Notes under the pieces: model-generated
Databases searched by the model: none
Told to the model about the DNA's origin: nothing
The model's input: only the letters and a program-made list of their open reading frames with translations
Origin: Streptomyces cyaneochromogenes
GTDB taxonomy: Bacteria > Actinomycetota > Actinomycetes > Streptomycetales > Streptomycetaceae
Assembly: GCF_003963535.1 (NCBI RefSeq)
Contig: NZ_CP034539.1
Location: 4,464,001-4,528,000, forward strand
Reading direction: 5' to 3'
Length of the DNA: 64,000 nucleotides
Shown here: positions 1 to 64,000 of the stretch, one piece after another
Position numbering within the stretch: position 1 is the first letter of the stretch
Layout: every line of letters starts with the position of its first letter
Made by a program: the position numbers and the translations under genes

Positions 1-165
1 TTGGCGCCCCTGCCAGTACAGCTCGACGGCGCTTCCGGTGACCCCGGAGACATGGGCGCAGGTGACGACGTACCCGGGCGCTGCCAGGAATCCGCTCCCC
101 GCCGTCCTCCCCCGCACCTGGACGAGGCAGTCCCGCGCGGATCTGATCAGCTGTGCCGATGACAT
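1..165 (-). CDS. Trypsin-like serine protease, N-terminal fragment (runs off the left edge)
   Basis: Reading from an ATG at 165 towards position 1 gives about 55 residues that begin MSSAQLIRSARDCLVQVRG and continue through GSGFLAAPGYVVTCAHV. The GSGF...YVVTCAHV block is the classic start of a trypsin/DegP-like domain, in which the His of the TCAHV motif is the first member of the His-Asp-Ser triad. No signal peptide precedes it, so a cytoplasmic protease is likely. The rest of the gene, including the Asp and Ser, lies outside the window. It follows the trypsin-co-occurring gene at 200-529 by 34 bases on the same strand, so the two are probably co-transcribed. Family known; role as an effector is inferred. 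Confidence 0.75.
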   Translation of the reverse strand, partial: MSSAQLIRSARDCLVQVRGRTAGSGFLAAPGYVVTCAHVSGVTGSAVELYWQGRQ

Positions 166-199
166 GGACCGGTCTCCGGCTCGAGTCGACAGCGCCTCA

Positions 200-529
200 T
201 CACTGCTGCGCCCCGCCCCCCGTCGGCCCGTTGCTCCACGTGAGGGTCACCTTGAGGGCAGCGGTGCCGCTCGTTCCGGCAAGGGCGGCGACCAGCCCTT
301 CTTTCCCCAGGGACAGTTCCACCCCGAACTCCACGCTCACCTCGTCGGGGGCCGCCTGCGCCACGGCGTCGCGGACGTTGGCGGCCACCGACCGCAACGT
401 CGTCTCGAACCCGCGCAGTGCCCGGGCTCCGCCGTCCAGGAGGCCGGAGTCCTGCGGCCCGCCGGGGGATTCGATCCGTGCCCAGATCTCCTGCCCGTCC
501 GGAAGGCGCACTTCCACTAATCGCTGCAT
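200..529 (-). CDS. Trypsin-co-occurring domain protein (CU044_2847 type)
   Basis: A 109-residue protein starting MQRLVEVRLPDGQEIWARIE. I chose the ATG at 529 because GGACGGGGGAT lies just upstream and because the family begins at this hydrophobic beta-strand; a longer reading to 649 adds only an arginine/proline-rich shadow. The pattern of strand-rich N-terminus, helix with ARALRGFETTLRSVAANVRDAV, and a C-terminal strand pair around SVEFGVELSLGKEGLVAAL fits the small trypsin-co-occurring (trypco) family, which is found next to trypsin-like proteases in predicted NTP-dependent conflict systems of filamentous actinobacteria. The adjacent protease fragment supports the call. The molecular role is not known; adaptor or death-like adaptor functions have been proposed for the group. 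Confidence 0.75.
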   Translation of the reverse strand: MQRLVEVRLPDGQEIWARIESPGGPQDSGLLDGGARALRGFETTLRSVAANVRDAVAQAAPDEVSVEFGVELSLGKEGLVAALAGTSGTAALKVTLTWSNGPTGGGAQQ

Positions 530-691
530 ATCCCCCGTCCAGCCCTGTTCCGGCGTTCCCGGCTTCCACGATAAAGGTGTCGCACGGCGGCCCGCAGGGC
601 ATTCGACGGGCACCGGCAACAACTGCCCGACCGTGCACCGAACCCTCACAACGGTCCGGCGGAACAGTTGAATTCAGGCTCCGACCAGTTC

Positions 692-706
692 CTGACTGTG
701 CGTCAG
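692..706. promoter_or_regulatory. Palindromic operator, site A1
   Basis: CTGACTGTGCGTCAG, an inverted repeat CTGAC-N5-GTCAG, 59 bases upstream of the acyl-CoA synthetase start. It is the first of seven matches in the left third of the window, all in front of acyl-CoA metabolism genes. TetR-type repressors usually bind sites of this size; the cognate regulator is not identified here. Confidence 0.7.
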
Positions 707-715
707 TTCTGTAAT

Positions 716-730
716 CTGACACTGCGTCAG
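716..730. promoter_or_regulatory. Palindromic operator, site A2
   Basis: CTGACACTGCGTCAG, second copy of the CTGAC-N5-GTCAG palindrome, centred 24 bases from site A1 and 34 bases before the ATG at 765. The two sites would lie on nearly the same face of the helix, as expected for cooperative repressor binding over the promoter. Confidence 0.72.
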
Positions 731-764
731 TTAATTGGCTGTCACACAGGAGCGGGGCGGACCG

Positions 765-2990
765 ATGCTTGGATCAACCCACGGCACCCTCACCACCGAC
801 TCCCGCCGGGCCCGGGTCATCGCATGCGGCGAGCAGCCCGGACCCGCCGTCCACGGCCGGCCGGCCGAGGTCGACGATCTCGACGTCAGCGGCCGTCCCC
901 TGTACTCCGACGTTCCCGATCTGGACCGCTTCTTCCGGCCGGAGTCGGTCGCCGTGATCGGCGCCTCGGACGCCGAGGGCCGGCCGAACACCGGTGTCAC
1001 CCGCCAGCTGATCGCCTGGTCCGAGCGGGTCGGCGCCCGGCTCCACCCGGTGCATCCGAGCCGTCCGTCCGTCTTCGGCATCCCCTGCCGCCCTTCCGTC
1101 GCCGCCCTGCCCGAGCAGGTCGATCTCGCCGTACTGCTGGTCGCCGACCCCCTTCCGGTGATCGAGGAACTGGCCGAGGCCAAGGTGAAGTTCGCGGTCG
1201 TCTTCGCCTCCGGGTTCGCCGAGACCGGCGAGGAGGGCGCCGCCGCCCAGAACCGGCTCACCGCCGCCGTCGCGCGGTCCGGGATGCGGCTGCTGGGCCC
1301 CAACACCAACCTCAACGCCTTCGAGCGGTTCCGTGACGACCTGGACGGCCCCGCTATCGCCCTGATCACCCAGTCGGGCCATCAGGGCCGCCCCGTCTTC
1401 GCCCTCCAGGAGCTCGGTATCCGCCTCTCCCACTGGGCGCCCACCGGCAACGAGGCCGACCTGGAGACCGCCGACTTCATCTCCTACTTCGCCGAGCAGC
1501 CCGAGGTCGGCGCCATCGCCTGCTACGTGGAGGGCCTCAAGGACGGCCGTTCCTTCCTGCTCGCCGCCGACCGCGCCGCCCGCCGCGCAGTACCGGTCGT
1601 CGCCGTCAAGGTGGGCCGCACCGAGACCGGCGCCCGCACGGCCGCCTCACACACGGGCAAGCTGACCGGCGCGGACACGGTGGTGGACGCGGCGATGCGG
1701 CAGTACGGGGTGATCCGGGTCGACGGCCTGGACGAACTCCAGGACACCGCGGCCCTGTTGGCCCGCGCTCGCCCGCCCCGCGCAGACGGCGTGGTCGTCT
1801 ATTCGATCTCGGGTGGCACGGGCGCGCACTTCGCGGATCTGGCGAGCGAGGCGGGCTTGAACCTGCCGGTGCTGTCGCAGGCCAGGCAGGCCGAGCTGCA
1901 CCAGTGGATACCCGAGTACCTGAGCGTGGCCAACCCCGTGGACAACGGCGGCCATCCGGTCGGTGACCACCGTGGCCGGAAGATCATCGACGCCATCCTC
2001 GACGACCCCGCGGTGGGCGTGCTGATCTGCCCGATCACCGGGCCCTTCCCGCCCCTGAGCGACAGGCTCGTCCAGGATCTGGTGGACGCCGCCGAGCGGA
2101 CGGACAAGCTGGTCTGCGTGGTGTGGGGGTCGCCGGTCGGCACCGAGCAGGCGTACCGCGAGGTCCTGCTCGGCTCCTCCCGCGTGGCCACCTTCCGCAC
2201 GGTGGCGAACTGCATCACGGCCGTGCGCGCCTACCTCGACCACCACCGCTTCGTCACCGGCTACCGCTCCCCCTTCGACCGCGCACCGCGCACCCCGTCG
2301 CCTTCCTTCCGCAAGGCGCAGCCACTGATGCGCCCGGGTCAGCAGCTGAGCGAGCACGCGGCGAAGCAGCTGCTGCGGGCGTACGGGATCCGCGTCCCGC
2401 GCGAGCAGTTGGTGACCAGCGCCGCGGCGGCCGTACGGGCCGCCGGACAGGTCGGCTACCCCGTGGTCATGAAGGCGTCCGGCGCGCGGATCGCCCACAA
2501 GACCGAGCTGGGGCTGGTCAAGATCGGGCTGACCTCCGCCAGTCAGGTGCGCGACGCCTACCGGGAGCTGACCGACATCGCCCGCTACGAGGACGTCTCC
2601 CTGGACGGCGTCCTGGTCTGCCAGATGGTCGAGCGAGGCGTCGAGATGGTCGTCGGCGCCACGCACGACGAGCTGTTCGGACCGACCGTGACGGTCGGGC
2701 TCGGCGGGGTGCTCGTGGAGGTGCTGGGCGACGCCGCCGTACGTGTGCCGCCCTTCGGCGAGGAGCAGGCGCGGGACATGCTCGCCGAACTGCGCGGGCG
2801 GGCCCTCCTCGACGGGGTCAGGGGGCGCCCCCCGGCGGATCTCGACGCGCTCGTCGAGGTCGTCCTGCGCGTGCAGCGCATGGCCCTGGAACTGGAGGTC
2901 GACCTCGCGGAGCTCGACATCAACCCGCTGGTGGTGCTGCCCAGGGGGCAGGGCGCGGTGGCGCTGGACGCGTTGGTGGTGTGTCGCTGA
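765..2990 (+). CDS. NDP-forming acyl-CoA synthetase (acetate--CoA ligase family)
   Basis: A 741-residue single-chain ADP-forming acyl-CoA synthetase, which makes or uses acyl-CoA with ATP/ADP. I start at the ATG at 765, 12 bases after AGGAG; a TTG at 735 is in frame but has no good ribosome site. The N-terminal CoA-binding Rossmann domain is seen around VAVIGASDAEGRPNTG, the ligase-CoA domains follow, and the phosphohistidine motif SHTGKLTGAD sits near residue 294. The last 200 residues are an ATP-grasp domain (VVMKASGARIAHKTELGLV). Two CTGAC-N5-GTCAG palindromes precede it and the downstream enoyl-CoA hydratase starts one base after its stop, so the two form an operon. Substrate unknown; acetate, propionate or a bulkier acid are possible. 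Confidence 0.9.
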   Translation: MLGSTHGTLTTDSRRARVIACGEQPGPAVHGRPAEVDDLDVSGRPLYSDVPDLDRFFRPESVAVIGASDAEGRPNTGVTRQLIAWSERVGARLHPVHPSRPSVFGIPCRPSVAALPEQVDLAVLLVADPLPVIEELAEAKVKFAVVFASGFAETGEEGAAAQNRLTAAVARSGMRLLGPNTNLNAFERFRDDLDGPAIALITQSGHQGRPVFALQELGIRLSHWAPTGNEADLETADFISYFAEQPEVGAIACYVEGLKDGRSFLLAADRAARRAVPVVAVKVGRTETGARTAASHTGKLTGADTVVDAAMRQYGVIRVDGLDELQDTAALLARARPPRADGVVVYSISGGTGAHFADLASEAGLNLPVLSQARQAELHQWIPEYLSVANPVDNGGHPVGDHRGRKIIDAILDDPAVGVLICPITGPFPPLSDRLVQDLVDAAERTDKLVCVVWGSPVGTEQAYREVLLGSSRVATFRTVANCITAVRAYLDHHRFVTGYRSPFDRAPRTPSPSFRKAQPLMRPGQQLSEHAAKQLLRAYGIRVPREQLVTSAAAAVRAAGQVGYPVVMKASGARIAHKTELGLVKIGLTSASQVRDAYRELTDIARYEDVSLDGVLVCQMVERGVEMVVGATHDELFGPTVTVGLGGVLVEVLGDAAVRVPPFGEEQARDMLAELRGRALLDGVRGRPPADLDALVEVVLRVQRMALELEVDLAELDINPLVVLPRGQGAVALDALVVCR

Positions 2991-2991
2991 G

Positions 2992-3837
2992 ATGCCGGCC
3001 GACAATGAAATGAGCATGCCCGATTCCCCCCGTGTGCCCGGAAATTCCGTCGATTCCTTGGTACAGCAGGCCACTGACAATCAGGTCTGCCGCATCACCC
3101 TCAACCGCCCTGATGCCCTCAACGCCATCACCCCTGACCAGCGAGAACGCGTGATCCACCTGCTCGCCGACGCCTCCGCGGACCCGGACGTACGGGCCGT
3201 CGTGCTGACCGGAACGGGCCGGGGCTTCTGCGCGGGCGCGGATCTGCGCGGGACCACGACCGGCACGGAACGTCTCGCCGGCGACGTCGCCCGCACGATC
3301 CGGCTCGGCGCCCAGCGGCTGATCGCGGCCGTCCTGGACTGCGAGAAGCCGGTGATCGCCGCGGTGAACGGCACGGCGGCCGGGCTCGGCGCGCATCTCG
3401 CGTTCGCCTGCGACCTCGTACTGGCCGCGGAATCGGCGAAGTTCATCGAGGTGTTCGTCCGCCGCGGCCTCGTCCCCGACGGCGGCGGCGCCTATCTCCT
3501 GCCCCGCCTCATCGGCCCCCAGCGGGCGAAGGAGCTGATGTTCTTCGGCGACGCGCTCACCGCCGCGGACGCCGAGCGGCTCGGCCTCGTCAACCGCGTG
3601 GTCCCGGACGGCGAGTTGGGCAAGACGGCCCGCGAGTGGGCCGAGCGCCTCGCCACCGGCCCGACCCGCGCCCTCGCCCTCACCAAACAACTCGTCAACA
3701 CCTCTCTCGACACCGACCGCACCACCGCCTTCGCGGCGGAGGCGACCGCGCAGGAGATCAACATGACGACGCAGGACGCGCGGGAAGGGGTGGCGAGCTT
3801 CGTGGAGCGCAGGAGCGCCGAGTACAAGGGGCGGTGA
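2992..3837 (+). CDS. Enoyl-CoA hydratase/isomerase family protein
   Basis: A 281-residue crotonase-fold protein. The ATG at 2992 follows the stop of the synthetase with one base between, which suggests translational coupling; ATGs at 3010 and 3016 are alternatives and none has a clear Shine-Dalgarno. The oxyanion-hole segment VVLTGTGRGFCAGADLRG and the second one around NGTAAGLGAHLAFACD are present. The position of the first catalytic Glu is not obvious, but EVFVRRGLVPDGGGAYLLPR matches the conserved central helix. It probably hydrates an enoyl-CoA made in the same pathway as the neighbouring ligase. Family assignment is firm; the exact reaction (hydratase, isomerase or hydrolase) is not resolved. 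Confidence 0.88.
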   Translation: MPADNEMSMPDSPRVPGNSVDSLVQQATDNQVCRITLNRPDALNAITPDQRERVIHLLADASADPDVRAVVLTGTGRGFCAGADLRGTTTGTERLAGDVARTIRLGAQRLIAAVLDCEKPVIAAVNGTAAGLGAHLAFACDLVLAAESAKFIEVFVRRGLVPDGGGAYLLPRLIGPQRAKELMFFGDALTAADAERLGLVNRVVPDGELGKTAREWAERLATGPTRALALTKQLVNTSLDTDRTTAFAAEATAQEINMTTQDAREGVASFVERRSAEYKGR

Positions 3838-3839
3838 GG

Positions 3840-3896
3840 GCGAACGCTGAAGCGGAAGGACGGGGGCGCGGGGAGCGCGAACGCTGAAGCGGAAGG
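3840..3896. repeat. Two 20-bp direct repeats downstream of the enoyl-CoA hydratase gene
   Basis: GCGAACGCTGAAGCGGAAGG occurs at 3840-3859 and again at 3877-3896, in the short gap before the convergent membrane-protein gene. No hairpin is obvious. Probably a local duplication. Confidence 0.6.
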
Positions 3897-3919
3897 GCGG
3901 GCGCGGTGAGCGCGGGAGC

Positions 3920-4900
3920 TCAGCCCCGCACGAGGATCCACACCTCACCCGCGTCCGGGTCACCGAACCGGGCGAAGAGCTCGGGCTCGCGCTCGCTTCC
4001 GCCGATCATCCAGTACGTGCCCTGCCCGCATCCGTCGTCGAGTCGTACGACCACGGCGTCGCGACCACCCTCTTCGCCGGGCGACCAACGGCCTGCCCCC
4101 TCGCACACGGCGTAGGGCGGGTCGGCGGACCAGTCGCCGGACTCGGTGGGCAGCCCGGTGAGTTCGGCCCTGCCGCCCGGGTCCAGTCGCAGCACCGCCC
4201 CCTCCGTGCCCCGCCAGACCCCTGCGAGTTGCCGGGCGGACAGCACAGGGGGCTCGTAGCCGAGGACCCCCGTGACCGTGCCCAGCATGCCGCCGACGAC
4301 GACCAGCAGGAACAGGGCGGTGCAGGCGGAGAGGGAGGGCGCCCATACACCCCAGAAACCCCGCGCCCGCCCGGTGATCCGCGTGAGCCTGCGGAAATAC
4401 GCGAGGCCCAGGACGGGCAGCACGCCGAGGGCCGCGAGGATCAGTGCCGTGCTGGTGAACGGCATGTCCCACAGCACGGCGGCGAGTCCCGCCCCCAACG
4501 CGCCGAGCGCCACGACGGACACCAGGTGCCAGGCCCACACGGGCCCGCGTACATGACGGGCGGCGAGGCGCGCGAGGTGGTCCGCCGGGACGATGTGGAC
4601 GACCGCGTGCGCGAGGGCGACGAACGGCAGCGCCAGCACCGCCATGCCGAGCAGGAAGACCGCGGCGATGACGACGTAAGGGCCAAATGGACCGGCGGCG
4701 TAGTCGTCGTAGCCCACGTAGGTCCCGATCCACCAGATCAGAGCGGCCGCCGGCAACTGGGCCGCGCACACCGCGGCCGCGGCGTTCACCTGGAAGAACG
4801 CCCTGATCGCAGCGCCCGGTATGCCACCCGGCCCGCCGCCCGGTCTGCCACCGGGCGGGTCGTCGCCCGCGCCGCCCTGCCCCATGTCGTCCCACCCCAT
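3920..4900 (-). CDS. Hypothetical multi-pass membrane protein
   Basis: A 326-residue protein that I do not recognise. The start MGWDDMGQGG at 4900 is preferred over an upstream in-frame ATG at 4939 because the extra residues look non-conserved. A glycine/proline-rich cytoplasmic N-terminus of about 30 residues is followed by five hydrophobic stretches (about residues 35-55, 72-98, 120-140, 148-165 and 190-212). A polar C-terminal domain of about 110 residues then contains a Cys-rich strand region (PYAVCEGAGRW, DGCGQGTYWMIG), likely outside the cell. It converges on the enoyl-CoA hydratase gene and is divergent from the flavin reductase gene, with one CTGAC-N5-GTCAG site in the shared 69-base promoter region. 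That site could therefore affect both. Confidence 0.7.
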   Translation of the reverse strand: MGWDDMGQGGAGDDPPGGRPGGGPGGIPGAAIRAFFQVNAAAAVCAAQLPAAALIWWIGTYVGYDDYAAGPFGPYVVIAAVFLLGMAVLALPFVALAHAVVHIVPADHLARLAARHVRGPVWAWHLVSVVALGALGAGLAAVLWDMPFTSTALILAALGVLPVLGLAYFRRLTRITGRARGFWGVWAPSLSACTALFLLVVVGGMLGTVTGVLGYEPPVLSARQLAGVWRGTEGAVLRLDPGGRAELTGLPTESGDWSADPPYAVCEGAGRWSPGEEGGRDAVVVRLDDGCGQGTYWMIGGSEREPELFARFGDPDAGEVWILVRG

Positions 4901-4949
4901 ACGCGGAGCGTACGCGCGCATGCCCCGCGCCTCGCACACCCCTTCCGAT

Positions 4950-4964
4950 CTGACACTCCGTCAG
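4950..4964. promoter_or_regulatory. Palindromic operator, site B
   Basis: CTGACACTCCGTCAG in the divergent gap between the membrane-protein gene and the flavin reductase gene, ending only 5 bases before the proposed reductase start. It matches the sites at 692, 716, 16791, 21191 and 21274. A repressor bound here would block transcription of the reductase. Confidence 0.72.
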
Positions 4965-4969
4965 CTTCA

Positions 4970-5611
4970 ATGGGTGGCGTGATGGGACACGCAGGGATGG
5001 CGGCCGCCGCCGTCCGCTACCTCAGGTCGGTCGAGGCAGCCCCCGAACGGGAGCCCGTGGAAGTGCTGCCGCGCCCTGATCTGCGGTGCGTCGGCGAGGA
5101 CGAGCGGGCGCCCGTCGGGCAGGCCGAGTTCCGGCGTGTGCTGGGGAACTTCGCGACGGGCGTCGCCGTTGTCACGGCACCGGCCCCCGCCGGTGCCCCC
5201 CACACCCCGGCCGGCTTCGCCTGCCAGTCCTTCTCCGCCCTCTCCCTCGACCCGCCCCTGGTCGCCTTCATGGTCGGCCGTACGTCGACGACCTGGCCGC
5301 GCATCGCGCGCGCGGGCGTCTTCTGCGTGAACGTCCTGAGTGCCGGCCAGGGCGAGCTGTGCCGTGGCTTCGCGGTGAGCGGCGCGGACAAGTTCGCGGG
5401 GGTGGCGTACGACGCGGCTCCCGCGTCCGGCTCCCCCCGCCTCGCGGGCACGCTCGCGTGGATCGACTGCACGATCCACGCGGTGCACACCGGGGGCGAC
5501 CATCTGATCGTGGTGGGCCGGGTGGACGCCCTGGGCGCGAGCGACGGGGACGAGGCACCGTTGCTGTTCCACAAGGGGCGGTTCCTCCAAGACGTCCCCG
5601 GGAGGGCTTGA
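4970..5611 (+). CDS. Flavin reductase family protein (FMN-binding split-barrel)
   Basis: About 213 residues. The core FRRVLGNFATGVAVVTA...GFACQSFSALSLDPPLVAFMV and the later GVFCVNVLSAGQGELCRGFA are diagnostic of HpaC-like flavin reductases, which use NAD(P)H to supply FMNH2 or FADH2 to a partner monooxygenase. ATG 4970 is chosen as the first start after the operator; ATG 4982 (preceded by GGGTGG) is an equally possible start. The shared operator links it with the acyl-CoA genes of this region, so a flavin-dependent oxygenase of the same pathway is likely encoded elsewhere. No partner oxygenase is seen in the window. Confidence 0.87.
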   Translation: MGGVMGHAGMAAAAVRYLRSVEAAPEREPVEVLPRPDLRCVGEDERAPVGQAEFRRVLGNFATGVAVVTAPAPAGAPHTPAGFACQSFSALSLDPPLVAFMVGRTSTTWPRIARAGVFCVNVLSAGQGELCRGFAVSGADKFAGVAYDAAPASGSPRLAGTLAWIDCTIHAVHTGGDHLIVVGRVDALGASDGDEAPLLFHKGRFLQDVPGRA

Positions 5612-5626
5612 CCGGGGCCACAGGAG

Positions 5627-6061
5627 TCAGGAGCGGCCACGGGCCTGCCGACGCCGTTCCTCCGCGTCTTCCTCGGCGCGCACCTGCCGACCGGCTCGAA
5701 GCAGCCCCACGGCGACGGAGACGGACAGCACCACGACCCCGATCCACACCCATGCGGGATCCGAGCCGTGGGCGATCCACGCGAGCAGCACCAGCACCAC
5801 CGCGGCCTGCGCGGTGCACTTGAGGGCGGACAGCGCACGGCTGGCGGGAGGGTACGTGGAGAACACCAGGAGGGCGCACGGGTAGGTCAGAGCGGTCACC
5901 ACGCATATGGCCTGCCAAGGCCAGTCACCGCTGTCGTACACCGTGTCCATCCGCAGCGCCACGGCGACCAGGTCCGCGGTCAGCAGCGCCCAGAACGCGA
6001 AGGCGCGCCACCTGATCGAGGAATCGGTCTCCCGGCCGGACTCGTCCCAGACCCTCGGCAT
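5627..6061 (-). CDS. Hypothetical small membrane protein
   Basis: A 144-residue protein starting MPRVWDESGRETDSS, with GGTGAGGTGG well placed before the ATG at 6061. Four hydrophobic segments are visible (about residues 20-38, 50-68, 83-98 and 104-122). They are followed by a charged cytoplasmic tail rich in Glu and Arg (RAEEDAEERRRQARG). No known family is recognised. It is convergent with the flavin reductase gene, 15 bases away. Confidence 0.7.
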   Translation of the reverse strand: MPRVWDESGRETDSSIRWRAFAFWALLTADLVAVALRMDTVYDSGDWPWQAICVVTALTYPCALLVFSTYPPASRALSALKCTAQAAVVLVLLAWIAHGSDPAWVWIGVVVLSVSVAVGLLRAGRQVRAEEDAEERRRQARGRS

Positions 6062-6202
6062 GCGACCACCTCACCCCACCCGCCGACAGAACCAATGCGT
6101 CGGCACCCGGCCGAACTCCCGTCCCGCACATGCTCGAACCGCCCTCACGGGAGGGGTCCCGGCACGGCCCCGTCACCAGGCGCACTGATACGCTCCCGGG
6201 CC

Positions 6203-6229
6203 ATGACGTACTTCTTCCCCCTCCGCTAG
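6203..6229 (+). CDS. Putative leader peptide MTYFFPLR
   Basis: An 8-residue ORF ending in -PLR-stop. It starts 9 bases after a possible -10 hexamer, so it may be translated from a leaderless transcript. Short leader peptides, some ending in related Arg/Leu/Pro motifs, precede antibiotic-inducible ribosome-protection or rRNA-methyltransferase genes, and the gene downstream here is a predicted RNA methyltransferase. The ORF is too short to be supported by coding statistics, so chance occurrence is possible. Confidence 0.35.
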   Translation: MTYFFPLR

Positions 6230-6272
6230 CCGCTCCGTCGGCAGGACGCGGATCAACCCGGCGCCGATGATG

Positions 6273-6295
6273 CGGGACGGTCGTCCACCGTCCCG
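6273..6295 (+). other. Hairpin between the two leader ORFs
   Basis: CGGGACGG (6273-6280) pairs with CCGTCCCG (6288-6295) across a 7-base loop. It lies between the 8-codon ORF and the ribosome site of the 19-codon ORF, where an attenuator stem would be expected. No U-run follows, so a translational rather than a transcriptional effect is more likely if it acts at all. Confidence 0.45.
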
Positions 6296-6322
6296 GGCTG
6301 CGACGTGGGAGAAGACAGGATC

Positions 6323-6382
6323 ATGCGCACACGGCGCGTGTTCGTTCAGCACCCCCGTCCCGGCACGCCGACCGTCTCGTGA
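6323..6382 (+). CDS. Putative 19-residue coupling peptide
   Basis: ATG at 6323 follows GGGAGAAGACAGGATC, a usable ribosome site. The 19 codons read MRTRRVFVQHPRPGTPTVS and stop at TGA 6380-6382, overlapping the GTG start of the methyltransferase as GTGA. The methyltransferase GTG itself has no ribosome site, so translation of this small ORF may deliver ribosomes to it. Peptide function is unlikely. Confidence 0.45.
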   Translation: MRTRRVFVQHPRPGTPTVS

Positions 6383-7533
6383 CGGCGGCGCGCCTGGTGG
6401 CGCGGTGCGTACGCGGGCTGGAGCCCGCACTCGGCACGGAAATACTGCGGACAGGGTCCGCGACCGTCGACTGGATCGGCCACCGCGAGGTGGGCTTCCG
6501 GACGGGGAACAGAATCGGGACCGGAACCGGGACCGGGACCGGCGACGACGGCCGTGACAGCCGCGGCGACGCCGTACGGCTACGGACCGCCGACGACGTC
6601 TTCCTCCTGGCCCGCCGCCAAGCCGACGTCGGTCCGCACAAGGGCGACCTGGTCGCCCTGGCCGAACTGGCCCGTGCCGTCGACCTGGAGGGCCTGGCAC
6701 GGGAACGGCGGGCACACGGCGGTCCGGCGGCCGGGTTCGGCGGGATCGAGATCTCGGCGTCCTTCCTGGGGCGGCGAACGTACAACCGCTACGACATCGA
6801 GGACGCCGTCGGCCAGGTGCTCGCCGCGCGCGCCGGTGTGCCGTACCACGCGCGCCGGCACGGCGAGCCCGCGCCGCCCGGCCACAGTGGGTGGCGGCTG
6901 ACCATGGACGGCACCCACGCCACCCTGCTGCTGCGGCTGGGGCGGCGCCCGGCACACCGGCGCGCCTACAAGAACACGACCGTTCCGGGCACGCTGCACC
7001 CGCCGGTCGCCGCCGCCATGGCCCAGGCCGCCGAACTGCGTCCGGGCCAGCGGGTGCTGGATCCGTGCTGTGGCGCGGGGACGCTGCTCATAGAGGCCCA
7101 CCACATGGTGCCGGGCACCACACTGCTCGGGTTCGATCTCGATCCGGCCGCGCGCCGGGCGGCGCGGCGGAACGCCGGGCCGCTCCCGGTCGCCGTCGAG
7201 CACGGCGACGCCGGCTCCCTCCCTGTCGCCGACCGCAGCATCGACCGCGTCCTGTGCAACCCGCCCTGGGGAGAACAGGTCGACGCGGGCGGACGTCTCG
7301 CCGGGCACCCGGAGCGCTGGTGGCGCGAACTCGCCCGTGTCCTCACCGACGAGGGGCGCGCGATCGTACTGCTGCCCGAGGCAAGCGGCCTGGGCCACGC
7401 CCTGACGCTCGGCCTGACCCCCGTCCACGTACAGCAACTGAGCCTGTTCGGCAGCCGCCCGCTGCTGGTCCGTCTCGAACGCCAACGCGACCGGCGGCGT
7501 TCTCGAGCCCGGCAGAAAGCGGAGGTGGGTTAG
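6379..7533 (+). CDS. THUMP-type RNA methyltransferase (TrmN/Trm11/RlmL-like)
   Basis: A 384-residue SAM-dependent methyltransferase. The N-terminal half (LVARCVRGLEPALGTEIL, then a Gly/Thr-rich repeat near residues 46-54 and a THUMP-like region) leads to the catalytic Rossmann domain. SAM motif I is LDPCCGAGTLLIEA near residue 235 and the target-base motif is NPPWGEQ near residue 294, which is typical of N2-guanine methyltransferases acting on tRNA or 23S rRNA. GTG 6379 overlaps the stop of a 19-codon upstream ORF, so expression is probably translationally coupled and may be regulated through the leader. The Gly-Thr run comes from a GGGACC repeat in the DNA. Substrate RNA is not determinable from sequence. 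Confidence 0.85.
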   Translation: MTAARLVARCVRGLEPALGTEILRTGSATVDWIGHREVGFRTGNRIGTGTGTGTGDDGRDSRGDAVRLRTADDVFLLARRQADVGPHKGDLVALAELARAVDLEGLARERRAHGGPAAGFGGIEISASFLGRRTYNRYDIEDAVGQVLAARAGVPYHARRHGEPAPPGHSGWRLTMDGTHATLLLRLGRRPAHRRAYKNTTVPGTLHPPVAAAMAQAAELRPGQRVLDPCCGAGTLLIEAHHMVPGTTLLGFDLDPAARRAARRNAGPLPVAVEHGDAGSLPVADRSIDRVLCNPPWGEQVDAGGRLAGHPERWWRELARVLTDEGRAIVLLPEASGLGHALTLGLTPVHVQQLSLFGSRPLLVRLERQRDRRRSRARQKAEVG

Positions 7534-7742
7534 CGCGTCCTTTTCGGGTCACCTCGCAGCCGGATGAGGACGGCTGCTAGGGATGGCGTTCGTGCGTCGG
7601 CGAGCGTTCGTCCCTGATGCCTGTGCGGCGTTCACCGGTTGTCGCGCACTGGGCCGTCCGGCAACCGGGCCCCGCCCCAGGGCCGTTCGGCCCGTGAGAG
7701 CCTTTCGTTGATCGTGATCGGTGTCGAGCCCGGAGAACGCGC

Positions 7743-8387
7743 GTGACCATCAACAGGCCGGGGCTGCCCGGGGATCTGCCGTCGGCGGAGGTGCTGTGGG
7801 CGCGCTGGGCGCTCATCGCCGTGCTGGAGGCCACCACGGCCGACGAGGAGGCAGGCCCTCATCGCACGGGAACCTGGGTGGACGACGGGGGGCTCCATCT
7901 GGACGACGCCGGCTGCACGTGGTGGGGCTTCGCACAGCGGGGCGAGGGGCGCTACGTGCTCTTCGGCGAGGACGAGTCCAGCGGCGCCAAGTGGCACAAG
8001 CCGCCGGTCGACATGCTCGCCGGCGCCCCCGACTGGCTCCCCCACGAGGAGTTGCGGGACCTGCTGAAGGGCTGGCAACTGGGCTGTGTCTACTGGTACG
8101 AGAAAGGCACCTGGGCCCGGGCCCCGTACCCGGCGACCCTGGACGACGACGGGCTCGACTGCGGTATGAGCCGCTTCGTCGACAGGAAGGAGGTGCTGTG
8201 GACGGTCGGCGACGAGGACCACGGCGCCCTGCCGGACCACGACGCCGAGACACTGCTGGGCCACGCCGAGGGCTACCGGCTGACGCCGGACCTCCTGATG
8301 TCCCTCGTCACTGAGCCCGACTGGCGGGAACTGGACCGGCCCGCCATGACCAGGGCACTGGAACGCGTGGGCCTGAACCGGGCGTAG
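7743..8387 (+). CDS. Hypothetical protein
   Basis: A 214-residue acidic soluble protein, rich in Trp and Asp, with GTG start at 7743 and GGAGAACGC just before it. It reads MTINRPGLPGDLPSAEVLW and continues through HLDDAGCTWWGFAQRGEGRYVLFGEDES. No signal peptide, membrane segment or catalytic motif is apparent. I do not recognise the family. It stands alone between the methyltransferase gene and a convergent TetR gene, so context gives no role. Confidence 0.72.
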   Translation: MTINRPGLPGDLPSAEVLWARWALIAVLEATTADEEAGPHRTGTWVDDGGLHLDDAGCTWWGFAQRGEGRYVLFGEDESSGAKWHKPPVDMLAGAPDWLPHEELRDLLKGWQLGCVYWYEKGTWARAPYPATLDDDGLDCGMSRFVDRKEVLWTVGDEDHGALPDHDAETLLGHAEGYRLTPDLLMSLVTEPDWRELDRPAMTRALERVGLNRA

Positions 8388-8443
8388 GCACGCCGGGTCC
8401 TCGTCCCCCCGGCGGGGCGGTGGCCGCATCTGTCGGACCGCGG

Positions 8444-9214
8444 CTATCGGGAACGGCTCTCGACGAGGTGGGTGAGGCCGTCCAGGACGCGCTGCAGCCC
8501 GAAGTTGAAGGCGTATTCGGGGTTGTACACGCCCTGGTGAGCTTCGCCCGCGGCCCTTCCGACCCGGGCCGCGAGGGGGAACCGGGCAGGATCGAAGACC
8601 CTGGCCAGAAGGGGCGCGTTGGCGGCCCACCACTGCTCGTCGGACATGGCGCTGTCGCGGGTGGCGGCCTGGTTGTCGAGGTCGGCGCGGGCGACGGACT
8701 GGACGAAGCCGAGCAGGAACGTGAGGGCCGCGTCCATCTCGACGTCGTCGAGCCCGAGGCCGTCGAACGCGGCCAGTTCGTGTTCGTACTTGGCCATGAG
8801 CCCGGGGCCGAGCGGCGGGCGCGTGGTGGGCAGGGTCGCCACCCAGGGGTGGCGCCGGTACAGGTCGCGGTTCTCACGCGCGACGGCCTCCACCCTCGTC
8901 CCCCACGGGGCGGCCGTGTGATCGGCACGCGGCATCTGCAGATAGGCGGCGTCCAGCATGAGGTCGAGCAACTCCGCCTTGCCCGGGACGTATGTGTAGA
9001 TCGTCATCGGCGTGACGCCCAGCTGCTGGGCGACGCTGCGCATGGTCAGGGCGTCCAGCCCACCGGAGTCGGCGAGTTCGATGGCGGCCTGGACGACGGC
9101 GTCGACCGTCAAGCCCTGCTTGGGGCCACGCCGCGGGCCACCCTTTCCGGGCTCGCGCCACAGCAGTTCCAGAGTGCGAGCGGGGTCGGCCGCACCGCTT
9201 CGTTCCTTGGCCAT
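8444..9214 (-). CDS. TetR/AcrR family repressor (TetR_C type)
   Basis: A 256-residue regulator. The N-terminal HTH is seen in AAIELADSGGLDALTMRSVAQQLGVTPMTIYTYV near residues 40-75, after a positively charged arm. The remaining 170 residues form the all-alpha ligand-binding domain that resembles tetracycline-repressor C-domains. The start at 9214 (MAKERSGAA) has GGAG four bases upstream; ATG 9223 is in frame but too close to its own ribosome site. It is transcribed away from the VOC gene at 9317, and a 22-bp palindrome covering a perfect TATAAT lies between them, so it very likely represses both genes. The inducer is unknown. Confidence 0.9.
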   Translation of the reverse strand: MAKERSGAADPARTLELLWREPGKGGPRRGPKQGLTVDAVVQAAIELADSGGLDALTMRSVAQQLGVTPMTIYTYVPGKAELLDLMLDAAYLQMPRADHTAAPWGTRVEAVARENRDLYRRHPWVATLPTTRPPLGPGLMAKYEHELAAFDGLGLDDVEMDAALTFLLGFVQSVARADLDNQAATRDSAMSDEQWWAANAPLLARVFDPARFPLAARVGRAAGEAHQGVYNPEYAFNFGLQRVLDGLTHLVESRSR

Positions 9215-9259
9215 GCGCTCCATCTTCCCCTGAGGTCCGCCAACCCCACGCCCTAAACT

Positions 9260-9281
9260 CCGTACTATGTATAATGTACGG
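9260..9281. promoter_or_regulatory. TetR operator with consensus -10 inside it
   Basis: CCGTAC (9260-9265) and GTACGG (9276-9281) form an inverted repeat around TATAAT at 9270-9275. The TATAAT is a perfect sigma-70 -10 box, rare in this GC-rich genome, and is placed to drive the VOC gene, whose ATG is at 9317. A dimeric TetR protein bound here would cover the RNA polymerase site. Confidence 0.7.
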
Positions 9282-9316
9282 CATACAGAGATTGCTCTCG
9301 AGCTCCAGGAGAAGCC

Positions 9317-9688
9317 ATGAAGATCACTTCCAGCGCCGTCTCCCTGACCGTCGACGACGTGCCCGCCTCCGCCGCATTCCTGACCAGGCACTTCGGCTTC
9401 CGGGAGGCCATGGCCGCCGAAGGCTTCGCGTCCCTGGTCCACGAGGACGCCGTCAACGTGATCTTTCTGCAGCGCGGCATCGAGGTGCTGCCCGAGGGGG
9501 TCAGGGACCAGCACGCCGCGGGCGTGATCACCGCGTTCACCGTCGCCGACCTGGACGCCGAATACGAGCGGCTGCGGAGCGAAGGCGTCTCCATCACCAT
9601 GCCGCTGCGCGAGGAGCCGTGGGGCGAGCGCCTCTTCCAGGTCACCGACCCGAACGGCGTGATCCTCCAGCTCGTCGCCTGGGCCTGA
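9317..9688 (+). CDS. VOC (glyoxalase/bleomycin-resistance) family protein
   Basis: A 123-residue protein with two beta-alpha-beta-beta-beta units: VSLTVDDVPASAAFLTRHFGF in the first and GVITAFTVADLDAEYERL with FQVTDPNGVILQLVAWA in the second. AGGAG is well placed before the ATG. Members act as small metal-dependent lyases or dioxygenases or bind and sequester toxic ligands. Divergent pairing with a TetR gene and a strong controlled promoter suggest an inducible defence or detoxification role (inference). Confidence 0.88.
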   Translation: MKITSSAVSLTVDDVPASAAFLTRHFGFREAMAAEGFASLVHEDAVNVIFLQRGIEVLPEGVRDQHAAGVITAFTVADLDAEYERLRSEGVSITMPLREEPWGERLFQVTDPNGVILQLVAWA

Positions 9689-9731
9689 TCGGCCCGGGCC
9701 CAGATACCGGCACCAGCACCGGCCCCGGAAC

Positions 9732-11036
9732 TCAGGCCGCGGCCACACCGTCCGCCGTACGCCGCCGGATCACCAGCACCATCAGCGTCGCCGCCGCGCA
9801 CAGCGCCCCCGACGAGTACCAGACCATGTCGTACGTCCCGAAGACGTCCCGCGCGACCCCGCCGAGGAAGGCCACCAGCGCGGCGCCGACCTGATGGGAG
9901 GCGAGGACCCAGCCGAAGACGATCGCGCTGTCGTCGCCGTACTGCTCCCGGCACAGGGCGACCGTGGGCGGGACGGTGGCGACCCAGTCGAGGCCGTAGA
10001 AGACGATGAAGAAGATCATCGGCGGATGGACGCTCGGGGCCATCAGCATCGGCAGGAACAGCAACGAGATCCCGCGCAGCGCGTAGTACACCGCGAGCAG
10101 CCGGCGCGCCTCGAAGCGGTCGGTGAGCCAGCCGGAGGCGATCGTGCCGACCACGTCGAACACGCCGATGACCGCGAGCAGCGAGGCGGCGGCCTGGATC
10201 GGCATGTGGTGGTCCTGGGCGGCGGGCACGAAGTGGGTCTGGATCAGGCCGTTGGTGGAGGCGCCGCAGATCGCGAAGGAGCCGGCCAGCAGCCAGAAGG
10301 GGCCGGTGCGGGCCGCCGAGAAAAGCACCGTGACCGCCCGGCGCGCGGCGCCCGGCACGGGCGGCGGCTTGGGCACGAACTCCTTCGCGCCGTACGGCTT
10401 CAGGCCGACGTCGGCCGGATGGTCGCGCAGCAGCAGCCAGACGAAGGGGACGACCGCGAGGGCGGCCAGGGCCACCGTCACCGCGGCCGGGCGCCAGTCG
10501 TGCTCGTCCACCAGCCAGGACAGCACGGGCAGGAAGATCAACTGACCGGAGGCCGAGGCCGCGGTGAGGATGCCGGTGACCAGGCCGCGCCGCTCGGTGA
10601 ACCAGCGGTTGGTGACCGTCGCGGCGAAGGCCAGCGCCATCGAACCGGTGCCGAGGCCCACCAGCAGACCCCAGCACAGCAGCAGTTGCCAGGCCGCCGT
10701 CATCCAGTACGTCAGGCCCGAGCCGAGCGCGATCACGCTGAGCGCGACGGCGACCACACGCCGGATGCCGAAGCGGTCCATCAGGGCGGCGGCGAACGGG
10801 GCGGTGAGCCCGTACAGCGCGAGGTTGATCGACACCGCGGCGCTGATCGTGCCGCGTGACCAGCCGAACTCCTGGTGCAGCGGGTCGATGAGCAGGCCCG
10901 GCAGGGAGCGGAAGGCGGCGGCGCCGATGATCGTGACGAAGGCGACGGCGGCGACGAACCACGCACGGTGGATGCGGTGCCTTCTGATCGGCCGGGTGTC
11001 CTCTGCGGCCGCTGCCGTCTCGGTTGTCTGGGTCAC
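9732..11036 (-). CDS. MFS transporter, oxalate/formate or monocarboxylate-like
   Basis: A 434-residue protein with 12 predicted membrane helices and a cytoplasmic loop after helix 6 that is rich in Lys and Pro (EFVPKPPPVPG). The inter-helix motif DRFGIRRVVAVAL and the second-half equivalent DRFEARRLLAVYY mark the major facilitator fold. WFTERRGLVTGILTAASASGQL is characteristic of the OFA/MCT group that imports or exchanges organic anions. GTG 11036 is the first usable in-frame start. It is divergent from the GlxA-type regulator gene at 11109, which is the obvious candidate to control it. Confidence 0.85.
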   Translation of the reverse strand: MTQTTETAAAAEDTRPIRRHRIHRAWFVAAVAFVTIIGAAAFRSLPGLLIDPLHQEFGWSRGTISAAVSINLALYGLTAPFAAALMDRFGIRRVVAVALSVIALGSGLTYWMTAAWQLLLCWGLLVGLGTGSMALAFAATVTNRWFTERRGLVTGILTAASASGQLIFLPVLSWLVDEHDWRPAAVTVALAALAVVPFVWLLLRDHPADVGLKPYGAKEFVPKPPPVPGAARRAVTVLFSAARTGPFWLLAGSFAICGASTNGLIQTHFVPAAQDHHMPIQAAASLLAVIGVFDVVGTIASGWLTDRFEARRLLAVYYALRGISLLFLPMLMAPSVHPPMIFFIVFYGLDWVATVPPTVALCREQYGDDSAIVFGWVLASHQVGAALVAFLGGVARDVFGTYDMVWYSSGALCAAATLMVLVIRRRTADGVAAA

Positions 11037-11108
11037 GACATAGAGCTTCAGGCCTGCGATCGGTCCGCAACGAGTGGCCGGGAGGACAGCATTCGTTAGG
11101 ATCGGGCC

Positions 11109-12182
11109 ATGGATACGGCCACCAGCGCGGCGCCCGCCCGGCAGGAACACGCTCGGCAGGAACACGCTCGGCAGGACCCCTTTCGCCCGCACCGCGTCGT
11201 CGTGCTCGCTCTCGACGGCGCCCTCCCCTTCGAACTGGGCATCCCGCACCGCATCTTCGGCCGCCCCAGGGACGCCCGGGGCCGGCGTCTGTACGAGGTC
11301 GTCACCTGCTCGATCCGGCCGCCGGGCCCGGTGCAGACGGACGCCGACTTCGCCATCCAGGTCGAGCACGGCCCGGAGGCGCTGGCCACCGCGGACACCG
11401 TCGTCGTCCCGGCGTCGTACGAACTCGGCCCGGTCTTCGAGCAGGGAGTCCTCACCGACGACCTGGCCGCCGCCCTCGCCCACATCCGCCCCGGCACCCG
11501 GCTCACCTCCATCTGCACGGGCGTGTACGTCCTCGCCGCCGCCGGCTACCTGGACGGCCGTCCCGCCACGACGCACTGGGCCGACGCCGAGCGCTTCCAG
11601 GAGCTGTTCCCGAAGATCGAGGTCGACCCGGACGTCCTGTTCATCGACGACGGCGACGTCCTCACCTCGGCCGGCGTCGCGGCCGGGATCGACCTGTGTC
11701 TGCACATCGTCCGCCGCGACCACGGCACGGCGATCGCCAACGAAGTGGCCCGCCGCACCGTCGTACCGCCCCACCGGGACGGCGGCCAGGCCCAGTACAT
11801 CCACCGGCCGGTCCCCGACCCGCAGCAGGCGTCCACGACCACGGCCCGCGCCTGGGCCCTCGGCCGGCTCCACGAGCCGATCCAGCTGCGCGACATGGCG
11901 GACCAGGAGTCCATGTCCGTACGGACCTTCACGCGCCGCTTCCGCGAGGAGGTCGGCGTCAGCCCCGGCCAGTGGCTCACCCAGCAGCGGGTGGAACGCG
12001 CCCGGCACCTGCTGGAGTCCACCGACCTCTCCGTCGACCAAGTCGCCCGGGACGCCGGCTTCGGCACGGCCCAGTCGATGCGACAGCACCTACAGACGGC
12101 GCTCGGTGTCACACCCACCAGCTATCGGCGCACCTTCCGCGCCGGGAGCCGTGACGACGTCCGGGCCCACGGCGGCACTTGA
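11109..12182 (+). CDS. GlxA family transcriptional regulator (DJ-1/PfpI plus AraC domains)
   Basis: A 357-residue regulator. Residues about 30-195 form a DJ-1/PfpI-like amidotransferase fold (VVVLALDGALPFELGIP, SICTGVYVLAAAGYLDGRPATTHW with the Cys in the nucleophile elbow). Residues about 240-345 are an AraC DNA-binding domain (MSVRTFTRRFREEVGVSPGQ and a second HTH). The extreme N-terminus carries a 15-base direct repeat encoding RQEHA twice, a sign of slippage. It is divergent from the MFS gene, and its last 93 bases overlap the end of the convergent MFS gene at 12090. It likely controls the adjacent transporter (inference). Confidence 0.88.
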   Translation: MDTATSAAPARQEHARQEHARQDPFRPHRVVVLALDGALPFELGIPHRIFGRPRDARGRRLYEVVTCSIRPPGPVQTDADFAIQVEHGPEALATADTVVVPASYELGPVFEQGVLTDDLAAALAHIRPGTRLTSICTGVYVLAAAGYLDGRPATTHWADAERFQELFPKIEVDPDVLFIDDGDVLTSAGVAAGIDLCLHIVRRDHGTAIANEVARRTVVPPHRDGGQAQYIHRPVPDPQQASTTTARAWALGRLHEPIQLRDMADQESMSVRTFTRRFREEVGVSPGQWLTQQRVERARHLLESTDLSVDQVARDAGFGTAQSMRQHLQTALGVTPTSYRRTFRAGSRDDVRAHGGT

Positions 12183-13373
12183 GGTGTCTGCCCTTGAGGC
12201 GTCTGTCCTCGAGGCGTCCCTGCGGGCCTCTCCCCACCAGCCGAGCACGGTCAGCACCAGCGTCAGCTGCACTCCGGCCAGGATGGCCGTGGACGGCGTC
12301 ACCACCTGGAGCAGGCCGCCCGCGAGGGAACCCGTCGCCGCGTAGCCCGCGCCCGCGGCCGCGTACAGCACGGAGTACCCGGCGGCCAGGGCGCTCGGCG
12401 GCAACGCCTCACGCAGGGACAGGTTGCGGGTGATCAGCGCGCCCGACTGGAGCATGCCGGCCAGGACGAGGGCGATCGCGATCCCGGCCGCGCCCGGTAT
12501 CAGCGCGGCGAGGGACACGAAGACCGACATCCCGCACATCAGCACCACACTGCGCGCGCGGAGCCGCCCCGGCCACGATCTCAGGCCGTACAGGAACGCC
12601 CCGAGCCCCGCCCCGAGGGCCATGCCCGCCAGCATCGGGCCGGACCAGCCCACGCCGATGCCGCGCTGTTCGAGCAGGGCGGGCAGGGTGAGTTCGGACA
12701 GGCCCAGCAAGGTGATGCTGGCCGCGCCCGTGACGTACACCGGCCAGGCGCGTATCAGCACGCGAGTCCTGGCCCGGCCCGCCTCCCCCTCCTGCTCCCC
12801 GTTCGACCAGCCGGCCGGCAGCGCCAGCTGGCCCACGATCGACGACGCCATCAGCACGCCCGCGAGCAGCAGTGGCACACGTGGCGCCACCCCGAGGGCG
12901 AGGCCGGCCACCGCGACCGGGGAGACGGCCCACACGCCGGACATCAGCATCGACTCGGCCGACAGCGCCTGCGCCACGGCGCGCTCCGGGACCAGCGAGG
13001 TCAGCAGCGCCCGCTGACCACCGGCGGTCGCGGCCGGCGCCCCACCGGCCAGGAACGCGAACGCCCCCAGCACCAGGGGGTGCGCCCCGGCCAGCACCCC
13101 GAGCCCCGCGAACCCCACCGTCCCGCCCGCGAGCCCGGCGACCAGATGGCGCCGGCCGCGCGCCGGGTCCAGCCGCATCCCGAGGACCGGGGCGGCGATG
13201 ATCTCGCCGAGCACATAGGCGGCCGCGAGCGTCGCCCCCAGCGTGTAGCCGCCGGGCCGCTCCCGCACCAGGAACACCAGAGCCAACGGCGTCATGGCGA
13301 CCGGCATACGAGAGGCGACGGCGGTGCAGGCCCAGATCAGGACCTGCTTGGAGGCGACGTCTCGATAGGTCAT
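12090..13373 (-). CDS. MFS transporter
   Basis: A 427-residue protein with about 12 hydrophobic helices, beginning MTYRDVASKQVLIWACTAVASRMP. The PMAL...FLVRERPGGYTLGATLAAAYVLGEIIAAPVLG region fits actinobacterial MFS exporters of the chloramphenicol/arabinose type. No ribosome site precedes ATG 13373; GTG 13397 is a possible alternative. The C-terminal tail (ASRTDASRADTSS) is encoded by a 15-bp triplicate repeat that also covers the stop of the opposing GlxA gene. The genes overlap by 93 bases tail to tail, so the last 30 residues are probably dispensable. Substrate unknown. Confidence 0.82.
   Translation of the reverse strand: MTYRDVASKQVLIWACTAVASRMPVAMTPLALVFLVRERPGGYTLGATLAAAYVLGEIIAAPVLGMRLDPARGRRHLVAGLAGGTVGFAGLGVLAGAHPLVLGAFAFLAGGAPAATAGGQRALLTSLVPERAVAQALSAESMLMSGVWAVSPVAVAGLALGVAPRVPLLLAGVLMASSIVGQLALPAGWSNGEQEGEAGRARTRVLIRAWPVYVTGAASITLLGLSELTLPALLEQRGIGVGWSGPMLAGMALGAGLGAFLYGLRSWPGRLRARSVVLMCGMSVFVSLAALIPGAAGIAIALVLAGMLQSGALITRNLSLREALPPSALAAGYSVLYAAAGAGYAATGSLAGGLLQVVTPSTAILAGVQLTLVLTVLGWWGEARRDASRTDASRADTSSAAVGPDVVTAPGAEGAPIAGGCDTERRL
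12178..12222. repeat. Three 15-bp tandem repeats across two overlapping gene ends
   Basis: Units at 12178-12192, 12193-12207 and 12208-12222 (consensus CTTGAGGCGTCTGTC). The first unit contains the stop codon of the GlxA-type gene, and all three encode the tail of the MFS transporter on the other strand. Unit length is a multiple of three, so copy-number change keeps the transporter frame. Confidence 0.75.
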
Positions 13374-13521
13374 GGAGATGAAGGTAAGCGCCCTCACTGA
13401 CAACCCGGCAGTTGTTTTCCGGGCCTGTGGAAAACGGCGCCGGACCACCTCGCAGCCCCCGGAGAGCCAACCGTCTCCGAGCCGGAGGACCAGCCGCCCC
13501 GGATCCGGAAAGCCGGCCGCC

Positions 13522-14571
13522 TCAGAAGGTCAGCACCCCCCGAGCCACCTTCCCCGCCTCCGCATCTGCCGCCGCCCTCTCGAACTCCTCGACCGGATAC
13601 GTCTCCGTCACCAACTCGTCCAGCAGCAGCCGCCCCTCCCGGTACAGGTCGGCGTACAGCGCGATGTCCCGCTGTGGTCTGGACGACCCGTACCGGCACC
13701 CCAGGATCGACTTGTCCAGGTACATGGACGACACGAGGAAGGAGGCCTCGGCGCCGGCCGGCGGTACCCCCAGCAGGACCGCCTGCCCGTGCCGGTCGAG
13801 CAGATCGACGGCCGCCCGGATCAGCTCGACGCGCCCCACGCACTCGAAGGCATGGTCCGCCCCCGTGGGCAGCAGCTCGCGCACCCCCTCGACCGACGTC
13901 AGGAAGTCGGTCGCCCCGAACCGCCGTGCCACCGCCTCCTTCGCCGGATTGGCGTCGACGGCGACGATCCGCAGCGCACCCGCGATCCGCGCCCCCTGAA
14001 GGACGTTGAGCCCGATGCCCCCGGTACCGATGACGAGCACGCTGTCCCCACGGTCCACCTTGGCCCGGTTCAGCACGGCGCCCACCCCGGTCAGCACCCC
14101 GCATCCGATGAGCGCCGCCGAGGGCATGGGAATGTCCTTCGGGATCCGGACCACCTGCACGGCCTTCACCACGGTCCGCTCGGCGAAAGCCGAGTTGGAC
14201 GCGAACTGGAAGACGGGCCGCCCTCCTCGGGCGAACGGCTGCCCGGGCCGCCCGATCGCCTGCCGGCACATGGTCGGCCGCCCCCGATCACACTCGGCGC
14301 AGGTACCGCAGTTGGCCAGGGTGGACAGGGCCACATGGTCCCCGGGTGCGACATGGGTGACCCCCACACCCACCGCTTCGACCACCCCCGCCCCTTCATG
14401 CCCCAGCACCACAGGAACGGGGAAAGGTATGGTCCCGTCCACCACAGACAGATCGCTGTGGCACAACCCAGCGGCCGAGACCCCGACCATCACCTCACCC
14501 GGCCCGGGATCCCGCACCTCCAGGTCGTACGCGACCTCGACCCGCTTCCCGTCGAACACCACGCCGCGCAT
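13522..14571 (-). CDS. Zn-dependent alcohol dehydrogenase (class III-like MDR)
   Basis: A 349-residue medium-chain dehydrogenase. Catalytic zinc ligands are visible in LCHSDLSVVDG (Cys) and GHEGAGVVEAVG (His-Glu). The structural zinc motif is the Cys cluster NCGTCAECDRGRPTMC near residues 90-105. The NAD-binding GTGGIGLNVLQGARIAG sits near residue 180. ATG 14571 overlaps the stop of the acyl-CoA dehydrogenase gene as ATGA, so it is the last gene of an SDR-acyl-CoA dehydrogenase-alcohol dehydrogenase unit. It probably oxidises an alcohol or hydroxymethyl intermediate to an aldehyde (inference). Confidence 0.88.
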   Translation of the reverse strand: MRGVVFDGKRVEVAYDLEVRDPGPGEVMVGVSAAGLCHSDLSVVDGTIPFPVPVVLGHEGAGVVEAVGVGVTHVAPGDHVALSTLANCGTCAECDRGRPTMCRQAIGRPGQPFARGGRPVFQFASNSAFAERTVVKAVQVVRIPKDIPMPSAALIGCGVLTGVGAVLNRAKVDRGDSVLVIGTGGIGLNVLQGARIAGALRIVAVDANPAKEAVARRFGATDFLTSVEGVRELLPTGADHAFECVGRVELIRAAVDLLDRHGQAVLLGVPPAGAEASFLVSSMYLDKSILGCRYGSSRPQRDIALYADLYREGRLLLDELVTETYPVEEFERAAADAEAGKVARGVLTF

Positions 14572-15722
14572 CACACAACCCCCTTGGGTTCCCTGGGCAG
14601 CCCGAGCACCCGCTCGGCGATGATCGTGCGCTGTATCTGGTCCGACCCGCCGTAGATGGTGTCGGCCCGGGAGAACAGGAACAGATGCTGTGCCTCGTCG
14701 AGTTCGTACGGCGCGGAGGGCGACCACTGCACCGGCCCGACCCCCGCCGCGGCCCCCCGCACCTGCATCGCCAGCTCCCCGAGCCGCTGATGCCAGCCAC
14801 CCCACAGCAGCTTGGCCGCACTGGGCGCACCCGCGTCCCCGCCCCGCCCCAGCGTGCGCAGCGCGTTCCACCGCATCACCCGCAGCTCGGCCCACTGCCG
14901 CACCAGCCGCTCCCGCACGACCGGATCACCCACAGCACCCGACCGCACGGCCGCCTCCACGACCCGCCCCAGCTCCTGCGCGAACCCGATCTGCTGGGCA
15001 AGCGTGGACACCCCTCGCTCGAACCCGAGCAGCCCCATCGCCACCGTCCACCCCGCTCCCTCACCCCCGACGACGTGCTCCACGCGCGCGTGCGCACCGT
15101 CGAAGAACACCTCGTTGAAGTCGCTGGTGCCGGTCATCTGCCGGATGGGCCGCACCTCGATACGCCCCGGCTGGTCCATGGGAACCAGCAGAAAGGTCAG
15201 CCCATGGTGCCGGGTCGAGTCCGGATCCGTCCGGGCGAGAACGAAGCACCAGTCGGCCTCACGAGCGAGCGAGGTCCAGATCTTCTGCCCGGTGACCCGG
15301 TACGTCCCGTCGGAGCCGAGGTCGGCCTTCGTACGAACCCCCGCGAGGTCGGACCCGGCACCGGGTTCGCTGTACCCCTGGCACCAGAGCTCCTCACCGA
15401 CGGCGATCGGCGGAAGAAAGCGAGCCTTCTGCTCGTCGGTCCCGTGGGCCAGGAGAGTGGGCCCCAACAGGTTCTCCCCGATGTGCCCGGAACGCGGCGG
15501 CGCCCCGCACCGGGCGTATTCCTCGGCCCAGACGACCTGTTGAGTCAGCGTGGCGGACCGATTCCCGTACCCGCCCTCGGCCCATCCGAGCCCGATCCAT
15601 CCGGCTTTCCCGAGGGTGCGTTCCCAGGTACGACGCTCCTGAGCACCCGCAACATGCTCGGAGAGCCACGCCCTGACCTCCTCCCGAAACGCCCTATCCT
15701 CAGCGGTGAATCCAAAGTCCAC
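14571..15722 (-). CDS. Acyl-CoA dehydrogenase
   Basis: A 383-residue FAD enzyme. Conserved FAD and substrate segments are EELWCQGYSEPGAGSDLAGVRTKA, VTGQKIWTSLAREADWCFVLART and the C-terminal YGGSDQIQRTIIAERVLGLPRE, which is the form seen in actinobacterial dehydrogenases of steroid-like and other bulky acyl-CoAs. It starts MDFGFTAEDRAFREEVRAWL at ATG 15722 after AGGGACCTCC. The downstream alcohol dehydrogenase overlaps by four bases. It is separated from the upstream SDR gene by 133 bases that contain a dispersed hairpin repeat, so read-through from the SDR promoter may be partial. Confidence 0.9.
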   Translation of the reverse strand: MDFGFTAEDRAFREEVRAWLSEHVAGAQERRTWERTLGKAGWIGLGWAEGGYGNRSATLTQQVVWAEEYARCGAPPRSGHIGENLLGPTLLAHGTDEQKARFLPPIAVGEELWCQGYSEPGAGSDLAGVRTKADLGSDGTYRVTGQKIWTSLAREADWCFVLARTDPDSTRHHGLTFLLVPMDQPGRIEVRPIRQMTGTSDFNEVFFDGAHARVEHVVGGEGAGWTVAMGLLGFERGVSTLAQQIGFAQELGRVVEAAVRSGAVGDPVVRERLVRQWAELRVMRWNALRTLGRGGDAGAPSAAKLLWGGWHQRLGELAMQVRGAAAGVGPVQWSPSAPYELDEAQHLFLFSRADTIYGGSDQIQRTIIAERVLGLPREPKGVV

Positions 15723-15756
15723 AGGGACCTCCTAGGAACCGGTCAGATATCCCACC

Positions 15757-15858
15757 TTCAGGGGCGCGGGGCTGTATCGAACTGCGGCTCCGCCGCGTGG
15801 GCGCGACCAGCCACACACAACCCGCAGCCGCCCTCCCAGAACGCCCCCCGAGCTCTTA
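15757..15858. repeat. Dispersed palindromic intergenic repeat, copy R1
   Basis: A roughly 100-base element starting AGGGGCGCGGGGCTGTATCG and passing through GCGGCTCCGCCGCGTGGGCG, CCAGCCACACACAACCCGCA and GAGCTCTTAGGCG. Related copies lie at 26290, 33771, 36259 and 52947. GCGGCTCCGCCGC is itself a short hairpin. The element ends on the stop codon of the SDR gene (TTA read on minus) and may act as its terminator. Confidence 0.75.
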
Positions 15859-16767
15859 GGCGTTCGGCCGAGAACCGTCCCGCGCCGCCTTCTCCATCGC
15901 CTCCACCCGAGCAAGCATCGGCATCGGATCCACCCCCACCGACCCAGGCAAAACCTCCGCGAACAACTCCGGCGTCCACCCGCCGGAGGCATAAGCGGCG
16001 CGCAGCTCCCGCGGCTGAGCCCACACCGCGATCTTCGGCCCGGCAACGGTGTACACCTGCCCGGTCACCCCCTGCTCCCGAGCCGCGTCCGACAGCAGAT
16101 AGACCACGAACGCCGCGACATCCTCCGGCTCGCCGATCTCCGCCAACTCCATGGGAACGTTGGCGGACATCCGCGTGCGAGCCACCGGCGCCACCGCGTT
16201 GGCGGTGACCCCGTACTTGTTCAGGCCCAGCGCAGCGCTCCGCACCAGCGAGATGACGCCCCCCTTCGCCGCGCTGTAATTCGCCTGCGAAACCGACCCC
16301 TGATGATTCCCGCTGGTGAATCCGATCAAGGTCCCGGCGCGCTGTTTGCGCATCACGGCGGCGGCGGCCCGGAAAACCGTGAAGGTTCCCTTCAGATGAG
16401 TGGCGACAACGGGGTCCCACTCCTCCTCGGTCATGTTGAACAGCATCCGCTCACGCAGGATCCCGGCGACGCACACGACTCCGTCGATCCGCCCGTACGC
16501 CGACACCGCGGTGTCCACGACGCGCTGTCCGCCCGCCATCGTGGAGATGTCGTCCCCGACGGCGACCGCTTCCCCGCCGGCCGCCTCGATCTCCTTGACG
16601 ACGGCCTCGGCGACCGCGCTGGTGGGCGACGCGCCGTCCATGGAGACGCCATAGTCGTTGACAACGACCCGCGCCCCCTCGGCCGCGGCCGCCAGGGCCA
16701 CCGCCCGTCCGATCCCCCGCCCGGCACCCGTCACGGCGACGACCTTGCCTGCCAAGAAGTTCCCCAT
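15856..16767 (-). CDS. Short-chain dehydrogenase/reductase
   Basis: A 303-residue SDR. Cofactor motif VAVTGAGRGIGRA lies near residue 10 and the VNDYG with following Ala/Ser-rich insert matches the hydroxyacyl-CoA dehydrogenase-like group related to peroxisomal MFE-2. The catalytic Ser and YSAAKGG (Tyr-x3-Lys) are present near residues 150-170. It likely oxidises a 3-hydroxyacyl-CoA. The promoter region shared with the cyclase-family gene holds two copies of the regional palindrome. The stop codon lies inside dispersed repeat R1. Confidence 0.9.
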   Translation of the reverse strand: MGNFLAGKVVAVTGAGRGIGRAVALAAAAEGARVVVNDYGVSMDGASPTSAVAEAVVKEIEAAGGEAVAVGDDISTMAGGQRVVDTAVSAYGRIDGVVCVAGILRERMLFNMTEEEWDPVVATHLKGTFTVFRAAAAVMRKQRAGTLIGFTSGNHQGSVSQANYSAAKGGVISLVRSAALGLNKYGVTANAVAPVARTRMSANVPMELAEIGEPEDVAAFVVYLLSDAAREQGVTGQVYTVAGPKIAVWAQPRELRAAYASGGWTPELFAEVLPGSVGVDPMPMLARVEAMEKAARDGSRPNA

Positions 16768-16790
16768 GCCCCGGCCCCTTCCCGCAGTTT

Positions 16791-16805
16791 CTGACGGTCC
16801 GTTAG
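16791..16805. promoter_or_regulatory. Palindromic operator, site C1
   Basis: CTGACGGTCCGTTAG, 24 bases upstream of the SDR start and 57 bases before the cyclase start. One base departs from the CTGAC-N5-GTCAG pattern. Confidence 0.65.
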
Positions 16806-16817
16806 ATTCGACTCGAT

Positions 16818-16832
16818 TCTACGACCCGTCAG
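16818..16832. promoter_or_regulatory. Degenerate palindromic operator, site C2
   Basis: TCTACGACCCGTCAG keeps the right half-site of the regional palindrome perfectly but has a diverged left half. It lies 27 bases from C1 and 30 bases before the cyclase ATG, the same layout as the doubled site at 692-730. Confidence 0.5.
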
Positions 16833-16862
16833 ATACACGGAGACAAGCCCCGGGGAGGACCC

Positions 16863-17789
16863 ATGTCACTGCCGGACGCGTTCCACGAGATCGCCAAGCG
16901 TGTGAACAACTGGGGCCGTTGGGGTTCGGACGACGAGATCGGGACCCTGAACCTGATCACCGACGACGTCGTCCGCGAGGCGGCCGCCTGTGTCCGCACC
17001 GGCCGCCGCATCCCCCTCGCCCTGCCCCTGCAACAGGACGGCGTCCAGACCGGGATGATCCCCGGACGCGTCAACCCCCTGCACACGATGGTGCAGATCA
17101 ACCAGGAGATCTTCGGCCCGGGAACCGTCGCCTGCAGCGACGACATCGTGACCATGGGCCTGCAGGCGGCCACCCACTGGGACGCGCTCACCCACGTCTC
17201 GCACTCGGGCCGGCTCTACAACGGCCGCCCCGCCGACACCATCACCCCGCACGGCGGCGCCGAGTTCAGCGGCATCGACAAGGCGCGGCACATCGTCTCG
17301 CGGGGCGTGCTGCTGGACGTGGCACGCGCGCGGGGCGTCGCCCGGCTAGACGGCGGGCACGCGGTCACCCCGCAGGACCTGGAGGCGGCCGAGGAACTCG
17401 CGGGCACGCGCGTGCGTGCCGGCGACATCGTGCTCGTACGGACGGGGCAGATCCAGGTCTTTCTCGCCGGCGACAAGCACGCGTACGGCTATCCCTCGCC
17501 CGGCCTGTCGATCCGTACGCCGGAGTGGTTCCACGCGCGCGATGTGGCCGCGGTCGCGAACGACACGCTCACGTTTGAGATCTTTCCGCCCGAGACAGAG
17601 GATTTGTGGTTGCCCGTACACGCGCTCGACCTGGTGGAGATGGGGATGCCGCAGGGCCAGAACTGGAATCTCGAAGAGTTGTCCACAGCCTGTGGAGAAG
17701 TGGGCCGCTACGCGTTCCTGCTGTCGGCGATGCCCGAGCCCTTCGTCGGCGGCACGGGGACTCCCGTCGCACCCGTGGCCCTGCTCTGA
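16863..17789 (+). CDS. Cyclase family protein (KynB-like metal hydrolase)
   Basis: A 308-residue protein beginning MSLPDAFHEIAKRVNNWGRW after GGGGAGG. The metal-binding stretch THWDALTHVSH replaces the usual HxGTHxDxP of the cyclase/kynurenine formamidase family, and later HGG and the long C-terminal region NDTLTFEIFPP...LPVHALDLVEMGMPQGQNWNLEEL fit the longer actinobacterial branch. Such proteins hydrolyse amides, esters or ring bonds. It is divergent from the SDR gene over the C1/C2 operators, so it belongs to the same regulon. Substrate unknown. Confidence 0.85.
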   Translation: MSLPDAFHEIAKRVNNWGRWGSDDEIGTLNLITDDVVREAAACVRTGRRIPLALPLQQDGVQTGMIPGRVNPLHTMVQINQEIFGPGTVACSDDIVTMGLQAATHWDALTHVSHSGRLYNGRPADTITPHGGAEFSGIDKARHIVSRGVLLDVARARGVARLDGGHAVTPQDLEAAEELAGTRVRAGDIVLVRTGQIQVFLAGDKHAYGYPSPGLSIRTPEWFHARDVAAVANDTLTFEIFPPETEDLWLPVHALDLVEMGMPQGQNWNLEELSTACGEVGRYAFLLSAMPEPFVGGTGTPVAPVALL

Positions 17790-18160
17790 CGAGGTCGGCT
17801 GGCGGCGCGGCCTGACCGCCCCGAGCACGGCACCGCGCCACCATCCGACTCCGGCGTACCCGCCCCGGTTCCTCGACTCCCCCTGCCCTGAGAGAACCGA
17901 CGCCGAATCACGACCCACACTCGGCAAGGGCTCCCGTCACCGAAACCCTCGTCGTCCCCTCGCGGCGAATCGCTGACCACAAGCGTGATCAACCGGACAC
18001 TCGGCGTCAACACCCACACGGGGATTTGTTACTTAAGCCCTATTTGCAGCAGGCGCGCACAGAAGCATGCCCGGGCGCACCGAGGTCGGCCCGAGCAGGG
18101 GGGACAGCGCTTTCTGCAACCGTGCACCGAACCCGGCGCAGTTGTGGCGACGTGCGCCCG
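17790..18160. other. 371-base intergenic region without a supported gene
   Basis: Region between the cyclase gene and the convergent ATPase gene. It contains a comparatively AT-rich patch (GGATTTGTTACTTAAGCCC near 18011-18030) but no coding frame with a ribosome site, no strong hairpin and no copy of the regional palindrome. The short plus-strand frames here lack plausible starts. Confidence 0.5.
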
Positions 18161-18637
18161 TCACACCGCTTCGTACGCGAGACCTTCGTACGCCGACGCC
18201 CCGCTCCCATAGGCGGACGCGGATCCCTCCGACCCCGCGGCACGGTCCAGTTCGCACCAGATCCGCTTGCCGGCGCCCTCGGAGCTCCAGCCCCACCGGT
18301 CCGCCAGACCGTCGACCAGCGCGAGGCCCCGGCCACCTGTCGCGTCACCGTCGACGCACCGGGGCACGGGCGCACGGCCACTACGGTCGGCCACCTCCAG
18401 CCGTACGGTGGCGTCCTCCTGGGCCGCCCCCGGCAGGGACAGCCGCAGCACGGCCGGACAGCCGGTGTGCACCACGGCGTTGGTGACGAGTTCGGACACC
18501 AGCAGGATCAGCGTCTCGGCGAGCGGCTCGTCGGCCCCTATCCCGGACCCGGCGAGCCGCGAGCGGGCCCACCGCCGGGCTCGCCCCACCTCAGCGGGGT
18601 CGGGCCGGATCTCCAGCTGCACTTGAAGCACCTGCAC
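18161..18637 (-). CDS. RsbW-like ATP-binding protein (HATPase_c)
   Basis: A 158-residue single-domain GHKL ATPase. The N box LILLVSELVTNAVVHTG and the G1 region ATGGRGLALVDGLADRWGW are clear, as in Streptomyces anti-sigma/serine kinase-like regulators. The C-terminus (GSASAYGSGASAYEGLAYEA) carries an SAY repeat and is probably unstructured. GTG 18637 is the first start. There is no adjacent STAS or sigma partner; the nearest STAS gene is at 23528. Likely a kinase acting on an anti-sigma antagonist, or an orphan switch. Confidence 0.85.
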   Translation of the reverse strand: MQVLQVQLEIRPDPAEVGRARRWARSRLAGSGIGADEPLAETLILLVSELVTNAVVHTGCPAVLRLSLPGAAQEDATVRLEVADRSGRAPVPRCVDGDATGGRGLALVDGLADRWGWSSEGAGKRIWCELDRAAGSEGSASAYGSGASAYEGLAYEAV

Positions 18638-19130
18638 CGCTCACACCATCCGAACCGGCGGACACATAACCCCGCGCCTCACGAGGGCCACGATCCTAGC
18701 CATTTTTTTCATGGCCAGAACAATGGCCAAAGCCAGGGTCACGGAACGTGAATCCCTTAGCTGACAGCATGGTTGACGTACAGTCACCCCAACAAGCGCT
18801 TCGGGCATATTCCAGCGCGAAGGAGTACCCGTGCGGCATACTGTGCGACGCTTGTTGCGAGGAGTCGAACAGGCGGGGGCAGAAAGCCCTCCCACCCTGC
18901 GAGCAGCGGGGCGCACCGCCGGATCCGGGGCCACCTCAAGGGCAACTCCGCCATGGCTCATGCTCGGAACCACTCGCATCTCACACAAGGTACCGGAGCA
19001 GACCGCCGACTCCAGGCCGTGACGAGTCACGCGTAGGACACAACCCGATATCAACGCTGCGTAATTCCGGTATGCCACAATCCGCGACATCCGCGCGGGC
19101 GCCGTCGGCGATATCGCAGACCAAGCCTCT
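18638..19130. other. 493-base region with paired TGGCCA sites and one possible small ORF
   Basis: Next to the ATPase promoter are two TGGCCA copies exactly one helical turn apart (18712-18717, 18724-18729), preceded by a run of T and GCCAT, which forms a mirror with ATGGC. This looks like an operator for the ATPase gene. A 63-codon frame at 18831-19022 has a good ribosome site. The rest shows no recognised element. Confidence 0.45.
18831..19022 (+). CDS. Possible small protein, 63 residues
   Basis: GTG at 18831 follows AAGGAG with a 5-base spacer. The peptide begins MRHTVRRLLRGVEQAGAE, is basic and Ser/Thr/Pro-rich afterwards, and has no recognised domain. The start signal is convincing but the second half reads like non-coding DNA, so this may be a remnant or a false ORF. 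Confidence 0.35.
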   Translation: MRHTVRRLLRGVEQAGAESPPTLRAAGRTAGSGATSRATPPWLMLGTTRISHKVPEQTADSRP

Positions 19131-20006
19131 TTAGGTCGCGTGTGCGAGAAGTTCGGCGGCCAACCGTTCCTCACTGTCCGTAGCGTCGCCGGAACGGTGT
19201 GTTCGCACCCATGCGCGCTTCAGATGCAGGTGGACCTCGAACTCCCAGGTGAATCCCATGCCGCCGTGCACCTGGAGACAGTCGCGGGCGCCGTGCACGG
19301 CCGCCTCGTCGGCGAGCAACCGGGCCGCGTCGATGTCGACCGGGTCGGCGGTGACGGCAGCCGCGTAGACAGCCGTGCGAGCCGTCTCGGTCCGCACCAG
19401 CATCTCCGCGCACAGATGCTTCACCGCCTGGAACGCCCCGATCGGCTGCCCGAACTGCTCACGCGCCCGGGCGTGTTGCACGGCGAGCTCGCACGCGCGC
19501 GTGGCGCCGCCGAGCTGCTCGGCCGCGGTGAGGAGCACGGCGACGGGATCCACGGCACGGGCCAGGGGGACCCGGTGCAGGGGCGTCAGCGGGTCGACCG
19601 ACCGCAGGGGCACGGCCCCCGCCGCGTCACCCCGGACGACGTCCGCCGCCGCGAGCCACTCCACCAGGCCGTTGCCGACGGCCGTCACGACCGCCTCCCC
19701 GGTGGCCGCGCCCGGCACGTCCCCCGCGGCGAGGTGGGTGGCCACGAGTGGCCCCGGCAGCAGCGCGCGGCCCGCCTCCTCGAACGCCAACACCGCCTCG
19801 GGCAGCCCGAGTCCGACCCCGCCCTCCGTCTCCGGCAGCCGCAGCGCGAAGAACCCGGCCGCCCCCAGCTCGCGCCACAGCGCCCGGTCCAGGCGTCCGG
19901 GCGCGTCGACGGCGGCCCGCAGCGCCTCGGCGCCGAAGCGGCGCGTCAGCAGCTCCCGTACGCCGTCCCGCAACGCCCGCTGGTCATCGGTCAGTTGGAA
20001 GCGCAT
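19131..20006 (-). CDS. Acyl-CoA dehydrogenase, short subunit (ChsE2/FadE29-like)
   Basis: A 291-residue acyl-CoA dehydrogenase, about 100 residues shorter than the usual enzyme because the middle beta-domain is reduced. REQFGQPIGAFQAVKHLCAEM and the terminal VHGGMGFTWEFEVHLHLKRA are conserved. Such short chains are typical of alpha2beta2 dehydrogenases that act on bulky side chains in steroid-type catabolism. It starts three bases after the stop of the long subunit at 20010, supporting a heteromeric pair. Pairing is inferred from length and context. Confidence 0.88.
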   Translation of the reverse strand: MRFQLTDDQRALRDGVRELLTRRFGAEALRAAVDAPGRLDRALWRELGAAGFFALRLPETEGGVGLGLPEAVLAFEEAGRALLPGPLVATHLAAGDVPGAATGEAVVTAVGNGLVEWLAAADVVRGDAAGAVPLRSVDPLTPLHRVPLARAVDPVAVLLTAAEQLGGATRACELAVQHARAREQFGQPIGAFQAVKHLCAEMLVRTETARTAVYAAAVTADPVDIDAARLLADEAAVHGARDCLQVHGGMGFTWEFEVHLHLKRAWVRTHRSGDATDSEERLAAELLAHAT

Positions 20007-20009
20007 CGC

Positions 20010-21179
20010 TCACCGCCCCTTCGGCAGCCCGAGAATCCGCTCGGCCACGATGTTCCGCTGGATCTGCGAGGTGCCGGCCGCGATGGTGTACGACAGCGAG
20101 GACAGCCGTTCGAGGACCCACGGCCGGTCGAGGTCGAGGGACTCCGGCCCCAGGACGTCGGCGGCGGCGTCGTAGAGCTCCTGGCGGGCGTGCGAATACC
20201 TCAGTTTGAAAACCGAACCCCCGACACCGGGCACGCCCCCCGTCCTCCCCCGGTCTCGGCTTCGCTCGGCCGGGGGGACCCCCATCGCCTCACTCACGTT
20301 CCACTGCGTCAGCCGCCAAAGCGCCCGGAACTCGGCGTTCAGCCGCCCCAGCCTCCGCCGCAGCACCGGATCGTCCCAACGCCCGTTCTTGCGGGCCTCA
20401 CCGGCGAGTTCGCGCAGGACGCGCCGGCAGGCGACGACCTCGCCCACGAAGGCCGTACCGCGTTCGAAGGAGAGGGTCACCATCGTCACGCGCCAGCCGT
20501 CGTTCTCGTCCCCGACCCGGTTGCCGACCGGCACCCGCACGTCGTCGAGGAACACCTCGGCGAACTCGGCCGACCCGGCGAGGGTCCTCAGCGGCCGTAC
20601 GGTGATGCCAGGTGCGTCCATGGGCATCGCCAGCCAGCTGATCCCGCGGTGCTTGGGCGCGGCGGGGTCGGTGCGCACCAACAGCTCGCACCAGTCGGCC
20701 ACTTCGGCATGGGAGGTCCAGATCTTGGACCCGCTCACCACATAGTCGTCGCCGTCCCTACGCGCGCGCGTGCGCAGCGCCGCGAGGTCGGATCCGGCGT
20801 CCGGTTCGCTGAAGCCCTGGCACCAGACCTCTTCCCCGCGCAGGATCGGCGGCAGCCAGCGCGCCCGCTGCTCGGCGGTGCCCTCGGCGGCGATGGTCGG
20901 TCCCGCGTGCAGCAGCCCGACGAAGCCGGCGCCCACATAGGGCGCGCCCGCCTTCTCGGTCTCCTCCAGGAAGATCAGCCGCATGGTCGGCGACGCGTCC
21001 CAGTGGACGTCGGCGTACCCGGCGTCGTACAGCCTGCGCTGCCAGCCGAGGTCGTAGGCACGGCGCCCCGGCCAGTCGTCGGGGGACGGCTTCGGCGGGA
21101 GCGTCGGCAGGGTCTCTCCCAGCCACTCCCGCAAGCGTGCCCGGAACTCCTCCTCTTCGGGCGTGTACGTGAGGTCCAT
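20010..21179 (-). CDS. Acyl-CoA dehydrogenase, long subunit, with a repeat-derived insertion
   Basis: A 389-residue acyl-CoA dehydrogenase: EEVWCQGFSEPDAGSDLAALRTRA, VVSGSKIWTSHAEVADWCELLVRTD and the terminal AAGTSQIQRNIVAERILGLPKG are the FAD-binding and fold signatures. Residues about 299-315 (PPAERSRDRGRTGGVPG) do not belong to the family; the DNA there is a hairpin repeat. The reading frame survives. It is promoted from operator site D and leads into the short subunit gene. Likely oxidises a branched or cyclic acyl-CoA. Confidence 0.9.
   Translation of the reverse strand: MDLTYTPEEEEFRARLREWLGETLPTLPPKPSPDDWPGRRAYDLGWQRRLYDAGYADVHWDASPTMRLIFLEETEKAGAPYVGAGFVGLLHAGPTIAAEGTAEQRARWLPPILRGEEVWCQGFSEPDAGSDLAALRTRARRDGDDYVVSGSKIWTSHAEVADWCELLVRTDPAAPKHRGISWLAMPMDAPGITVRPLRTLAGSAEFAEVFLDDVRVPVGNRVGDENDGWRVTMVTLSFERGTAFVGEVVACRRVLRELAGEARKNGRWDDPVLRRRLGRLNAEFRALWRLTQWNVSEAMGVPPAERSRDRGRTGGVPGVGGSVFKLRYSHARQELYDAAADVLGPESLDLDRPWVLERLSSLSYTIAAGTSQIQRNIVAERILGLPKGR
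20235..20284. repeat. Hairpin repeat inserted in a coding region
   Basis: TCCTCCCCCGGTCTCGGCTT followed by CGCTCGGCCGGGGGGACCCC. The CCCCCGG and CCGGGGG arms fold over a loop with TCGGCTTCGCTCGG. Near-identical hairpins are common between genes in Streptomyces. Here it lies inside the long acyl-CoA dehydrogenase gene. Confidence 0.75.
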
Positions 21180-21190
21180 CCACCACCTGC

Positions 21191-21205
21191 CTGACGACCC
21201 GTCAG
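21191..21205. promoter_or_regulatory. Palindromic operator, site D
   Basis: CTGACGACCCGTCAG, a perfect CTGAC-N5-GTCAG, 12 bases upstream of the long acyl-CoA dehydrogenase ATG on the minus strand. It should control the heteromeric dehydrogenase operon. Confidence 0.75.
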
Positions 21206-21273
21206 ATTCCCCCGCAGGCTAGCCCCGCACCCCTGGACCGGCAAGGCGGTGAGCCCTACGCTCTCGGCACGAT

Positions 21274-21288
21274 CTGACACATCGTCAG
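21274..21288. promoter_or_regulatory. Palindromic operator, site E
   Basis: CTGACACATCGTCAG, perfect half-sites, 15 bases upstream of the FadD-like GTG start and overlapping the approach to its ribosome site GGAGGGGG. It pairs with site D to cover both divergent promoters. Confidence 0.75.
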
Positions 21289-21303
21289 CTGGAGGGGGTC
21301 GTC

Positions 21304-22818
21304 GTGAACGACACCGCACACGCCCTGGGTTCCTCACGCACACTCTGGGAACTGGTCGCACGCCGTGCCGAACTGACCCCGGACCGCCCCGTCCTCCTCC
21401 AGGACGACCGCTCCCTGTCCTTCGGCGACCTACGCGCGCGTGCCGAGCGCGTGGCGGCCGGCCTGTACGACATGGGCGTACGCCCCGGCACGGTCGTCGC
21501 CTGGCAGCTGCCCACCCGCATCGAGACAGCCCTGCTCTCCTTCGCGCTGGCCCGCCTGGGCGCCGTGCAGTCGCCGGTCATCCCCTTCTACCGGGACCGC
21601 GAAGTCGGTTTCGCGCTGCGGGAGTCGAAGGCGGAGTTCTTCGCCGTGCCGGGCGAGTGGCGGGGCTTCGACCACACCGAGATGGCGCGGCGACTGGGCG
21701 CGAAGGGGATCTTCGAGGCGTACGACACCCTGCCCGACGGCGATCCCGCCGTACTCCCCCCGCCGCCGGCCGAGGGCACCTCCGTGCGCTGGATCTACTG
21801 GACCTCGGGGACGACGTCCGACCCCAAGGGCGTACTGCACACGGACCGTTCACTGATCGCGGGCGGCTCGTGCCTGGCACACGCGCTGCGGCCGACGGCC
21901 GACGACATCGGGTCGATCGCCTTCCCGTACGCGCACATAGGCGGCCCCGACTACATGGTGATGCTGCTGCTGTACGGCTTCCCCGCGGTGATGTTCGAGC
22001 AGTTCGCGCTGCCGGACGCGCTGGCGGCGTTCCGCGGGCACGGCGTGACGATCGCGGGTGGGTCGACGGCGTTCTACTCGATGTTCCTGACGGAGCAGCG
22101 CAGGCTGCCGGGCGGCGAAAAGGTCGTCCCCTCGCTGCGGCTGCTGGCGGGCGGCGGGGCGCCGAAGCCGCCGGAGCTGTATCACGCCGTGGTGCGCGAG
22201 ATGGGCGTGCAGCTCACGCACGGCTACGGCATGACCGAGGTGCCGATGATCACGATGGGGGCGCCGGACGACACGGCTGACAACCTGGCCACGACGGAGG
22301 GGCGGCCGCCCGAGGAGATGGAGATACGGATCGTGGAGGGGGAGGTGCGGCTGCGCGGGGAGGCGGTGTGCCGGGGGTATCTGGACCCGGCGCAGACGGC
22401 TTCGGCCTTCGACGCGGAGGGGTTCCTGCGCACCGGTGACCTCGGGTATCTGACCGGCAGCGGGCATCTGGTGCTGACCGGCCGCCTCAAGGACGTGATC
22501 ATCCGCAAGGGCGAGAACATCTCGGCGAAGGAGATCGAGGACCTGCTGCACCGGCATCCGGCGGTCGGTGACGTCGCGGTGATCGGGCTGCCGGACGCGG
22601 AGCGCGGGGAACGGGTCTGCGCGGTCGTGGAACAGCCGTCCGGCGCCGCCGGGAAACCGACCCTCGAGGAGCTGACCTCCTACCTGCGCGGGGAAGGGCT
22701 GTCGACGCACAAGCTGCCGGAGCAGCTGGAGGTGGTCGACGCCCTTCCGCGCAACGAGACCCTGCGGAAGGTGCTCAAGTACAAGCTCAGGGAGCGCTAC
22801 TCGGGAACGGTGAAGTAG
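21304..22818 (+). CDS. AMP-forming acyl-CoA ligase (FadD-like)
   Basis: A 504-residue adenylate-forming ligase. The P-loop-like motif YWTSGTTSDPKGVLHT (near residue 165), HGYGMTEVP (A5), RTGDLGYL (A7), GRLKDVIIRKGENISAKEIE (A8) and the A10 Lys segment RNETLRKVLKYKLRE are all present. It activates a carboxylic acid with ATP and CoA, presumably the entry acid of the regional pathway. GTG 21304 follows GGAGGGGGTCGTC. It is divergent from the heteromeric dehydrogenase operon across sites D and E, and its end overlaps the EF-hand gene by 22 bases. Confidence 0.92.
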   Translation: MNDTAHALGSSRTLWELVARRAELTPDRPVLLQDDRSLSFGDLRARAERVAAGLYDMGVRPGTVVAWQLPTRIETALLSFALARLGAVQSPVIPFYRDREVGFALRESKAEFFAVPGEWRGFDHTEMARRLGAKGIFEAYDTLPDGDPAVLPPPPAEGTSVRWIYWTSGTTSDPKGVLHTDRSLIAGGSCLAHALRPTADDIGSIAFPYAHIGGPDYMVMLLLYGFPAVMFEQFALPDALAAFRGHGVTIAGGSTAFYSMFLTEQRRLPGGEKVVPSLRLLAGGGAPKPPELYHAVVREMGVQLTHGYGMTEVPMITMGAPDDTADNLATTEGRPPEEMEIRIVEGEVRLRGEAVCRGYLDPAQTASAFDAEGFLRTGDLGYLTGSGHLVLTGRLKDVIIRKGENISAKEIEDLLHRHPAVGDVAVIGLPDAERGERVCAVVEQPSGAAGKPTLEELTSYLRGEGLSTHKLPEQLEVVDALPRNETLRKVLKYKLRERYSGTVK

Positions 22819-23309
22819 CGGGCGAACGCCGTCACGATCTCGCTCTCCGCCACCTTGCCGTCGCCGTCCGTGTCGAGCACGGCGGCGGCCGCCTGGGCGA
22901 CGTCCTGCGCGACCCCGAGGCAGCCGAGCACGCGCGCGGTGTCGGTGACGGTGGCGTATCCGTCACCGTCGGGGTCCGCCACGGCGAGGGCGCCGTGCAG
23001 GAAGGGGCGGGCGATCTCCGCGAACCGGTCCGGATTGTCGCGCAGCCGCTTGACCGCGCCGTTCACGAACTCCTCGCGGGTGATGCGCTGGTCGCCGTCG
23101 CGGTCCGCGATCCCGGCCATGCCCTGCCAGAACGCCTCGGCCCCGATGTACAGGGCCTGGCCCTTGTCTGACCGGGCGGTGGTGCCGAACTCCGCGAGCA
23201 GCGCCTTGGCCGCCGCACTGAAGTCCTCCCGGTCGATGTAGCCGTTGCCGTCCTGGTCGAAGGTGGCGAACCGGGCGGCGATCCTGCGCTCGTACTCGCT
23301 GCTGACCAT
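22797..23309 (-). CDS. EF-hand calcium-binding protein (calerythrin-like)
   Basis: A 170-residue protein with four EF-hand loops: DQDGNGYIDREDF, DRDGDQRITREEF, DPDGDGYATVTD and DTDGDGKVAESE. Loops 1, 2 and 4 have the canonical Asp/Glu ligands; loop 3 lacks the final Glu and may bind weakly. No signal peptide, so it is a cytosolic calcium buffer or sensor, a class abundant in Streptomyces. It is convergent with and overlaps the ligase gene. Confidence 0.93.
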   Translation of the reverse strand: MVSSEYERRIAARFATFDQDGNGYIDREDFSAAAKALLAEFGTTARSDKGQALYIGAEAFWQGMAGIADRDGDQRITREEFVNGAVKRLRDNPDRFAEIARPFLHGALAVADPDGDGYATVTDTARVLGCLGVAQDVAQAAAAVLDTDGDGKVAESEIVTAFARYFTVPE

Positions 23310-23480
23310 GTCTTATCGGGCCGCCTTACGTCACGTGGGGTACCTCTGGCAGGGAGCGTACGACGCCGCGGGCCGTCCGGGCGCGGGAAAGCGGCGGTTG
23401 TGCCAAGACCGGGGGAATTTTGGGACAACGGTGTGGCACTTCGAGGGAATGTGCGCTGTTCGCGCCCCTCGGGCGGACAG

Positions 23481-23539
23481 CGGGTTCCTCAGGCCGGCAA
23501 CAGGTTCTCAGGCCGGCAACGGGTTTCTCAGGCCGACAA
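23481..23539. repeat. Three tandem 19-20 bp repeats at the end of the STAS gene
   Basis: Units at 23481-23500, 23501-23519 and 23520-23539 (consensus CGGGTTCTCAGGCCGGCAA). The last unit contains the STAS stop codon at 23528. Copies are nearly identical, pointing to recent slippage or unequal exchange. Confidence 0.8.
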
Positions 23540-23908
23540 CGGTCCCGCGTCGTCCGCGACCGCCGCCGCGACGTCGGGGTAGACGTCGAACAGCCGGCGC
23601 ACTCCCAGCGCCCCCAGGACCCGGTTGACGTGCGATCCGTCCGCCGCGCCCTGCGCGGGGAGTATCAGCCGCAGGCTGCCCTGGCAGGAGCGGATCAGAC
23701 GGCGGGCCGCGATGAGGACGCCGACCCCGCTGGAGTCGCAGAACATGACCTCGGAGAGGTCCAGGACGAGGCTGTGGCGACCCTCGGCCACCACGTCATG
23801 GATGTGCTGACGCATCACCGGCGAGGTCACCAGATCCAGCTCGCCCGACACCTGGAGCACGGCCCAGTCGCCCCGCTCGCCGCCGGTCACTTTCACCGTC
23901 ACCACCAC
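23528..23908 (-). CDS. STAS-domain anti-sigma factor antagonist
   Basis: A 126-residue protein starting MVVTVKVTGGERGDWAVLQV. The GELDLVTSP strand and the phosphorylatable segment LSEVMFCDSSGVGVLIAA (Ser pair near residue 62) are typical of SpoIIAA/RsbV proteins. It would bind an RsbW-type kinase when unphosphorylated. It lies divergently 364 bases from a sigma/anti-sigma pair, although that anti-sigma is of the zinc-finger type and not a known STAS partner. GTG 23908 is a provisional start. Confidence 0.88.
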   Translation of the reverse strand: MVVTVKVTGGERGDWAVLQVSGELDLVTSPVMRQHIHDVVAEGRHSLVLDLSEVMFCDSSGVGVLIAARRLIRSCQGSLRLILPAQGAADGSHVNRVLGALGVRRLFDVYPDVAAAVADDAGPLSA

Positions 23909-24272
23909 GCCCCTCGCTCGCCGACCTCGCCGAACCGGAAGCGACTCCTACGCTTCCTTGCAGCGCGGCTGCCCAGCGGCTGTTCCCTGAAACACCCTCC
24001 AGAAAACGGTCATCGATCAGAAGAGGCTTGTTTCAATCGCATTCGATCCTGTTCGATCGAGTCTGATCGCGCGACGCCCGGGTAACCGAGCGGGTGCGAG
24101 GCCCTGTGCCCTCCGCGGAGGCCCCCTATCACGAGTGCGAGGAGCGTCACCAGCCATGGCTCTTCCAGGGGCGCACATTGCGACAAAGGGGCGTGCGCTG
24201 TCAGCCGTGCCGACTACATTCGGGGAGACGGCGGACACACGCTGGACAGGGACGGACCGGTGAGGGGGCCGT
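23909..24272. other. 364-base divergent promoter region of STAS and sigma genes
   Basis: Contains a cluster of TCGATC-like words (ATTCGATCCTGTTCGATCGA near 24040-24059) that might be a binding site. A possible -10 TACATT at 24212 lies upstream of the sigma gene, whose ribosome site GTGAGGGGGCC precedes the ATG at 24273. No gene with a sound start is seen. Confidence 0.45.
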
Positions 24273-24860
24273 ATGGCGAAGAAGGACGCACCGCCCCGCT
24301 GGGACCGCAAGATGCAGCAGCGCCTCGCCCGCGGTGAGGCGGCCGCCCTCGGCGAGTTCTACGACCGGTTCGCCTCGCTGGTGCACGGCCTCGCCCACAC
24401 GGTGCTGGGCGACGAGCGTGCCGCCGACCACCTCACCCGCGACGTCTTCGCCCATGTCTGGGAGCACCCGGACACCTATGACCCCAAGCAGGGCCCGCTG
24501 CGCTCCTGGGTCGCCGCGCTGACCCACCGCCTCGCGGTGCAGCGGCTGCGCGCCACCGAGACCGCCGCCCTGGTCCAGGCCGGCGGCCAGGGCTCCACCG
24601 AGGAACTGGAGCGCAAGGTGCGGCACGCCTCGGTCGCCGCCCGCGCCGACTACATCGTCCAGTCGATGCCCGTCCCCCTGCGCGCCGCCCTGGAACTGGC
24701 CTATTTCCAGCGCCGCGACTACCGCCAGACCGCCGTCGACCTCGGCGTCACCGAGGACGAGGCCCGCCGCCGCCTCCGCCTGGGCCTGCAGCTGCTCTCC
24801 ACGGCCCACGACGCCGGAGCCGCGCCGGGGGCACCGCCGGGCTACGGGGGTGCGGTGTGA
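24273..24860 (+). CDS. ECF-like RNA polymerase sigma factor
   Basis: A 195-residue sigma factor. Region 2 is seen in ALGEFYDRFASLVHGLAHTVLGDERAADHLTRDVFAHVWEHPDTYDPKQGPLRSWVAALTHRLA. Region 4 follows in LRAALELAYFQRRDYRQTAVDLGVTEDEARRRLRLGLQLL. It begins MAKKDAPPRWDRKMQQRLARGE. The next gene starts within its stop codon (GTGA) and encodes a zinc-finger anti-sigma factor with an MDMPI domain, the usual partner arrangement of this ECF group. Target promoters are not evident here. Confidence 0.9.
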   Translation: MAKKDAPPRWDRKMQQRLARGEAAALGEFYDRFASLVHGLAHTVLGDERAADHLTRDVFAHVWEHPDTYDPKQGPLRSWVAALTHRLAVQRLRATETAALVQAGGQGSTEELERKVRHASVAARADYIVQSMPVPLRAALELAYFQRRDYRQTAVDLGVTEDEARRRLRLGLQLLSTAHDAGAAPGAPPGYGGAV

Positions 24861-26269
24861 ACGAGGCAGGACGGTTCGAGGTGTACGACGAGCACGAGGG
24901 GCAAGGAGGACACGGGGGCGAGGACCCGTACGAGAAGGGCGAGAGGGAAAGCGGCGCGGCGAACGCCTCCCGTGGAGCGGACGGTATGAGCAGCGGCAAC
25001 GGCGACGACCGGCACCCCACCCCTGAGTCGGGCCCGGACCTGCCGCCCCGCATACCGCTCCCCCGCGCCTCCGTGGAGGACACCGGACGGCCCCTGCCCG
25101 ACCTGCGGGCGCAGGACCTCGCCGCCCCCGCGCCACCGCCCAGTGCGCCGCTCGTCCTCGAACACCGGGTCCTGAAGGCGCTCCTCGGCGCGTGGGCGCT
25201 GGCCGCCTGCTCGCCGGAGGAGACGGCGGCCGTGGAGGAGCACCTCGGCGACTGCGGTGCCTGCGCGGACGAAGCGCGGCGGCTGCGTGAGGCCGTCGGT
25301 CTGCTGCATCCCGCCGAGTCCCTCGACCTGGACCCGTCCCTGCGCACCCGTGTCCTGGCGGGCTGCCTGGAGCGGCGCCCACCGCGCATCCCGGTGCCGG
25401 AGTGGGCGACGCCGTACGACGCCGAGACGGCCCGCCTCGACGCCCTGCTGCAGGACTTCGGCGACGCCGAGTGGCACGCGCCCGTGCGGCTGCGGTGGTT
25501 CGAGAAGGACGAGCCGACCAGCCGCCGTACGACCGTCGCCGGGGTCATCGCGCACCTGCTGACGGTCGACGGGCTGGTGGCGATCGCGCTGGGCCTCAAG
25601 GACCCGATGGGCGACGTGGCCGCGGACCGCCCGACCCCGTCCGCGCGCACGGAGGCGTACTGGCGGGCCTCGCACTACCCGCCGACGCGCGCCGTACGGG
25701 CACCGTGGCGCGAGCAGAGCCACGACCTGGTCCGCACGGTGTCCTTCACGGGCGGCGGCACGGGCAAGCTGTCGGTGCCGTACGGCGACTTCGAACTTCC
25801 GCTGCACGACGCGATGCTGGACCGCGCCTTCGAGTGCTGGGTGCACGCGGAGGACATCGCCGAGGCGGTGGACTACCCGTACGAGCCGCCGTCCGGCGGT
25901 GATCTGCACCAGATGGTCGACCTGGCGGCCCGCATGCTCCCGACGGTGCTTTCGGCTCGCCGCCGTGTGGGCCTGGCGGCGCCGTCTCCCGGCCCGCACC
26001 GCCACCTGGTGCCCGCCGGCGAGCCCGGCCGTAGCCTCCGGCTGGAGATCGAGGGTTCCGGTGGCGGGGAGTGGCTGATCCCGCTGGACTCTCCCGGGGC
26101 GGTCGGCTCGGCGGATCACGAGGTGGCGCACATCGCGTTGGACGGCGGGGAGTTCTGCCGACTGGCCGCGGGGCATGTGTCTCCGACGGAGGCGGCGGCG
26201 GGTCAGGTCGGCGACCGGGAGGCGATCAGGGATGTGCTGTTCGCGGCGGCGAGTTTGAGCCGGATGTAG
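24857..26269 (+). CDS. Zinc-finger anti-sigma factor fused to a maleylpyruvate isomerase-like (MDMPI) domain
   Basis: A 470-residue protein. After a disordered acidic N-terminus (about 100 residues) comes a ZAS domain, LKALLGAWALAACSPEETAAVEEHLGDCGAC, with His-x3-Cys-x2-Cys around residues 138-145. From about residue 185 to the end are a DinB/MDMPI helical domain (ARLDALLQDFGDAEWHAPV, VAGVIAHLLTVDGLVAI) and a C-terminal SCP2-like region. No membrane segment is visible, so it is cytosolic. GTG 24857 overlaps the sigma stop. The ZAS holds the sigma factor; the MDMPI part, normally mycothiol-linked, suggests thiol or oxidative sensing (inference). Confidence 0.87.
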   Translation: MNEAGRFEVYDEHEGQGGHGGEDPYEKGERESGAANASRGADGMSSGNGDDRHPTPESGPDLPPRIPLPRASVEDTGRPLPDLRAQDLAAPAPPPSAPLVLEHRVLKALLGAWALAACSPEETAAVEEHLGDCGACADEARRLREAVGLLHPAESLDLDPSLRTRVLAGCLERRPPRIPVPEWATPYDAETARLDALLQDFGDAEWHAPVRLRWFEKDEPTSRRTTVAGVIAHLLTVDGLVAIALGLKDPMGDVAADRPTPSARTEAYWRASHYPPTRAVRAPWREQSHDLVRTVSFTGGGTGKLSVPYGDFELPLHDAMLDRAFECWVHAEDIAEAVDYPYEPPSGGDLHQMVDLAARMLPTVLSARRRVGLAAPSPGPHRHLVPAGEPGRSLRLEIEGSGGGEWLIPLDSPGAVGSADHEVAHIALDGGEFCRLAAGHVSPTEAAAGQVGDREAIRDVLFAAASLSRM

Positions 26270-26289
26270 GGGCGGGACGGGGCGGGACG

Positions 26290-26436
26290 GCGGCTGCGGG
26301 TGGTCCGTGGTTGCTCGCGCAGTTCCCCGCGCCCCTGAAGGTGCGTCCACTGCACGTACTCAAGGGGCGCGGGGAACTGCGCGACCGGCCCACGACTACC
26401 CGCAGCCGCCGCACATCAGAACTCCCCGAGCTCCTA
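26290..26436. repeat. Dispersed palindromic repeat, copy R2, long inverted arms
   Basis: Left arm from GCGGCTGCGGGT (26290) to CAGTTCCCCGCGCCCCT (26336). Right arm from AGGGGCGCGGGGAACTG (26363) to ACCCGCAGCCGC (26409). The arms are nearly complementary over some 45 bases around a 26-base loop and form a strong bidirectional terminator between the convergent anti-sigma and PurU genes. The tail CCCCGAGCTCCTAGGCG matches copy R1 and contains the PurU stop codon. Confidence 0.85.
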
Positions 26437-27315
26437 GGCGAAAACGACCGTCCGCCGCCCGTTCAGCAAAATCCTCCGCTCGGCATGCCACTTGACCGCC
26501 CGAGCCAGCGCCTGGCACTCCACGTCCCGCCCGATCGCGACCAGCTGGTCCGGCGTGACGTCGTGCCCCACCCGCTCGACCTCCTGCTCGATGATCGGCC
26601 CCTCGTCGAGGTCGGCGGTGACGTAGTGAGCCGTGGCGCCGATCAGCTTGACGCCCCGGGTGTGAGCCTGGTGATACGGCTTCGCGCCCTTGAAGCTCGG
26701 CAGGAAGGAATGGTGGATGTTGATGATCCGCCCGCTCAGCTGCTTGCACAGGTCGTCCGAGAGGACCTGCATGTAGCGGGCCAGCACGACCAGCTCCACG
26801 CTCTCCTCGCGCACGATCTCCAGCAGCTGCGCCTCGGCCTCGGCCTTGTTGTCCTTGGTCACCGGGATGTGGTGGAAGGGGATGTCGTACGACCCCACGA
26901 GCTCGGCGAAGTCGGTGTGGTTGGACACCACGGCGGCGATCTCCACCGGCAGCGCACCGATCCTGGCGCGGAACAACAGGTCGTTCAGGCAGTGCCCGAA
27001 CTTGCTGACCATCAGGACGACCCGCATCTTCTCCTCGGCCCGGTGGATCTGCCAGTCCATCTGGAAGGAGTCACCGATCGCCGCGAAGCTCGCCCGCAGC
27101 TTGTCCACCGTCACCGGCGACTCCGCCGAGAAGTGGACACGCATGAAGAACAGTCCCGTGTCGTGGTCACCGAACTGCTGGCTGTCCTCGATGTTGCAGC
27201 CGGTCATGAAGAGGTAGCTCGACACGGCGTGCACGATGCCCTGCTTGTCGGGGCACGACAGGATGAGGACATACTGCTCGGCGGGAACCGCGGCTCGGGT
27301 GGACTGCTCATTCAT
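26434..27315 (-). CDS. purU: Formyltetrahydrofolate deformylase PurU
   Basis: A 293-residue enzyme that hydrolyses 10-formyl-THF to formate and THF, balancing one-carbon pools for purine synthesis. The N-terminal ACT domain (VLILSCPDKQGIVHAVSSYLF, residues 15-95) is followed by the formyltransferase fold. NHTDF, the Asn-His-Ser of INIHHSFLPSFKGAKPYHQA and the Asp of ADLDEGPIIEQ are the expected catalytic residues. ATG 27315 is chosen from the family N-terminus; no clear ribosome site. It is followed upstream by an SCO4402-type gene in the same direction. Confidence 0.95.
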   Translation of the reverse strand: MNEQSTRAAVPAEQYVLILSCPDKQGIVHAVSSYLFMTGCNIEDSQQFGDHDTGLFFMRVHFSAESPVTVDKLRASFAAIGDSFQMDWQIHRAEEKMRVVLMVSKFGHCLNDLLFRARIGALPVEIAAVVSNHTDFAELVGSYDIPFHHIPVTKDNKAEAEAQLLEIVREESVELVVLARYMQVLSDDLCKQLSGRIINIHHSFLPSFKGAKPYHQAHTRGVKLIGATAHYVTADLDEGPIIEQEVERVGHDVTPDQLVAIGRDVECQALARAVKWHAERRILLNGRRTVVFA

Positions 27316-27362
27316 GCAGCACAGGGTCCCATATCCCAGGCCCTCGGCGGGCAGCCGTCCCG

Positions 27363-27863
27363 TTACGCGGACCGGGTCATGATCCGCAGCACCTCGAGGG
27401 TGCGCGGCGGTGCGTCCGGGTCCTCGCCGTCGGCCATGGCCATCCGGACGTGCGCGTCCCGCGCCGCCCGCACCGCCTCCGGCCATCCCTGGTGCTCCAT
27501 GTACGCGGAGACCGGCGCGTCCGGGCCGACCTGGTGCATGATCCGCAGCACCCGCAGCACGGCGGTGTCGACGAGCGCCGCCTCCTGCGAGTCCCGGAAT
27601 ATGGTGCCGACGTACTTCTCCGCCGACCAGTTGTCCAGCCAGGTGTCCTCGACCAGGCGGTAGACGGCGTCGGTGACGTCGCCGTACCCGTCGACACCGG
27701 CGAGCCAGACGTCCCGCTGGAACGCCTGGTCGGAGAGCATGTGCAGCGCGGAGCGCACATTGCTGCGCCAGCGCCACCACGGCATGTCATTGAGTGGCAT
27801 GCCGCCCATGGTGGATGAGCGACGGCCGCGACGGGAAGAGCTATCCGAACCTTGCACGGTCAT
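27363..27863 (-). CDS. SCO4402 family protein
   Basis: A 166-residue conserved actinobacterial protein of unknown function. The start MTVQGSDSSSRRGRR at 27863 has GGGGGAA ten bases upstream; a further in-frame ATG at 27884 is less likely. The core LNDMPWWRWRSNVRSALHMLSD...RDVWLAGVDGYGDVTDAVYRLVEDTWLDNW is very characteristic and appears next to purU in several Streptomyces (from memory). No catalytic motif or membrane segment is seen. Mostly helical and soluble. Confidence 0.85.
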   Translation of the reverse strand: MTVQGSDSSSRRGRRSSTMGGMPLNDMPWWRWRSNVRSALHMLSDQAFQRDVWLAGVDGYGDVTDAVYRLVEDTWLDNWSAEKYVGTIFRDSQEAALVDTAVLRVLRIMHQVGPDAPVSAYMEHQGWPEAVRAARDAHVRMAMADGEDPDAPPRTLEVLRIMTRSA

Positions 27864-27980
27864 CGATCGTACGTTCCCCCTCACAGGAGCCTCACCGGCC
27901 CCCGTAATTCACCTTCCCGTCACCGAAGGATAACCAAGGGTCACGCTCAGGTTAGTGATGTGGCGGAATCGTGCATAGCC

Positions 27981-29291
27981 ATGACCGGCAGGCGACGCAT
28001 CCGCAGCACCTTCCTCCCCAGCCTCACCAACCGGCCCGGCCGGAGTGCCGCATGTACCGCGGCGGCACTGGTGGCGTGCGCGTCGCTCGCCGTCGGATGC
28101 GGTGTCATCCCCGGTACCACGGGGGGTTCCGGGGATGGTCCGATCACCGTCATGACCTGGGCTCCCGAGAACACCAAGGCCACCAACAAGCCCGGTATGC
28201 CCGCCTTCGCGCAGGCCTACGCCCGCTGGGTCAACGCCCACGGCGGCATCAACGGCCGGGACCTGAAGGTCCTCACCTGCAACGACCACAACGACAGCGT
28301 GGCCGCGGCGAAGTGCGCCGACCGCGCGGTCGAGGAGAACGTCGTCGCGGTCATCGGCTCCTACAGCCAGTACGGCGACACCTTCCTGCCCTCGCTGGAG
28401 AGCGCCGGCATCCCGTACATAGGCGGCTACGGCGTCACGAACGCCGAGTTCACCAGCCCGCTCTCCTACCCCGTCAACGGCGGCCAGCCCACCCTCCTGG
28501 CGGGCCTCGGCAAGGAGCTGGCCCGCCGCTGCGGCCCCGTCGCGCTGGTGCGCCCCGACAGCATCGCGGGCGACGAGCTGCCGCCCCTGCTCAACTCCGG
28601 TCTCAAGGCGGGCAGGCACCTCGACTCGAGCGACCAGTTGGCCGACGAGGACGCCACCGAGTACGCGACCCAGTCGGCGCGGGCCCTGGACTACGCGGCC
28701 GACGAGCTGTCGGACACCGGCTGTGTGGTGCCCGCCCTCGGCGACCGCACCAGCACGTTCATGGACTCCTTCCGGCGGTCCCGGGAGGAGTACTCCGACG
28801 TGCGCACCGCCACCGTCCTCGGCAGCGTCGACCAGACCGTGATCAACGCGACCGGCGGGGCGTCGAGCCCGTACGAGGGGTCGTACATCACCGGCTGGTA
28901 CCCCGTGGCGAGCGATCCGCGCTGGGACGCCATGAAGAAGGTGATCAGCGAGCAGGCCTTCGGCGACAACCGCATCGATCCCGCGGACGCCGGTGTGCAG
29001 ACCACATGGATCGCGTACACGGTGTTCAAGAAGGCCGTCGAGTCGCTGGGCGACGGCGACGTGAGCGCCGACTCCGTGCGGGAGGCCCTGAACAAGGGCC
29101 TGACGGTCTCCACGGGCGGACTGACCCCGCCCTTGCGGTGGAAGTTCCAGGACGTCCTGGCCTCCGTCGGCTACCCCCGTCTGGTCAACCGCAAGGTGAC
29201 CCTCCAGGTCGTACGGGACGGCCGGCTGGTGGCGGCCCGCAAGGGCTTCATCGACGTGACCAGGACGCTGCAGACCGCCGACCTGAACTGA
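27981..29291 (+). CDS. Branched-chain amino acid-type ABC transporter substrate-binding lipoprotein
   Basis: A 436-residue periplasmic-binding protein (Leu/Ile/Val type). The signal peptide ends in a lipobox CASLAVGCG near residue 42, so the mature protein is a membrane-anchored lipoprotein. The PBP I fold is seen in ITVMTWAPENTK, ARWVNAHGGINGRDLKVLTCNDH and AVIGSYSQYGDTFLPSLESAGIPYIGG. I start at ATG 27981 since the preceding codons do not resemble a signal peptide; GTG 27960 is an alternative. No permease or ATPase gene is adjacent, so it is an orphan binding protein or a sensor. Confidence 0.88.
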   Translation: MTGRRRIRSTFLPSLTNRPGRSAACTAAALVACASLAVGCGVIPGTTGGSGDGPITVMTWAPENTKATNKPGMPAFAQAYARWVNAHGGINGRDLKVLTCNDHNDSVAAAKCADRAVEENVVAVIGSYSQYGDTFLPSLESAGIPYIGGYGVTNAEFTSPLSYPVNGGQPTLLAGLGKELARRCGPVALVRPDSIAGDELPPLLNSGLKAGRHLDSSDQLADEDATEYATQSARALDYAADELSDTGCVVPALGDRTSTFMDSFRRSREEYSDVRTATVLGSVDQTVINATGGASSPYEGSYITGWYPVASDPRWDAMKKVISEQAFGDNRIDPADAGVQTTWIAYTVFKKAVESLGDGDVSADSVREALNKGLTVSTGGLTPPLRWKFQDVLASVGYPRLVNRKVTLQVVRDGRLVAARKGFIDVTRTLQTADLN

Positions 29292-29312
29292 CCGGCCGGG
29301 GGCCCGGCCGGT
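29291..29312. terminator. Bidirectional terminator hairpin
   Basis: ACCGGCCGGG (29291-29300) and CCCGGCCGGT (29303-29312) form a perfect 10-bp stem exactly between the convergent stop codons of the lipoprotein gene and the proline-rich protein gene. No U-run follows, as usual for Streptomyces. Confidence 0.8.
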
Positions 29313-29313
29313 C

Positions 29314-31167
29314 CTACAGCTGGGTCGGCTGGCGTTCCGTCAGGCCGTACTTCTTGGCGATCGTGTTCCACAGCTGCGCGGCCGATTTCTTCTGCGTGCT
29401 GGCGGTGCCGCTGGCGCGGTTGCCGGCCTGGGTCTGGCCGGTGGAGCGGGCCTGGCCCTTCTTGCACAGCTTCTGGTTGCCGGCGACCTGGTCGGCCCAC
29501 GCCGCGTAGTGGTTGTCGGCGGACGCCGAGGCCTGCCACGCCTTGGTCAGCGCGGTGGTCAGCTCGGTGTGGTTCGGGAGCTGGTCGACCTCCAGCTTGG
29601 ACAGGTCGGTGACCAGCCGGTTGCGCTGCCCGGCCGCGTCCCGCAGGTCCTTGGCGGCCTGCGCGAGGTTGTCGCAGGACTTCACGTCGTCCACCGCGTT
29701 GATCACGGACGTACGGCTGTCTCCGCTGTCGGCGAGGAGCTTGTCCAGGGCGACCGCCTGCTCCTCGGCCGGGTCGGCGGACGGCGAGGAGGAACCCTCG
29801 GTCGCCGGGGCCGTGGCCGAGACGGGGCTGTTGTCGTCCTTCTCGTCGTCCCCGCCCCCACCGGCGAGCAGCGCGCCCGCACCGATGCCGAGGACGGCGA
29901 TACCGACGCCCACGGCGGCGATGAGGGGCAGCCGGGAGCCCGTACGACCGCCACGGCCGCCGTCGTCGTCGCCCGGGCCGTAGGGGCTGTGCGGGCCGTT
30001 CGCGCCGGGCGGGAAGTACCCGCCCTCGTGCCGGCCCTGCGGCTGCGGCGGCTGCTGGAAGCGGGGCAGCTGCTGGGTGGACGCGGCCGGGGGCTCGCCG
30101 CCCGGCTCGCTGCGGAAGAGGTTGTCGAAGTCGGAGAGCGGCTGCCGCTGCGGACCGCCGTGCGGCGCCCCGCCCGCCTGACCGGGCACCGGCGGGATGT
30201 ACTGCGTGGCGTCGGCGTCGGGCCCGGACGCCTGCGGCATCGGTCCGGCGCCGCCGCCCTGCCGGGCCCGCCCCAGGATCTGGGTGCTCTCGTTGGACAC
30301 CTCGGGCGGCAACGCGCCCGGCCCCACCGGCGGGATGTACTGCGTGGCGCCCTCGGACGCGGGAGGCGTGCCGGCCGCGCCGACGGGCGGTATGAAGCGG
30401 GTGGCCTGGTCGTCCGCGCCCGCAGGGGCCGCACTGACCGGCGGTATGTACTGGGTGGCGCCTTCGTCGGCCGGGGGCAACGGAGCCCCGAAACCACCGG
30501 CCCCCGCCCCGGCCTGCGGGAGGGGCGCGGCGGGCGGCAGCGGCGCGCCCGGGCCGCCCTGCTGGGCAGGCGGCAGCGCCCCACCGGAGCCGGGAGCACC
30601 GTACGCCTCCGCAGCGGAGCCAGGTGTGCCGTACGCCTGGGCACCGGCGGGCGGCAGCGGCGCATTCCCGCCCGGAGCCCCGTAGGCCTGACCGCCCGCG
30701 GGCGGCAGCGGCGTCGAGGACGGACCGCCGCTCTGCCCGTACGGCGGCTGCGGCGCGGGCAGCGACGGACCGGCCGGCGCCCCCTGCCCGTACGACGGCG
30801 TGCTCGGCGGTGCGCCCTGCACGCCCCCGCCGTACGCCCCGCCCTCCGGCGCCGCGCCCCACGGGGCCGGCGCCTGCGCCTGGTACTGCTGTTCCTGCCC
30901 GCCCCACGACTGACCGGGCTGCGCCCCCCAGGCCTGGCCCGGCGCGGCCGGCGGCGGGGTCGCGGGCTGCTCGGGTCCCCACGGGGTGCCCCAGGCCTGG
31001 CCGCCGGGCGGCGCCGAGGGCGGGGGTGTCGTCGGCGGCGTGGCCGGTACCGGCGTCGGCCGGCCCGTCATGCCCGGCAGCAGCGGCTCACCACCGTCCG
31101 AGGGCAGCACGATGCCTTCGCGCGCTTGCCGCGCCGAGGGCTCCTCGCCCTGTCCACTCTGCGTCAC
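29314..31167 (-). CDS. Proline/glycine-rich single-pass membrane protein with repeated TQYIPP motifs
   Basis: A 617-residue protein. Residues 1-400 are disordered and rich in Pro, Gly, Gln and Ala. They contain ATQYIPPV three times, ATRFIPPV once and a related STQIL motif. One membrane helix follows (LPLIAAVGVGIAVLGIGAGALLAGG, near residue 425). A C-terminal domain of about 150 residues, predicted outside, is helical with two Cys (SCDNLAQ, KLCKKG). It starts MTQSGQGEEPSARQ. The repeated Thr-Gln-Tyr/Phe-Ile-Pro-Pro motif, spaced in disordered sequence, looks like a Ser/Thr-kinase phosphosite or FHA-binding site. A Ser/Thr kinase is encoded at 44430. Function unknown. Confidence 0.78.
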   Translation of the reverse strand: MTQSGQGEEPSARQAREGIVLPSDGGEPLLPGMTGRPTPVPATPPTTPPPSAPPGGQAWGTPWGPEQPATPPPAAPGQAWGAQPGQSWGGQEQQYQAQAPAPWGAAPEGGAYGGGVQGAPPSTPSYGQGAPAGPSLPAPQPPYGQSGGPSSTPLPPAGGQAYGAPGGNAPLPPAGAQAYGTPGSAAEAYGAPGSGGALPPAQQGGPGAPLPPAAPLPQAGAGAGGFGAPLPPADEGATQYIPPVSAAPAGADDQATRFIPPVGAAGTPPASEGATQYIPPVGPGALPPEVSNESTQILGRARQGGGAGPMPQASGPDADATQYIPPVPGQAGGAPHGGPQRQPLSDFDNLFRSEPGGEPPAASTQQLPRFQQPPQPQGRHEGGYFPPGANGPHSPYGPGDDDGGRGGRTGSRLPLIAAVGVGIAVLGIGAGALLAGGGGDDEKDDNSPVSATAPATEGSSSPSADPAEEQAVALDKLLADSGDSRTSVINAVDDVKSCDNLAQAAKDLRDAAGQRNRLVTDLSKLEVDQLPNHTELTTALTKAWQASASADNHYAAWADQVAGNQKLCKKGQARSTGQTQAGNRASGTASTQKKSAAQLWNTIAKKYGLTERQPTQL

Positions 31168-31368
31168 CGGGACTCCTACGAATGGGGGACCTTCGGAATC
31201 GTCGGCTCACGCTACCGGGTCTTCCGAGACTGCTGCTACGCGGCCAAGGACGTGACCTGCGTCCCTGTGACCGCGGTAACAGCAACGGCCCCCAATCCGC
31301 TGTTAACGCTCTCCCTTCCCACCGGCACCTTCATTTCCCTGCCGTTCACGCAGTCGTACCCGCTGGTT

Positions 31369-32754
31369 TCATGCCGCGGTCTGAAGGTCGAGCCGCGCCC
31401 CGAACTCCCTTACCACCGGCTCGTCCCGGAACGGCTCCAGCCGCTGTTGGAAGTCCTCCAGATATTCGGCACCCCGGTTGGAACGCAGCGTCTCCAGGAG
31501 TTCGACGGCCTTCAGCCCCGTGTGGCAGGCCTGTTCGACCTCGCGCTGCTGGACCTGTGCCGTGGCGAGCAGCACATAGCCGATCGCCCGGCGCCGCGCC
31601 TTCGTCTCCGGAAGCCCGGCCAGCGACTCCTCCGCGCGCCGCGCCGCCGCCTCGGCCTGGCCGAGGTCGCGGTGGCAGTGCGCCAACTCGTCGGCGAGAT
31701 AGGCCTCGTCGAAGTGCGCGATCCACGCCGGGTCGTCCCCGGACTCCGGATCCGCCGTCTCCAGCGCGGTCACGGCCCGCCCGGACGCGACCTGGGCGCC
31801 CCGTGCGTCGCCCATCAGCGCATGCCCTCGCGCCTCGGCCGCATAGAACATGGACTCCGCGCGCGGGGTCACGCGCCCCCGCGCCCCCTCCTGCGCCGCC
31901 CGCGCCAACTGCGCGATCTCACGCGGGTTCCCGAGCTGCGCGGCGAGGTGGCTCATGGAGGCGGCCAGCACATACCCGCCGTACCCCCGGTCGCCCGCCG
32001 CCTGCGCCAGCCGCAGCGCCTGGATGTAGTACCGCTGGGCGAGCCCCGGCTGCCCGGTGTCGATGGCCATGTACCCGGCGAGCTCGGTCAGCCGGGCGAC
32101 GGCGGCGAACAGGTCCCGCCCGACCGCCTCCCGGTACGACCCCGCCAGCAGCCCGGAGACGACACTGTTCAGGTAGTGCACGACGACCGGACGCACATGC
32201 CCGCTGCCGTACTGGTGATCAAGGTCGACGAGCGCCTGCGTCATCGCCCGCACGGCCGCCACGTCGGACTGCCCCACCCGCGGCCCCGCCGAGCGCGACA
32301 CCTGCGAGTCGGGTGACGAGATCAGCCAGTCGCGGCTGGGCTCGACCAGCGCGGACGCGGCGACGGACGAGCCGGACAGGAAGTCCCGCCGCCCGACGTC
32401 GCTGCGCCACAGCTCGCAGACCTGCTCGATCGCCCCCAGGACCGTCGGCGAGAACTGGAGACCGACTCCGGACGCGAGGTTCTTGCCGTTGGCCATGCCG
32501 ATCTCGTCGATCGTGACCGTACGGCCCAGCTTGCGGCCGAGCGCCTCGGCGATGATCGCCGGCGCCCGTCCCCGCGGCTGCTGTCCACGCAGCCAGCGCG
32601 CCACGGACGTCTTGTCGTAGCGCAGATCGAGGCCGTGCTCCGCGCCGCACATGTTGACCCTGCGGGCCAGCCCTGCGTTCGAGCAGCCCGCTTCCTGGAT
32701 GAGCGCCTGCAGCCGTTCGTTCGGCTGTCGCGCGACGAGAGGCCTTGCGGCCAT
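31369..32754 (-). CDS. TPR-containing transcriptional regulator (NsdA-like)
   Basis: A 461-residue regulator starting MAARPLVARQPNERLQALIQ, with GGGGG upstream of ATG 32754. Residues 10-75 form a divergent HTH (AGLARRVNMCGAEHGLDLRYDKTSVARWLRGQQPRGRAPAIIAEALGRKLG). The rest is a helical repeat array with TPR-like units (YYIQALRLAQAAGDRGYGGYVLAASMSHLA and others). This architecture is shared with Streptomyces regulators of antibiotic production and sporulation. Sites and partners are unknown. Confidence 0.82.
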   Translation of the reverse strand: MAARPLVARQPNERLQALIQEAGCSNAGLARRVNMCGAEHGLDLRYDKTSVARWLRGQQPRGRAPAIIAEALGRKLGRTVTIDEIGMANGKNLASGVGLQFSPTVLGAIEQVCELWRSDVGRRDFLSGSSVAASALVEPSRDWLISSPDSQVSRSAGPRVGQSDVAAVRAMTQALVDLDHQYGSGHVRPVVVHYLNSVVSGLLAGSYREAVGRDLFAAVARLTELAGYMAIDTGQPGLAQRYYIQALRLAQAAGDRGYGGYVLAASMSHLAAQLGNPREIAQLARAAQEGARGRVTPRAESMFYAAEARGHALMGDARGAQVASGRAVTALETADPESGDDPAWIAHFDEAYLADELAHCHRDLGQAEAAARRAEESLAGLPETKARRRAIGYVLLATAQVQQREVEQACHTGLKAVELLETLRSNRGAEYLEDFQQRLEPFRDEPVVREFGARLDLQTAA

Positions 32755-33072
32755 GGCGTACCCCCTGTGGCTGCGGTGCCTGCCCACGCACCGAGTTGAC
32801 GTTCTTCCACCGCCGAATCCGGCCCTTCGGGCACTGGCTGTGCATCGAAAGGATCCGGCCGTGAAGATCAATGCCCCGTCGGCATACCGAAAATGCGAGG
32901 CTTGTGAGGATTGCCGGGGTAAAGGCGGAAGCCGACCCCACAGTTGGCTACCCAGCCCGGGCCATGGATCCTCCTGCGCGCCCCCACACATGCACCCATG
33001 CGCCCCAGATGAGGAATCAGTGCTCCTCCCCCGCGCGCGCTTCGGCCGTAACCCGAGGTGGGTGCGGGAGTT
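32755..33072. other. 318-base divergent promoter region
   Basis: Lies between the TPR regulator and the primase-like gene. TTGACGTTCTTCC near 32798 on plus could be part of a -35 element. No gene, strong hairpin or repeat is seen. Slightly lower GC than its surroundings around 32870-32920. Confidence 0.4.
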
Positions 33073-33735
33073 GTGTTCAGCGTGGAAGAGACGATCCCGG
33101 CCACCGAAGCCGCACAGATTCCGAAGCAGCGCGGCGAAACGCTGCTGGAGACCGCCGTTCGCTACGCCGAGGAGCGTCACTGGGACGTGTTCCCGGGTAC
33201 CTGGCTGGAAGCCGTCGACGGGGTGCAGCTGTGCTCCTGTGGCGACGCCGCGTGCCCCGCGCCAGGCGCGCACGCCGCGCGCCCCGACTGGGCGTCACAG
33301 GCCACGGGGAGCGCGACGGTCGCTCGCCGGATGTGGCAGAAGCAGCCGAACGCGTCGATCCTGCTGCCGACGGGGCGGACCTTCGACGCGATTTCCGTCC
33401 CGGAGACGGCGGGGTTCCTCGCGCTGGCGCGGATGGAGCGGATGGAGCTGTCGCTCGGGCCCGTGACGTTGACGCCGGATCGTCGGATGCACTTCTTCGT
33501 GTTGCCGGGGGCCTCGGTGAAGGTGCCCGAGCTGGTGCGCAAGCTGGGGTGGTCGGTCGGGTCGCTGGATCTGGTCGCGCTCGGGGAGGGGGCGTATGTC
33601 GCCGGGCCTCCCACGCGGTTCGGGTCTCGGGGGGCTGTGCAGTGGGCCTGTCGGCCCACTCCGGCCAATCGGTGGTTGCCGGATGCGGAGGAGTTGATCT
33701 CGCCGCTTGCCTATGCCTGCGGGCGGGATCGGTAG
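33073..33735 (+). CDS. Bifunctional primase-polymerase-like (Prim-Pol) domain protein
   Basis: A 220-residue protein starting VFSVEETIPATEAAQIPKQ (GTG 33073; GTG 33058 also in frame). It contains AVRYAEERHWDVFPGTWLEA...LCSCGDAACPAPGAHAARPDW, the N-terminal signature of actinobacterial primase-polymerase domains with a Cys/His cluster. The catalytic acid pair is not clear, so it may be an inactive regulator-like version. It is well conserved in Streptomyces as a stand-alone gene. Divergent from the TPR regulator. Confidence 0.78.
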   Translation: MFSVEETIPATEAAQIPKQRGETLLETAVRYAEERHWDVFPGTWLEAVDGVQLCSCGDAACPAPGAHAARPDWASQATGSATVARRMWQKQPNASILLPTGRTFDAISVPETAGFLALARMERMELSLGPVTLTPDRRMHFFVLPGASVKVPELVRKLGWSVGSLDLVALGEGAYVAGPPTRFGSRGAVQWACRPTPANRWLPDAEELISPLAYACGRDR

Positions 33736-33770
33736 TTCGCCGGTTCGTCCGCCTGGTTGATCGTCGTTGG

Positions 33771-33844
33771 CGGCCGCCGGTTTGTCTGTGGCTGGTCGCG
33801 CCCACGCGGCGGAGCCGCAATTCGATACAGTCCCGCGCCCCTTA
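33771..33844. repeat. Dispersed palindromic repeat, copy R3
   Basis: CTGTGGCTGGTCGCGCCCAC followed by GCGGCGGAGCCGCAATTCGA and ending TCCCGCGCCCCTTA. It is inverted relative to R1 and R4 and lies in the 121-base gap before the ABC transporter ATPase, about 13 bases from its start. It may insulate the transporter from the primase-like gene. Confidence 0.75.
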
Positions 33845-33856
33845 GGGTTGGCGTTC

Positions 33857-34630
33857 ATGACGTCGGCTGTTCGTGTGCGTGGGCTCTGGAAGCGGTTCGG
33901 GCAGCAAGTCGCTGTTGCCGGGATTGATCTGGAGTTGCCCGCGGGGAAGTTCATCGGGCTCGTGGGGCCAAATGGAGCGGGCAAGACCACCACCCTCTCC
34001 ATGGTGACCGGGCTGCTGCGGCCCGATCAGGGGTCCGTCGAGGTGGCCGGGCACGACGTGTGGCGGGACCCCGTCGAGGTCAAGGCCCGGATCGGGGTGC
34101 TGCCCGAGGGGCTGCGGCTCTTCGAGCGGCTCTCCGGGCGGGAACTGCTCGCGTACTCGGGGCGGTTGCGCGGACTGCCCGGTGCCGAGATCGACAAGCG
34201 GGCCACTCAACTGCTCGACGTACTCGATCTGGCGGGGGCCCAGCACAAGCTGGTCGTCGACTACTCGACCGGTATGCGCAAGAAGATCGGGCTCGCTGCC
34301 GCACTTCTGCACAATCCCGAAGTGCTCTTCCTGGACGAGCCGTTCGAGGGCGTCGACCCCGTCTCCGCCCAGACCATCCGCGGAGTCCTGGAGCGCTACA
34401 CCGCCTCCGGCGCGACCGTCGTCTTCTCCTCCCACGTCATGGAGCTCGTCGAGTCGCTGTGCGACTGGGTCGCGGTCATGGCCGCCGGGCGCATCCGTGC
34501 CCACGGCACCCTCGCCGAGGTGCGCGGTGACGCGGCCTCGCTGCAGCAGGCGTTCCTCGAACTCGTCGGCGCGAACGGCCGTGACGCCGGGAGCGACCTC
34601 GACTGGCTGGGCGGCGGGGCGGCGCGATGA
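33857..34630 (+). CDS. ABC transporter ATP-binding protein
   Basis: A 257-residue ATPase. Walker A GPNGAGKTTT (near residue 38), signature DYSTGMRKKIGLAAALL, Walker B EVLFLDEPFEGVDP and H-loop FSSHVMELVE are intact. The ATPase resembles those of ABC-2 type exporters. The ATG at 33857 follows AGGGTTGGC at the end of repeat R3. The permease gene starts within its stop codon (ATGA), so the two form one transporter. Substrate unknown; lipid, peptide or drug export are possible. Confidence 0.92.
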   Translation: MTSAVRVRGLWKRFGQQVAVAGIDLELPAGKFIGLVGPNGAGKTTTLSMVTGLLRPDQGSVEVAGHDVWRDPVEVKARIGVLPEGLRLFERLSGRELLAYSGRLRGLPGAEIDKRATQLLDVLDLAGAQHKLVVDYSTGMRKKIGLAAALLHNPEVLFLDEPFEGVDPVSAQTIRGVLERYTASGATVVFSSHVMELVESLCDWVAVMAAGRIRAHGTLAEVRGDAASLQQAFLELVGANGRDAGSDLDWLGGGAAR

Positions 34631-36219
34631 GCACCGACGTCACCGGAGTCGTCGTACGGCTGAAGCTGTCCCTGCTGCGGAACGGACTGCGGCAGTCCGC
34701 CGGGCGGCGGGCCGCCTACGTCGCCTCGGCCGTCCTGGTCCTCCTCTTCGCCGCCCTGCAGTTCCTCGGGCTCGTCCTGCTGCGCGGCAACGCGCACGCC
34801 GGCTCCGTGGTCGTCCTGCTGGTCGCGGTGCTCGCCCTCGGCTGGGCCGTGATGCCGCTGTTCTTCCCCAGCGGCGACGAGACCCTCGACCCCACCCGCC
34901 TGGTGATGCTGCCGCTGCGCCCCCGGCCCCTGGTTCGGGCGCTGCTCGCGGCCTCGCTGGTGGGGATAGGGCCGCTGTTCACGCTCTGCCTGTTCGCGGG
35001 ATCGGTGATCGCGGTCGCGCGGGGCGCGATGGCCTACGTCGTCGGCGTCATCGGCGTCGTCCTGGCCCTGCTGGTGTGCGTGGCGCTCGCGCGGGCCGTC
35101 GCCGCCGCCAACATCCGGCTGCTGACCAGCCGGAAGGGGCGCGATCTGGCGGTGCTGAGCGGGCTCGTCATCGCGATCGGGGCGCAGGTCGTGAACTTCG
35201 GGGCGCAGCGGCTGGGTTCGTCCGGGCTGGGCGAGCTCGATCCGGCCTCGGACGTGCTGCGGTGGGTGCCGCCGGCGTCCGCGATCGGTGCCGTGGAGTC
35301 GGTGAGCGAGGGCTCGTACGGCGTCGGGCTCCTCCAACTCGCTCTGGCCGCAGGTGCGTTGGCCGCTCTGATCGCCGTATGGTCACGGCATCTGACGCGG
35401 CTGATGACCTCACCCGACGGCTCCACGCTCCAGGCGGCCACCGAGGCCGCCGTACGGGAACGGACCTCGACCGGACTGGCCCGCTTCCTGCCGGCCGGCC
35501 GCACCGGCACCGTCATGGAGCGCAGCCTGCGCTACGTCTGGCGCGACCCGAAGACCAAGGCGGCCTGGGTGACCTCGCTCGCCATCGGGCTGATCGTGCC
35601 GCTGTTCAACGCCCTGCAGGGCACCGGCTCGATCTACTTCGCCTGCTTCGCCGCCGGGATGCTCGGCATCCAGATGTACAACCAGTTCGGGCAGGACACG
35701 TCCGCGTTCTGGATGGTCGCGCTGACCATCTCGTCGCCCCGGGACGCCTACGTCGAGCTGCGCGGCCGGGCCCTGGCCCTCCTCCTGATCACTCTGCCGT
35801 ACGCCGCCCTCGTCACCGTCCTGACGACAGCGCTCCTCGGCGACTGGCCCAAGCTTCCCGAGGTACTCGGCCTGTCCTTCGCCCTCCTCGGCGCGATGCT
35901 CGCGACGGGCGCCTGGACGTCGGCCCGTTTCCCGTACTCCATCCCGCAGGAGGGCTACAAGAACGTCGCCCCCGGCCAGGCGGGGCTGGCCTGGATCGCC
36001 GTCTTCGGCGGCATGATCGCGGCAGCCCTGCTCTGCGCACCCGTCATCGCGGCGACGATCTGGCTGAACGTGAGCGAGGGCGGGGACGGGTGGACGTGGC
36101 TGCTGCTGCCGGCGGGCGCGGCATACGGTGCGGCGGTCATATGGCTGGGCCTACGCCTGGCGGCCCCACGAACCGCGGCACGCCTACCGGAGATCCTCGC
36201 GGCGGTGAGCAAGGGCTGA
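34627..36219 (+). CDS. ABC transporter permease
   Basis: A 530-residue membrane protein with about 12 hydrophobic helices, which is long for an ABC-2 permease and suggests a duplicated six-helix unit. Its beginning reads MSTDVTGVVVRLKLSLLRNGLRQSAGRR. Long periplasmic or cytoplasmic loops lie near residues 225-300 (AATEAAVRERTSTGLARFLPAGRTG). ATG 34627 overlaps the ATPase stop. It forms the transmembrane part of the exporter encoded with 33857-34630. Confidence 0.87.
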   Translation: MSTDVTGVVVRLKLSLLRNGLRQSAGRRAAYVASAVLVLLFAALQFLGLVLLRGNAHAGSVVVLLVAVLALGWAVMPLFFPSGDETLDPTRLVMLPLRPRPLVRALLAASLVGIGPLFTLCLFAGSVIAVARGAMAYVVGVIGVVLALLVCVALARAVAAANIRLLTSRKGRDLAVLSGLVIAIGAQVVNFGAQRLGSSGLGELDPASDVLRWVPPASAIGAVESVSEGSYGVGLLQLALAAGALAALIAVWSRHLTRLMTSPDGSTLQAATEAAVRERTSTGLARFLPAGRTGTVMERSLRYVWRDPKTKAAWVTSLAIGLIVPLFNALQGTGSIYFACFAAGMLGIQMYNQFGQDTSAFWMVALTISSPRDAYVELRGRALALLLITLPYAALVTVLTTALLGDWPKLPEVLGLSFALLGAMLATGAWTSARFPYSIPQEGYKNVAPGQAGLAWIAVFGGMIAAALLCAPVIAATIWLNVSEGGDGWTWLLLPAGAAYGAAVIWLGLRLAAPRTAARLPEILAAVSKG

Positions 36220-36258
36220 CGGCGCTCGTTCTGACGCAGGGCCTGCAACACCGCCAAC

Positions 36259-36360
36259 GGGCGCGGGGCTGTGTTCGATGTGCGGCTCCGCCGCGTGGGC
36301 GCGACCAGCCACACGCAACCCGCAGCCGCCGTCCAACAGAGCGAACCGAGCTCATAGGCG
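36259..36360. repeat. Dispersed palindromic repeat, copy R4
   Basis: GGGCGCGGGGCTGTGTTCGA followed by TGTGCGGCTCCGCCGCGTGG and by ACGCAACCCGCAGCCGCCG, with the GAGCTCATAGGCG tail also seen in R1 and R2. It sits between the convergent permease and hydrolase genes and can form a hairpin, so it is likely to terminate both. Confidence 0.8.
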
Positions 36361-36367
36361 CCCGGCG

Positions 36368-37243
36368 TCACCCCGCGGAGCGCACCGCATCGAGAAACGG
36401 CTCGATCGCGGCCCGCCAACCGTCCGGCTGGTCGTAATGCACCAAGTGACCGGCGTCAGCCACCTCCGCATACTCCCCCCGCGGCAGCACCCGCACCATC
36501 TCCTGCGCCTCGGCCCGCCCCAACTCCCCGTCGAGCCCACGGACAACCAGCGCGGGGCACTGCACCTGAGCCAACTCCTCCCAGTGCGCGTCGTACACCC
36601 ACGTCTCCCGGGAGGCGAGCATCTGGTCCAGCTCGAAGACCGGCCGCCACCCGTCCTCGCACTCGTGCATCACCTCGGCGTAGAACTCCCCGCGCGCCGG
36701 GTTCGGCCGCTCGACCCACGGGTCGTCCTCACCGAACCACTTGCGTACGTCGGCCAGCGTCGCGAAGGGAACGGGCCAGGACTTGAACCAGTCCGCCCAC
36801 TCCCGCTGCGAGGCCGCTCCGAGCGCGGAGGCCCGCATGTCGCAGATGATCACGCCGCGCACCAGGTCGGGCCGCTTGGCGGCCAACTGCCAGGCGGTCA
36901 GCGCACCCATGGCGTGGCCGACGAGGACGGCCGGGGCGAGGCCGAGCTGTTCGAGGGCGGCCTCGGCGTCGTCGACGTACGCCTCGCGCGTGAAGGCGGC
37001 CTGCACCGGCTTGTCGCTACGGCCGTGGCCGCGCTGGTCGAGTGCGACGGCACGGTGCCGTTCGGAGAGCCAGCGGGCGGTGGAGGCCCAGTGGGAGGCG
37101 CGGCCCATCAGGCCGTGCAGTAAGAGGACGCCGCTCGTTCCGTCGTTCTGTTCCTTGGCGGGGTCGGTCTTGGGAGGGTCGCCGAACTCCCAGGCCGCGA
37201 GACGTACGCCGTCCGTCCCGGTCACGTCGATGCGCCGCGCCAT
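36368..37243 (-). CDS. Alpha/beta-hydrolase fold protein with Ala in place of the nucleophile
   Basis: A 291-residue alpha/beta-hydrolase. The oxyanion motif LLHGLMG (residues 41-47), the RGHGRSDKP strand and the catalytic His in DAGHLVHYDQPDGW (near residue 271) are intact. The nucleophile elbow reads G109-H-A111-M-G, so the usual Ser is Ala (codon GCC at 36911-36913, one base from TCC). The protein may be catalytically dead, may be a binding protein, or this may be a strain-specific mutation. ATG 37243 follows AGGATCT. It converges on the ABC permease gene over repeat R4. Confidence 0.85.
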   Translation of the reverse strand: MARRIDVTGTDGVRLAAWEFGDPPKTDPAKEQNDGTSGVLLLHGLMGRASHWASTARWLSERHRAVALDQRGHGRSDKPVQAAFTREAYVDDAEAALEQLGLAPAVLVGHAMGALTAWQLAAKRPDLVRGVIICDMRASALGAASQREWADWFKSWPVPFATLADVRKWFGEDDPWVERPNPARGEFYAEVMHECEDGWRPVFELDQMLASRETWVYDAHWEELAQVQCPALVVRGLDGELGRAEAQEMVRVLPRGEYAEVADAGHLVHYDQPDGWRAAIEPFLDAVRSAG

Positions 37244-37575
37244 AGATCCTGGCACCCCCCTAGCTCCGCTCGGACCGCTCGCTCCCGCTCGCGCCGGCCG
37301 ATCCTGTGAACCGCGTCCTGCCTGCCGTGCCTGCTCTGCCTGCCGTATCCGCCATCGCTCCCCGGAGCACCGCGCGCCACCTGTGTCCCACGCGCCGTAG
37401 ATGCCCTCGCATGCGATGTGCATGTCCTGTGTGTCTCACGTGATCTTATGCGCACATTCCTGAAGCGCACGTTCCGCCTGACCCGTCACCCGCAGACTAT
37501 CGAACCCCTATTCGAAAATGCGGTCTGAGTGGCCAACACCCCTCATTCGAGTGACCCCCCGCGAGGATTGATCGT
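37244..37575. other. 332-base upstream region of the hydrolase gene
   Basis: No coding frame with a credible start is visible. It contains the promoter of the hydrolase on minus and a moderately AT-rich stretch (CCCCTATTCGAAAATGCGG near 37505-37523). Downstream of it (plus direction) begins a series of four hairpins. Confidence 0.4.
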
Positions 37576-37709
37576 CCCTGCTGAGGGGAGATCTTCAGCG
37601 GGAGGCGGACCGATCGGGGAAACCGGTCCGAGGGGGATGACCCTGAGAGCTCGGGGCTCCGGGTCAGCACAGGGGAGGACAGGCCCCGGCGCCGCAAGGC
37701 GCCGGGGCC
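37576..37709 (+). ncRNA. Candidate structured RNA with strong terminator
   Basis: Four consecutive hairpins: 37576-37602 (GCTGA/TCAGC core), 37606-37630 (CGGACCG/CGGTCCG), 37638-37666 (TGACCC/GGGTCA with inner GAG/CTC) and a perfect 12-bp stem at 37682-37709 (GGCCCCGGCGCC, loop GCAA). The regular spacing over 134 bases and absence of coding frames fit a small RNA or a riboswitch-like leader ending in an intrinsic terminator. I could not match it to a known class. Strand is uncertain; on minus the last stem could terminate the metalloregulator transcript. Confidence 0.45.
37682..37709. terminator. Perfect 12-bp stem with GCAA tetraloop
   Basis: GGCCCCGGCGCC-GCAA-GGCGCCGGGGCC. The strongest hairpin in the window. 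It could end the candidate RNA on plus or transcription from the metalloregulator gene on minus, 269 bases after its stop. Confidence 0.75.
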
Positions 37710-37977
37710 CTCTCCACAACCACGGCACATCCGCCCGCCCCCTCACCGGCCGGTCGCATCGATGTCGACCACGGCCCAGAGCCCTCGGGCCGTATGCCTC
37801 ACGCGACAGCCTGGCACGCGAAAAGTCCGAGCGCTGCGATTTGACGCAGTGAATCTTCGATTCGACGCGTTGGACGGATCGCCACCCCGACCGCCCCAAC
37901 TCCCCCTCCCTCAACGGGACTTACACGGGAGAGAACTCGAGATGGCCGGATCGGGACCGACCGGCACCGACGCCGCC

Positions 37978-38670
37978 TCAGCGCTTGGCGACGAACACAT
38001 GGGAGGCGACGTCCGCCTCCAGCTCGGCCGCCTCGCCACCGCTGCCCACCAGGACACCGCCCGCCGACTCGGTCACGCTCACCACCGAGCCGGGCTGCAC
38101 ACCCGCCCGACGCAGCGTGTACATCAGCTGCGCGTCCGTCTGGATCGGCTCGCCGATACGGCGCACGACCACCGTCTTGCCCTCGACGCCCGGGTCGAGG
38201 TCGGCCAGCGACACCATGCCCTCGTCGAGGAACGGATCGGCGCCGTCCTTCTCGCCGAGCTCCTCCAGGCCGGGGATGGGGTTGCCGTACGGCGACTCGG
38301 TCGGGTGGCGCAGCAGCTCCAGCACACGCCGCTCCACGGCCTCGCTCATCACGTGTTCCCAGCGACACGCCTCGGCGTGCACCTGCTCCCACTCCAGCCC
38401 GATCACATCGACGAGCAGACACTCGGCGAGGCGGTGCTTGCGCATGACACGGGTGGCCAGCCGCCGCCCCTCGTCCGTGAGCTCCAGATGCCGGTCGGAC
38501 GCCACGGACACCAGCCCGTCACGCTCCATCCGCGCCACCGTCTGGCTCACGGTCGGCCCGCTCTGGTCCAGCCGCTCGGCGATCCGGGCGCGCATGGGGA
38601 CCACACCTTCCTCCTCCAGCTCGAGGATGGTGCGGAGATACATCTCCGTGGTGTCGATCAGTCCGGACAT
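37978..38670 (-). CDS. Iron-dependent repressor of the DtxR/IdeR family (DmdR/DesR-like)
   Basis: A 230-residue metalloregulator. The winged HTH (IAERLDQSGPTVSQTVARME), dimer/metal domain and C-terminal SH3-like domain (from about residue 150) match IdeR. Metal ligands fall at the same numbers as in DtxR: Met10, Cys102, Glu105, His106 (site 2) and His79, Glu83, His98 (site 1). It likely represses siderophore genes when Fe(II) is bound. Start ATG 38670 follows GGGGCACGT. A tandem 21-bp repeat with AGCT half-sites lies 14 bases upstream. It is divergent from the SIS-domain gene. Confidence 0.92.
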   Translation of the reverse strand: MSGLIDTTEMYLRTILELEEEGVVPMRARIAERLDQSGPTVSQTVARMERDGLVSVASDRHLELTDEGRRLATRVMRKHRLAECLLVDVIGLEWEQVHAEACRWEHVMSEAVERRVLELLRHPTESPYGNPIPGLEELGEKDGADPFLDEGMVSLADLDPGVEGKTVVVRRIGEPIQTDAQLMYTLRRAGVQPGSVVSVTESAGGVLVGSGGEAAELEADVASHVFVAKR

Positions 38671-38683
38671 ACGTGCCCCTCGA

Positions 38684-38725
38684 TTAGCTCTGCGATTAGC
38701 TCAGCTAGCTCTGCGATCAGCTCAG
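38684..38725. repeat. Two adjacent 21-bp repeats upstream of the metalloregulator gene
   Basis: TTAGCTCTGCGATTAGCTCAG (38684-38704) and CTAGCTCTGCGATCAGCTCAG (38705-38725) differ at two bases. Each has two AGCTC words, giving four evenly spaced half-sites just before the start codon of the regulator. They do not match the usual iron-box. A role as operator is possible. Confidence 0.65.
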
Positions 38726-38867
38726 CCGGAAGCGAGACAGCTCCACGGCGCGTGCGCTGGCCCTGCACTCAATTCTGCCGGATACCACTGACAACCGTGC
38801 CGCGCAGTTGAAACCAACGGGTTACGCGGGGGCGGTGCGTGCGGCCGAGCGGGGGCATCCGGCCGTA

Positions 38868-38893
38868 TTGACACCGCACTGGTCCAGACCGCA
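38868..38893 (+). promoter_or_regulatory. DasR operator (dre) in the SIS-gene promoter
   Basis: ACTGGTCCAGACCGCA at 38878-38893 closely matches the DasR responsive element (core TGGTCTAGACCA). It lies directly after a perfect -35 TTGACA at 38868-38873, in the place of the spacer, so DasR binding should block transcription of the gene starting at 38948. DasR releases in the presence of glucosamine-6-phosphate or high phosphate (known for the regulon). Confidence 0.75.
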
Positions 38894-38947
38894 CGGTGAT
38901 CCGCAACACACCGTCACCCGACGACCACCCCACCCGGAGGGCCCCGC

Positions 38948-39703
38948 ATGAGCGACAGCACGCCGGCCGACCAGTTCTTCGACGCCGCCATCGGCCTGCT
39001 CCAGCGGGTCCGTGACGAGGAGGCCGAGAACATCGGGGCGGCCGGCACCCTGCTCGCCGACACCGTCGCCACCGGCGGCCGGCTCTTCGCCTTCGGCGCC
39101 GGTCACTCCTCCCTCGCCGCCCAGGACATCGTCTACCGCGCCGGCGGCCTCGCCCTGATGAACCTGCTGACGGTCCCCGGCGTCGTGGGCGTCGACGTCA
39201 TGCCCGCCACCCTCGGCTCCGCCCTGGAACGCGTCGACGGCCTCGCGAGCGCGGTCCTGGACACCTCCCCGCTCCGCGCCGGCGACGCGCTGATCATCAT
39301 CTCCCTCTCCGGCCGCAACGCCCTCCCCGTGGAGATGGCCATGAGCGCCCGCTCCCTCGGCGTCCGCGTCATCGGCGTGACCTCGGTGGCGTACGCCTCG
39401 GAAACGCGGTCCCGCCATGTCTCCGGCACCTACCTCAAGGACCACTGCGACATCGTCCTCGACTCGAAGATCGCGATCGGCGACGCGGAACTCACCCTCG
39501 ACACCATCCCGGCCCCCTTCGCCCCCGCCTCCACGGTCGTCACGTCGGCCGTCCTCCAGGCGGTCATGGCCACGGCCGCGAGCACACTCGCCGAGCGCGG
39601 CATCGAGCCCCCGCTCCTGCGCTCCGGGAACGTCGACGGCGGCCTCGACTGGAACAGCCGGGTGTTCGAGAAGTACGGCGACCGGATCTTCTACCGGCAC
39701 TGA
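38948..39703 (+). CDS. nagS: SIS-domain sugar-phosphate protein, NagS-like
   Basis: A 251-residue phosphosugar-binding SIS protein. FAFGAGHSSLAAQDIVYRAGG and the loop IIISLSGRNALPVEMA bind the sugar phosphate. It resembles S. coelicolor SCO4393, which I recall being reported as a GlcNAc-6-phosphate dehydratase (NagS) that controls amino-sugar toxicity. The DasR box in its promoter supports an amino-sugar role independently of that recollection. RBS ACCCGGAGGG precedes ATG 38948. The gene stands alone, divergent from the metalloregulator and convergent with the PAS/GAF gene. Confidence 0.85.
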   Translation: MSDSTPADQFFDAAIGLLQRVRDEEAENIGAAGTLLADTVATGGRLFAFGAGHSSLAAQDIVYRAGGLALMNLLTVPGVVGVDVMPATLGSALERVDGLASAVLDTSPLRAGDALIIISLSGRNALPVEMAMSARSLGVRVIGVTSVAYASETRSRHVSGTYLKDHCDIVLDSKIAIGDAELTLDTIPAPFAPASTVVTSAVLQAVMATAASTLAERGIEPPLLRSGNVDGGLDWNSRVFEKYGDRIFYRH

Positions 39704-39722
39704 AGCCCCGTCCCGGTGCTCG

Positions 39723-41171
39723 CTACTCCGAGTCCAGCGACCCCGCCAGATCCAACGCGGAAGCGATCCGCACCGCCACATCCTCCGCGTACACCGCGTC
39801 GCCCCGCTCGAAGGCGCTGCGCCCGGCGCCCCGCAGGAACGTCACGACCCCCAGCGTGCGCCCCCGACTCCGCAACACGGCACACAACGCGTGCACCACG
39901 TCGGCCGGCCACTGCCGGCCCACGGCCCACTCACGCGCCCGCTCCGCCGGCAGGTTCCCCGCGTCCGCCCGCACCGACCCGGCCCGCGCCACACACTGCA
40001 ACGCCGGATGCCCCTCGGCATACCGCACCGGCAGCCCGGCCTCCCCGCCCAGCAGACTCGGCCCCGGCGCCCCGGAAGGCGTCACCGCGACCCGAACCAG
40101 CCGTACCGGATCCGCCGTATCCGCATCCATGACCGCACCGCCCGCGACCCGGTCGATCAACGCGTGATCGGCGAACCCGGCCAGCGCGAAGTCCAGATGC
40201 ACGGTGGCCGCCTCCGCCGGGTCCTCGCACTCCGCGGCGGCCCGCGCGGCCCGATGCAACTGGTTCGTCCTGAACCGCAGCAGCGCCGCCTCCTGCTCCC
40301 CCTGCTTGGCCGCGGTCACATCCTGGAAGAGCCAGCCCACCCCCAACGGCACGGGCTCCTCCGCGAGCGGCGAGGCCAGCCGAACGAAGCCACACCGCCA
40401 GCACCGGCGCCGCTCGCCCTCCGGCGTCCGTACGCTCACCCAGACCTCGGCCGGCGCCGGCGGCGCACCCTCCGCGAGCACATGTGTGAGCGCGCTCTCC
40501 AGCTCCTCGACGCCCTGGGCGAGGAGTTCCCCGAGCGGCCGCCCGAGCACGGACGTACGCCCGATACCGAGCGCACGGGCCGCATGCGCGTTCACCACCG
40601 CGGGCCGCAGATCGGCGTCGACGAGCACGACACCCCACGACGCGTCCTCGAACAACGCCTCGCTCAACGCGATCGACCGCTCCAGATCGATCTGCGCGTG
40701 CACCTCGCTGAACGCGCAGTACACCCCGGCCGGCTTCCCGTCCGGCCCGCGAACGGCAGCCGACTGCGTCCGTACGAGCACCCGCCCGCCGTCCTTGGTC
40801 AGCAGGGCGAACTCGTGCACCTGGCGCCCCGGAGCGTGCATGGCGGACATCAGCCGCGCCTCGACCTCCTCGGCGTCGGCCTCGCGCACCGCCCACCCGG
40901 CGAACCCGTGCCGCCCCACCGCCTCGTCCGCACTCCACCCCAGGATCCGCTCGGCCTCACGGTTCCAATGGGTGACGACCCCGTCCGCGTCGAAGGCGCA
41001 CAAGGCAGCGTCCATCCCGTCCAGCAGCGCGGCCAGCAGATCGGAACCGCCTGCCGAACCCTCCGAACCGGCCGGACCCGCCGGACCCGCCGACGATCCC
41101 TCCGGACCGTCCCGCCCGGGTTCGTCCGGCCCCAGCTCGTCGGTGGTCCCACTACGCCGGGAAGCACTCAC
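39723..41171 (-). CDS. PAS-PAS-GAF sensory protein
   Basis: A 482-residue protein beginning MSASRRSGTTDELGPDEPG with a Gly/Ser/Pro-rich N-terminus. PAS 1 (LLDGMDAALCAFDADGVVTHWNREAERILGWS, from about residue 47), PAS 2 (ALFEDASWGVVLVDADLRPAVVN, from about residue 167) and a C-terminal GAF-like domain (from about residue 305) are visible. No kinase, phosphatase, GGDEF or HTH domain follows, so the output is unclear. It may be a soluble sensor acting through a partner. It stands next to the SIS-domain gene, convergent with it. Confidence 0.82.
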   Translation of the reverse strand: MSASRRSGTTDELGPDEPGRDGPEGSSAGPAGPAGSEGSAGGSDLLAALLDGMDAALCAFDADGVVTHWNREAERILGWSADEAVGRHGFAGWAVREADAEEVEARLMSAMHAPGRQVHEFALLTKDGGRVLVRTQSAAVRGPDGKPAGVYCAFSEVHAQIDLERSIALSEALFEDASWGVVLVDADLRPAVVNAHAARALGIGRTSVLGRPLGELLAQGVEELESALTHVLAEGAPPAPAEVWVSVRTPEGERRRCWRCGFVRLASPLAEEPVPLGVGWLFQDVTAAKQGEQEAALLRFRTNQLHRAARAAAECEDPAEAATVHLDFALAGFADHALIDRVAGGAVMDADTADPVRLVRVAVTPSGAPGPSLLGGEAGLPVRYAEGHPALQCVARAGSVRADAGNLPAERAREWAVGRQWPADVVHALCAVLRSRGRTLGVVTFLRGAGRSAFERGDAVYAEDVAVRIASALDLAGSLDSE

Positions 41172-41326
41172 ATGGACCCCCTGCCAAGCTGCGTCCGCAC
41201 GTACGACTCGTCGGTTCGCTCACTTGCAATCATCTAACTGGAACGTGACGCAGCACACACCGTGTTCCCCAAGATTGAAGGAATCGTTGTACGCGCCGTC
41301 GCGTCCCCCCGAGTGCTCACCCGCAC

Positions 41327-41767
41327 CTACTCCAACCGCAGGTCCAGCCACAGATCGCTCTCGCCGTCCAGCACATAGCGATCGACCTCCACGAACCCAC
41401 GCGCCCCGGCGAACCGCACCCCGTCCTCATTGGCGGCCAGCACACAGGTCTCGATCACCCCGGCGCCCAGCACGCGCGCGTGCGCGAGCCCATCCTCGTA
41501 CAGCTCCCCGCCGTACCCGCGCCGCCGGTACTCGGGCAGCACGCGCGCGATGACCGTCGCCACGGCCTCCTCGCCCTCCGGCGGCCGCACGGTCGAACAG
41601 CCGACGAGGACATCACCGACGTAGGCGTTCCGCAGCCGGTACCGGCCGCTGCGCTCCCGTACGTCTGCCAGATCCATGGCCGCCGGCGGAACGATCACGT
41701 TGTGGACGTACCGCCACTCCTCAAGCATGACCTCGCCGGCGACCGGCACGATCCGAAGCTCAGACAC
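41327..41767 (-). CDS. GNAT family N-acetyltransferase
   Basis: A 146-residue acetyltransferase. The acetyl-CoA pyrophosphate loop RVLPEYRRRGYGGELYEDGL (motif A, Q/RxxGxG/A) is intact at about residues 76-95. GTG 41767 has GGGGGA nine bases upstream; GTG 41776 is in frame. It overlaps the end of the RidA gene by eight bases, so the two are one operon. Acceptor substrate not known. Confidence 0.85.
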   Translation of the reverse strand: MSELRIVPVAGEVMLEEWRYVHNVIVPPAAMDLADVRERSGRYRLRNAYVGDVLVGCSTVRPPEGEEAVATVIARVLPEYRRRGYGGELYEDGLAHARVLGAGVIETCVLAANEDGVRFAGARGFVEVDRYVLDGESDLWLDLRLE

Positions 41768-42170
41768 GCGCGCCACTCCCCCGCCGGGCGTACACCTCGA
41801 TCTCGAACCTCATACGAGGATCGGCCAGCCCACACACCATCATCGTCGCCGCCGGCCGCACCTCACCGAAATACCGCCGCAGCACCGGCCAGCACCGCTC
41901 GAAGTCCTCCCGCTCCGGCAGCAGATACCGCACCCGCACCACATCCGCGAACGAACACCCCGCCTCCTCCAGCGCGGCCCCCACGTTCCGCAGACACTGC
42001 TCGGCCTGCTCCACGACGTCCTCGGAGATCGTCATCGCCGCATAGTCGAACCCCGTCGTCCCCGACACATGCACCCAGTCCCCGTCGACCACGGCACGCG
42101 CGTACCCGATCTGCTCCTCGAAGGTCGAACCACTGAGAATCGCAACCCGCCCTGCATGCTGCTCCGTCAT
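41760..42170 (-). CDS. RidA family protein (enamine/imine deaminase)
   Basis: A 136-residue YjgF/YER057c/UK114-type protein. VVDGDWVHVSGTTGFD and the C-terminal GEVRPAATMMVCGLADPRMRFEIEVYA, with the conserved Arg of RPA, fit an active RidA that hydrolyses reactive enamines and imines. ATG 42170 has no strong ribosome site. It heads a RidA-GNAT operon and is divergent from the IscB locus. Confidence 0.92.
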   Translation of the reverse strand: MTEQHAGRVAILSGSTFEEQIGYARAVVDGDWVHVSGTTGFDYAAMTISEDVVEQAEQCLRNVGAALEEAGCSFADVVRVRYLLPEREDFERCWPVLRRYFGEVRPAATMMVCGLADPRMRFEIEVYARRGSGARV

Positions 42171-42491
42171 GATCGGAACGCTAGGTGAGCGCTGTTGATA
42201 GGTCTACCGGGAATCCAGCACCTCCCTAGCCCCACCAGCATCCACCGCATCAATCTCACGTGGAGTGGTGTTCCGGCTCGTGGCTCCGCGTACGCCCCAA
42301 TCGACTATGCGTCCAGAGAATTCGATCAGTTCGCACGAATGAGCGACTTCTAATGACTTTCACCCGATGCGCAGATCATTGCCGTTAGCTTCGGCAGCAC
42401 ACGAGAAGGGAGGTCACTCGCTCCCCGACCACGAAGTCGTCGAGTGACCAGCCTCAGTCATCACGATCGGCATGATCAGGGAGGTGCCCCG
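42171..42491 (+). ncRNA. Candidate omega (HEARO-type) RNA region upstream of IscB
   Basis: This 321-base gap has no coding frame with a credible start but several hairpins: GCCG/CGGC around 42381-42395, and GGTCACTCG/CGAGTGACC at 42412-42420 with 42441-42449, which encloses an inner GAC/GTC. IscB proteins use a guide RNA that is encoded immediately 5' of their gene, so the RNA should be in this stretch and possibly extends to about 42785. Exact boundaries, guide and orientation could not be fixed by eye. Confidence 0.5.
42412..42449. other. 9-bp stem hairpin before IscB
   Basis: GGTCACTCG at 42412-42420 pairs with CGAGTGACC at 42441-42449, and GAC/GTC pairs inside the 20-base loop. It lies 42 bases before the IscB ATG. 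It may be part of the omega RNA or a transposon-end hairpin. Confidence 0.65.
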
Positions 42492-44150
42492 ATGACTACG
42501 TTTCCTGCAGGCGAGCAGACCCACCAGGCTGTGCTTCCTCAGCAGCCTGCTCTGGAATCCGTGGGAGCAGACACCCCCGGGAGCAGGGACGAAACGGCTC
42601 ACGGACACCCCGCCACCGCGTGGGGCACCGGCAGGGAACATGGGCGAGGGGAGACCGACGGGCGCGGCACCAGGCCTCGTCGGCGTCACGCCAAGGGCGC
42701 CACCACGGTGGCGAACGCGGCAGAGAACGGGAGCGGTGACGCTCCCACACACAATCCGTCGTACAAAGGCGGCGTCGGCGCGAGCAGAGTCTTCGTGCTG
42801 TCCAAGGACGGACAGCCCCTCATGCCCTGCCACCCCGCCCGCGCCCGCGAACTCCTCGGCAAGGGACGAGCCGTGGTTGCCCGGCAAGTCCCCTTCACCA
42901 TCCGCCTGAAGGACCGCACACGAGCCGAGTCAGCAGTCGAGGGCCTGCAGCTACGCATCGACCCCGGCTCCAAAGGCACCGGCCTCGTCCTCACCGACGA
43001 GAAGAAGGAGATCGACGAACACGGCACCACCGTAACCGTCCGACGCGGCCTCATCTCGATCGAGCTCCAGCATCGCGGCGAGCAGATCCGTTCATCCATG
43101 CGTAAGCGTGCCGGATACCGCCATAGACGGCGATCTGCGAACTGCCGCTACCGAGCACCCCGCTCGGACAACCGCACGCGCCCGGCAGGATGGTTACCAC
43201 CCTCCCTGCGGCACCGCGTCGACAGCACGTTCTCCCTGGCGAAACGGCTGGGCCGCTTCGCGCCCGTCACCGAGATCTACGTGGAGCGCGTCTCCTTCGA
43301 CACCCACTCCATGAGCGCGGGCAGACCCCTCAAAGGCGCTGAGTACAAGCAGGGAACGCTCGCCGGAACCGATGCCCGTGTCTACCTGCGCGCCATGTGG
43401 AACAACGCCTGCGCCTACTGCGACGCCACCGGCGTCCCCCTGAACATCGAGCACCTCAGACCTCGCAGCCGAGGAGGCTCCAACCGCATCACCAACCTCG
43501 TCCTCGCCTGCACGCCCTGCAACGAGGCCAAGGGCAGTAAACCCGTCGAGGTCTTCCTCGCCCAACGACCCGACCGCCTCGCACGCATCCTCCAGCAGAT
43601 AGAGACACCACTCCACGACGCCGCCGCCATGAACGCGACCCGATGGCAGCTCACGGAGGCACTGGCCACGCTCGGCCTGCCGGTGCACACCTCGACGGGC
43701 ATGTGCACCAAGGACAACCGATGCGCCATGGGGCTGGCCAAAACACACACCCTGGACGCGTTGTCCGTCGGGCACCTGGATCACGAGGCCGGTGACGCGA
43801 TCGTGCGATACCCCGGGCAGGTCCTCGTCGCCAAGGCCACCGGGCGCGGCTCCTACGCCCGTACCACCACGGATCGCTACGGATTCCCGCGCCTGCGGCG
43901 GGCCCGGACCAAGCAGCACTTCGGATACTTCACCGGAGATCTCGTGCGCGCCAGTGTCCCGACCGGGAAGTGGGCGGGCACGTGGATCGGCCGTATCTCG
44001 GTCCGAGCCAGGGGACAGCACAGCCTCACGACGCCGATGGGCAGAGTCAACGTCTCGCACTGGAATCTGGAGCTCCTGCAACGGGGCGACGGATACGGCT
44101 ACAGCATCCTGCGCGAATCCGCTCCTCCAACATCCCGGAAAAACGGTTGA
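42492..44150 (+). CDS. iscB: IscB-type RNA-guided nuclease (RuvC-HNH, RRXRR domain)
   Basis: A 552-residue IscB. The PLMP domain begins at about residue 100 (VFVLSKDGQPLMPCHP). RuvC-I has Asp157 in LRIDPGSKGTG. An Arg-rich bridge helix (RSSMRKRAGYRHRRRSA) follows. RuvC-II has Glu265 in EIYVERVSFD. The HNH has His321 in IEHLRPRSRGG with paired Cys at 307/310 and 340/343. RuvC-III has His419 and Asp422 in THTLDALSVG. All catalytic positions are present. ATG 42492 has GGGAGGTG upstream. The first 100 residues are low-complexity and their DNA is rich in hairpins, so the real start may be internal. Leu235 is a TTA codon, so translation should need bldA tRNA. No transposase is linked. Confidence 0.9.
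   Translation: MTTFPAGEQTHQAVLPQQPALESVGADTPGSRDETAHGHPATAWGTGREHGRGETDGRGTRPRRRHAKGATTVANAAENGSGDAPTHNPSYKGGVGASRVFVLSKDGQPLMPCHPARARELLGKGRAVVARQVPFTIRLKDRTRAESAVEGLQLRIDPGSKGTGLVLTDEKKEIDEHGTTVTVRRGLISIELQHRGEQIRSSMRKRAGYRHRRRSANCRYRAPRSDNRTRPAGWLPPSLRHRVDSTFSLAKRLGRFAPVTEIYVERVSFDTHSMSAGRPLKGAEYKQGTLAGTDARVYLRAMWNNACAYCDATGVPLNIEHLRPRSRGGSNRITNLVLACTPCNEAKGSKPVEVFLAQRPDRLARILQQIETPLHDAAAMNATRWQLTEALATLGLPVHTSTGMCTKDNRCAMGLAKTHTLDALSVGHLDHEAGDAIVRYPGQVLVAKATGRGSYARTTTDRYGFPRLRRARTKQHFGYFTGDLVRASVPTGKWAGTWIGRISVRARGQHSLTTPMGRVNVSHWNLELLQRGDGYGYSILRESAPPTSRKNG
42698..42746. other. Two hairpins in the 5' part of the IscB frame
   Basis: CGCCAC/GTGGCG (42698-42703 with 42708-42713) and a perfect GGGAGCG-GTGA-CGCTCCC at 42729-42746. 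They lie immediately before the conserved PLMP part. This suggests that the RNA scaffold overlaps the annotated N-terminus. Confidence 0.6.
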
Positions 44151-44187
44151 TCCGTGCCCGACCGGTTCCTAGGGTGTGGCTTACGCC

Positions 44188-44258
44188 GAAAGGAGGTGAT
44201 CGGGTAAATGAGTGAAACCCGGACTCGCGAGGTGGCTGCGGGCTAGCGGCTCGCCACC
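44188..44258 (+). other. Structured tail downstream of IscB with extended Shine-Dalgarno
   Basis: GAAAGGAGGTGATC at 44188-44201 is complementary over 14 bases to the expected 3' end of 16S rRNA. A 12-codon ORF follows. GGTGGC (44231-44236) and GCCACC (44253-44258) then form a stem whose loop holds the stop codon. The run continues with further short hairpins to about 44310. It may be the right end of the IscB element. Confidence 0.5.
44208..44246 (+). CDS. Putative 12-residue peptide MSETRTREVAAG
   Basis: ATG at 44208 follows one of the strongest possible ribosome sites in the window. The short peptide ends at TAG 44244-44246 inside a hairpin loop. Either a leader peptide or a by-product of a structured RNA. 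Function unknown. Confidence 0.4.
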   Translation: MSETRTREVAAG

Positions 44259-44429
44259 ACACCCAGTGCGGTGCCGGACCAGCACGCGAGAGAAACGTGC
44301 AGCCGGCCCAATCTCAAGCAGTCACCCGACCCGCGAGCTCGCCGGCACGTCCGGCCGGCTCCCCCGCCCAGGCGTGGGATCCGAGTTCGCGGGTCGTCTG
44401 CATTTTCGACGGCTCAATGCCTCGACAGC

Positions 44430-45824
44430 TCAGTCGTCCTCCTCGCCGTCGTCGTCCTGCGGCACCTCTTGCTGCCGTTGCTGTTCCCGCTCTGCCTGCT
44501 GCCGTTCCTGATCGCGCCTCTCCTCCCACTTCCCCTCGTCCTGCCCTTCCTGACCGGCGCTCGTCTCCGCAGCCGGGCTGGGGGAAGCCGTCAGGGACGG
44601 GGAGACCGACGGGGACGGGGGCGACTCAAGGGGAGGCGCGGAGGCGGACGCGCTCGGGCCGGGCGGGGCCTCCGACTTCGTGCCCTCCGACCCGGTGTTG
44701 TCGGGGGAGAACCACAGCATGCCGAGGAGCATCGCGATCATGAAGAGCACCGCGCCGGCGGCCGTGACGGCCACGCGGCTGGTCCCGGACCGCGATCTCG
44801 ATCTGGACCTCGGTGTGGATCTCGGTCTGTGTCCCGGTCCGGGTCTGTCCGCGGACGCCGTCCCTTGGGCCGACGGCAGCATGTACGTCGTCGGGTTGCT
44901 GGTCTCACCCACCTGCTGCGCCCCGGCGACCGAGGCCGACACGGCCGTCTGGCGCCGGGAGGGCGGCGTCGCGTCGGGCAGTGGCTCGGGGCGACCCTGC
45001 CAGGCGCCGCCGGTGAACCACTCGGCGGCCTGCTGGGCGGTGGGCCGGTGCCCGGGGTCCTTGGCGAGCAGGCCGAGGAGGTAGCTCTCGAAGGCGGGCG
45101 GGAGGCCGGGGACACCCAGCTCGCGGGGCGGCACGGGGGCGGCGTCGAGGTGCTGGTGCAGGATGGCGACGGCCGTGTCGGCGTGGAAGGGCGGGCGGCC
45201 GGTAAGGAGCTGGTAGAGGACGCAGCCCAGCGCGTAGACGTCGGACGGCGGGCCCGCCGGCTTCCCCAGCGCCCGCTCGGGGGCGAGGTACAGGCTCGTG
45301 CCGACGATCTGCCCGGTGGCCGTGAGCGCGGCTCCGGGGTCGTCCAGGAAGCGGGCGATCCCGAAGTCACCGATCTTGAGGGTGCCGTCGGAGTCCAGGA
45401 GCAGGTTGCCGGGCTTGATGTCCCGGTGGACGATGCCCTGCCGGTGCGCCGCGGCCAGCCCGGCGGCGGCCTGGGCGGCGATACGGGCCACGCGCTCGGC
45501 GGGCAGCGCGCCGGAGCGGGCCAGCGTCCGGGCGAGGCTGTCGCCCTCGACCAGCTCCATCACCAGGTAGAGCTGGTTGTCGTGCTCGCCGAAGTCCCGT
45601 ACGCCGACCACGTTCGGATGGTCGATCCGCGCGGCGGTCTGGGCCTCCAGCCGGAACCGGGGGGCGGCGGTGGGGTCGGAGTCCTGGGGCAGGAGGAGCT
45701 TGACGGCCACCTGCCGGGCGAGCGTCTCGTCGTAGGCCCGCCAGACCTCCCCCATCCCGCCGCGCCCGATCGACTCGCCCAGCCGGTAGCGGCCCGCTAT
45801 CAGCACTTGTTTCCCCATCCCCAT
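44430..45824 (-). CDS. Membrane-anchored Ser/Thr protein kinase
   Basis: A 464-residue eukaryotic-like kinase. Gly-loop IGRGGMGEVWRA, catalytic Lys in VAVKLLLP, HRDIKPGN catalytic loop, DFGIARF, and activation loop TATGQIVGTSLYLAPE with the APE motif are intact (residues about 15-275). A Thr-rich linker leads to one membrane helix (VAVTAAGAVLFMIAMLLGMLWF, about residue 357). An external tail of Pro/Ser and a charged QERQQAEREQQ segment follows, without PASTA repeats. ATG 45824 is a provisional start; ATG 45818 and GTG 45809 are in frame. Downstream partner unknown. Confidence 0.9.
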   Translation of the reverse strand: MGMGKQVLIAGRYRLGESIGRGGMGEVWRAYDETLARQVAVKLLLPQDSDPTAAPRFRLEAQTAARIDHPNVVGVRDFGEHDNQLYLVMELVEGDSLARTLARSGALPAERVARIAAQAAAGLAAAHRQGIVHRDIKPGNLLLDSDGTLKIGDFGIARFLDDPGAALTATGQIVGTSLYLAPERALGKPAGPPSDVYALGCVLYQLLTGRPPFHADTAVAILHQHLDAAPVPPRELGVPGLPPAFESYLLGLLAKDPGHRPTAQQAAEWFTGGAWQGRPEPLPDATPPSRRQTAVSASVAGAQQVGETSNPTTYMLPSAQGTASADRPGPGHRPRSTPRSRSRSRSGTSRVAVTAAGAVLFMIAMLLGMLWFSPDNTGSEGTKSEAPPGPSASASAPPLESPPSPSVSPSLTASPSPAAETSAGQEGQDEGKWEERRDQERQQAEREQQRQQEVPQDDDGEEDD

Positions 45825-46020
45825 GCCGTGAGACGTCCTGATCGCCGCAGGCCGTAACTCACCACGTAGGGACGGGTGATGGTGGGTTGCCGCAGCCGCT
45901 CCAGCATACTGGCGGAGCGGATCAGTCACGTTCCGTGTGCGATCTTCAGCGGCATGGTTCGGGCGGTGCCGTGGCCGGGTGGCAGGCTCCGACAGCGGCC
46001 TCAGGCGGAGCGGGGTCCGC

Positions 46021-46064
46021 CGCGCGTACCCCTCTGGCACAAGCCCGCCGGAGGGGTACGCGCG
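46021..46064 (-). terminator. 14-bp stem terminator of the citrate synthase gene
   Basis: CGCGCGTACCCCTC (46021-46034) and GAGGGGTACGCGCG (46051-46064) are perfectly complementary around a 16-base loop, starting 9 bases after the citrate synthase stop. Confidence 0.85.
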
Positions 46065-46072
46065 CGTGGGGC

Positions 46073-47173
46073 TCAGTGCGCGATGTCGGCGTAGCCCACG
46101 ACCTCGCGCGGGTCGCGCGGGCCCGGGCCGATGTAGCGCGCGGACGGGCGGACGAGGCGGCCGGTGCGCTTCTGCTCCAGGATGTGCGCCGACCAGCCCG
46201 CCGTACGGGCACACGTGAACATGGACGTGAACATGTGCGCCGGGACCTCCGCGAAGTCCAGGACGATGGCGGCCCAGAACTCGACGTTCGTGGCGAGGAC
46301 ACGGTCCGGGCGACGGGCGTGGAGCTCCGCCAGGGCGGCCTTCTCCAGAGCCTCGGCGACCTCGAAGCGCGGGGCGCCGAGTTCGCGGGCCGTACGGCGC
46401 AGCACGCGCGCGCGGGGGTCCTCGGCACGGTAGACACGGTGGCCGAAGCCCATGAGGCGTTCGCCCTTGTCCAGGGTCTGCTTCACATACGCCTCGGCGT
46501 CGCCGGTGCGCTCGATCTCCTCGATCATGTGCAGCACACGGGAAGGGGCGCCGCCGTGCAGCGGGCCGGACATGGCACCCACGGCACCGGAGAGGGCCGC
46601 GGCGACATCGGCGCCGGTGGAGGCGATGACGCGGGCCGTGAACGTGGAGGCGTTCATGCCGTGCTCGGCGGCGGACGTCCAGTACGCGTCGACGGCGGCC
46701 ACGTGCTTGGGGTCGGGCTCACCGCGCCAGCGGATCATGAAGCGCTCGACGACGGACTGCGCCTTGTCGATCTCGCTCTGCGGGACCATGGGCAGGCCTT
46801 GGCCGCGCGCGGACTGGGCGACGTAGGAGAGGGCCATGACGGCGGCCCGGGCCAGGTCCTCACGGGCCTGTTCCTCGCCGATGTCCAGCAGCGGTTTGAG
46901 GCCCCATACGGGCGCGAGCATGGCGAGCGCGGACTGGACGTCGACGCGGATGTCGCCGGAGTGCACGGGGATCGGGAAGGGCTCGGCGGGCGGCAGGCCG
47001 GGCCGGAACGCGCCGTCGACCAGCAGCCCCCACACGTTGCCGAACGAGACGTGGCCGACCAGGTCCTCGATGTCGACGCCCCGGTACCGGAGGGCGCCGC
47101 CCTCCTTGTCCGGTTCGGCGATCTCCGTCTCGAACGCGACGACTCCTTCGAGCCCGGGTACGAAGTCGGACAT
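46073..47173 (-). CDS. Citrate synthase 2 (citrate/methylcitrate synthase family)
   Basis: A 366-residue enzyme condensing acetyl-CoA (or propionyl-CoA) with oxaloacetate. Catalytic segments are SGPLHGGAPSRVLHM (His), GFGHRVYRAEDPRA (His and Arg) and the late LDFAEVPAHMF (Asp). It starts MSDFVPGLEGVVAFETEIAEPD with GGAG before the ATG. It is shorter than the main hexameric citrate synthase and is the second paralogue commonly found in Streptomyces. Its true substrate (2-methylcitrate vs citrate) is not resolved. Terminated by the hairpin at 46021-46064. Confidence 0.9.
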   Translation of the reverse strand: MSDFVPGLEGVVAFETEIAEPDKEGGALRYRGVDIEDLVGHVSFGNVWGLLVDGAFRPGLPPAEPFPIPVHSGDIRVDVQSALAMLAPVWGLKPLLDIGEEQAREDLARAAVMALSYVAQSARGQGLPMVPQSEIDKAQSVVERFMIRWRGEPDPKHVAAVDAYWTSAAEHGMNASTFTARVIASTGADVAAALSGAVGAMSGPLHGGAPSRVLHMIEEIERTGDAEAYVKQTLDKGERLMGFGHRVYRAEDPRARVLRRTARELGAPRFEVAEALEKAALAELHARRPDRVLATNVEFWAAIVLDFAEVPAHMFTSMFTCARTAGWSAHILEQKRTGRLVRPSARYIGPGPRDPREVVGYADIAH

Positions 47174-47512
47174 CAGGCGGCTCCTCATGATGTGTGCGAC
47201 GGGTGGGGTTGTGGGTGGGACGACCACATTCAGTCGGCAGAGATCAACGTACGCCGTTGGATCCACGGTCACGGACTCGGTTCGGTTTCGGATGCCAGGC
47301 TTCCGGCGTCCGGAATTCCGAGCCTCGGCGGACTCGCGGTCCGGTGGCGTACCCCTGTGATGCCCCGTGCGGCCGACAGTCATCCAACCGCGACGGCAAC
47401 AGCACGATAACCCCGAGTGCCACCCTTGGGGAGGCTTTGCGGCACTCAGTGCCACGCAGTGACGAAGGACACCGTCCCGGACGGCACCCGCCGCATACGG
47501 CAAGATGACCGC
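47174..47512. other. 339-base divergent region between citrate synthase and pdxH
   Basis: Contains an inverted repeat GAGTGCC (47415-47421) and GGCACTC (47441-47447), 66 bases before the pdxH start, possibly a regulatory site. The region is otherwise without a gene. Confidence 0.45.
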
Positions 47513-48181
47513 GTGACCGACCGAGACGCCGTCCCCCTCGACCCCGCCGCGATGCGCAAGCATTACCGGGCCGAGGGCCTCGCCGAGAACGACCTGGCCG
47601 CCACGCCCGTCGAGCAGTTCGCGCGCTGGTTCAAGCAGGCCGCGTCGGAGGCCCACCTCTTCGAGCCGAACGCGATGATCGTCTCCACCGCCGACGCCGA
47701 CGGGCGGCCCAGCTCACGAACGGTGCTGCTGAAGCAGTTCGACGAGCAGGGCTTCGTCTTCTACACCAACTACGACTCCCGCAAGGCCCGCGACCTCGCC
47801 GACAACCCCTACGTCTCCCTGCTCTTCCCCTGGCACCCGATGGCCCGCCAGGTCATCGTCTCGGGCGTGGCCCGGCGCACCGGCCGCGACGAGACCGCCG
47901 CCTACTTCCGCACCCGCCCGCACGGCTCCCAGCTCGGCGCCTGGGCCAGCACCCAGTCCAGCGTCATCCCGTCCCGCGCCGAACTCGACGCCTCCTACGC
48001 CGAGTTGGCCGCGCGCTACCCCGAGGGTGAGCAGGTGCCGGTACCGCCGCACTGGGGCGGGTTCCGGGTGGCCCCGCGGACGGTGGAGTTCTGGCAGGGG
48101 CGGGAGAACCGCCTGCACGACCGCCTGCGGTACGTGGCGGAGCAGGACGGCAGCTGGCGGGTGCAGCGGCTCAGTCCGTGA
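47513..48181 (+). CDS. pdxH: Pyridoxine/pyridoxamine 5'-phosphate oxidase
   Basis: A 222-residue FMN enzyme that makes pyridoxal phosphate. [31 protein letters not shown] contains the FMN-binding Arg/Lys motif. [20 protein letters not shown] and [28 protein letters not shown] are the substrate and C-terminal signatures, and WRVQRLSP ends the family exactly. GTG 47513 is the start from family alignment; no strong ribosome site. It converges on the decayed gene at 48171-48789. Confidence 0.95.
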
Positions 48182-48789
48182 GTAGGGGGCTCGCCAGGGC
48201 TTGCCCGGCGGGCCGCAGGATCTGATGTACGCCGTACGGTGGCCGCCCAGGAGCTCGGATATGCGGGCGCGGAACCCGAGGGTCAGTTCGGACCAGTTCC
48301 GGACATGGAAGCCGAGGTGGGCGAAGGAGAAGTAGTCGTCGGTCCAGGTCCATTCGGTCAGGGGGACGGACTCGGCGCAGTAGGGGCAGGGGACGTCGGC
48401 CGCGCCTGTCTCGTGCCAGGCGTCGATGGCCAGGAGGAACGGGCACCAGGCCCCGGGGATCATGCCGCCGTCGTCCCGGAGGGGGATGGTGGTCGCGCAG
48501 CGCGGGCAGCGGGCGTGGTCCAACCCGCCTTGGCCACGCTTGTGGAAACAGTGCGCTCGGCGTATATCGCGAGGCCGTCGCCCGGTTCGGAGCGGGCACC
48601 TTCCGGTGCCACCGCGGTGCCAGTTCGGGCCCGGCATACGGCCGGACGGCTGCGCGTGCACGCGGTGCGGCGTCGGCTCTGGGAGCAAGATGCCCCGGCG
48701 ACGAGCGACTCGACCACACGCTGCGCGAGGCGCGGTGCCTGCTGGGGGCTCGCGTCGAGGTCGACGATCGTTCGGAAGTGGTCCCCCAT
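48171..48789 (-). pseudogene. Decayed zinc-ribbon/immunity-like protein gene, multiple frameshifts
   Basis: Starting at ATG 48789 the frame reads MGDHFRTIVDLDASPQQAPR, a common Streptomyces protein N-terminus. It then loses the frame near 48692 (GILLPEPTPHRVHAQP continues in frame 2), returns to frame 1 near 48615 (APEGARSEPGDGLAIY) and shifts again near 48530 (ARCPRCATTIPLRDDGG, CPYCAESVPLTEWTWTDDYFSF). The last two Cys pairs form a zinc ribbon. At least three shifts are needed, so the gene is broken unless the sequence has errors. No intact stop matches the family end. Confidence 0.75.
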
Positions 48790-48823
48790 GCCGAAACCGT
48801 AGCCCCCGCCACCGACAACGCCC

Positions 48824-49447
48824 TCAGCCCAGCGTCTCCTCCAGCAGCCCCGCCCACTGCGCCACCACGCGCTCGCGGCGGGTGGTGTCGTCCGTGAGCA
48901 GGTTCGCCAGGCCCAGGCCCCGGGCCATGTCGAGGAGGCCCTGGACCGTCTCCCGTACGCCCGGCCTGGTCTCGTCCGCGCCCAGCAGGTCCACCGCGAT
49001 GCGGTGGGTCTCGCGGCCCACGCGGGCCTCCAGTTCCGTCACGCGGGGGCGCAGCTGCTCCTCGTTCGAGGCGGCCACCCACAGGTGCAGGGCCGCGCGG
49101 AACAGGGGGCCGGTGTAGAGGTCGACCAGCGCCGAGACCACCGCGTGGCGGTCCCCGGCGGCGCCGTCGGGGAACAGGTCCCGCAGTGCCGTGGAGCGTT
49201 CCTCGGCGACGTACTCGACGGCCGCCGTGAAGAGGTCCTCGCGGGTCGGGAAGTGGTGCTGGGCGGCGCCGCGGGAGACGCCGGCGCGCTCGGCGACGAC
49301 GGAGACGGTGGAGCCCGCCCAGCCGTGTTCGGCGAGGCAGGCCACGGCGGCTTCCAGGAGCCGCTGCCGGGTGACGCGGCTGCGGTCCTGTTTGGGCACG
49401 CGGTCCGTACGGTCCACGCGGTCGCCGACTGTGCTCACACCACCCAT
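48824..49447 (-). CDS. TetR family repressor at the end of the catabolic operon
   Basis: A 207-residue regulator. HTH: RLLEAAVACLAEHGWAGSTVSVVAERAGVSRGAAQHHFPTREDLF. The C-terminal helical domain has no obvious ligand motif. Start ATG 49447 lies within the end of the enoyl-CoA hydratase gene; GTG 49438 overlaps that stop as GTGA and is an equally likely start. As the last gene of the acyl-CoA operon it probably binds the palindrome at 59063-59074 and represses the whole unit, autoregulating itself. Confidence 0.88.
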   Translation of the reverse strand: MGGVSTVGDRVDRTDRVPKQDRSRVTRQRLLEAAVACLAEHGWAGSTVSVVAERAGVSRGAAQHHFPTREDLFTAAVEYVAEERSTALRDLFPDGAAGDRHAVVSALVDLYTGPLFRAALHLWVAASNEEQLRPRVTELEARVGRETHRIAVDLLGADETRPGVRETVQGLLDMARGLGLANLLTDDTTRRERVVAQWAGLLEETLG

Positions 49448-50169
49448 GCGGGATCCCGTCTTTCGAGGAAGGCCGTCATCCCCTCGCGGGCCTGCGGAGA
49501 GGAGAACAGCCGGGCCGAGAGTGCGGTCAGGTCGGCCGCGTCCCGGTCGAAGGTTTCCAGCACCTTAGCCGTGAGCAGCGCCTTCGTCTCGGCCAGGGCC
49601 TGGGGGGCTGCTCTGCGGAGGCCGTCGAGGATGGGGGAGAGTGCCTCGTCGACGTCCTCGCCCTGTGTCGTCAGCAGGCCGATGCGGGCTGCTTCGGGCG
49701 CGGTGAGGCGTTCGCCGGTGAGGTAGTAGCGGGCCAGGGCGCGGGGGTCGGTGCGGGGCAGGAGCGGGAGGGAGATCACCGCGGGGGCCACGCCTATGTG
49801 GACCTCCGTGAAGGCGAAGGTGGCCTGGGGTGAGGCCGCCGAGATGTCGCAGGCGGCGAGCAGGCCGAGGCCGCCCGCGCGTACGTGGCCGGTGACCCGG
49901 GCCACGACGGGTTTGGGCAGCTCAACGATCTGGCGGAGCAGCGCGACCATGCCCTCCGGGGGCGGGGGGTCGCGCAGGTCGGCGCCCGCGCAGAAGGTGT
50001 TGCCGGTGTGGGTGAGGACGATCGCGCGTACGTCGGTGTCCTTTGCGCAGTCCGTCAGCGCGTCGGTCAGCTCGCCGACGAGCGCTGCCGAGAGGGCGTT
50101 GCGGTTGTGCGGGGAGTCGAGGGTGAGGGTCTCGACGCCACGCGCGCGTGTGCGGCCGATCAGTGTCAC
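49435..50169 (-). CDS. Enoyl-CoA hydratase family protein
   Basis: A 244-residue crotonase. The first oxyanion-hole segment IVLTHTGNTFCAGADLRDP and the second GHVRAGGLGLLAACDISAAS are present, as is EVHIGVAPAVISLPLLPR. GTG 50169 has GGAGG five bases upstream and overlaps the ligase stop (GTGA). The exact catalysis (hydratase or lyase) is unresolved. It belongs to the operon from 58975 to 48824. Confidence 0.9.
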   Translation of the reverse strand: MTLIGRTRARGVETLTLDSPHNRNALSAALVGELTDALTDCAKDTDVRAIVLTHTGNTFCAGADLRDPPPPEGMVALLRQIVELPKPVVARVTGHVRAGGLGLLAACDISAASPQATFAFTEVHIGVAPAVISLPLLPRTDPRALARYYLTGERLTAPEAARIGLLTTQGEDVDEALSPILDGLRRAAPQALAETKALLTAKVLETFDRDAADLTALSARLFSSPQAREGMTAFLERRDPAWVV

Positions 50170-51743
50170 GTGGCCTCCTTGGGTGCCCGCAGTTCGCGGC
50201 GCAGGATCTTGCCGGAGGCGGCCCGGGGGACGCCGTCGATGAAGGTGACCTGGCGGACGCGCTTGTAGGGGGCGACGCGTTCGGCGACGTACATCATGAC
50301 CTCTCCTTCGGAGAGGTCGGTGGCGGTGGACTGACGGACCACGTACGCGTGGGGGACTTCGTTGCCGTCGTCGTTGTAGACGCCGATCACCGCCGCGTCC
50401 GCGATGGCGGGGTGGGTGAGCAGGAGGGCTTCGAGTTCGGCGGGGGCCACCTGGAAGCCCTTGTACTTGATGAGTTCCTTGACGCGGTCCACGACGAACA
50501 GCCAGCCGCCGTCGTCGACATGGCCGACGTCGCCGGTGTGCAGCCAGCCGTCGGTGTCGATCATCGCGGCGGTGGCGTCGGGGCGGCCGAGGTAGCCCTT
50601 CATGATCTGGGGGCCGCGGATGAGGATCTCGCCGGACTCGCCGACGCCGAGGTCCTTGTCGGGGTCGTCGAGGGCGACGATGCGCATCTCGGTGCCGGCT
50701 ATGAGCCTGCCGACGGTTCCGGCGGGGGCGTCGTGCATCGCGGCCAGCGGGACGACATGGGTGCCGGGGGACAGTTCCGTCATGCCGTACGCCTGGCCGA
50801 CGGGCGGCAGTCCGAGTCGCTGCGAGCAGGCGGCCGCGAGGCTCGCGTCCAGGGGCGCGGCGGCGCTGATGATGTATTTCAGGGATGACAGGTCGTACCG
50901 CTCGACGAGCGGGTGTTTGGCGAGGGCCAGGACGATCGGCGGGGCCACGTACAGGCCGGTGATGCGATGGTTCTGGATCGCCGTGAGGAAGGTCTGCAGG
51001 TCGAAGCGGGGCAGGACGACGACTGTCGCGCCCAGCCTCAGGGGTGCGTTCATCAGCGCTGTGAGGCCGTAGATGTGGAAGAAGGGCAGCACGGCGAGGA
51101 TGCGGTCGCCGGGGCCTGCCGGGATGGTGGGTTCGAGCTGGGCGAGGTTGGTGGCGATCTGGCGGTGGGTGAGCATCACGCCCTTGGGGATGCCGGTGGT
51201 GCCCGAGGAGTACGGCAGGGCCGCGATGTCCGTCACGGGGTCGATGTCGATCTGCGGTTCGGGGGCGGCGGACGCCAGCATGTCGATGAGCGAGCGGTGT
51301 CCCGGCGCGCTGTCGCAGACGAAGATCTCGCGGACGCCGCCGGCGAGTTCGGCGGCGCGGCGTGCCGTCTCCAGCAGCGGCGAGACGGTGACGATCCAGC
51401 GGGCCTCGGAGTCCTTCAGCTGTTTGGCGAACTCCTCGGGCGTGGCGAGCGGGTGCACGGTCGTGACGGAGGCACCCGCGCGCGTGGCGGCGTAGAACGC
51501 CGTGGGGAAGGCGACCGTGTTGGGGCTGTGCAGGGCGAGGACGTCGCCCTTGTGCACGCCCGCCTCGGCGAGGGCGGCGGCTGTGCGCCGGTGGAAGCGG
51601 TCGAGTTGGTCGTAGGTGAGGGTGGTGCCGTCCGTGCCGTCGACGAGCGCGGGTGCGTCGCCGAACTCGGCGGCCCGGCCCAGTACCGCCTCGTGGATGG
51701 GGAGTTCTACGGCCGGGACGTCTGCGTACTCGCTGCGGAACAC
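50166..51743 (-). CDS. 4-coumarate/cinnamate:CoA ligase
   Basis: A 525-residue adenylate-forming ligase beginning VFRSEYADVPAVELPIHE (GTG 51743 after GGAGGAACC). Box I LPYSSGTTGIPKGVMLTH, GYGMTELSPG-like QAYGMTELSPGTHV, RTGD-like HTGDVGHVDDGGWLF, DRVKELIKYKGFQVAPAELE and the terminal Lys in SGKILRRELR are intact. It is very similar, as I recall, to the S. coelicolor cinnamate:CoA ligase (SCO4383). It activates cinnamate, 4-coumarate or a related acid. The adjacent enoyl-CoA hydratase could act on the product. Confidence 0.92.
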   Translation of the reverse strand: MFRSEYADVPAVELPIHEAVLGRAAEFGDAPALVDGTDGTTLTYDQLDRFHRRTAAALAEAGVHKGDVLALHSPNTVAFPTAFYAATRAGASVTTVHPLATPEEFAKQLKDSEARWIVTVSPLLETARRAAELAGGVREIFVCDSAPGHRSLIDMLASAAPEPQIDIDPVTDIAALPYSSGTTGIPKGVMLTHRQIATNLAQLEPTIPAGPGDRILAVLPFFHIYGLTALMNAPLRLGATVVVLPRFDLQTFLTAIQNHRITGLYVAPPIVLALAKHPLVERYDLSSLKYIISAAAPLDASLAAACSQRLGLPPVGQAYGMTELSPGTHVVPLAAMHDAPAGTVGRLIAGTEMRIVALDDPDKDLGVGESGEILIRGPQIMKGYLGRPDATAAMIDTDGWLHTGDVGHVDDGGWLFVVDRVKELIKYKGFQVAPAELEALLLTHPAIADAAVIGVYNDDGNEVPHAYVVRQSTATDLSEGEVMMYVAERVAPYKRVRQVTFIDGVPRAASGKILRRELRAPKEAT

Positions 51744-51791
51744 GGTTCCTCCTCGCGACACGGTGCCGGACAGGTGCCGGACGGGTGCCCG

Positions 51792-52931
51792 TCAGTACGA
51801 CTTGGGCAGGCCCAGGGTCTGGTGGGAGACGTAGTTGAGAATCATCTCCCGGCTCACCGGAGCAATACGAGACACGCGCGCCGCGGTTATCAACGAGGCG
51901 AGCCCGAATTCGCGCGTGAGGCCGTTGCCGCCGAGGGTGTGCACGGCCTGGTCGACGGCCTTCACGCAGGCCTCCCCTGCCGCGTACTTGGCCATGTTGG
52001 CTGCCTCGCCCGCGCCGACGTCGTCCCCGGCGTCGTAGAGGTGGGCCGCTTTCTGCATCATCAGGCGGGCCAGTTCCAGGTCGATGTGCGCCTGCGCCAG
52101 AGGGTGCGCGATGGCCTGGTGGGCGCCGATGGGGGCCTTCCAGACGGTGCGGTCGCGCGCGTACTCGACGGCGCGGGCGAGGGCGTGGCGGCCCATGCCG
52201 ATCGCGAACGCGGCGGTCATGATGCGTTCGGGGTTGAGTCCGGCGAAGAGCTGGAGGAGGCCGGCGTCCTCGTCGCCGACCAGGGCGTCGGCGGGCAGTC
52301 GTATGTCGTCGAGGGTCAGCTCGAACTGCTTCTCGGCCGCGTTGAGTTCCATGTCGATCTGGCGGCGGGTGAAGCCTTCGGCGTCGCGCGGGACGATGAA
52401 CAGGCAGGGCTTGAGGTGGCCGGTGCGGGCGTCTGCGGTGCGGCCGACTATGAGGGTGGCGTCGGCTATGTCGACGCCGGAGATGAAGACCTTGCGGCCG
52501 GTGAGCAGCCAGTCTCCGGTGTCCGGGTCGCGGCGGGCCGTGGTGGTGATGCGGTGGCTGTTGGAGCCGGCGTCGGGCTCGGTGATGCCGAAGGCCATGG
52601 TGCGGGTGCCGTCGGCGAGGCCGGGGAGCCAGTGCTGTTTCTGGGCGTCGGTGCCGAAGCGGGCGATCACTGTGCCGCAGATGGCGGGTGACACGACCAT
52701 CATGAGCAGGGGGCAGCCTGCGGCGCCGAGTTCTTCGAGGACGATGGAGAGTTCGGCGATGCCGCCGCCTCCACCGCCGTATGCCTCCGGCAGGTTGACG
52801 CCGAGGTAGCCGAGCTTGGCTGCTTCGGACCAGAGTGCTTCTCGGTCGTAGGTGCGGCCGTGGCGTTTGCCGAGGGCCGCTACGGCGGCTCGTAGGACCT
52901 TGTGTTCCTCGGATTCGAGAGTGGTGGGCAT
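51792..52931 (-). CDS. Acyl-CoA dehydrogenase
   Basis: A 379-residue dehydrogenase beginning MPTTLESEEHKVLRAAVAAL after GGAGGAG. FAD segments TMAFGITEPDAGSNSHRITT and LLTGRKVFISGVDIADATLIVGR are present, as is the glycine/catalytic region around HTLGGNGLTREFGLA. It oxidises an acyl-CoA to the enoyl-CoA in the same operon. The 48-base gap to the ligase gene and repeat R5 between it and the carboxylase genes suggest possible transcript processing. Confidence 0.9.
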   Translation of the reverse strand: MPTTLESEEHKVLRAAVAALGKRHGRTYDREALWSEAAKLGYLGVNLPEAYGGGGGGIAELSIVLEELGAAGCPLLMMVVSPAICGTVIARFGTDAQKQHWLPGLADGTRTMAFGITEPDAGSNSHRITTTARRDPDTGDWLLTGRKVFISGVDIADATLIVGRTADARTGHLKPCLFIVPRDAEGFTRRQIDMELNAAEKQFELTLDDIRLPADALVGDEDAGLLQLFAGLNPERIMTAAFAIGMGRHALARAVEYARDRTVWKAPIGAHQAIAHPLAQAHIDLELARLMMQKAAHLYDAGDDVGAGEAANMAKYAAGEACVKAVDQAVHTLGGNGLTREFGLASLITAARVSRIAPVSREMILNYVSHQTLGLPKSY

Positions 52932-52946
52932 GAGACTCCTCCCGGG

Positions 52947-53017
52947 TGCGGGTTGTGGGTGGCTGGTCGCGCTCACGCGGCGGTAGCCGCATATTGATGC
53001 AGTCCCGCGCCCCTAGG
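52947..53017. repeat. Dispersed palindromic repeat, copy R5
   Basis: GTGCGGGTTGTGGGTGGCTG followed by GTCGCGCTCACGCGGCGGTA and ending TCCCGCGCCCCTAGG. It is the same orientation as R3. It lies inside the operon between the acyl-CoA dehydrogenase and biotin-carboxylase genes and contains the carboxylase stop codon (CTA on plus at 53013-53015). Confidence 0.75.
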
Positions 53018-54854
53018 TTTCTTGCACCACCGCCAGCAATGAGCCGACCGTCACCTGCTGGCCAGGTAGCGCATGCAACGCGCTCAGCGTTCCTGTGGCC
53101 GGTGCTGTGATCTTGTGCTCCATCTTCATCGCCTCCAGCCACAGCAGGGGCTGTCCGGCCTCCACGGCCGTCCCCTCCGTCAGGCCGTCGGCGACGCGGA
53201 CGACCGTGCCCGGCATGGGGGCCAGGAGGGAGCCCGGTGCGTGCTGGGCCGTCGGGTCGGGGAAGCGGGGCAGGGCGGTGAGGCGGGTGGCGTTGACGTA
53301 GATCTCGTCGCCGTACCGGGCGACGTCGAAGTTCCTGCGTACGCCGTCCACTTCGAGTACGACCAGGGCGGCGTCGGCGTGTACGACGCGCACTCCGTCG
53401 GCCTCCAGGCCCGCACGGGTGTGGCGGTATCGGACCTCGATCTCCTCGCCGGTCACCTCGTAGCGCTTGGTCTGCGGCTGGGACGGCACGTTGCGCCAGC
53501 CGCCGAAGCGGGAGCGGCCGTGGGTGTCGGCGAGGGCCGCGGCGAGGGGGGCGTAGGGGTCGGGGGCCGGCTCGGTGAGGTCGGGGAGGTGGCGGTCGTA
53601 GAAGCCCGTGTCCATGCGGGCGGACGTGAACTCGTCGTGGCGCAGGGAGCGGACCAGGAGGTCACGGTTGGTGAGGGGGCCGTGGATCGTGGCCTGTTCC
53701 AGGGCGCCGGCGAGCCTGCGGACCGCCTCCGCGCGCGTGGGGGCGTGCGCGACGAGTTTGGCGAGCATCGGGTCGTAGTGGACGCCGATGTCGTCGCCGT
53801 CGGTGAAGCCGGTGTCCAGCCGGACGCTCTCGGGTACGGCGAAGCGGTGCAGTGTGCCGGTCTGCGGGGCCCAGTCGCGGCCGGGGTCCTCGGCGTACAG
53901 GCGGGCCTCGACGGCGTGGCCACGCGCGTGTGGCGGGGTGTCGGCGAGGGCGTGGCCTTCGGCGACGCGGATCTGTTCCGCGACCAGGTCGAGGCCGAAG
54001 ACCGCCTCCGTGACGGGGTGTTCGACCTGGAGGCGGGTGTTCATCTCCAGGAAGTGCGCGGTGTCGCCGGCCACCAGGAACTCGACCGTGCCGGCGCCGA
54101 CGTAGTCGACGGCGCGGGCGGCCCGTACGGCGAGCGCGTGCAGCTCGTCCGTGAGCCGCTCGGGGAGTCCGGGCGCCGGGGACTCCTCGATCACCTTCTG
54201 GTGGCGGCGCTGCAGGGAGCAGTCCCGGGTGCCGAGGGCCCAGACCGTGCCGTGGGTGTCGGCGAGGATCTGCACCTCGACGTGGCGGCCGTTCTCGACG
54301 TACGGCTCGACGAAGACCTCGCCGTCGCCGAAGGCGCTCGCGGCCTCGGTGCGCGCGCTCTCCAGGGCGGCGGTCAGCTCCTCGACGCGGCGTACGATCC
54401 GCATCCCGCGCCCTCCGCCGCCCGCGGCCGCCTTCACCAGGACCGGAAGGTCGGCCTCGGTGACCTCGCCCAGGGGGGACAGCCCCATCAGCTCCTTCGC
54501 CCGCGTCTTGGACGCCATCGCCTCGATCGCCTCCGGGGGCGGACCGATCCAGACGAGACCCGCGTCGAGGACGGCGCGCGCGAAGTCGGCGTTCTCGGAG
54601 AGGAAGCCGTAGCCGGGGTGCACGGCGTCCGCGCCGGAGGCCACGGCCGCCTTCACGATCAGGTCGCCGTCCAGATACGTGGCGGTGGGCGCCGCTCCCG
54701 GCAGCCGTACCGCCGCGTCGGCCACGCGCGCGTGGAGGGCGTTCGCGTCGGCGTCCGAGTACACGGCGACCGTCCGGATTCCCAACTCACGGCAGGTGCG
54801 GAAGACGCGGCAGGCGATCTCGCCCCGGTTGGCCACGAGCACAGAAGTGATCAC
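53013..54854 (-). CDS. Acyl-CoA carboxylase alpha subunit (biotin carboxylase plus BCCP)
   Basis: A 613-residue protein. Biotin carboxylase motifs: VLVANRGEIACRVFRTCRELG at the start, HPGYGFLSENADFA, ATP-grasp KAAAGGGGRGMR and EMNTRLQVEHPVTE. The C-terminal biotin carrier domain ends with EAMKMEH; the biotinylated Lys is residue 577. GTG 54854 is 10 bases after the carboxyltransferase stop. It pairs with the product of 54865-56463. The stop codon lies inside repeat R5. Confidence 0.93.
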   Translation of the reverse strand: MITSVLVANRGEIACRVFRTCRELGIRTVAVYSDADANALHARVADAAVRLPGAAPTATYLDGDLIVKAAVASGADAVHPGYGFLSENADFARAVLDAGLVWIGPPPEAIEAMASKTRAKELMGLSPLGEVTEADLPVLVKAAAGGGGRGMRIVRRVEELTAALESARTEAASAFGDGEVFVEPYVENGRHVEVQILADTHGTVWALGTRDCSLQRRHQKVIEESPAPGLPERLTDELHALAVRAARAVDYVGAGTVEFLVAGDTAHFLEMNTRLQVEHPVTEAVFGLDLVAEQIRVAEGHALADTPPHARGHAVEARLYAEDPGRDWAPQTGTLHRFAVPESVRLDTGFTDGDDIGVHYDPMLAKLVAHAPTRAEAVRRLAGALEQATIHGPLTNRDLLVRSLRHDEFTSARMDTGFYDRHLPDLTEPAPDPYAPLAAALADTHGRSRFGGWRNVPSQPQTKRYEVTGEEIEVRYRHTRAGLEADGVRVVHADAALVVLEVDGVRRNFDVARYGDEIYVNATRLTALPRFPDPTAQHAPGSLLAPMPGTVVRVADGLTEGTAVEAGQPLLWLEAMKMEHKITAPATGTLSALHALPGQQVTVGSLLAVVQET

Positions 54855-54864
54855 TGGTGGTTCC

Positions 54865-56463
54865 TCACATCCGGAAGACGCCGAAGCCACCGCGCGCGCC
54901 CTCGTACGACGCCGTGTGGATGGCGGACAGACACATGCCGAGGACCGTGCGGGTGTCGCGCGGGTCGATGACCCCGTCGTCGTACAGCCGCCCGGACAGG
55001 AACATCGGCAGGGACTCGGACTCGATCTGCTGCTCCACCATCGCCCGCAGCGCCGCGTCGCCCTCTTCGTCGTACGGCTGCCCCTTCGCGGCCGCCGACT
55101 GCCGGGCCACGATCGAGAGCACGCCGGCGAGCTGCTGGGGGCCCATGACGGCCGACTTGGCGCTGGGCCAGGCGAACAGGAAGCGGGGGTCGTAGGCGCG
55201 GCCGCACATGCCGTAGTGGCCGGCGCCGTACGACGCGCCCATGAGGACGGAGAGATGGGGCACGCGGCTGTTGCTCACCGCGTTGATCATCATTGCGCCG
55301 TGCTTGATGATGCCGCCCTGCTCGTACTCCTTGCCGACCATGTAGCCGGTGGTGTTGTGCAGGAACAGCAGGGGGATGTCGCGCTGGTTGGCGAGCTGGA
55401 TGAACTGGGCGGCCTTCTGGGACTCCTCGCTGAAGAGGACGCCTCGGGCGTTCGCCAGCACGCCGATCGGATAGCCGTGCAGGGCCGCCCAGCCGGTGGT
55501 CAGGCTCGTGCCGTACATCGGCTTGAACTCGTCGAAGTCGGAGGCGTCGACGATCCGGGCGATGACCTCGCGCGGGTCGAAGGGGGTGCGCAGATCGCCC
55601 GGCACGATCCCCAGCAGCTCGTCCGCGTCGTACTTGGGGGGTTCGGCGGGGCCCGGATCGCCGTACGCCTTGCGGTGATTGAGACGGGCGACCACGCGGC
55701 GTGCCTGCCGCAGCGCGTCCGGTTCGTCGACGGCGAAGTAGTCCGCGAGACCCGACACGCGCGCGTGCATCTCCGCGCCGCCCAGCGACTCGTCGTCGCT
55801 CTCCTCGCCGGTCGCCATCTTCACCAGGGGCGGTCCGCCGAGGAACACCTTGGCGCGCTCCTTGACCATGATCACGTGGTCGGACATGCCGGGCACGTAC
55901 GCGCCGCCGGCCGTCGAGTTGCCGAAGACGACCGCGACGGTGGGGATCCCGGCCGCCGACAGCCGCGTCAGGTCCCGGAAGATGGCGCCTCCGGGGATGA
56001 AGATCTCCTTCTGGGAGGGGAGGTCGGCGCCGCCCGACTCGACGAGGTTGACGCAGGGCAGCCGGTTGGCCAGCGCGATGTCGTTCGCGCGCAGGGCCTT
56101 CTTCAGCGACCAGGGATTGCTCGCTCCCCCGCGCACGGTCGGGTCGTTGGCGGTGATCAGGCACTCCACGCCCTCGACGACCCCGATACCGGTGACCAGG
56201 GACGCGCCGACCGTGTAGTCGCTGCCCCAGGCGGCCAGCGGGGACAGCTCCAGGAACGGCGTGTCGGGGTCGAGGAGCAGCTCGATGCGCTCACGGGCGA
56301 GCAGCTTGCCGCGCTTTCGGTGGCGCTGGACGTACTTCTCCCCGCCGCCGGCGAGCGCCTTGGCGTGCTCGGCGTCCAGGTCGGCGAGCTTGGCGAGCAT
56401 GGCCTCGCGGTTGGCCGCGTGTTCGGGGCTCTTCGTGTCCAGGGAGGAGGCGAGGACGGTCAC
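54865..56463 (-). CDS. Acyl-CoA carboxyltransferase beta subunit
   Basis: A 532-residue carboxyltransferase of the methylcrotonyl/geranyl-CoA type. ITANDPTVRGGASNPWSLKKALRA, VESGGADLPSQKEIFIPGG and GNSTAGGAYVPGMSDHVIMV are family signatures. It starts GTG 56463, overlapping the AtuA stop (GTGA). Together with the alpha subunit it should carboxylate an alpha,beta-unsaturated or branched acyl-CoA. The AtuA partner resembles acyclic terpenoid pathways, but substrate is inference. Confidence 0.93.
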   Translation of the reverse strand: MTVLASSLDTKSPEHAANREAMLAKLADLDAEHAKALAGGGEKYVQRHRKRGKLLARERIELLLDPDTPFLELSPLAAWGSDYTVGASLVTGIGVVEGVECLITANDPTVRGGASNPWSLKKALRANDIALANRLPCVNLVESGGADLPSQKEIFIPGGAIFRDLTRLSAAGIPTVAVVFGNSTAGGAYVPGMSDHVIMVKERAKVFLGGPPLVKMATGEESDDESLGGAEMHARVSGLADYFAVDEPDALRQARRVVARLNHRKAYGDPGPAEPPKYDADELLGIVPGDLRTPFDPREVIARIVDASDFDEFKPMYGTSLTTGWAALHGYPIGVLANARGVLFSEESQKAAQFIQLANQRDIPLLFLHNTTGYMVGKEYEQGGIIKHGAMMINAVSNSRVPHLSVLMGASYGAGHYGMCGRAYDPRFLFAWPSAKSAVMGPQQLAGVLSIVARQSAAAKGQPYDEEGDAALRAMVEQQIESESLPMFLSGRLYDDGVIDPRDTRTVLGMCLSAIHTASYEGARGGFGVFRM

Positions 56464-58184
56464 AGGAGCGTCTCCGGGATGTCGAGGTGGCGGCTGCGCA
56501 GCCATTCGCCGAGGGCCTTGGCCTGCGGGTCGAAGCGGTGCTGGGCGGCGACTCCCTCACCGAGGACGCCTTCGACGACGAAGTTGAGGGCGCGGAGGGC
56601 GGGGAGGGGGTGCCGGGTGACCTTCAGCTGTCCGCTCTCGGGGATCAGCTGCCTGAATCGGTCGACCGTGAGCTCGTGCGCGAGCCAGCGATAGGCCTCG
56701 TCCGTCCGTACCCAGACCCCGACGTTGGCGTTCCCGCCCTTGTCGCCGCTGCGGGCACCTGCGACGAGACCGAGGGGAGCGTGCCGGGTGGGGCCGGGTG
56801 GCTGCGGGTCCGGTAGGGGCGGCTGCGGGTCCGGTGCGGGTGGCTGCGGGACGTCGTCGAATACGGCGGTGTCGGGGGCCGGCGGCACGGTGATCCGGCG
56901 TCCGTCGTGGAGGACGGCCACATGGTCGACGGCACCATGGGGGACGTACACATCCTCGAAGACCCCATAGGGCGAGCCCTTCCCAGGTGGCGCCAGCACA
57001 TGGAAGCCGGGGTAACTGGCGAGGGCCAGCTCTACTGCGGCCCCGCTCAGGGACCGCCCGACGGTCTCCTGGTCCCGGTCGCGCACGACGAGCCGCAGCA
57101 GCGCGCTCGCCGTCTCCTCGGTCGGGGCGTCGGGGCGGTCGGTGCGCACAAGGTCCCAACGGACTTCGGCGGGCAGTGACTTGGAGAGCGCGTCCGTCAT
57201 CTGCTCCCGCACCAAGGACGCCTTGGCCTCGATGTCGAGGCCGGTGAGCACGAAGGCGACCTCGTTGCGGAAGCCGCCCAGGCGGTTGACGCCGACCTTG
57301 AGGGTCGGGGGCGGGGCCTCGCCCCGTACGCCCTCGACGCGGACGCGATCGGGGCCGTCCTGGGTGAGCCGTACGGTGTCCAGGCGGGCGGTGACGTCCG
57401 GGCCCGCGTACCGGGCGCCCGCCGTCTCGTACAGCAGCTGGGCCGTCACCGTGCCGACGTCGACCAGACCGCCGGTCCCGGGGTGCTTGGTGATGACGCA
57501 GGTGCCGTCCTCGTGGAGTTCGGCGAGCGGGAAGCCGGGGTGGCGCAGGTCGCCGCCGCTCTCGCGGAACTCGTGGAAGAAGGCGTAGTTGCCGCCGGTC
57601 GCCTGGGCCCCGCACTCCAGCACATGTCCGGCGACGACGGCGCCCGCGAGCCGGTCGTGGTCGCCCGACCCCCACCCGAAGTGGGCGGCGGCGGGCCCGG
57701 TGACCAGGGCCGCGTCCGTCACCCGGCCGGTGACGACGATGTCCGCGCCCTCGCGCAGACAGGCGGCGATCCCGAAGCCGCCGAGGTAGGCGTGGGCGGC
57801 GAGGCTGTCCGGATACCGGCTGTGGAGGTCGTCGCCCTCGACATGGGCGACGCGGACGGGGATGCCGAGCCGGTCCGCCAGCTGCCGTACGGCGTCCGCC
57901 AGTCCGGCCGGGTTGAGGCCGCCCGCGTTGGCGACGATCCGGACGCCCCGCTCGTGTGCGAGCCCGAGGCATTCCTCCAGTTGCCGCAGGAAGGTGCGGG
58001 CGTATCCGGCGCGGGGGTCCTTGAGGCGGTCGCGGCCGAGGATCAGCATGGTGAGCTCGGCGAGGTAGTCGCCGGTGAGGACGTCCAGTTCGCCGCCGGT
58101 GAGCATCTCGCGCATGGCGTCGAAGCGGTCGCCGTAGAAGCCGGAGGCGTTGCCGATCCGCAGCGGGCGGGCGGCGGGCGTCAC
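56460..58184 (-). CDS. AtuA-type DUF1446 protein (two-domain fusion)
   Basis: A 574-residue protein. The N-terminal 450 residues form the DUF1446/AtuA domain (RIGNASGFYGDRFDAMREML, NAGGLNPAGLADAVRQLADR, GRVTDAALVTGPAAAHFGWG). After a Pro-rich linker (QPPAPDPQPPLPDPQ), about 100 residues match the small AtuA-like ferredoxin-fold domain (GARSGDKGGNANVGVWVR). In other bacteria these two can be separate genes; here they are fused. GTG 58184 overlaps the TIGR03084 stop. Role: acyl-CoA carboxylation pathway partner of unknown mechanism. Confidence 0.9.
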   Translation of the reverse strand: MTPAARPLRIGNASGFYGDRFDAMREMLTGGELDVLTGDYLAELTMLILGRDRLKDPRAGYARTFLRQLEECLGLAHERGVRIVANAGGLNPAGLADAVRQLADRLGIPVRVAHVEGDDLHSRYPDSLAAHAYLGGFGIAACLREGADIVVTGRVTDAALVTGPAAAHFGWGSGDHDRLAGAVVAGHVLECGAQATGGNYAFFHEFRESGGDLRHPGFPLAELHEDGTCVITKHPGTGGLVDVGTVTAQLLYETAGARYAGPDVTARLDTVRLTQDGPDRVRVEGVRGEAPPPTLKVGVNRLGGFRNEVAFVLTGLDIEAKASLVREQMTDALSKSLPAEVRWDLVRTDRPDAPTEETASALLRLVVRDRDQETVGRSLSGAAVELALASYPGFHVLAPPGKGSPYGVFEDVYVPHGAVDHVAVLHDGRRITVPPAPDTAVFDDVPQPPAPDPQPPLPDPQPPGPTRHAPLGLVAGARSGDKGGNANVGVWVRTDEAYRWLAHELTVDRFRQLIPESGQLKVTRHPLPALRALNFVVEGVLGEGVAAQHRFDPQAKALGEWLRSRHLDIPETLL

Positions 58185-58975
58185 CGCGCGGCTCCCTTCG
58201 GCGTGCGGCCCTGGCCGGGCGGGCCCGCGAAGACCTGGGCGATGTCGAACCAGCGGTCCGCGTCGGGGCCCTCGGCGCGCAGGGCGAGGTCGGAGCGGTG
58301 GGCGCGCTGGGTGACGAGCAGGCAGAAGTCGAGCGCCGGGCCGCTCACGCGCTGTGGGGCGTCTTCGGGGCCGTAGGCCCACAACTCACCGGACGGCGCG
58401 ACGAGTTCGATGCGGAAGTCGTCGAGAGGTACGGGGAGTCCGTGCACGCCGAAGGCGAAGTCCCGGGTCCGTACCCCGATCCACACCACATGCCTGAGCC
58501 GGTCGGTGGGTGTGCGCACCACACCCAGGGCGTCGGCGATGTCCAGACCGTGGGCCCAGGTCTCCATGAGTCGGGCCGTTGCCATGGAGGCGGCGGACAT
58601 GGGTGGGCCGTACCAGGGGAACCGGACGCCCTGCGGCGCCTCGCGCAGTGCCGTGTCCAGGGCGGCCCGCCCTTCCCGCCACCGCGCCAGCAGCTCGGCG
58701 GGCGGCAGCGCGGCCCCCTCCTCCGCACCCTCGTCGACGAACGACCCCGGCGACACCAGCGCCTTCTCCACCAGCGTGTGGAACCCGTCCACGTCGGTCA
58801 CCGCCAGCAGCGCCGAGCGGTCCGTCCAGGCGAGGTGGGCGATCTGGTGGGCGACGGTCCAGCCCGGGGCGGGTGTGGGGAGCCCCCACCGCTCGGGGCT
58901 CAACTCCGCGACGAGCCGGTCGAGTTCCTCACTCTCCGCGCGCAGATCATCGAAGACGGGCGTCGGATCGGACAC
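58181..58975 (-). CDS. TIGR03084 family metal-binding protein (DinB/MDMPI fold)
   Basis: A 264-residue protein beginning MSDPTPVFDDLRAESEELDR (GTG 58975 with AGGGAG upstream). The helix-bundle motif PGWTVAHQIAHLAWTDRSALLA contains the His metal ligand and is followed by WYGPPMSAASMATARLMETWAHGLDIADAL with the second His. These fit the TIGR03084 branch of MDMPI-type proteins, which often accompany acyl-CoA carboxylases in actinobacteria. It heads the operon. Mycothiol or metal dependence is inferred from the family. Confidence 0.9.
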   Translation of the reverse strand: MSDPTPVFDDLRAESEELDRLVAELSPERWGLPTPAPGWTVAHQIAHLAWTDRSALLAVTDVDGFHTLVEKALVSPGSFVDEGAEEGAALPPAELLARWREGRAALDTALREAPQGVRFPWYGPPMSAASMATARLMETWAHGLDIADALGVVRTPTDRLRHVVWIGVRTRDFAFGVHGLPVPLDDFRIELVAPSGELWAYGPEDAPQRVSGPALDFCLLVTQRAHRSDLALRAEGPDADRWFDIAQVFAGPPGQGRTPKGAAR

Positions 58976-59277
58976 TGTGCGCTCCCTGGGGCACGGCGGT
59001 GTGCGGGGTGGTGCGGGGTGGTGCAGCGTGGTGAGGAGCATGACAGCGGGAGCAGAAACAATCAAGCATGCTTGCATTGATTTGCGCAGGGGCGATGAGC
59101 GGCTTCAGCCCATGGCTACGGCGACTCGGGGGGCGACGCGCGCCACGCTCGCAGAGGGTCGGGGGTGGCCTGCCAGAGGGAGCCGTACTCCACGGCGTCC
59201 GCCAGGGCGCAGTCCTGGGCCTGGCCGTAGGCAGCCGCCGACTCCGGCCCCACTCCACCTCACCCCGTACAGAACGG
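58976..59277. promoter_or_regulatory. Promoter and operator region of the carboxylase operon
   Basis: This 302-base gap holds the palindrome CAAGCATGCTTG at 59063-59074, extended as ATCAAGCATGCTTGCAT, 88 bases before the operon start on minus. It is the likely target of the TetR repressor at the operon end. A repeated GTGGTGCGGGG stretch lies at 59000-59030. No gene is seen. Confidence 0.6.
59063..59074. promoter_or_regulatory. CAAGCATGCTTG palindrome
   Basis: Perfect 12-bp inverted repeat. It is similar in form to operators of TetR repressors that control acyl-CoA and lipid genes in actinobacteria. Confidence 0.65.
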
Positions 59278-60234
59278 TCAGCTACCGGCCCCCGGCTCCG
59301 TCGCCTTCCCCCGCCCCACCTGCGTCCGCACCGCTCCCATGCTCGCCGCGATGACGAGGGCGATGGCGACGGCCTGGGCGGTGGACAGGGCCTGGTCGAG
59401 GAGGAGGAAGCCGGCGGCTCCGGCGACGGCCGGCTCCAGGCTCATCAGGATCGCGAAGGTGGGGGCGGGCATGCGGCGCAGGGCGAGGAGTTCGAGGGTG
59501 TAGGGGAGCACCGAGGAGAGGATCGCCACGGCCGCGCCGAGCCCGAGGGTCACCGGGTCGATGAGCTTCGCGCCCGATTCGGCGATGCCGAGCGGCAGGA
59601 ACAGTACGGCGCCCACGGCCATCGCGAGCGCCAGCCCGTCGGCCTGCGGGAAGCGTCGGCCGGTGCGGGCGCTGAAGACTATGTAGGCCGCCCACATGGC
59701 GCCGGCCGCCAGGGCAAATGCGACACCTATGGGGTCGAGACTCTCGAAGCCTCCGCCGCCGAGGAGGAAGACCCCGGCGAGGGCGAGTCCGGCCCAGACG
59801 ACGTTGACCAGGCGGCGCGAGGTCAGGACGGAGAGCGCGAGCGGGCCGAGCACCTCCAGGGTGACCGCCGGGCCCAGCGGGATACGGGCGACCGACTGGT
59901 AGAAGAGGCCGTTCATCGCGGCCATGGTGACGCCGAAGACGATCACCGTGCCCCAGTCGGTACGGGAGTGACCGCGCAGCCGGGGCCGGCAGACCAGCAG
60001 CAGGACGACCGCCGCCACCAGCAGCCGCAGCGCCACCACGCCGAGCGCACCGGCGCGCGGCATCAGGCTCACCGCCAGGGCGCCGCCGAACTGCACCGAG
60101 ATCCCGCCGGCCAGCACCAGGCCCACGGGACCGAGCGCGTCCCACCGGCGCGGGGCACCGCCCGTCGGCTCGGACGGGGCGGCCGCCCGGGTGTGGGCCG
60201 GTGTGGGCGTGGCGGCGGCGTCAGGGGTACTCAC
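59278..60234 (-). CDS. EamA family transporter (DMT superfamily)
   Basis: A 318-residue protein with ten predicted membrane helices formed by two five-helix EamA repeats. The first reads GLVLAGGISVQFGGALAVSLMPRAGALGVVALRLLVAAVVLLL and the second AFALAAGAMWAAYIVFSARTGRRFP. This suggests an RhtA-like exporter of amino acids or metabolites. I prefer GTG 60234 with GGAAC upstream; ATG 60270 is in frame and would add a Pro/Ala-rich stretch. No linked regulator. Confidence 0.85.
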   Translation of the reverse strand: MSTPDAAATPTPAHTRAAAPSEPTGGAPRRWDALGPVGLVLAGGISVQFGGALAVSLMPRAGALGVVALRLLVAAVVLLLVCRPRLRGHSRTDWGTVIVFGVTMAAMNGLFYQSVARIPLGPAVTLEVLGPLALSVLTSRRLVNVVWAGLALAGVFLLGGGGFESLDPIGVAFALAAGAMWAAYIVFSARTGRRFPQADGLALAMAVGAVLFLPLGIAESGAKLIDPVTLGLGAAVAILSSVLPYTLELLALRRMPAPTFAILMSLEPAVAGAAGFLLLDQALSTAQAVAIALVIAASMGAVRTQVGRGKATEPGAGS

Positions 60235-60345
60235 GGGCGTTCCAGGGGCTTGGCGCGGCTTGTTCATCATGCTGTACTGCCGAGTCCAGGGTAGTGGACC
60301 TCGTCAGGCGTGTGAACCCATTACGCCACTGTCCCGGAATATGGA

Positions 60346-61164
60346 CTAAGCCCCCCGACCGTCCCTCGGTCCGAACACCCTCAGCGCGTCCGCATCCGTG
60401 GCGCGGGCGTTGAGAAAGTGATCCGCCCACTCCGCGATGCCGCCGTAGGCGCACTCCGCCGTCAGCCGTGCGATCGCCCGCGGCACGTCGTACGGCGTCA
60501 CCCGCAGGTCGACCCCCGGCCCCAGCAGGCACCAGTGGGCGCCCGCCCGTCCGTACGGCATCCCGACGCTCCCCGGGTTGACCACCAGGCGCCCGTGGGC
60601 GAGCCGTGCGTAGGGCATGTGGGTGTGCCCGCAGACCACCGTGCGGACGGAGTCGGCGACCCCGTCGAAGACCTCCGCCCACCGGTCGGGGCGCGAGTCG
60701 ACCAGGACGACCTCCTCGTCGTCGCGGGGTGTGGCGTGGCAGAAGAGGACGTCGCCGAGGCCTCGCACGCGCAGCGTGAGCGTCCTGGGAAGGGAGGCGA
60801 GGAACTCGACCTGGTCCTCGGTGAGCCGACCCGCCGCGTAGGGGGCGATCGGGTCGGGGATCTCGACCCGTTCGCCGCGCCGGTACTCGACCAGCTCCCG
60901 GTCCGCGTTGCCCGCGATCCACAGCACGCGGTCGCCCTGCCGGTACAGCAGGTCGAGCACCTCTGCGGGCTGCGGTCCCGCCGTGATGTCCCCGGTGAGC
61001 ACGATGCGCTCGGCGGCGAGGACCTCCGGCTCGGCGAGCACCGCCTCCAGCGCGGGGAGCACCCCGTGGATGTCGGAGAGGACGGCCACCCGCTCCAGCT
61101 CAGGGCCCGGCGCGAGGTCCGGCGCAGGGTTCAGCCCAAGGCCCGGCTCATCGCCCCGGCTCAT
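60346..61164 (-). CDS. Calcineurin-like metallophosphoesterase
   Basis: A 272-residue phosphoesterase with all metal motifs in order: DIHG (residue 31), GDITAGP, GNADRE, FCHATPRDD and GHTHMPYARL. It resembles the YfcE/YmdB-like group acting on nucleotides or phosphodiesters. ATG 61164 lies within the tail of the oxidoreductase gene (17-base overlap). Substrate unknown. Confidence 0.88.
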   Translation of the reverse strand: MSRGDEPGLGLNPAPDLAPGPELERVAVLSDIHGVLPALEAVLAEPEVLAAERIVLTGDITAGPQPAEVLDLLYRQGDRVLWIAGNADRELVEYRRGERVEIPDPIAPYAAGRLTEDQVEFLASLPRTLTLRVRGLGDVLFCHATPRDDEEVVLVDSRPDRWAEVFDGVADSVRTVVCGHTHMPYARLAHGRLVVNPGSVGMPYGRAGAHWCLLGPGVDLRVTPYDVPRAIARLTAECAYGGIAEWADHFLNARATDADALRVFGPRDGRGA

Positions 61165-64000
61165 CGGTCACCCCTTCGCCGTCCCCCGACTCATCGGTCA
61201 CCCCTTCGCCGTCCCCCAACGCCTCCGCCAGCACCTCCGCCAGGTGCCGCCCCCGCACCCCGGCCAGCTGTTCCAGCTGCGTCCGGCACGAGAACCCGTC
61301 CGCCAGCACCACCGCCCCCTCCCGCGCGCCCCGCACCGAAGGAAGCAACTGCTCCTCGGCGCAGGCCAGCGACACCTCGAAGTGCCCTTTCTCGAAACCG
61401 AAGTTACCGGCGAGACCGCAGCACCCCCCGCTCAGTTCGCCCGAGAGCAGAGCGGCTTGACGCAGCCGGCGATCGGCCCCGTCACCGAGGACCGCGTGCT
61501 GATGGCAGTGCGTCTGCCCGACCACCGCCCGGTCCACGCGGGGCGGCGTCCAGTCCGGAGCATGCCGCTCCAACACCTCCGCGAAGGTCAGGACCCGGTC
61601 GGCCAGGCGCCGGGCCCGCGGATCGTCGTGCAGCAGTTCCGGCAGGTCCGAGCGGAGGGCCGCCGCACAGCTCGGCTCCAGGACGACGACCGGGGCGGCC
61701 GTCTCCAGCACCGGCTCCATCAGGTCGAGCGTGTGCCGCAGCACCGCGCGGGCGCGGTCGAGCTGCCCGGTCGAGACGTACGTCAACCCGCAGCAGACGC
61801 GGCTTCGGCCCCGTAGGAGGGACAGCGGGTCCATCGCGACCGCCGTCCGGCCACCGACCCGCACACCGTCACCCCCGGACCCCCCGTCGCCTCCCTCCAC
61901 AATCCCCTCGTCCCCCACCGACTCCCCGCCCCCCACCGGCACCCTCCTCAGCCGCACCGTGGGCGGCAGCGCCACCCGCAGTCCCGCCGCCTCCAGCACC
62001 CGTACGGCCGCCTCCCCCACGGACGGCGACAGGTGCTCGGTGAAGGTGTCCGGCCACAGGACGACCAGCTCACCGCGCTCACCGCGCTCGCGGACCCCGT
62101 CGGCCAAGGCGTCACCCCCGCCGAGCCCACCACCGCCCCCCGCCTCCGCGCGCCGCGCCTCCCACCACCGGCTGAACGTCCGCGTCGCCACCCGCGGAAT
62201 CTCCCGCTCCGGCGCGATCCCGCCGAGCCGTTTCGCCGCCCGCGCCAACGGCCCTACGGCGGCCATGGCGTTGACCAGCGACGCCGTACGCGTGCGGGCC
62301 ACCAGGCGCAGCCACTGCGGCAGCCGGCCCATGCTGTAGTGCGCGGCCGGGCGGCGGCGCCCCTCGTAGTGGTGGTACAGGAATTCCGCCTTGTACGTGG
62401 CCATGTCGACCTCGACCGGGCAGTCGGACCGGCATCCCTTGCAGGACAGGCACAGGTCCAGCGCGTCCCGCACCTCGGTCGACCGCCACCCGTCGGTCAC
62501 CAGTTCCCCGGCGAGCATCTCGTGCAGCAACCGGGCACGCCCGCGCGTGGAGTGCTCCTCCTCGCCGGTGGCCCGGAAGGACGGGCACATGACGGACGGG
62601 CCCGCCACCGAGGTCGTACGGCACTTCGCGACCCCGACACACCGCCGTACGGCCGCAGAGAAGTCCCCGCCGTCGGCCGGGTATCCGAAGGCCACGTCCA
62701 CCGGCTCGCGGTGCAGGACCGAGAACCGGAGGTTCGCGTCCAGGGGCGCGGGGCGCACCAGCATGCCCGGGTTGAGCAGGTCGTCCGGGTCCCAGACCCC
62801 CTTCGCCCGCTCGAAGAGGCGGACCATCTCCTCCCCGTACATCTTCGGCAGCAGCTCGGCCCGTGCCTGCCCGTCCCCGTGCTCCCCGGACAGCGAGCCC
62901 CCGTGCGCCACGACGACCTCGGCGAGCTCCTCCGAGAAGCGCCGGAAGCGGCCGATGCCCGCCTCCGTCAGCAGGTCGAAGTCGATACGGACGTGGATAC
63001 AGCCGTCCCCGAAGTGCCCGTACGGCGTACCGCGCAGCCCGTGTGCGGTCAGCAGCGCGCGGAAGTCCCGCAGATACGCGCCGAGCCGCTCGGGCGGCAC
63101 CGCGCAGTCCTCCCAGCCGGGCCAGGCCTCGCTGCCGTCGGGCATCCGGGTCGCCGTACCGCTCGCGTCCTCCCGGATGCGCCACAGGGCCCGTTGCCCG
63201 GCCGCGTCCGTCACGACCCGCGCGTCGACGACATCGGCGGCCCGCACGATCGCCTCCGCACGCGCGCGTGCCTCCCCCTCCGACTCCCCGCCCGTCTCCA
63301 CGAACAACCAGGCGCCGCCCCGGGGAAGCGCGGCGGTCGAGCGCACGAGGTCGACCGCCATGCCCTCGACCGTCAACGGCCCGTACGGCAGCAGCCCGGC
63401 CGCCGCCTGTGCCGCCGCGCTCTCGTCGGCGTAGGCCAGCACGGCGAGCGCACGCGCGCGTGGAGCTTCGACGAGCCCCACGGTCGCCTCGGTGAGGATC
63501 CCCAGGGTGCCCTCGCTCCCGCAGTAGGAGCGGGCGACGTCGGCGCCCTTCTCGGGCAGCAGGGCGTCCAGGGCGTATCCGGAGATACGGCGGGGCAGTT
63601 CGGGAAACCCGGTGCGCAGCCGCGCCAGCTCGCCCTCGACCAGTTCCCGCAGCCCGCGCGGCGCCCCGGCCCACTCCTCCCCCAGCCGCAGCCGCTCCCC
63701 GCGCGCGGTGATCACGTCCAGCTCCCGCACGCTGTCCGCGGTCGTCCCCCACGCCACCGAGTGCGAGCCGCACGAGTTGTTGCCGATCATCCCGCCGAGC
63801 GTGCAGCGGCTGTGGGTGGAGGGGTCGGGCCCGAAGCGGAGCCCGTGCGGGGCGGCGGCCTCCTGAAGGCGGTCGAGGACGAGGCCGGGCTGGACGACGG
63901 CGGTGCGGGTCTCCGGGTCCAGGGACACGATCTGGTTCATGTGGCGGGTGAAGTCGAGCACGACGCCGGCGCCGGTGGCCTGCCCCGCGATGGAGGTGCC
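61148..64000 (-). CDS. FAD-binding and Fe-S D-2-hydroxyacid-type oxidoreductase, 5' end missing
   Basis: At least 951 residues; the gene continues past the right edge. The visible part begins GTSIAGQATGAGVVLDFTR in the PCMH FAD domain and contains STHSRCTLGGMIGNNSCGSHS. The D-lactate/D-2-hydroxyglutarate oxidase C-domain follows. It ends in ferredoxin-like Cys motifs (CVGVAKC...MCPS and CLSCKGCRSDCP) and two CCG domains (VCCGLTY, GGCCGLAGNFG). It likely oxidises a D-2-hydroxyacid and passes electrons on to the quinone pool. The tail carries a 30-bp tandem repeat encoding DGEGVTDE twice. It overlaps the phosphoesterase start by 17 bases. Confidence 0.9.
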   Translation of the reverse strand, partial: GTSIAGQATGAGVVLDFTRHMNQIVSLDPETRTAVVQPGLVLDRLQEAAAPHGLRFGPDPSTHSRCTLGGMIGNNSCGSHSVAWGTTADSVRELDVITARGERLRLGEEWAGAPRGLRELVEGELARLRTGFPELPRRISGYALDALLPEKGADVARSYCGSEGTLGILTEATVGLVEAPRARALAVLAYADESAAAQAAAGLLPYGPLTVEGMAVDLVRSTAALPRGGAWLFVETGGESEGEARARAEAIVRAADVVDARVVTDAAGQRALWRIREDASGTATRMPDGSEAWPGWEDCAVPPERLGAYLRDFRALLTAHGLRGTPYGHFGDGCIHVRIDFDLLTEAGIGRFRRFSEELAEVVVAHGGSLSGEHGDGQARAELLPKMYGEEMVRLFERAKGVWDPDDLLNPGMLVRPAPLDANLRFSVLHREPVDVAFGYPADGGDFSAAVRRCVGVAKCRTTSVAGPSVMCPSFRATGEEEHSTRGRARLLHEMLAGELVTDGWRSTEVRDALDLCLSCKGCRSDCPVEVDMATYKAEFLYHHYEGRRRPAAHYSMGRLPQWLRLVARTRTASLVNAMAAVGPLARAAKRLGGIAPEREIPRVATRTFSRWWEARRAEAGGGGGLGGGDALADGVRERGERGELVVLWPDTFTEHLSPSVGEAAVRVLEAAGLRVALPPTVRLRRVPVGGGESVGDEGIVEGGDGGSGGDGVRVGGRTAVAMDPLSLLRGRSRVCCGLTYVSTGQLDRARAVLRHTLDLMEPVLETAAPVVVLEPSCAAALRSDLPELLHDDPRARRLADRVLTFAEVLERHAPDWTPPRVDRAVVGQTHCHQHAVLGDGADRRLRQAALLSGELSGGCCGLAGNFGFEKGHFEVSLACAEEQLLPSVRGAREGAVVLADGFSCRTQLEQLAGVRGRHLAEVLAEALGDGEGVTDESGDGEGVTDEPGR
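61161..61220. repeat. Exact tandem 30-bp duplication
   Basis: 61161-61190 and 61191-61220 are identical except one base. They encode the duplicated ESGDGEGVTD/EPG tail of the oxidoreductase. Since 30 is a multiple of three, the frame is preserved. Confidence 0.85.

What the first reader, a model, noticed from the sequence alone, without database searches (positions are those of the whole stretch)
6203..6382. Two-stage leader in front of an RNA methyltransferase
An 8-codon ORF ending -PLR-stop, a hairpin at 6273-6295 and a 19-codon ORF whose stop overlaps the GTG of a THUMP-type methyltransferase occur in 180 bases. The methyltransferase start has no ribosome site of its own. The layout resembles antibiotic-sensing translational attenuators.
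Basis: inference. Interest (0 to 1): 0.55.

Follow-up and report, generated by a model that had tools for sequence, protein, structure and literature searches.

The report
Drug-sensing leader of ribosome methyltransferase
A tiny conserved gene in front of a Streptomyces ribosome-modifying enzyme appears to act as a switch: a ribosome stuck on it, probably because an evernimicin-like antibiotic is present, would uncover the start signal of the resistance enzyme.

Summary
MTYFFPLR-stop (6203-6229), hairpin 6273-6295 and a 19-codon ORF (6323-6382) overlapping the GTG of a THUMP-type methyltransferase (6379-7533) are present. The leader is conserved: 35 loci carry an FFxLR-stop-type leader followed by the same RNA. 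In 394 class genomes the RNA model's 12 matches of 41 bits or more all precede this methyltransferase.

New here: (i) a TANNNT box lies 6-9 nt before the leader start in 29 of 33 loci, so the leader is probably translated from a leaderless mRNA; (ii) the FF[H/P] codons are predicted to be the anti-Shine-Dalgarno of the downstream ORF, closing a three-way junction; (iii) in 16 loci, this one included, a second lock exists: the methyltransferase start sits in a hairpin behind a coupled second ORF. The enzyme's nearest named family is EmtA (orthosomycin resistance; far below cut-off). Two of 10 relatives without the leader lie near an orthosomycin evdO2 gene; none of 24 leader-bearing genomes searched has one.

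Best reading: orthosomycin-inducible translational attenuator. Drug-dependent stalling is untested. A 2022 paper that I could not read (recalled) probably reported such regulatory ORFs.

The parts
6186..6194 (+). probable extended -10 box TGaTACGCT, ending 8 nt before the leader start codon (leaderless transcript)
   Evidence: TANNNT ending 5-9 nt before the leader start in 29 of 33 loci (gaps seen: 6-9) versus 0.48% of 13,211 background positions; in the 4 others (L005, L021, L033, L051) an in-frame ATG lies closer to the box. No TTGACA/TATAAT-type promoter found by consensus scan.
6203..6229 (+). leader ORF MTYFFPLR-stop
   Evidence: 35 loci with an FFxLR-type leader; in 33 aligned loci F 32, F 32, H19/P9/F4/R1, L 32, R 32, stop TAG24/TGA7/TAA2.
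6212..6218 (+). P0 5' arm: UUCUUCC (codons 4-6 of the leader), predicted anti-Shine-Dalgarno
   Evidence: RNAalifold consensus; 99.1% of cells paired, only one-sided changes; mean probability 0.88 that SD bases pair with the leader/stop region.
6225..6227 (+). inner part of P0 (GCU of Arg codon and stop) pairing with 6296-6298
   Evidence: helix 2, 99.0% paired, one-sided changes; stop+linker versus 10 nt before the SD: native -7.11 against permuted -5.41 kcal/mol, 0 of 5000 permutations as low, 22 distinct arm pairs.
6236..6242 (+). P1 5' arm CGUCGGC, pairs with 6263-6269
   Evidence: 99.6% of cells paired, one pair with changes on both sides.
6263..6269 (+). P1 3' arm GCCGAUG
   Evidence: helix 3.
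6273..6295 (+). P2 hairpin (the hairpin of the finding), arms 6273-6281 and 6287-6295
   Evidence: 99.3% of cells paired, 5 of 9 pairs with changes on both sides; no U-run after it.
6305..6314 (+). Shine-Dalgarno GUGGGAGAAG of the second ORF; 6307-6313 is the P0 3' arm
   Evidence: G[U/C]GG[G/A]AGA in 33 of 33 aligned loci.
6323..6382 (+). second ORF, 19 codons (MRTRRVFVQHPRPGTPTVS), TGA overlaps the methyltransferase GTG
   Evidence: two-ORF layout in 16 of 34 loci (15 of 19 codons, 1 of 17), in each with ATGA or GTGA overlap.
6367..6389 (+). P4: hairpin around the methyltransferase start codon (core 6372-6376 with 6381-6385; the start codon spans loop and stem)
   Evidence: -17.2 kcal/mol in 26 nt; mean of 16 loci -15.2 against -7.5 (sd 3.45) in the coding region; core stem probability about 1 in 14 of 16; L046 and L058 are no stronger than 28% and 32% of background windows.
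6379..7533 (+). THUMP-type SAM-dependent RNA methyltransferase, EmtA-like
   Evidence: NF033398 EmtA is the best NCBIfam match, 85.6 bits against cut-off 625; UPF0020; AlphaFold model pLDDT 86.2, best PDB match TrmN 3tma E 1.6e-26.

Best explanation
It is an antibiotic-inducible translational attenuator of an EmtA-like 23S rRNA methyltransferase that probably protects the ribosome from orthosomycins (evernimicin/avilamycin type). Supported here by comparison and folding: the transcript very likely starts at or just before the leader AUG; the leader's FF[H/P] codons pair with the Shine-Dalgarno sequence of the next ORF and, with two conserved hairpins, close a three-way junction that hides it; in this genome the methyltransferase start additionally lies in a hairpin and overlaps the stop of a 19-codon coupling ORF. 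Inferred: without drug, ribosomes finish the 8 codons, leave, and the junction re-forms, so the enzyme is not made; with drug, a ribosome stalls in the FF-x-LR stretch and covers the anti-SD, the SD is freed, the second ORF is translated, its ribosome opens the start hairpin and restarts on the overlapping GTG. The methylated ribosomes no longer stall and the switch closes.
For: Leader conserved with frame and stop position kept although its length varies in whole codons (6-11, counted from the nearest start) and the stop codon varies. Element tied to this methyltransferase: 12 of 12 matches of 41 bits or more in 394 class genomes, and 16 of 16 strict TTCTTCC[A/C]CCTnCGYTAR hits among 392 Streptomyces genomes, one of them before a broken copy. 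Structure: 99.2% of 960 cells paired, 26 two-sided-change cells against 7.9 in shuffles and at most 2 when slid. SD unpaired probability, mean of 33 loci, 0.11 free against 0.49-0.66 with the leader kept single-stranded as under a ribosome. Random 15 nt instead of the leader codons opens the SD in 12 of 12 tested loci, hardly in L020 (0.04 to 0.09). Start-codon hairpin in the two-ORF loci. Leaderless -10 box. Orthosomycin link: EmtA is the best named family in 6 of 6 proteins scanned; a relative lies 14 kb from an evdO2 gene in Micromonospora sp. ATCC 39149, near PKS, KASIII and halogenase genes, another 27.4 kb from an evdO2 gene in Catenuloplanes japonicus; evdO2 in 0 of 24 leader-bearing genomes searched. 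Patchy occurrence, 9 of 199 Streptomyces genomes at E 1.2e-97 or better, as expected of a resistance gene.
Against: No stalling or induction data. The methyltransferase misses the EmtA equivalog cut-off by far (85.6 against 625 bits) and is 27% identical to E. faecium EmtA over 77% of its length, so the methylated base and the drug are inferred. The codon:SD helix shows only one-sided changes, and synonymous recoding keeps the pairing, so peptide and RNA constraints cannot be told apart there. Masking the leader frees the SD poorly in several loci: L020 stays at 0.01-0.02 with 12 or 18 nt masked and reaches 0.41 at most; L005, L022 and L058 lie between 0.22 and 0.42; L002 and L023 drop to about 0.2-0.3 with some masks. 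The start hairpin is not exceptional in L046 and L058. E. faecium emtA shows no such leader. The second ORF has only a weak coding signature (position differences 672/552/782 against 597/508/959 in the enzyme). Eight of 10 no-leader relatives' genomes have no close evdO2 gene.
Confidence: 0.72

Rival explanations
1. Same switch, other signal: the leader senses a different ribosome-targeting drug, or general slowing of elongation, not orthosomycins.
For: No drug was tested; the enzyme is below the EmtA cut-off; an Arg-Leu-Arg arrest motif is known for macrolides (ErmDL, passage in PMC13410324).
Against: EmtA is the best named family in the six proteins scanned; relatives lie near evdO2 genes in two genomes.
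Confidence: 0.22
2. Transcription attenuation: P2 is a terminator hairpin and stalling lets an antiterminator (CCCG 6257-6260 with CGGG 6273-6276) form.
For: P2 is the most covarying helix and a competing pairing of its 5' arm can be drawn by eye.
Against: No U-run behind P2 and no terminator-like site in the region; the SD is predicted paired in 33 of 33 loci (unpaired 0.31 at most), which transcription attenuation would not need.
Confidence: 0.08
3. Amino-acid attenuator: the leader measures charged tRNA-Phe or tRNA-Arg and the enzyme is a housekeeping tRNA or rRNA methyltransferase.
For: Two to three Phe codons and an Arg codon; the fold is that of TrmN and Trm14.
Against: Patchy occurrence; none of the five proteins of the neighbourhood scanned (the enzyme and four others) matched an amino-acid pathway family; H, P, F or R accepted between FF and LR; two relatives in or near biosynthetic clusters.
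Confidence: 0.05
4. The RNA fold is bound by a protein or other ligand and the short ORF is incidental.
For: Conservation is very high, with invariant bases outside the helices too.
Against: Reading frame and stop position are kept while all three stop codons are used; third positions of Leu and Arg codons vary; -10 box spaced to the start codon.
Confidence: 0.05

Closest known systems
Orthosomycin-sensing regulatory ORF of Mangano et al. 2022, Nat Chem Biol 18:1277 (title and citation seen in reference lists; content recalled, paper not held)
   Same: As recalled: evernimicin stalls ribosomes in a sequence-dependent way, also within a regulatory ORF in front of an orthosomycin-resistance gene in several bacteria. 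This may be the same leader family.
   Different: Cannot be compared in detail. Leaderless start, codon-as-anti-SD junction and the second start-codon lock are described here from sequence; I do not know whether the paper reports them.
ermC/ermB and cat-86 translational attenuators (cat-86 recalled; ermC in figure-legend passages; ErmB with two leader peptides in a listing abstract)
   Same: Short leader peptide, drug-stalled ribosome, release of a hidden SD of a resistance gene; cat-86 likewise pairs leader codons with the SD (recalled); ErmB also uses two small ORFs.
   Different: Different enzyme and probably drug; leader probably read from a leaderless mRNA; the second small ORF ends on the start codon and looks like a coupling ORF, not a second sensor, as far as can be told.
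LEU element of actinobacterial leuA (PMC1262725, passages)
   Same: A leader codon run pairs with the SD box of the downstream gene and forms the basal stem, in Actinobacteria.
   Different: Leucine codons and a pseudoknot in front of a biosynthetic gene; here an FFxLR leader, three-way junction and a resistance-type methyltransferase.
EmtA 23S rRNA (guanine 2470) methyltransferase of Enterococcus (NCBIfam NF033398; L059)
   Same: Best named family for the enzyme.
   Different: 27% identity over 77% of the protein, far below the family cut-off; the Enterococcus gene has no such leader.

Membership tests
Antibiotic-inducible translational attenuator (ermC/cat kind) | short leader ORF upstream, conserved in sequence | tested here: met
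Antibiotic-inducible translational attenuator (ermC/cat kind) | SD of the next ORF hidden in RNA structure and freed when the leader is covered by a ribosome | tested here: met
   in silico only: hidden in 33 of 33 loci, freed on average but poorly in several
Antibiotic-inducible translational attenuator (ermC/cat kind) | drug-dependent ribosome stalling on the leader and induction | not testable with these tools
   needs toeprinting and reporter assays
Antibiotic-inducible translational attenuator (ermC/cat kind) | downstream gene gives resistance to the sensed drug | tested here: inconclusive
   EmtA-like by best match and by location of two relatives; no resistance test
EmtA equivalog (NF033398) | score over the curated cut-off of 625 bits | tested here: not met
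   85.6 bits; 0 of 394 class genomes over the cut-off
THUMP-domain RNA methyltransferase (TrmN/Trm14/RlmL) | THUMP plus Rossmann methyltransferase fold over the full length | tested here: met
   Foldseek on a predicted model: TrmN 3tma TMq 0.71, 377 columns; Trm14 3tm5 TMq 0.72; invariant NPPW in 20 aligned proteins; Pfam THUMP model not listed
Transcription attenuator with intrinsic terminator | GC hairpin followed by U-run before the gene | tested here: not met
   0 terminator-like sites in 6050-6450
Described Rfam element | match to an Rfam family at its gathering score | tested here: not met
   only two matches, E 1.4 and 1.5, both far below gathering scores, in 5000-8000

The most novel reading that the evidence does not exclude
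The locus is a two-lock switch in which the second ORF (fixed length of 19 codons in 15 of 16 loci and a conserved [P/L]-R-P motif) is itself a sensor or timing device: only a ribosome that passes the second peptide under drug can open the start hairpin, so the enzyme is made under a narrow range of drug levels; the second lock has been gained or lost repeatedly as a tuning element.
Probability: 0.15. Interest if true: 0.7.

Novelty: new variant of a known kind. Interest (0 to 1): 0.55.

Why it matters
If true, soil actinomycetes without an evdO2-type orthosomycin gene hold an inducible, normally silent resistance gene for a drug class used in animals and once tried in people (recalled), with a sensor only about 6-11 codons long that works on a leaderless mRNA and doubles as the anti-SD. 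It gives a compact natural biosensor for ribosome drugs and a family of natural variants (H, P, F or R before Leu-Arg; one or two locks) on which the rules of orthosomycin-dependent stalling and translational coupling can be tested directly.

Tried and rejected
Rfam gave nothing. Scans for promoters and terminators found no consensus site; the leaderless -10 box was found by comparison instead. Library searches for four leader peptide strings (four irrelevant papers), for orthosomycin leader work and for leaderless Streptomyces attenuators showed no description of this element in the listings; the key 2022 paper is not held, so absence from print is not claimed. One search counted a structure that I mistyped by one column; one search is the right one. 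The loose DNA pattern gave 73 hits in 66 of 392 genomes and its backward control rang in many genomes as well, so only the 16 strict hits were used; the other 57 were not inspected. The idea that leader-bearing genomes are producers was tested with the EvdO2 query and not supported (0 of 24, positive control G763 found; the earlier on the own genome had no positive control). That the second ORF is an ordinary conserved protein is weak. L078, found later, is not in A1. The promoter count has 33 loci that include L032 and lack L030 and L054.

Full report
1. What is in the window. The DNA at 6203-6229 reads MTYFFPLR-stop; 6273-6295 is a GC-rich hairpin; 6323-6382 is a 19-codon ORF with its own GTGGGAGAAG ending eight bases upstream, and its TGA overlaps the GTG of a 384-codon methyltransferase.

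2. The enzyme. Pfam sees a UPF0020 (RlmKL-like) methyltransferase domain. NCBIfam's best match is EmtA, 23S rRNA G2470 methyltransferase, at 85.6 bits against a cut-off of 625; EmtA is also best for five relatives scanned. The AlphaFold model (pLDDT 86.2, pTM 0.86) matches TrmN 3tma (E 1.6e-26) and Trm14 3tm5 over nearly the full length. So 'THUMP-type RNA methyltransferase' holds; 'EmtA' is a relationship, not a membership.

3. Occurrence. Of 199 Streptomyces genomes 11 have a match at E 1e-20: 9 at 1.2e-97 or better (own genome included) and 2 weak partial ones. A scan of genome contigs gave 20 loci, including Actinomadura, Saccharopolyspora, Nocardia, Actinocrispum and Micromonospora. The EmtA model rings in 18 of 394 class genomes at E 1e-12, with 19 places, some of them only distantly similar methyltransferases.

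4. The leader is conserved. Of 27 loci printed from the first harvest 20 have an FFxLR-type leader; of 20 loci of the second harvest 12 have it, two of these being duplicates of earlier loci; five more came with strict motif hits. In all, 35 loci were collected. Peptides include MTYFFPLR, MTYFFHLR, MTTYFFPLR, MYFFHLR, MFFFHLR, MTFFHLR, MTFFFLR, MKFTSFFHLR, VTFTFFFHLR, MQGTQFFFPLR. In 33 aligned loci the last residues are F 32, F 32, H19/P9/F4/R1, L 32, R 32; stop codons are TAG 24, TGA 7, TAA 2; Leu and Arg third positions vary. Exceptions: FFHLS (L051), FFFRR (L060), CFLR (L017), FSFHLR (L054), and a later, degenerate FFRVG (L078). Length varies by whole codons only. This is what a translated peptide looks like.

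5. The leader is probably leaderless. TANNNT ends 6-9 nt before the leader start in 29 of 33 loci; the background rate for 5-9 nt is 0.48% of 13,211 positions; in the other four an in-frame ATG lies closer to the box. Leaderless transcripts are described as common in mycobacteria (PMC4633059, title and listing abstract only).

6. The RNA. 99.2% of 960 cells are paired, 26 cells change on both sides against 7.9 in shuffles, and slid versions reach at most 2. Five of the six two-sided pairs lie in P2 and one in P1; P0 has one-sided changes only. An alignment-free swap test of the non-coding part of P0 (stop codon and linker against the 10 nt before the SD, 22 distinct pairs) gives native -7.11 against permuted -5.41 kcal/mol, none of 5000 permutations as low; the whole arms (26 distinct) give -19.82 against -18.82, p 0.0028. 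Relatedness is not removed in that test.

7. The switch. SD bases pair with the leader region with mean probability 0.88; their unpaired probability is 0.11 in the free RNA and on average 0.49-0.66 when the first 12-30 nt are kept single-stranded as under a ribosome (33 loci). Not every locus behaves: L020 stays closed with short masks, and L005, L022 and L058 open only to 0.2-0.4. Replacing the leader codons by random letters opens the SD in 12 of 12 loci tested (in L020 only from 0.04 to 0.09); synonymous recoding does not. So the peptide FF[H/P] practically dictates an anti-SD, and the two constraints cannot be separated by comparison alone. The LEU element of actinobacterial leuA uses the same trick (PMC1262725, passages).

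8. The second lock. In 16 of 34 loci, this one included, the SD serves a 19-codon (once 17-codon) ORF whose TGA overlaps the ATG or GTG of the methyltransferase; in the other 18 the methyltransferase starts directly at the SD-linked ATG or TTG (one of the 18 is the broken copy L032). In the 16, the 26 nt around the start codon fold at -8.8 to -17.2 kcal/mol, mean -15.2, against -7.5 (sd 3.45) for 4640 windows of the same coding regions, and -0.1 to -5.5 at the starts of the 18 one-ORF loci. In 14 of 16 no more than 7% of background windows fold as well; in L046 and L058 it is 28% and 32%. The core stem is predicted with probability about 1 in 14 of 16; L051 and L058 have shifted hairpins. L020 shows a compensated pair. 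The enzyme's start should thus be accessible mainly to a ribosome that comes through the second ORF. On the tree the one-ORF and two-ORF states change 6-7 times (4-5 forced by starred branches), so this lock has come and gone in evolution.

9. Specificity of the element. A covariance model finds 15 matches at E 0.01 in 394 class genomes; the 12 of 41 bits or more precede an EmtA-like methyltransferase, the 3 below 31 bits do not and look like chance. Among 392 Streptomyces genomes there are 16 strict leader-motif hits (of 73 loose ones; the other 57 were not inspected): nine belong to loci already known, and the seven others were fetched. Five of these precede a full-length methyltransferase, one (L033) a copy changed near its C-terminus, one (G047, L032) a truncated copy.

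10. Which drug. On the tree (46 rows, midpoint root) 10 no-leader relatives group together (98/99) and 32 leader-bearing rows group together (100/99), with L030, L060 and L078 unresolved. Among the no-leader relatives the gene of Micromonospora sp. ATCC 39149 lies near PKS, KASIII and halogenase genes and 14 kb from a gene whose product matches EvdO2 (PDB 4xab, E 3e-122); [quoted passage not shown] In Catenuloplanes japonicus it lies 27.4 kb from an EvdO2 gene of 78% identity. The other 8 no-leader genomes lack a close EvdO2 gene; one of them (G620) has a 36% homologue on another contig. None of 24 leader-bearing genomes searched has one at E 1e-20. The simplest reading: producers keep the gene without this control, non-producers keep it silent and inducible; the 8 no-leader genomes without evdO2 are not explained by it.

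11. What stays open. No tool here can show stalling, induction, methylated base or resistance. Mangano et al. 2022 (recalled; not held) reported evernimicin-dependent stalling in a regulatory ORF before an orthosomycin-resistance gene; the leader described here may be that ORF. The parts I would call additional are the leaderless start, the codon:SD junction in this family and the second lock; whether they are in that paper I do not know.

Noticed in passing
window 6512-6542: A short tandem repeat (unit CGGGAC, 4.5 copies) inside the methyltransferase gene encodes GTGTGTG in the one low-confidence stretch of the model (residues 46-65); L037 has a longer LAE-type repeat in its protein.
   Followed up: partly
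L032 (G047), 1474-1970: An intact leader and attenuator stand before a methyltransferase frame broken after 124 codons; its P2 hairpin also has mismatches, as if decaying.
   Followed up: partly
L024 / G764 contig 1, 580938-610080: Catenuloplanes japonicus carries an EvdO2-like oxygenase (78%) 27.4 kb from an EmtA-like methyltransferase: a possible orthosomycin cluster.
   Followed up: partly
L059, 2620-2820: Upstream of E. faecium emtA, by eye, are an inverted repeat and a hairpin followed by a T-run; the terminator scan did not call it. Possibly another attenuator.
   Followed up: no
window 5627-6061 (-): A 144-aa protein of unknown family (no Pfam match; one NCBIfam match far below cut-off) is encoded divergently from the leader promoter.
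   Followed up: no
L078 (G644): A distant methyltransferase (38%) has a diverged leader MFTTFFRVG-stop with the same RNA plan at 41.6 bits, so Leu-Arg may not be essential.
   Followed up: partly

What the first reader, a model, noticed from the sequence alone, without database searches (positions are those of the whole stretch)
42171..44310. Complete IscB locus without transposase, with structured DNA on both sides
Seen: PLMP, RuvC-I Asp, bridge helix, RuvC-II Glu, HNH with His and four Cys, and RuvC-III His/Asp are all intact in one frame. Known: IscB proteins are the ancestors of Cas9 and use an omega (HEARO) RNA encoded 5' of the gene. Inference: the hairpin-rich 42171-42785 segment encodes the omega RNA. 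The 100-residue low-complexity N-terminus may be an artefact of reading through it. No transposase is linked, so this copy may be domesticated or mobilised in trans.
Basis: partly seen in the sequence, partly recalled or inferred. Interest (0 to 1): 0.8.

Follow-up and report, generated by a model that had tools for sequence, protein, structure and literature searches.

The report
RNA-guided homing element beside Ms_IGR-5
A Streptomyces chromosome carries a transposase-free gene-and-RNA pair of the kind Cas9 descended from, and its guide RNA is aimed at the version of the neighbouring gene found in strains that lack the element while sparing its own version, as expected for a natural RNA-programmed homing element (a selfish gene that cuts the empty site so that it gets copied in).

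Summary
The IscB locus is real: 552 codons, all catalytic motifs intact, and a HEARO/omega RNA starting exactly at 42413. The 16 nt before the scaffold (guide, 42397-42412) match the promoter-proximal leader of Ms_IGR-5, a gene present in all 101 Streptomyces searched, as it occurs in IscB-less strains. The resident Ms_IGR-5, directly downstream of iscB, differs at 7 or more of 16 positions.

This repeats across 22 related copies at the same locus. Twenty-one guides lie within 2 mismatches of IscB-less alleles (null 4%). None lies within 3 of its own allele (P=0.009 and 0.001 in two permutation tests). Three different sites in the leader are used, each followed by RTG. A second IscB lineage reached the same locus independently. 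Relatives elsewhere insert between a gene's leader and its ATG start codon, with the native leader as guide.

Best reading: a transposase-free, RNA-guided, "intronless"-type homing element that cuts uninvaded Ms_IGR-5 alleles and is copied in by recombination together with an uncuttable allele. Guide-target logic is shown by sequence; cutting and homing are inferred. No description was found in the paper library searched.

The parts
41760..42170 (-). left neighbour, RidA/YjgF-like gene; its start marks the left flank of the insertion in this and several other strains
   Evidence: ORF; in IscB-less strains L041, L043, L045, L052, L060 the same gene lies about 50 nt from the Ms_IGR-5 promoter. 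The family name is from reading the sequence, not from a search.
42190..42396 (+). left part of the element with a promoter-like region; conserved blocks TTCGCACGAATG (about 42332-42343) and a -10-like TAGCTT (about 42387-42392) shortly before the guide
   Evidence: present in related copies, absent from empty sites; promoter function inferred
42397..42412 (+). omega RNA guide GCACACGAGAAGGGAG
   Evidence: directly abuts the first HEARO position; exact match to the Ms_IGR-5 leader of other strains
42413..42745 (+). omega RNA (HEARO) scaffold; Rfam match 42413-42659, further conserved hairpins to about 42745
42492..44150 (+). iscB, 552 codons, Shine-Dalgarno GGAGGT at 42480-42485; its first ~85 codons overlap the omega RNA; the stop codon lies inside the -35 box of Ms_IGR-5
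42816..42827 (+). PLMP motif
42960..43757 (+). RuvC I (D 42960), RuvC II (E 43284), HNH (H 43452, four Cys), RuvC III (H 43746, D 43755)
   Evidence: domain matches
44147..44175 (+). native Ms_IGR-5 promoter TTGATC-N17-TAGGGT, intact to the right of the element
   Evidence: same block in empty sites; promoter function inferred
44180..44195 (+). resident target site 1 (CTTACGCCGAAAGGAG) followed by GTGATC; only 7 of 16 positions match the guide in register
44216..44231 (+). resident target site 2 (AACCCGGACTCGCGAG) followed by GTGGCT, the site aimed at by guides of L016, L018 and L107
44183..44402 (+). Ms_IGR-5 gene (Rfam RF02471), containing a 12-codon ORF at 44208-44246
   Evidence: orthologue in 101 of 101 Streptomyces; reported in S. 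lividans and S. avermitilis transcript data (PMC8079986, PMC8780764)

Best explanation
The unit [promoter - guide - omega RNA - iscB] is a transposase-free, RNA-guided homing element parked directly 5' of the Ms_IGR-5 gene. IscB loaded with its omega RNA recognises the leader of Ms_IGR-5 in strains that lack the element: a 16-nt guide match followed by an RTG-type motif. When DNA of a carrier and a non-carrier meet in one cell, for example during Streptomyces mating, the non-carrier's Ms_IGR-5 would be cut. Repair by homologous recombination would copy the element in, together with the linked Ms_IGR-5 leader, whose sequence the guide does not match, so the converted chromosome is immune. Shown by sequence: guide-target match, its allele specificity, sparing of the own allele, fixed insertion locus, empty sites, decayed copies. 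Inferred: transcription, cleavage, TAM requirement, repair by copying.
For: Guide 42397-42412 is exactly the Ms_IGR-5 leader of IscB-less strains. The overlapping 17-mer CACACGAGAAGGGAGGT occurs in 46 of 296 Streptomyces genomes, once each; of the 29 foreign hits fetched, 26 parse as Ms_IGR-5. The reversed control pattern occurs in 1 genome, and the window's genome holds only the guide itself. Over 22 copies at this locus: 21 guides within 2 mismatches of one of 72 IscB-less alleles, all within 3 (Shine-Dalgarno-like null 4% and 8%); own allele 0 of 22 within 3; permutation P=0.009 among carriers, 0.001 among all alleles. Guides differ between copies and follow different alleles and three sites of the same gene; L018's guide is an exact match to site 2 of L204, L206, L208 and L224. 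The commonest allele is in 30 of 72 non-carriers but 2 of 25 carriers, P=0.0025. Empty sites show a ~1.9-kb insertion between the RidA-like gene and Ms_IGR-5. One clade of 21 copies sits at this locus (support 100/100) and a separate lineage (L106) reached it independently with a guide to a third site. Several copies are decayed (L015, L019, L021, L023, L034-L036), as a gain-decay-loss cycle predicts. Relatives at other loci insert at their own target, leader|ATGA.
Against: No experiment, no RNA-seq for this locus, and no donor/recipient pair caught in the act. The iscB tree was not tested against a host tree, so vertical inheritance with losses may explain part of the distribution. Some guides have 2-3 mismatches to every allele sampled. 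Part of the target is Shine-Dalgarno-like, which raises background similarity (controlled for). Own-allele mismatch is significant but the permutation does not model relatedness. Copying in requires resection or homology on the left flank, which differs between strains.
Confidence: 0.75

Rival explanations
1. Allelic exclusion rather than homing: the same allele-specific cut eliminates or poisons incoming or resident DNA of non-carriers (a cleave-and-protect addiction system), without the element being copied.
For: Same guide, target and immunity data; carriers also aim at each other's alleles, e.g. L014's guide at L012's allele and L023's guide at those of L013 and L014.
Against: Does not explain why the element sits beside its own target in two independent lineages; at-target insertion of close relatives is the classical homing layout.
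Confidence: 0.12
2. RNA-guided regulation: IscB with its omega RNA binds the promoter/leader of the neighbouring gene and represses it, as nuclease-dead TnpB-derived repressors do.
For: The guide is aimed at the promoter-proximal leader and ribosome-binding site of the adjacent gene.
Against: Catalytic residues are intact and in none of 22 cases does the carrier's own leader match its guide within 3 mismatches.
Confidence: 0.04
3. A remnant of an IS200/IS605-type (ISC) transposon moved in trans by TnpA, with the guide simply being flanking DNA of the insertion.
For: IscB proteins occur in such elements; the genome has one Y1-transposase match; in relatives at other loci the guide is the left flank.
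Against: At this locus the native Ms_IGR-5 promoter and leader lie intact to the right of the element, promoter-like sequence shared by the copies lies left of the guide, and the guide matches other strains' alleles rather than the local one. No transposase is linked to the window copy.
Confidence: 0.05
4. Domesticated host gene, or an inert fossil inherited vertically.
For: Same locus in many species; third-codon-position bias in the body of the gene shows purifying selection.
Against: Patchy presence (about 20 of 296 genomes), frequent decay, and guides that change from copy to copy while keeping the same target gene.
Confidence: 0.04

Closest known systems
IscB / OMEGA RNA-guided nuclease (NCBIfam NF040563; HEARO RNA RF02033)
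   Same: protein architecture, omega RNA directly 5', guide immediately before the scaffold, target-adjacent motif on the 3' side
   Different: no transposase; guide aimed at the allelic neighbour gene of other strains; omega RNA overlaps the translated N-terminus
Free-standing homing endonucleases of T-even phages (intronless homing, seg/mob genes; PMC2988022)
   Same: nuclease gene next to, not inside, its cleavage site; own genome's site spared; spread by recombination with co-conversion (inferred here)
   Different: specificity given by a replaceable RNA guide instead of a protein; cellular chromosome instead of phage; homing itself not shown here
TnpB gene drive of IS200/IS605 in plasmids (PMC11870625)
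   Same: RNA-guided nuclease favours element-bearing DNA by cutting element-free copies
   Different: there the guide records the transposon's own insertion site and TnpA moves it; here no TnpA, and the own target is a differing allele outside the element
TnpB-derived RNA-guided repressors (TldR; from memory)
   Same: guide aimed at the promoter or leader of a gene
   Different: nuclease residues intact here and the own site is not matched

Membership tests
IscB | PLMP, bridge helix, split RuvC, HNH in one protein | tested here: met
IscB | HEARO/omega RNA encoded directly upstream | tested here: met
   full-length HEARO match at 42413-42659, E 4e-12 but below the gathering score; covarying fold
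IscB | RNA-guided cleavage | not testable with these tools
   needs a biochemical assay
IS200/IS605 (ISC) transposon | linked Y1 transposase | tested here: not met
   single Y1 match in the genome, 4.2 Mb away
Free-standing homing endonuclease element | cleavage site in the allelic region of element-less strains, near the element's locus | tested here: met
   by sequence match only:
Free-standing homing endonuclease element | carrier's own site is immune | tested here: inconclusive
   0 of 22 own alleles within 3 mismatches of the guide; resistance to cleavage itself untested
Free-standing homing endonuclease element | biased inheritance by recombination | not testable with these tools
   needs matings
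Nuclease-dead RNA-guided repressor (TldR-like) | lost catalytic residues and match to own target | tested here: not met

The most novel reading that the evidence does not exclude
A natural chromosomal RNA-guided gene drive that retargets itself: lineages of IscB repeatedly acquire new guides that follow the circulating alleles of one conserved gene, each carrying a linked allele its guide cannot cut, so that carriers convert non-carriers and also attack one another.
Probability: 0.5. Interest if true: 0.92.

Novelty: new variant of a known kind. Interest (0 to 1): 0.82.

Why it matters
What transposase-free IscB proteins, relatives of the ancestor of Cas9, do in nature is poorly known. Here the natural target, the allele specificity and the self/non-self rule can be read from comparative sequence, in a genus that can be mated in the laboratory. 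If right, RNA-guided nucleases spread through bacterial chromosomes as homing elements with a linked immune allele, a layout that synthetic gene drives also use, and guides change naturally to keep up with target alleles.

Tried and rejected
A first protein query had the wrong frame. A regular-expression search for scaffold starts misplaced the guide in L011, L016, L020 and L036; guides of L011, L016 and L020 were taken from the alignment instead, L036 has none. The idea that the guide is the left flank of an insertion, as in transposons, was tested and holds for four other loci but not here. The idea that the match reflects only a Shine-Dalgarno-like sequence was tested with SD-like null 16-mers and rejected. 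Regulation of the own gene was rejected because own sites do not match. For the copy L028 the target offset could not be settled, and L027's target was not found. A protein search of plasmids found only IscBs below 60% identity, so no plasmid carrier of this clade is known. The paper searches found no report of IscB homing; the original HEARO paper (Weinberg 2009) is not in the library, and my memory that it places HEARO insertions 5' of ATGA/GTGA is unverified. A comparison of the iscB tree with a host phylogeny was not done.

Full report
What is there. The window lies in a 10.68-Mb Streptomyces-type chromosome. The ORF 42444-44150 is an IscB: NCBIfam guided_IscB 395 bits, RRXRR and HNH domains, matches to solved IscB structures. 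Counted from the ATG at 42492 it has 552 residues with every catalytic motif intact. These correspond to the catalytic positions named for OgeuIscB (D61, E193, H340, D343 and H247; PMC9640706), read from the motifs. A full-length HEARO RNA match runs from 42413 to 42659 (E 4e-12; 64 bits, gathering score 83), and an alignment of related copies folds with 23 pairs showing compensatory changes. Directly after iscB comes a second structured RNA gene, Ms_IGR-5, present in all 101 Streptomyces searched and found in transcript data of S. lividans and S. avermitilis. The stop codon of iscB lies inside the -35 box of that gene.

Empty and occupied sites. In IscB-less strains the RidA-like gene of 41760-42170 lies about 50 nt from the Ms_IGR-5 promoter; in the window about 1.9 kb with promoter-like sequence, guide, omega RNA and iscB lies between them. 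Of 296 Streptomyces genomes, about 20 have an IscB copy or remnant at this place, several decayed; most have none. Another family of copies (55-60% identical), including a second one in this genome, lies at other loci.

The guide. The 16 nt directly before the scaffold, GCACACGAGAAGGGAG (42397-42412), are an exact copy of the Ms_IGR-5 leader in IscB-less strains, where they are followed by GTGGTTCGG. The window's own Ms_IGR-5 has CTTACGCCGAAAGGAG at that position. The overlapping 17-mer CACACGAGAAGGGAGGT occurs in 46 of 296 genomes, once each; the reversed control occurs in one. Thirty hits were fetched: one is the guide itself, and 26 of the other 29 parse as Ms_IGR-5. In the window's own genome only the guide itself matches.

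It is a rule, not a coincidence. For 22 copies at this locus with a readable guide, the best match among 72 IscB-less Ms_IGR-5 leaders averages 1.4 mismatches in 16; 21 are within 2 and all within 3. Shine-Dalgarno-like 16-mers from the same DNA average 4.9, with 4% within 2. The copy's own leader is never within 3 (mean 6.1); permutation P=0.009 among carriers' alleles and 0.001 among all. Guides differ: CACACGAGAAGGGAG-type, ACTTCGGAAAGGAG-type and ACGCCGAAAGGAG-type follow corresponding alleles of site 1. L016, L018 and L107 aim at a second site inside the short ORF (CCGGACGCGCGAG|GTGGCT), L018 with an exact match in L204, L206, L208 and L224; L106 aims at a third (GGTTCGGCAG|ATG). The commonest allele is found in 30 of 72 non-carriers and 2 of 25 carriers (P=0.0025). 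Carriers also aim at other carriers' alleles.

Ancestry. In a tree of 35 copies, 21 Ms_IGR-5-linked copies form one clade (100/100) and L106 of S. olivochromogenes lies in another lineage, so the locus was reached at least twice. In the other lineage the copies tested are inserted between a gene's leader and its start codon. L022 and L024 precede the same gene, whose empty leader TTGAGGAGACCTAGGG|ATGACG equals L022's guide. L033 sits at the nrdA|nrdB junction TGCGAGGCCTGCCAGTA|ATGAGC. L029's guide equals the empty leader ACCGGAGGTGACGGCCCGG|ATGACT. The second copy of this genome has a guide equal over 24 nt to the leader of a Uma2-like gene in L230 and L231, though there the start codon follows two bases later. 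In the L022/L024 case the sequence after the element brings a new ribosome-binding site before the ATG. So these relatives sit in their own target site. The window's clade differs: the native promoter and leader are intact to the right of the element, and immunity would come from a different allele.

Overlap of RNA and protein. A start codon (ATG, GTG or TTG, then [AG]CTACGT) with a Shine-Dalgarno inside the omega RNA and an open frame to PLMP are kept in nearly all copies, with length changes at this locus only in multiples of 3. Exceptions are L013, L022 and L024; L013, L106 and L024 have ACG in place of the start codon. Divergence is equal at the three codon positions in the omega RNA part (about 0.05 each) but about three times higher at third than at first positions near the start of the body of the gene. 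The N-terminus is therefore probably translated but held by the RNA.

Mechanism. Shown by sequence: guide, target, allele specificity, own-allele sparing, locus, empty sites, decay. Inferred: the omega RNA starts at the guide; IscB cuts uninvaded alleles with an RTG-type TAM; repair copies in the element with its linked immune allele. This is the logic of free-standing (intronless) homing endonucleases of T-even phages, where the cut lies outside the endonuclease gene and flanking DNA is co-converted (PMC2988022), with an RNA guide as the specificity part. Related drive behaviour is known for TnpB in plasmids, with a transposase (PMC11870625), and few HEARO nucleases are linked to TnpA (PMC9755519). 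I found no description of IscB homing at a neighbouring host gene, but the library held omits most subscription papers.

Limits. Nothing was measured. TAM and guide length are inferred from alignments. Relatedness among carriers is not modelled in the permutation tests. No host tree was set against the iscB tree.

Noticed in passing
44208-44246: The Ms_IGR-5 'sRNA' contains a conserved 12-codon ORF (MSETRTREVAAG here, MYEYRTREVAAG in others) with a strong Shine-Dalgarno AAGGAGGTGATC; it may encode a small protein.
   Followed up: partly
window 42492-42745: The omega RNA overlaps the translated start of iscB; frame and start codon are conserved in both lineages.
   Followed up: partly
G000:C1:5264844-5266469 (L004): Second IscB in the same genome with its own HEARO RNA, directly before a Uma2-like gene; its guide equals that gene's leader in L230 and L231.
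   Followed up: yes
L033 1140-2860: An IscB copy sits between the ribonucleotide reductase genes nrdA and nrdB, inserted at the nrdB start codon; nrd genes are classic homing targets.
   Followed up: partly
L058 and L039, just before the Ms_IGR-5 promoter: IscB-less strains carry CCGTCAACATCTCGG or a near copy, like the 3' end of the element: possible scars of lost copies.
   Followed up: no
L015, upstream of iscB: The 5' part of the omega RNA is replaced by sequence that looks like the end of a group II intron (HNH-type maturase end and a domain V-like hairpin).
   Followed up: no
G257 (five loci): Five IscB copies of the other lineage in one genome, so this lineage may still spread to new sites.
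   Followed up: no
L022, L024, right ends: Elements inserted before a start codon appear to bring a replacement ribosome-binding site for the gene they split from its leader.
   Followed up: partly
G000:C1:334364-334513: Lone Y1-transposase match near one chromosome end, unlinked to either IscB.
   Followed up: no
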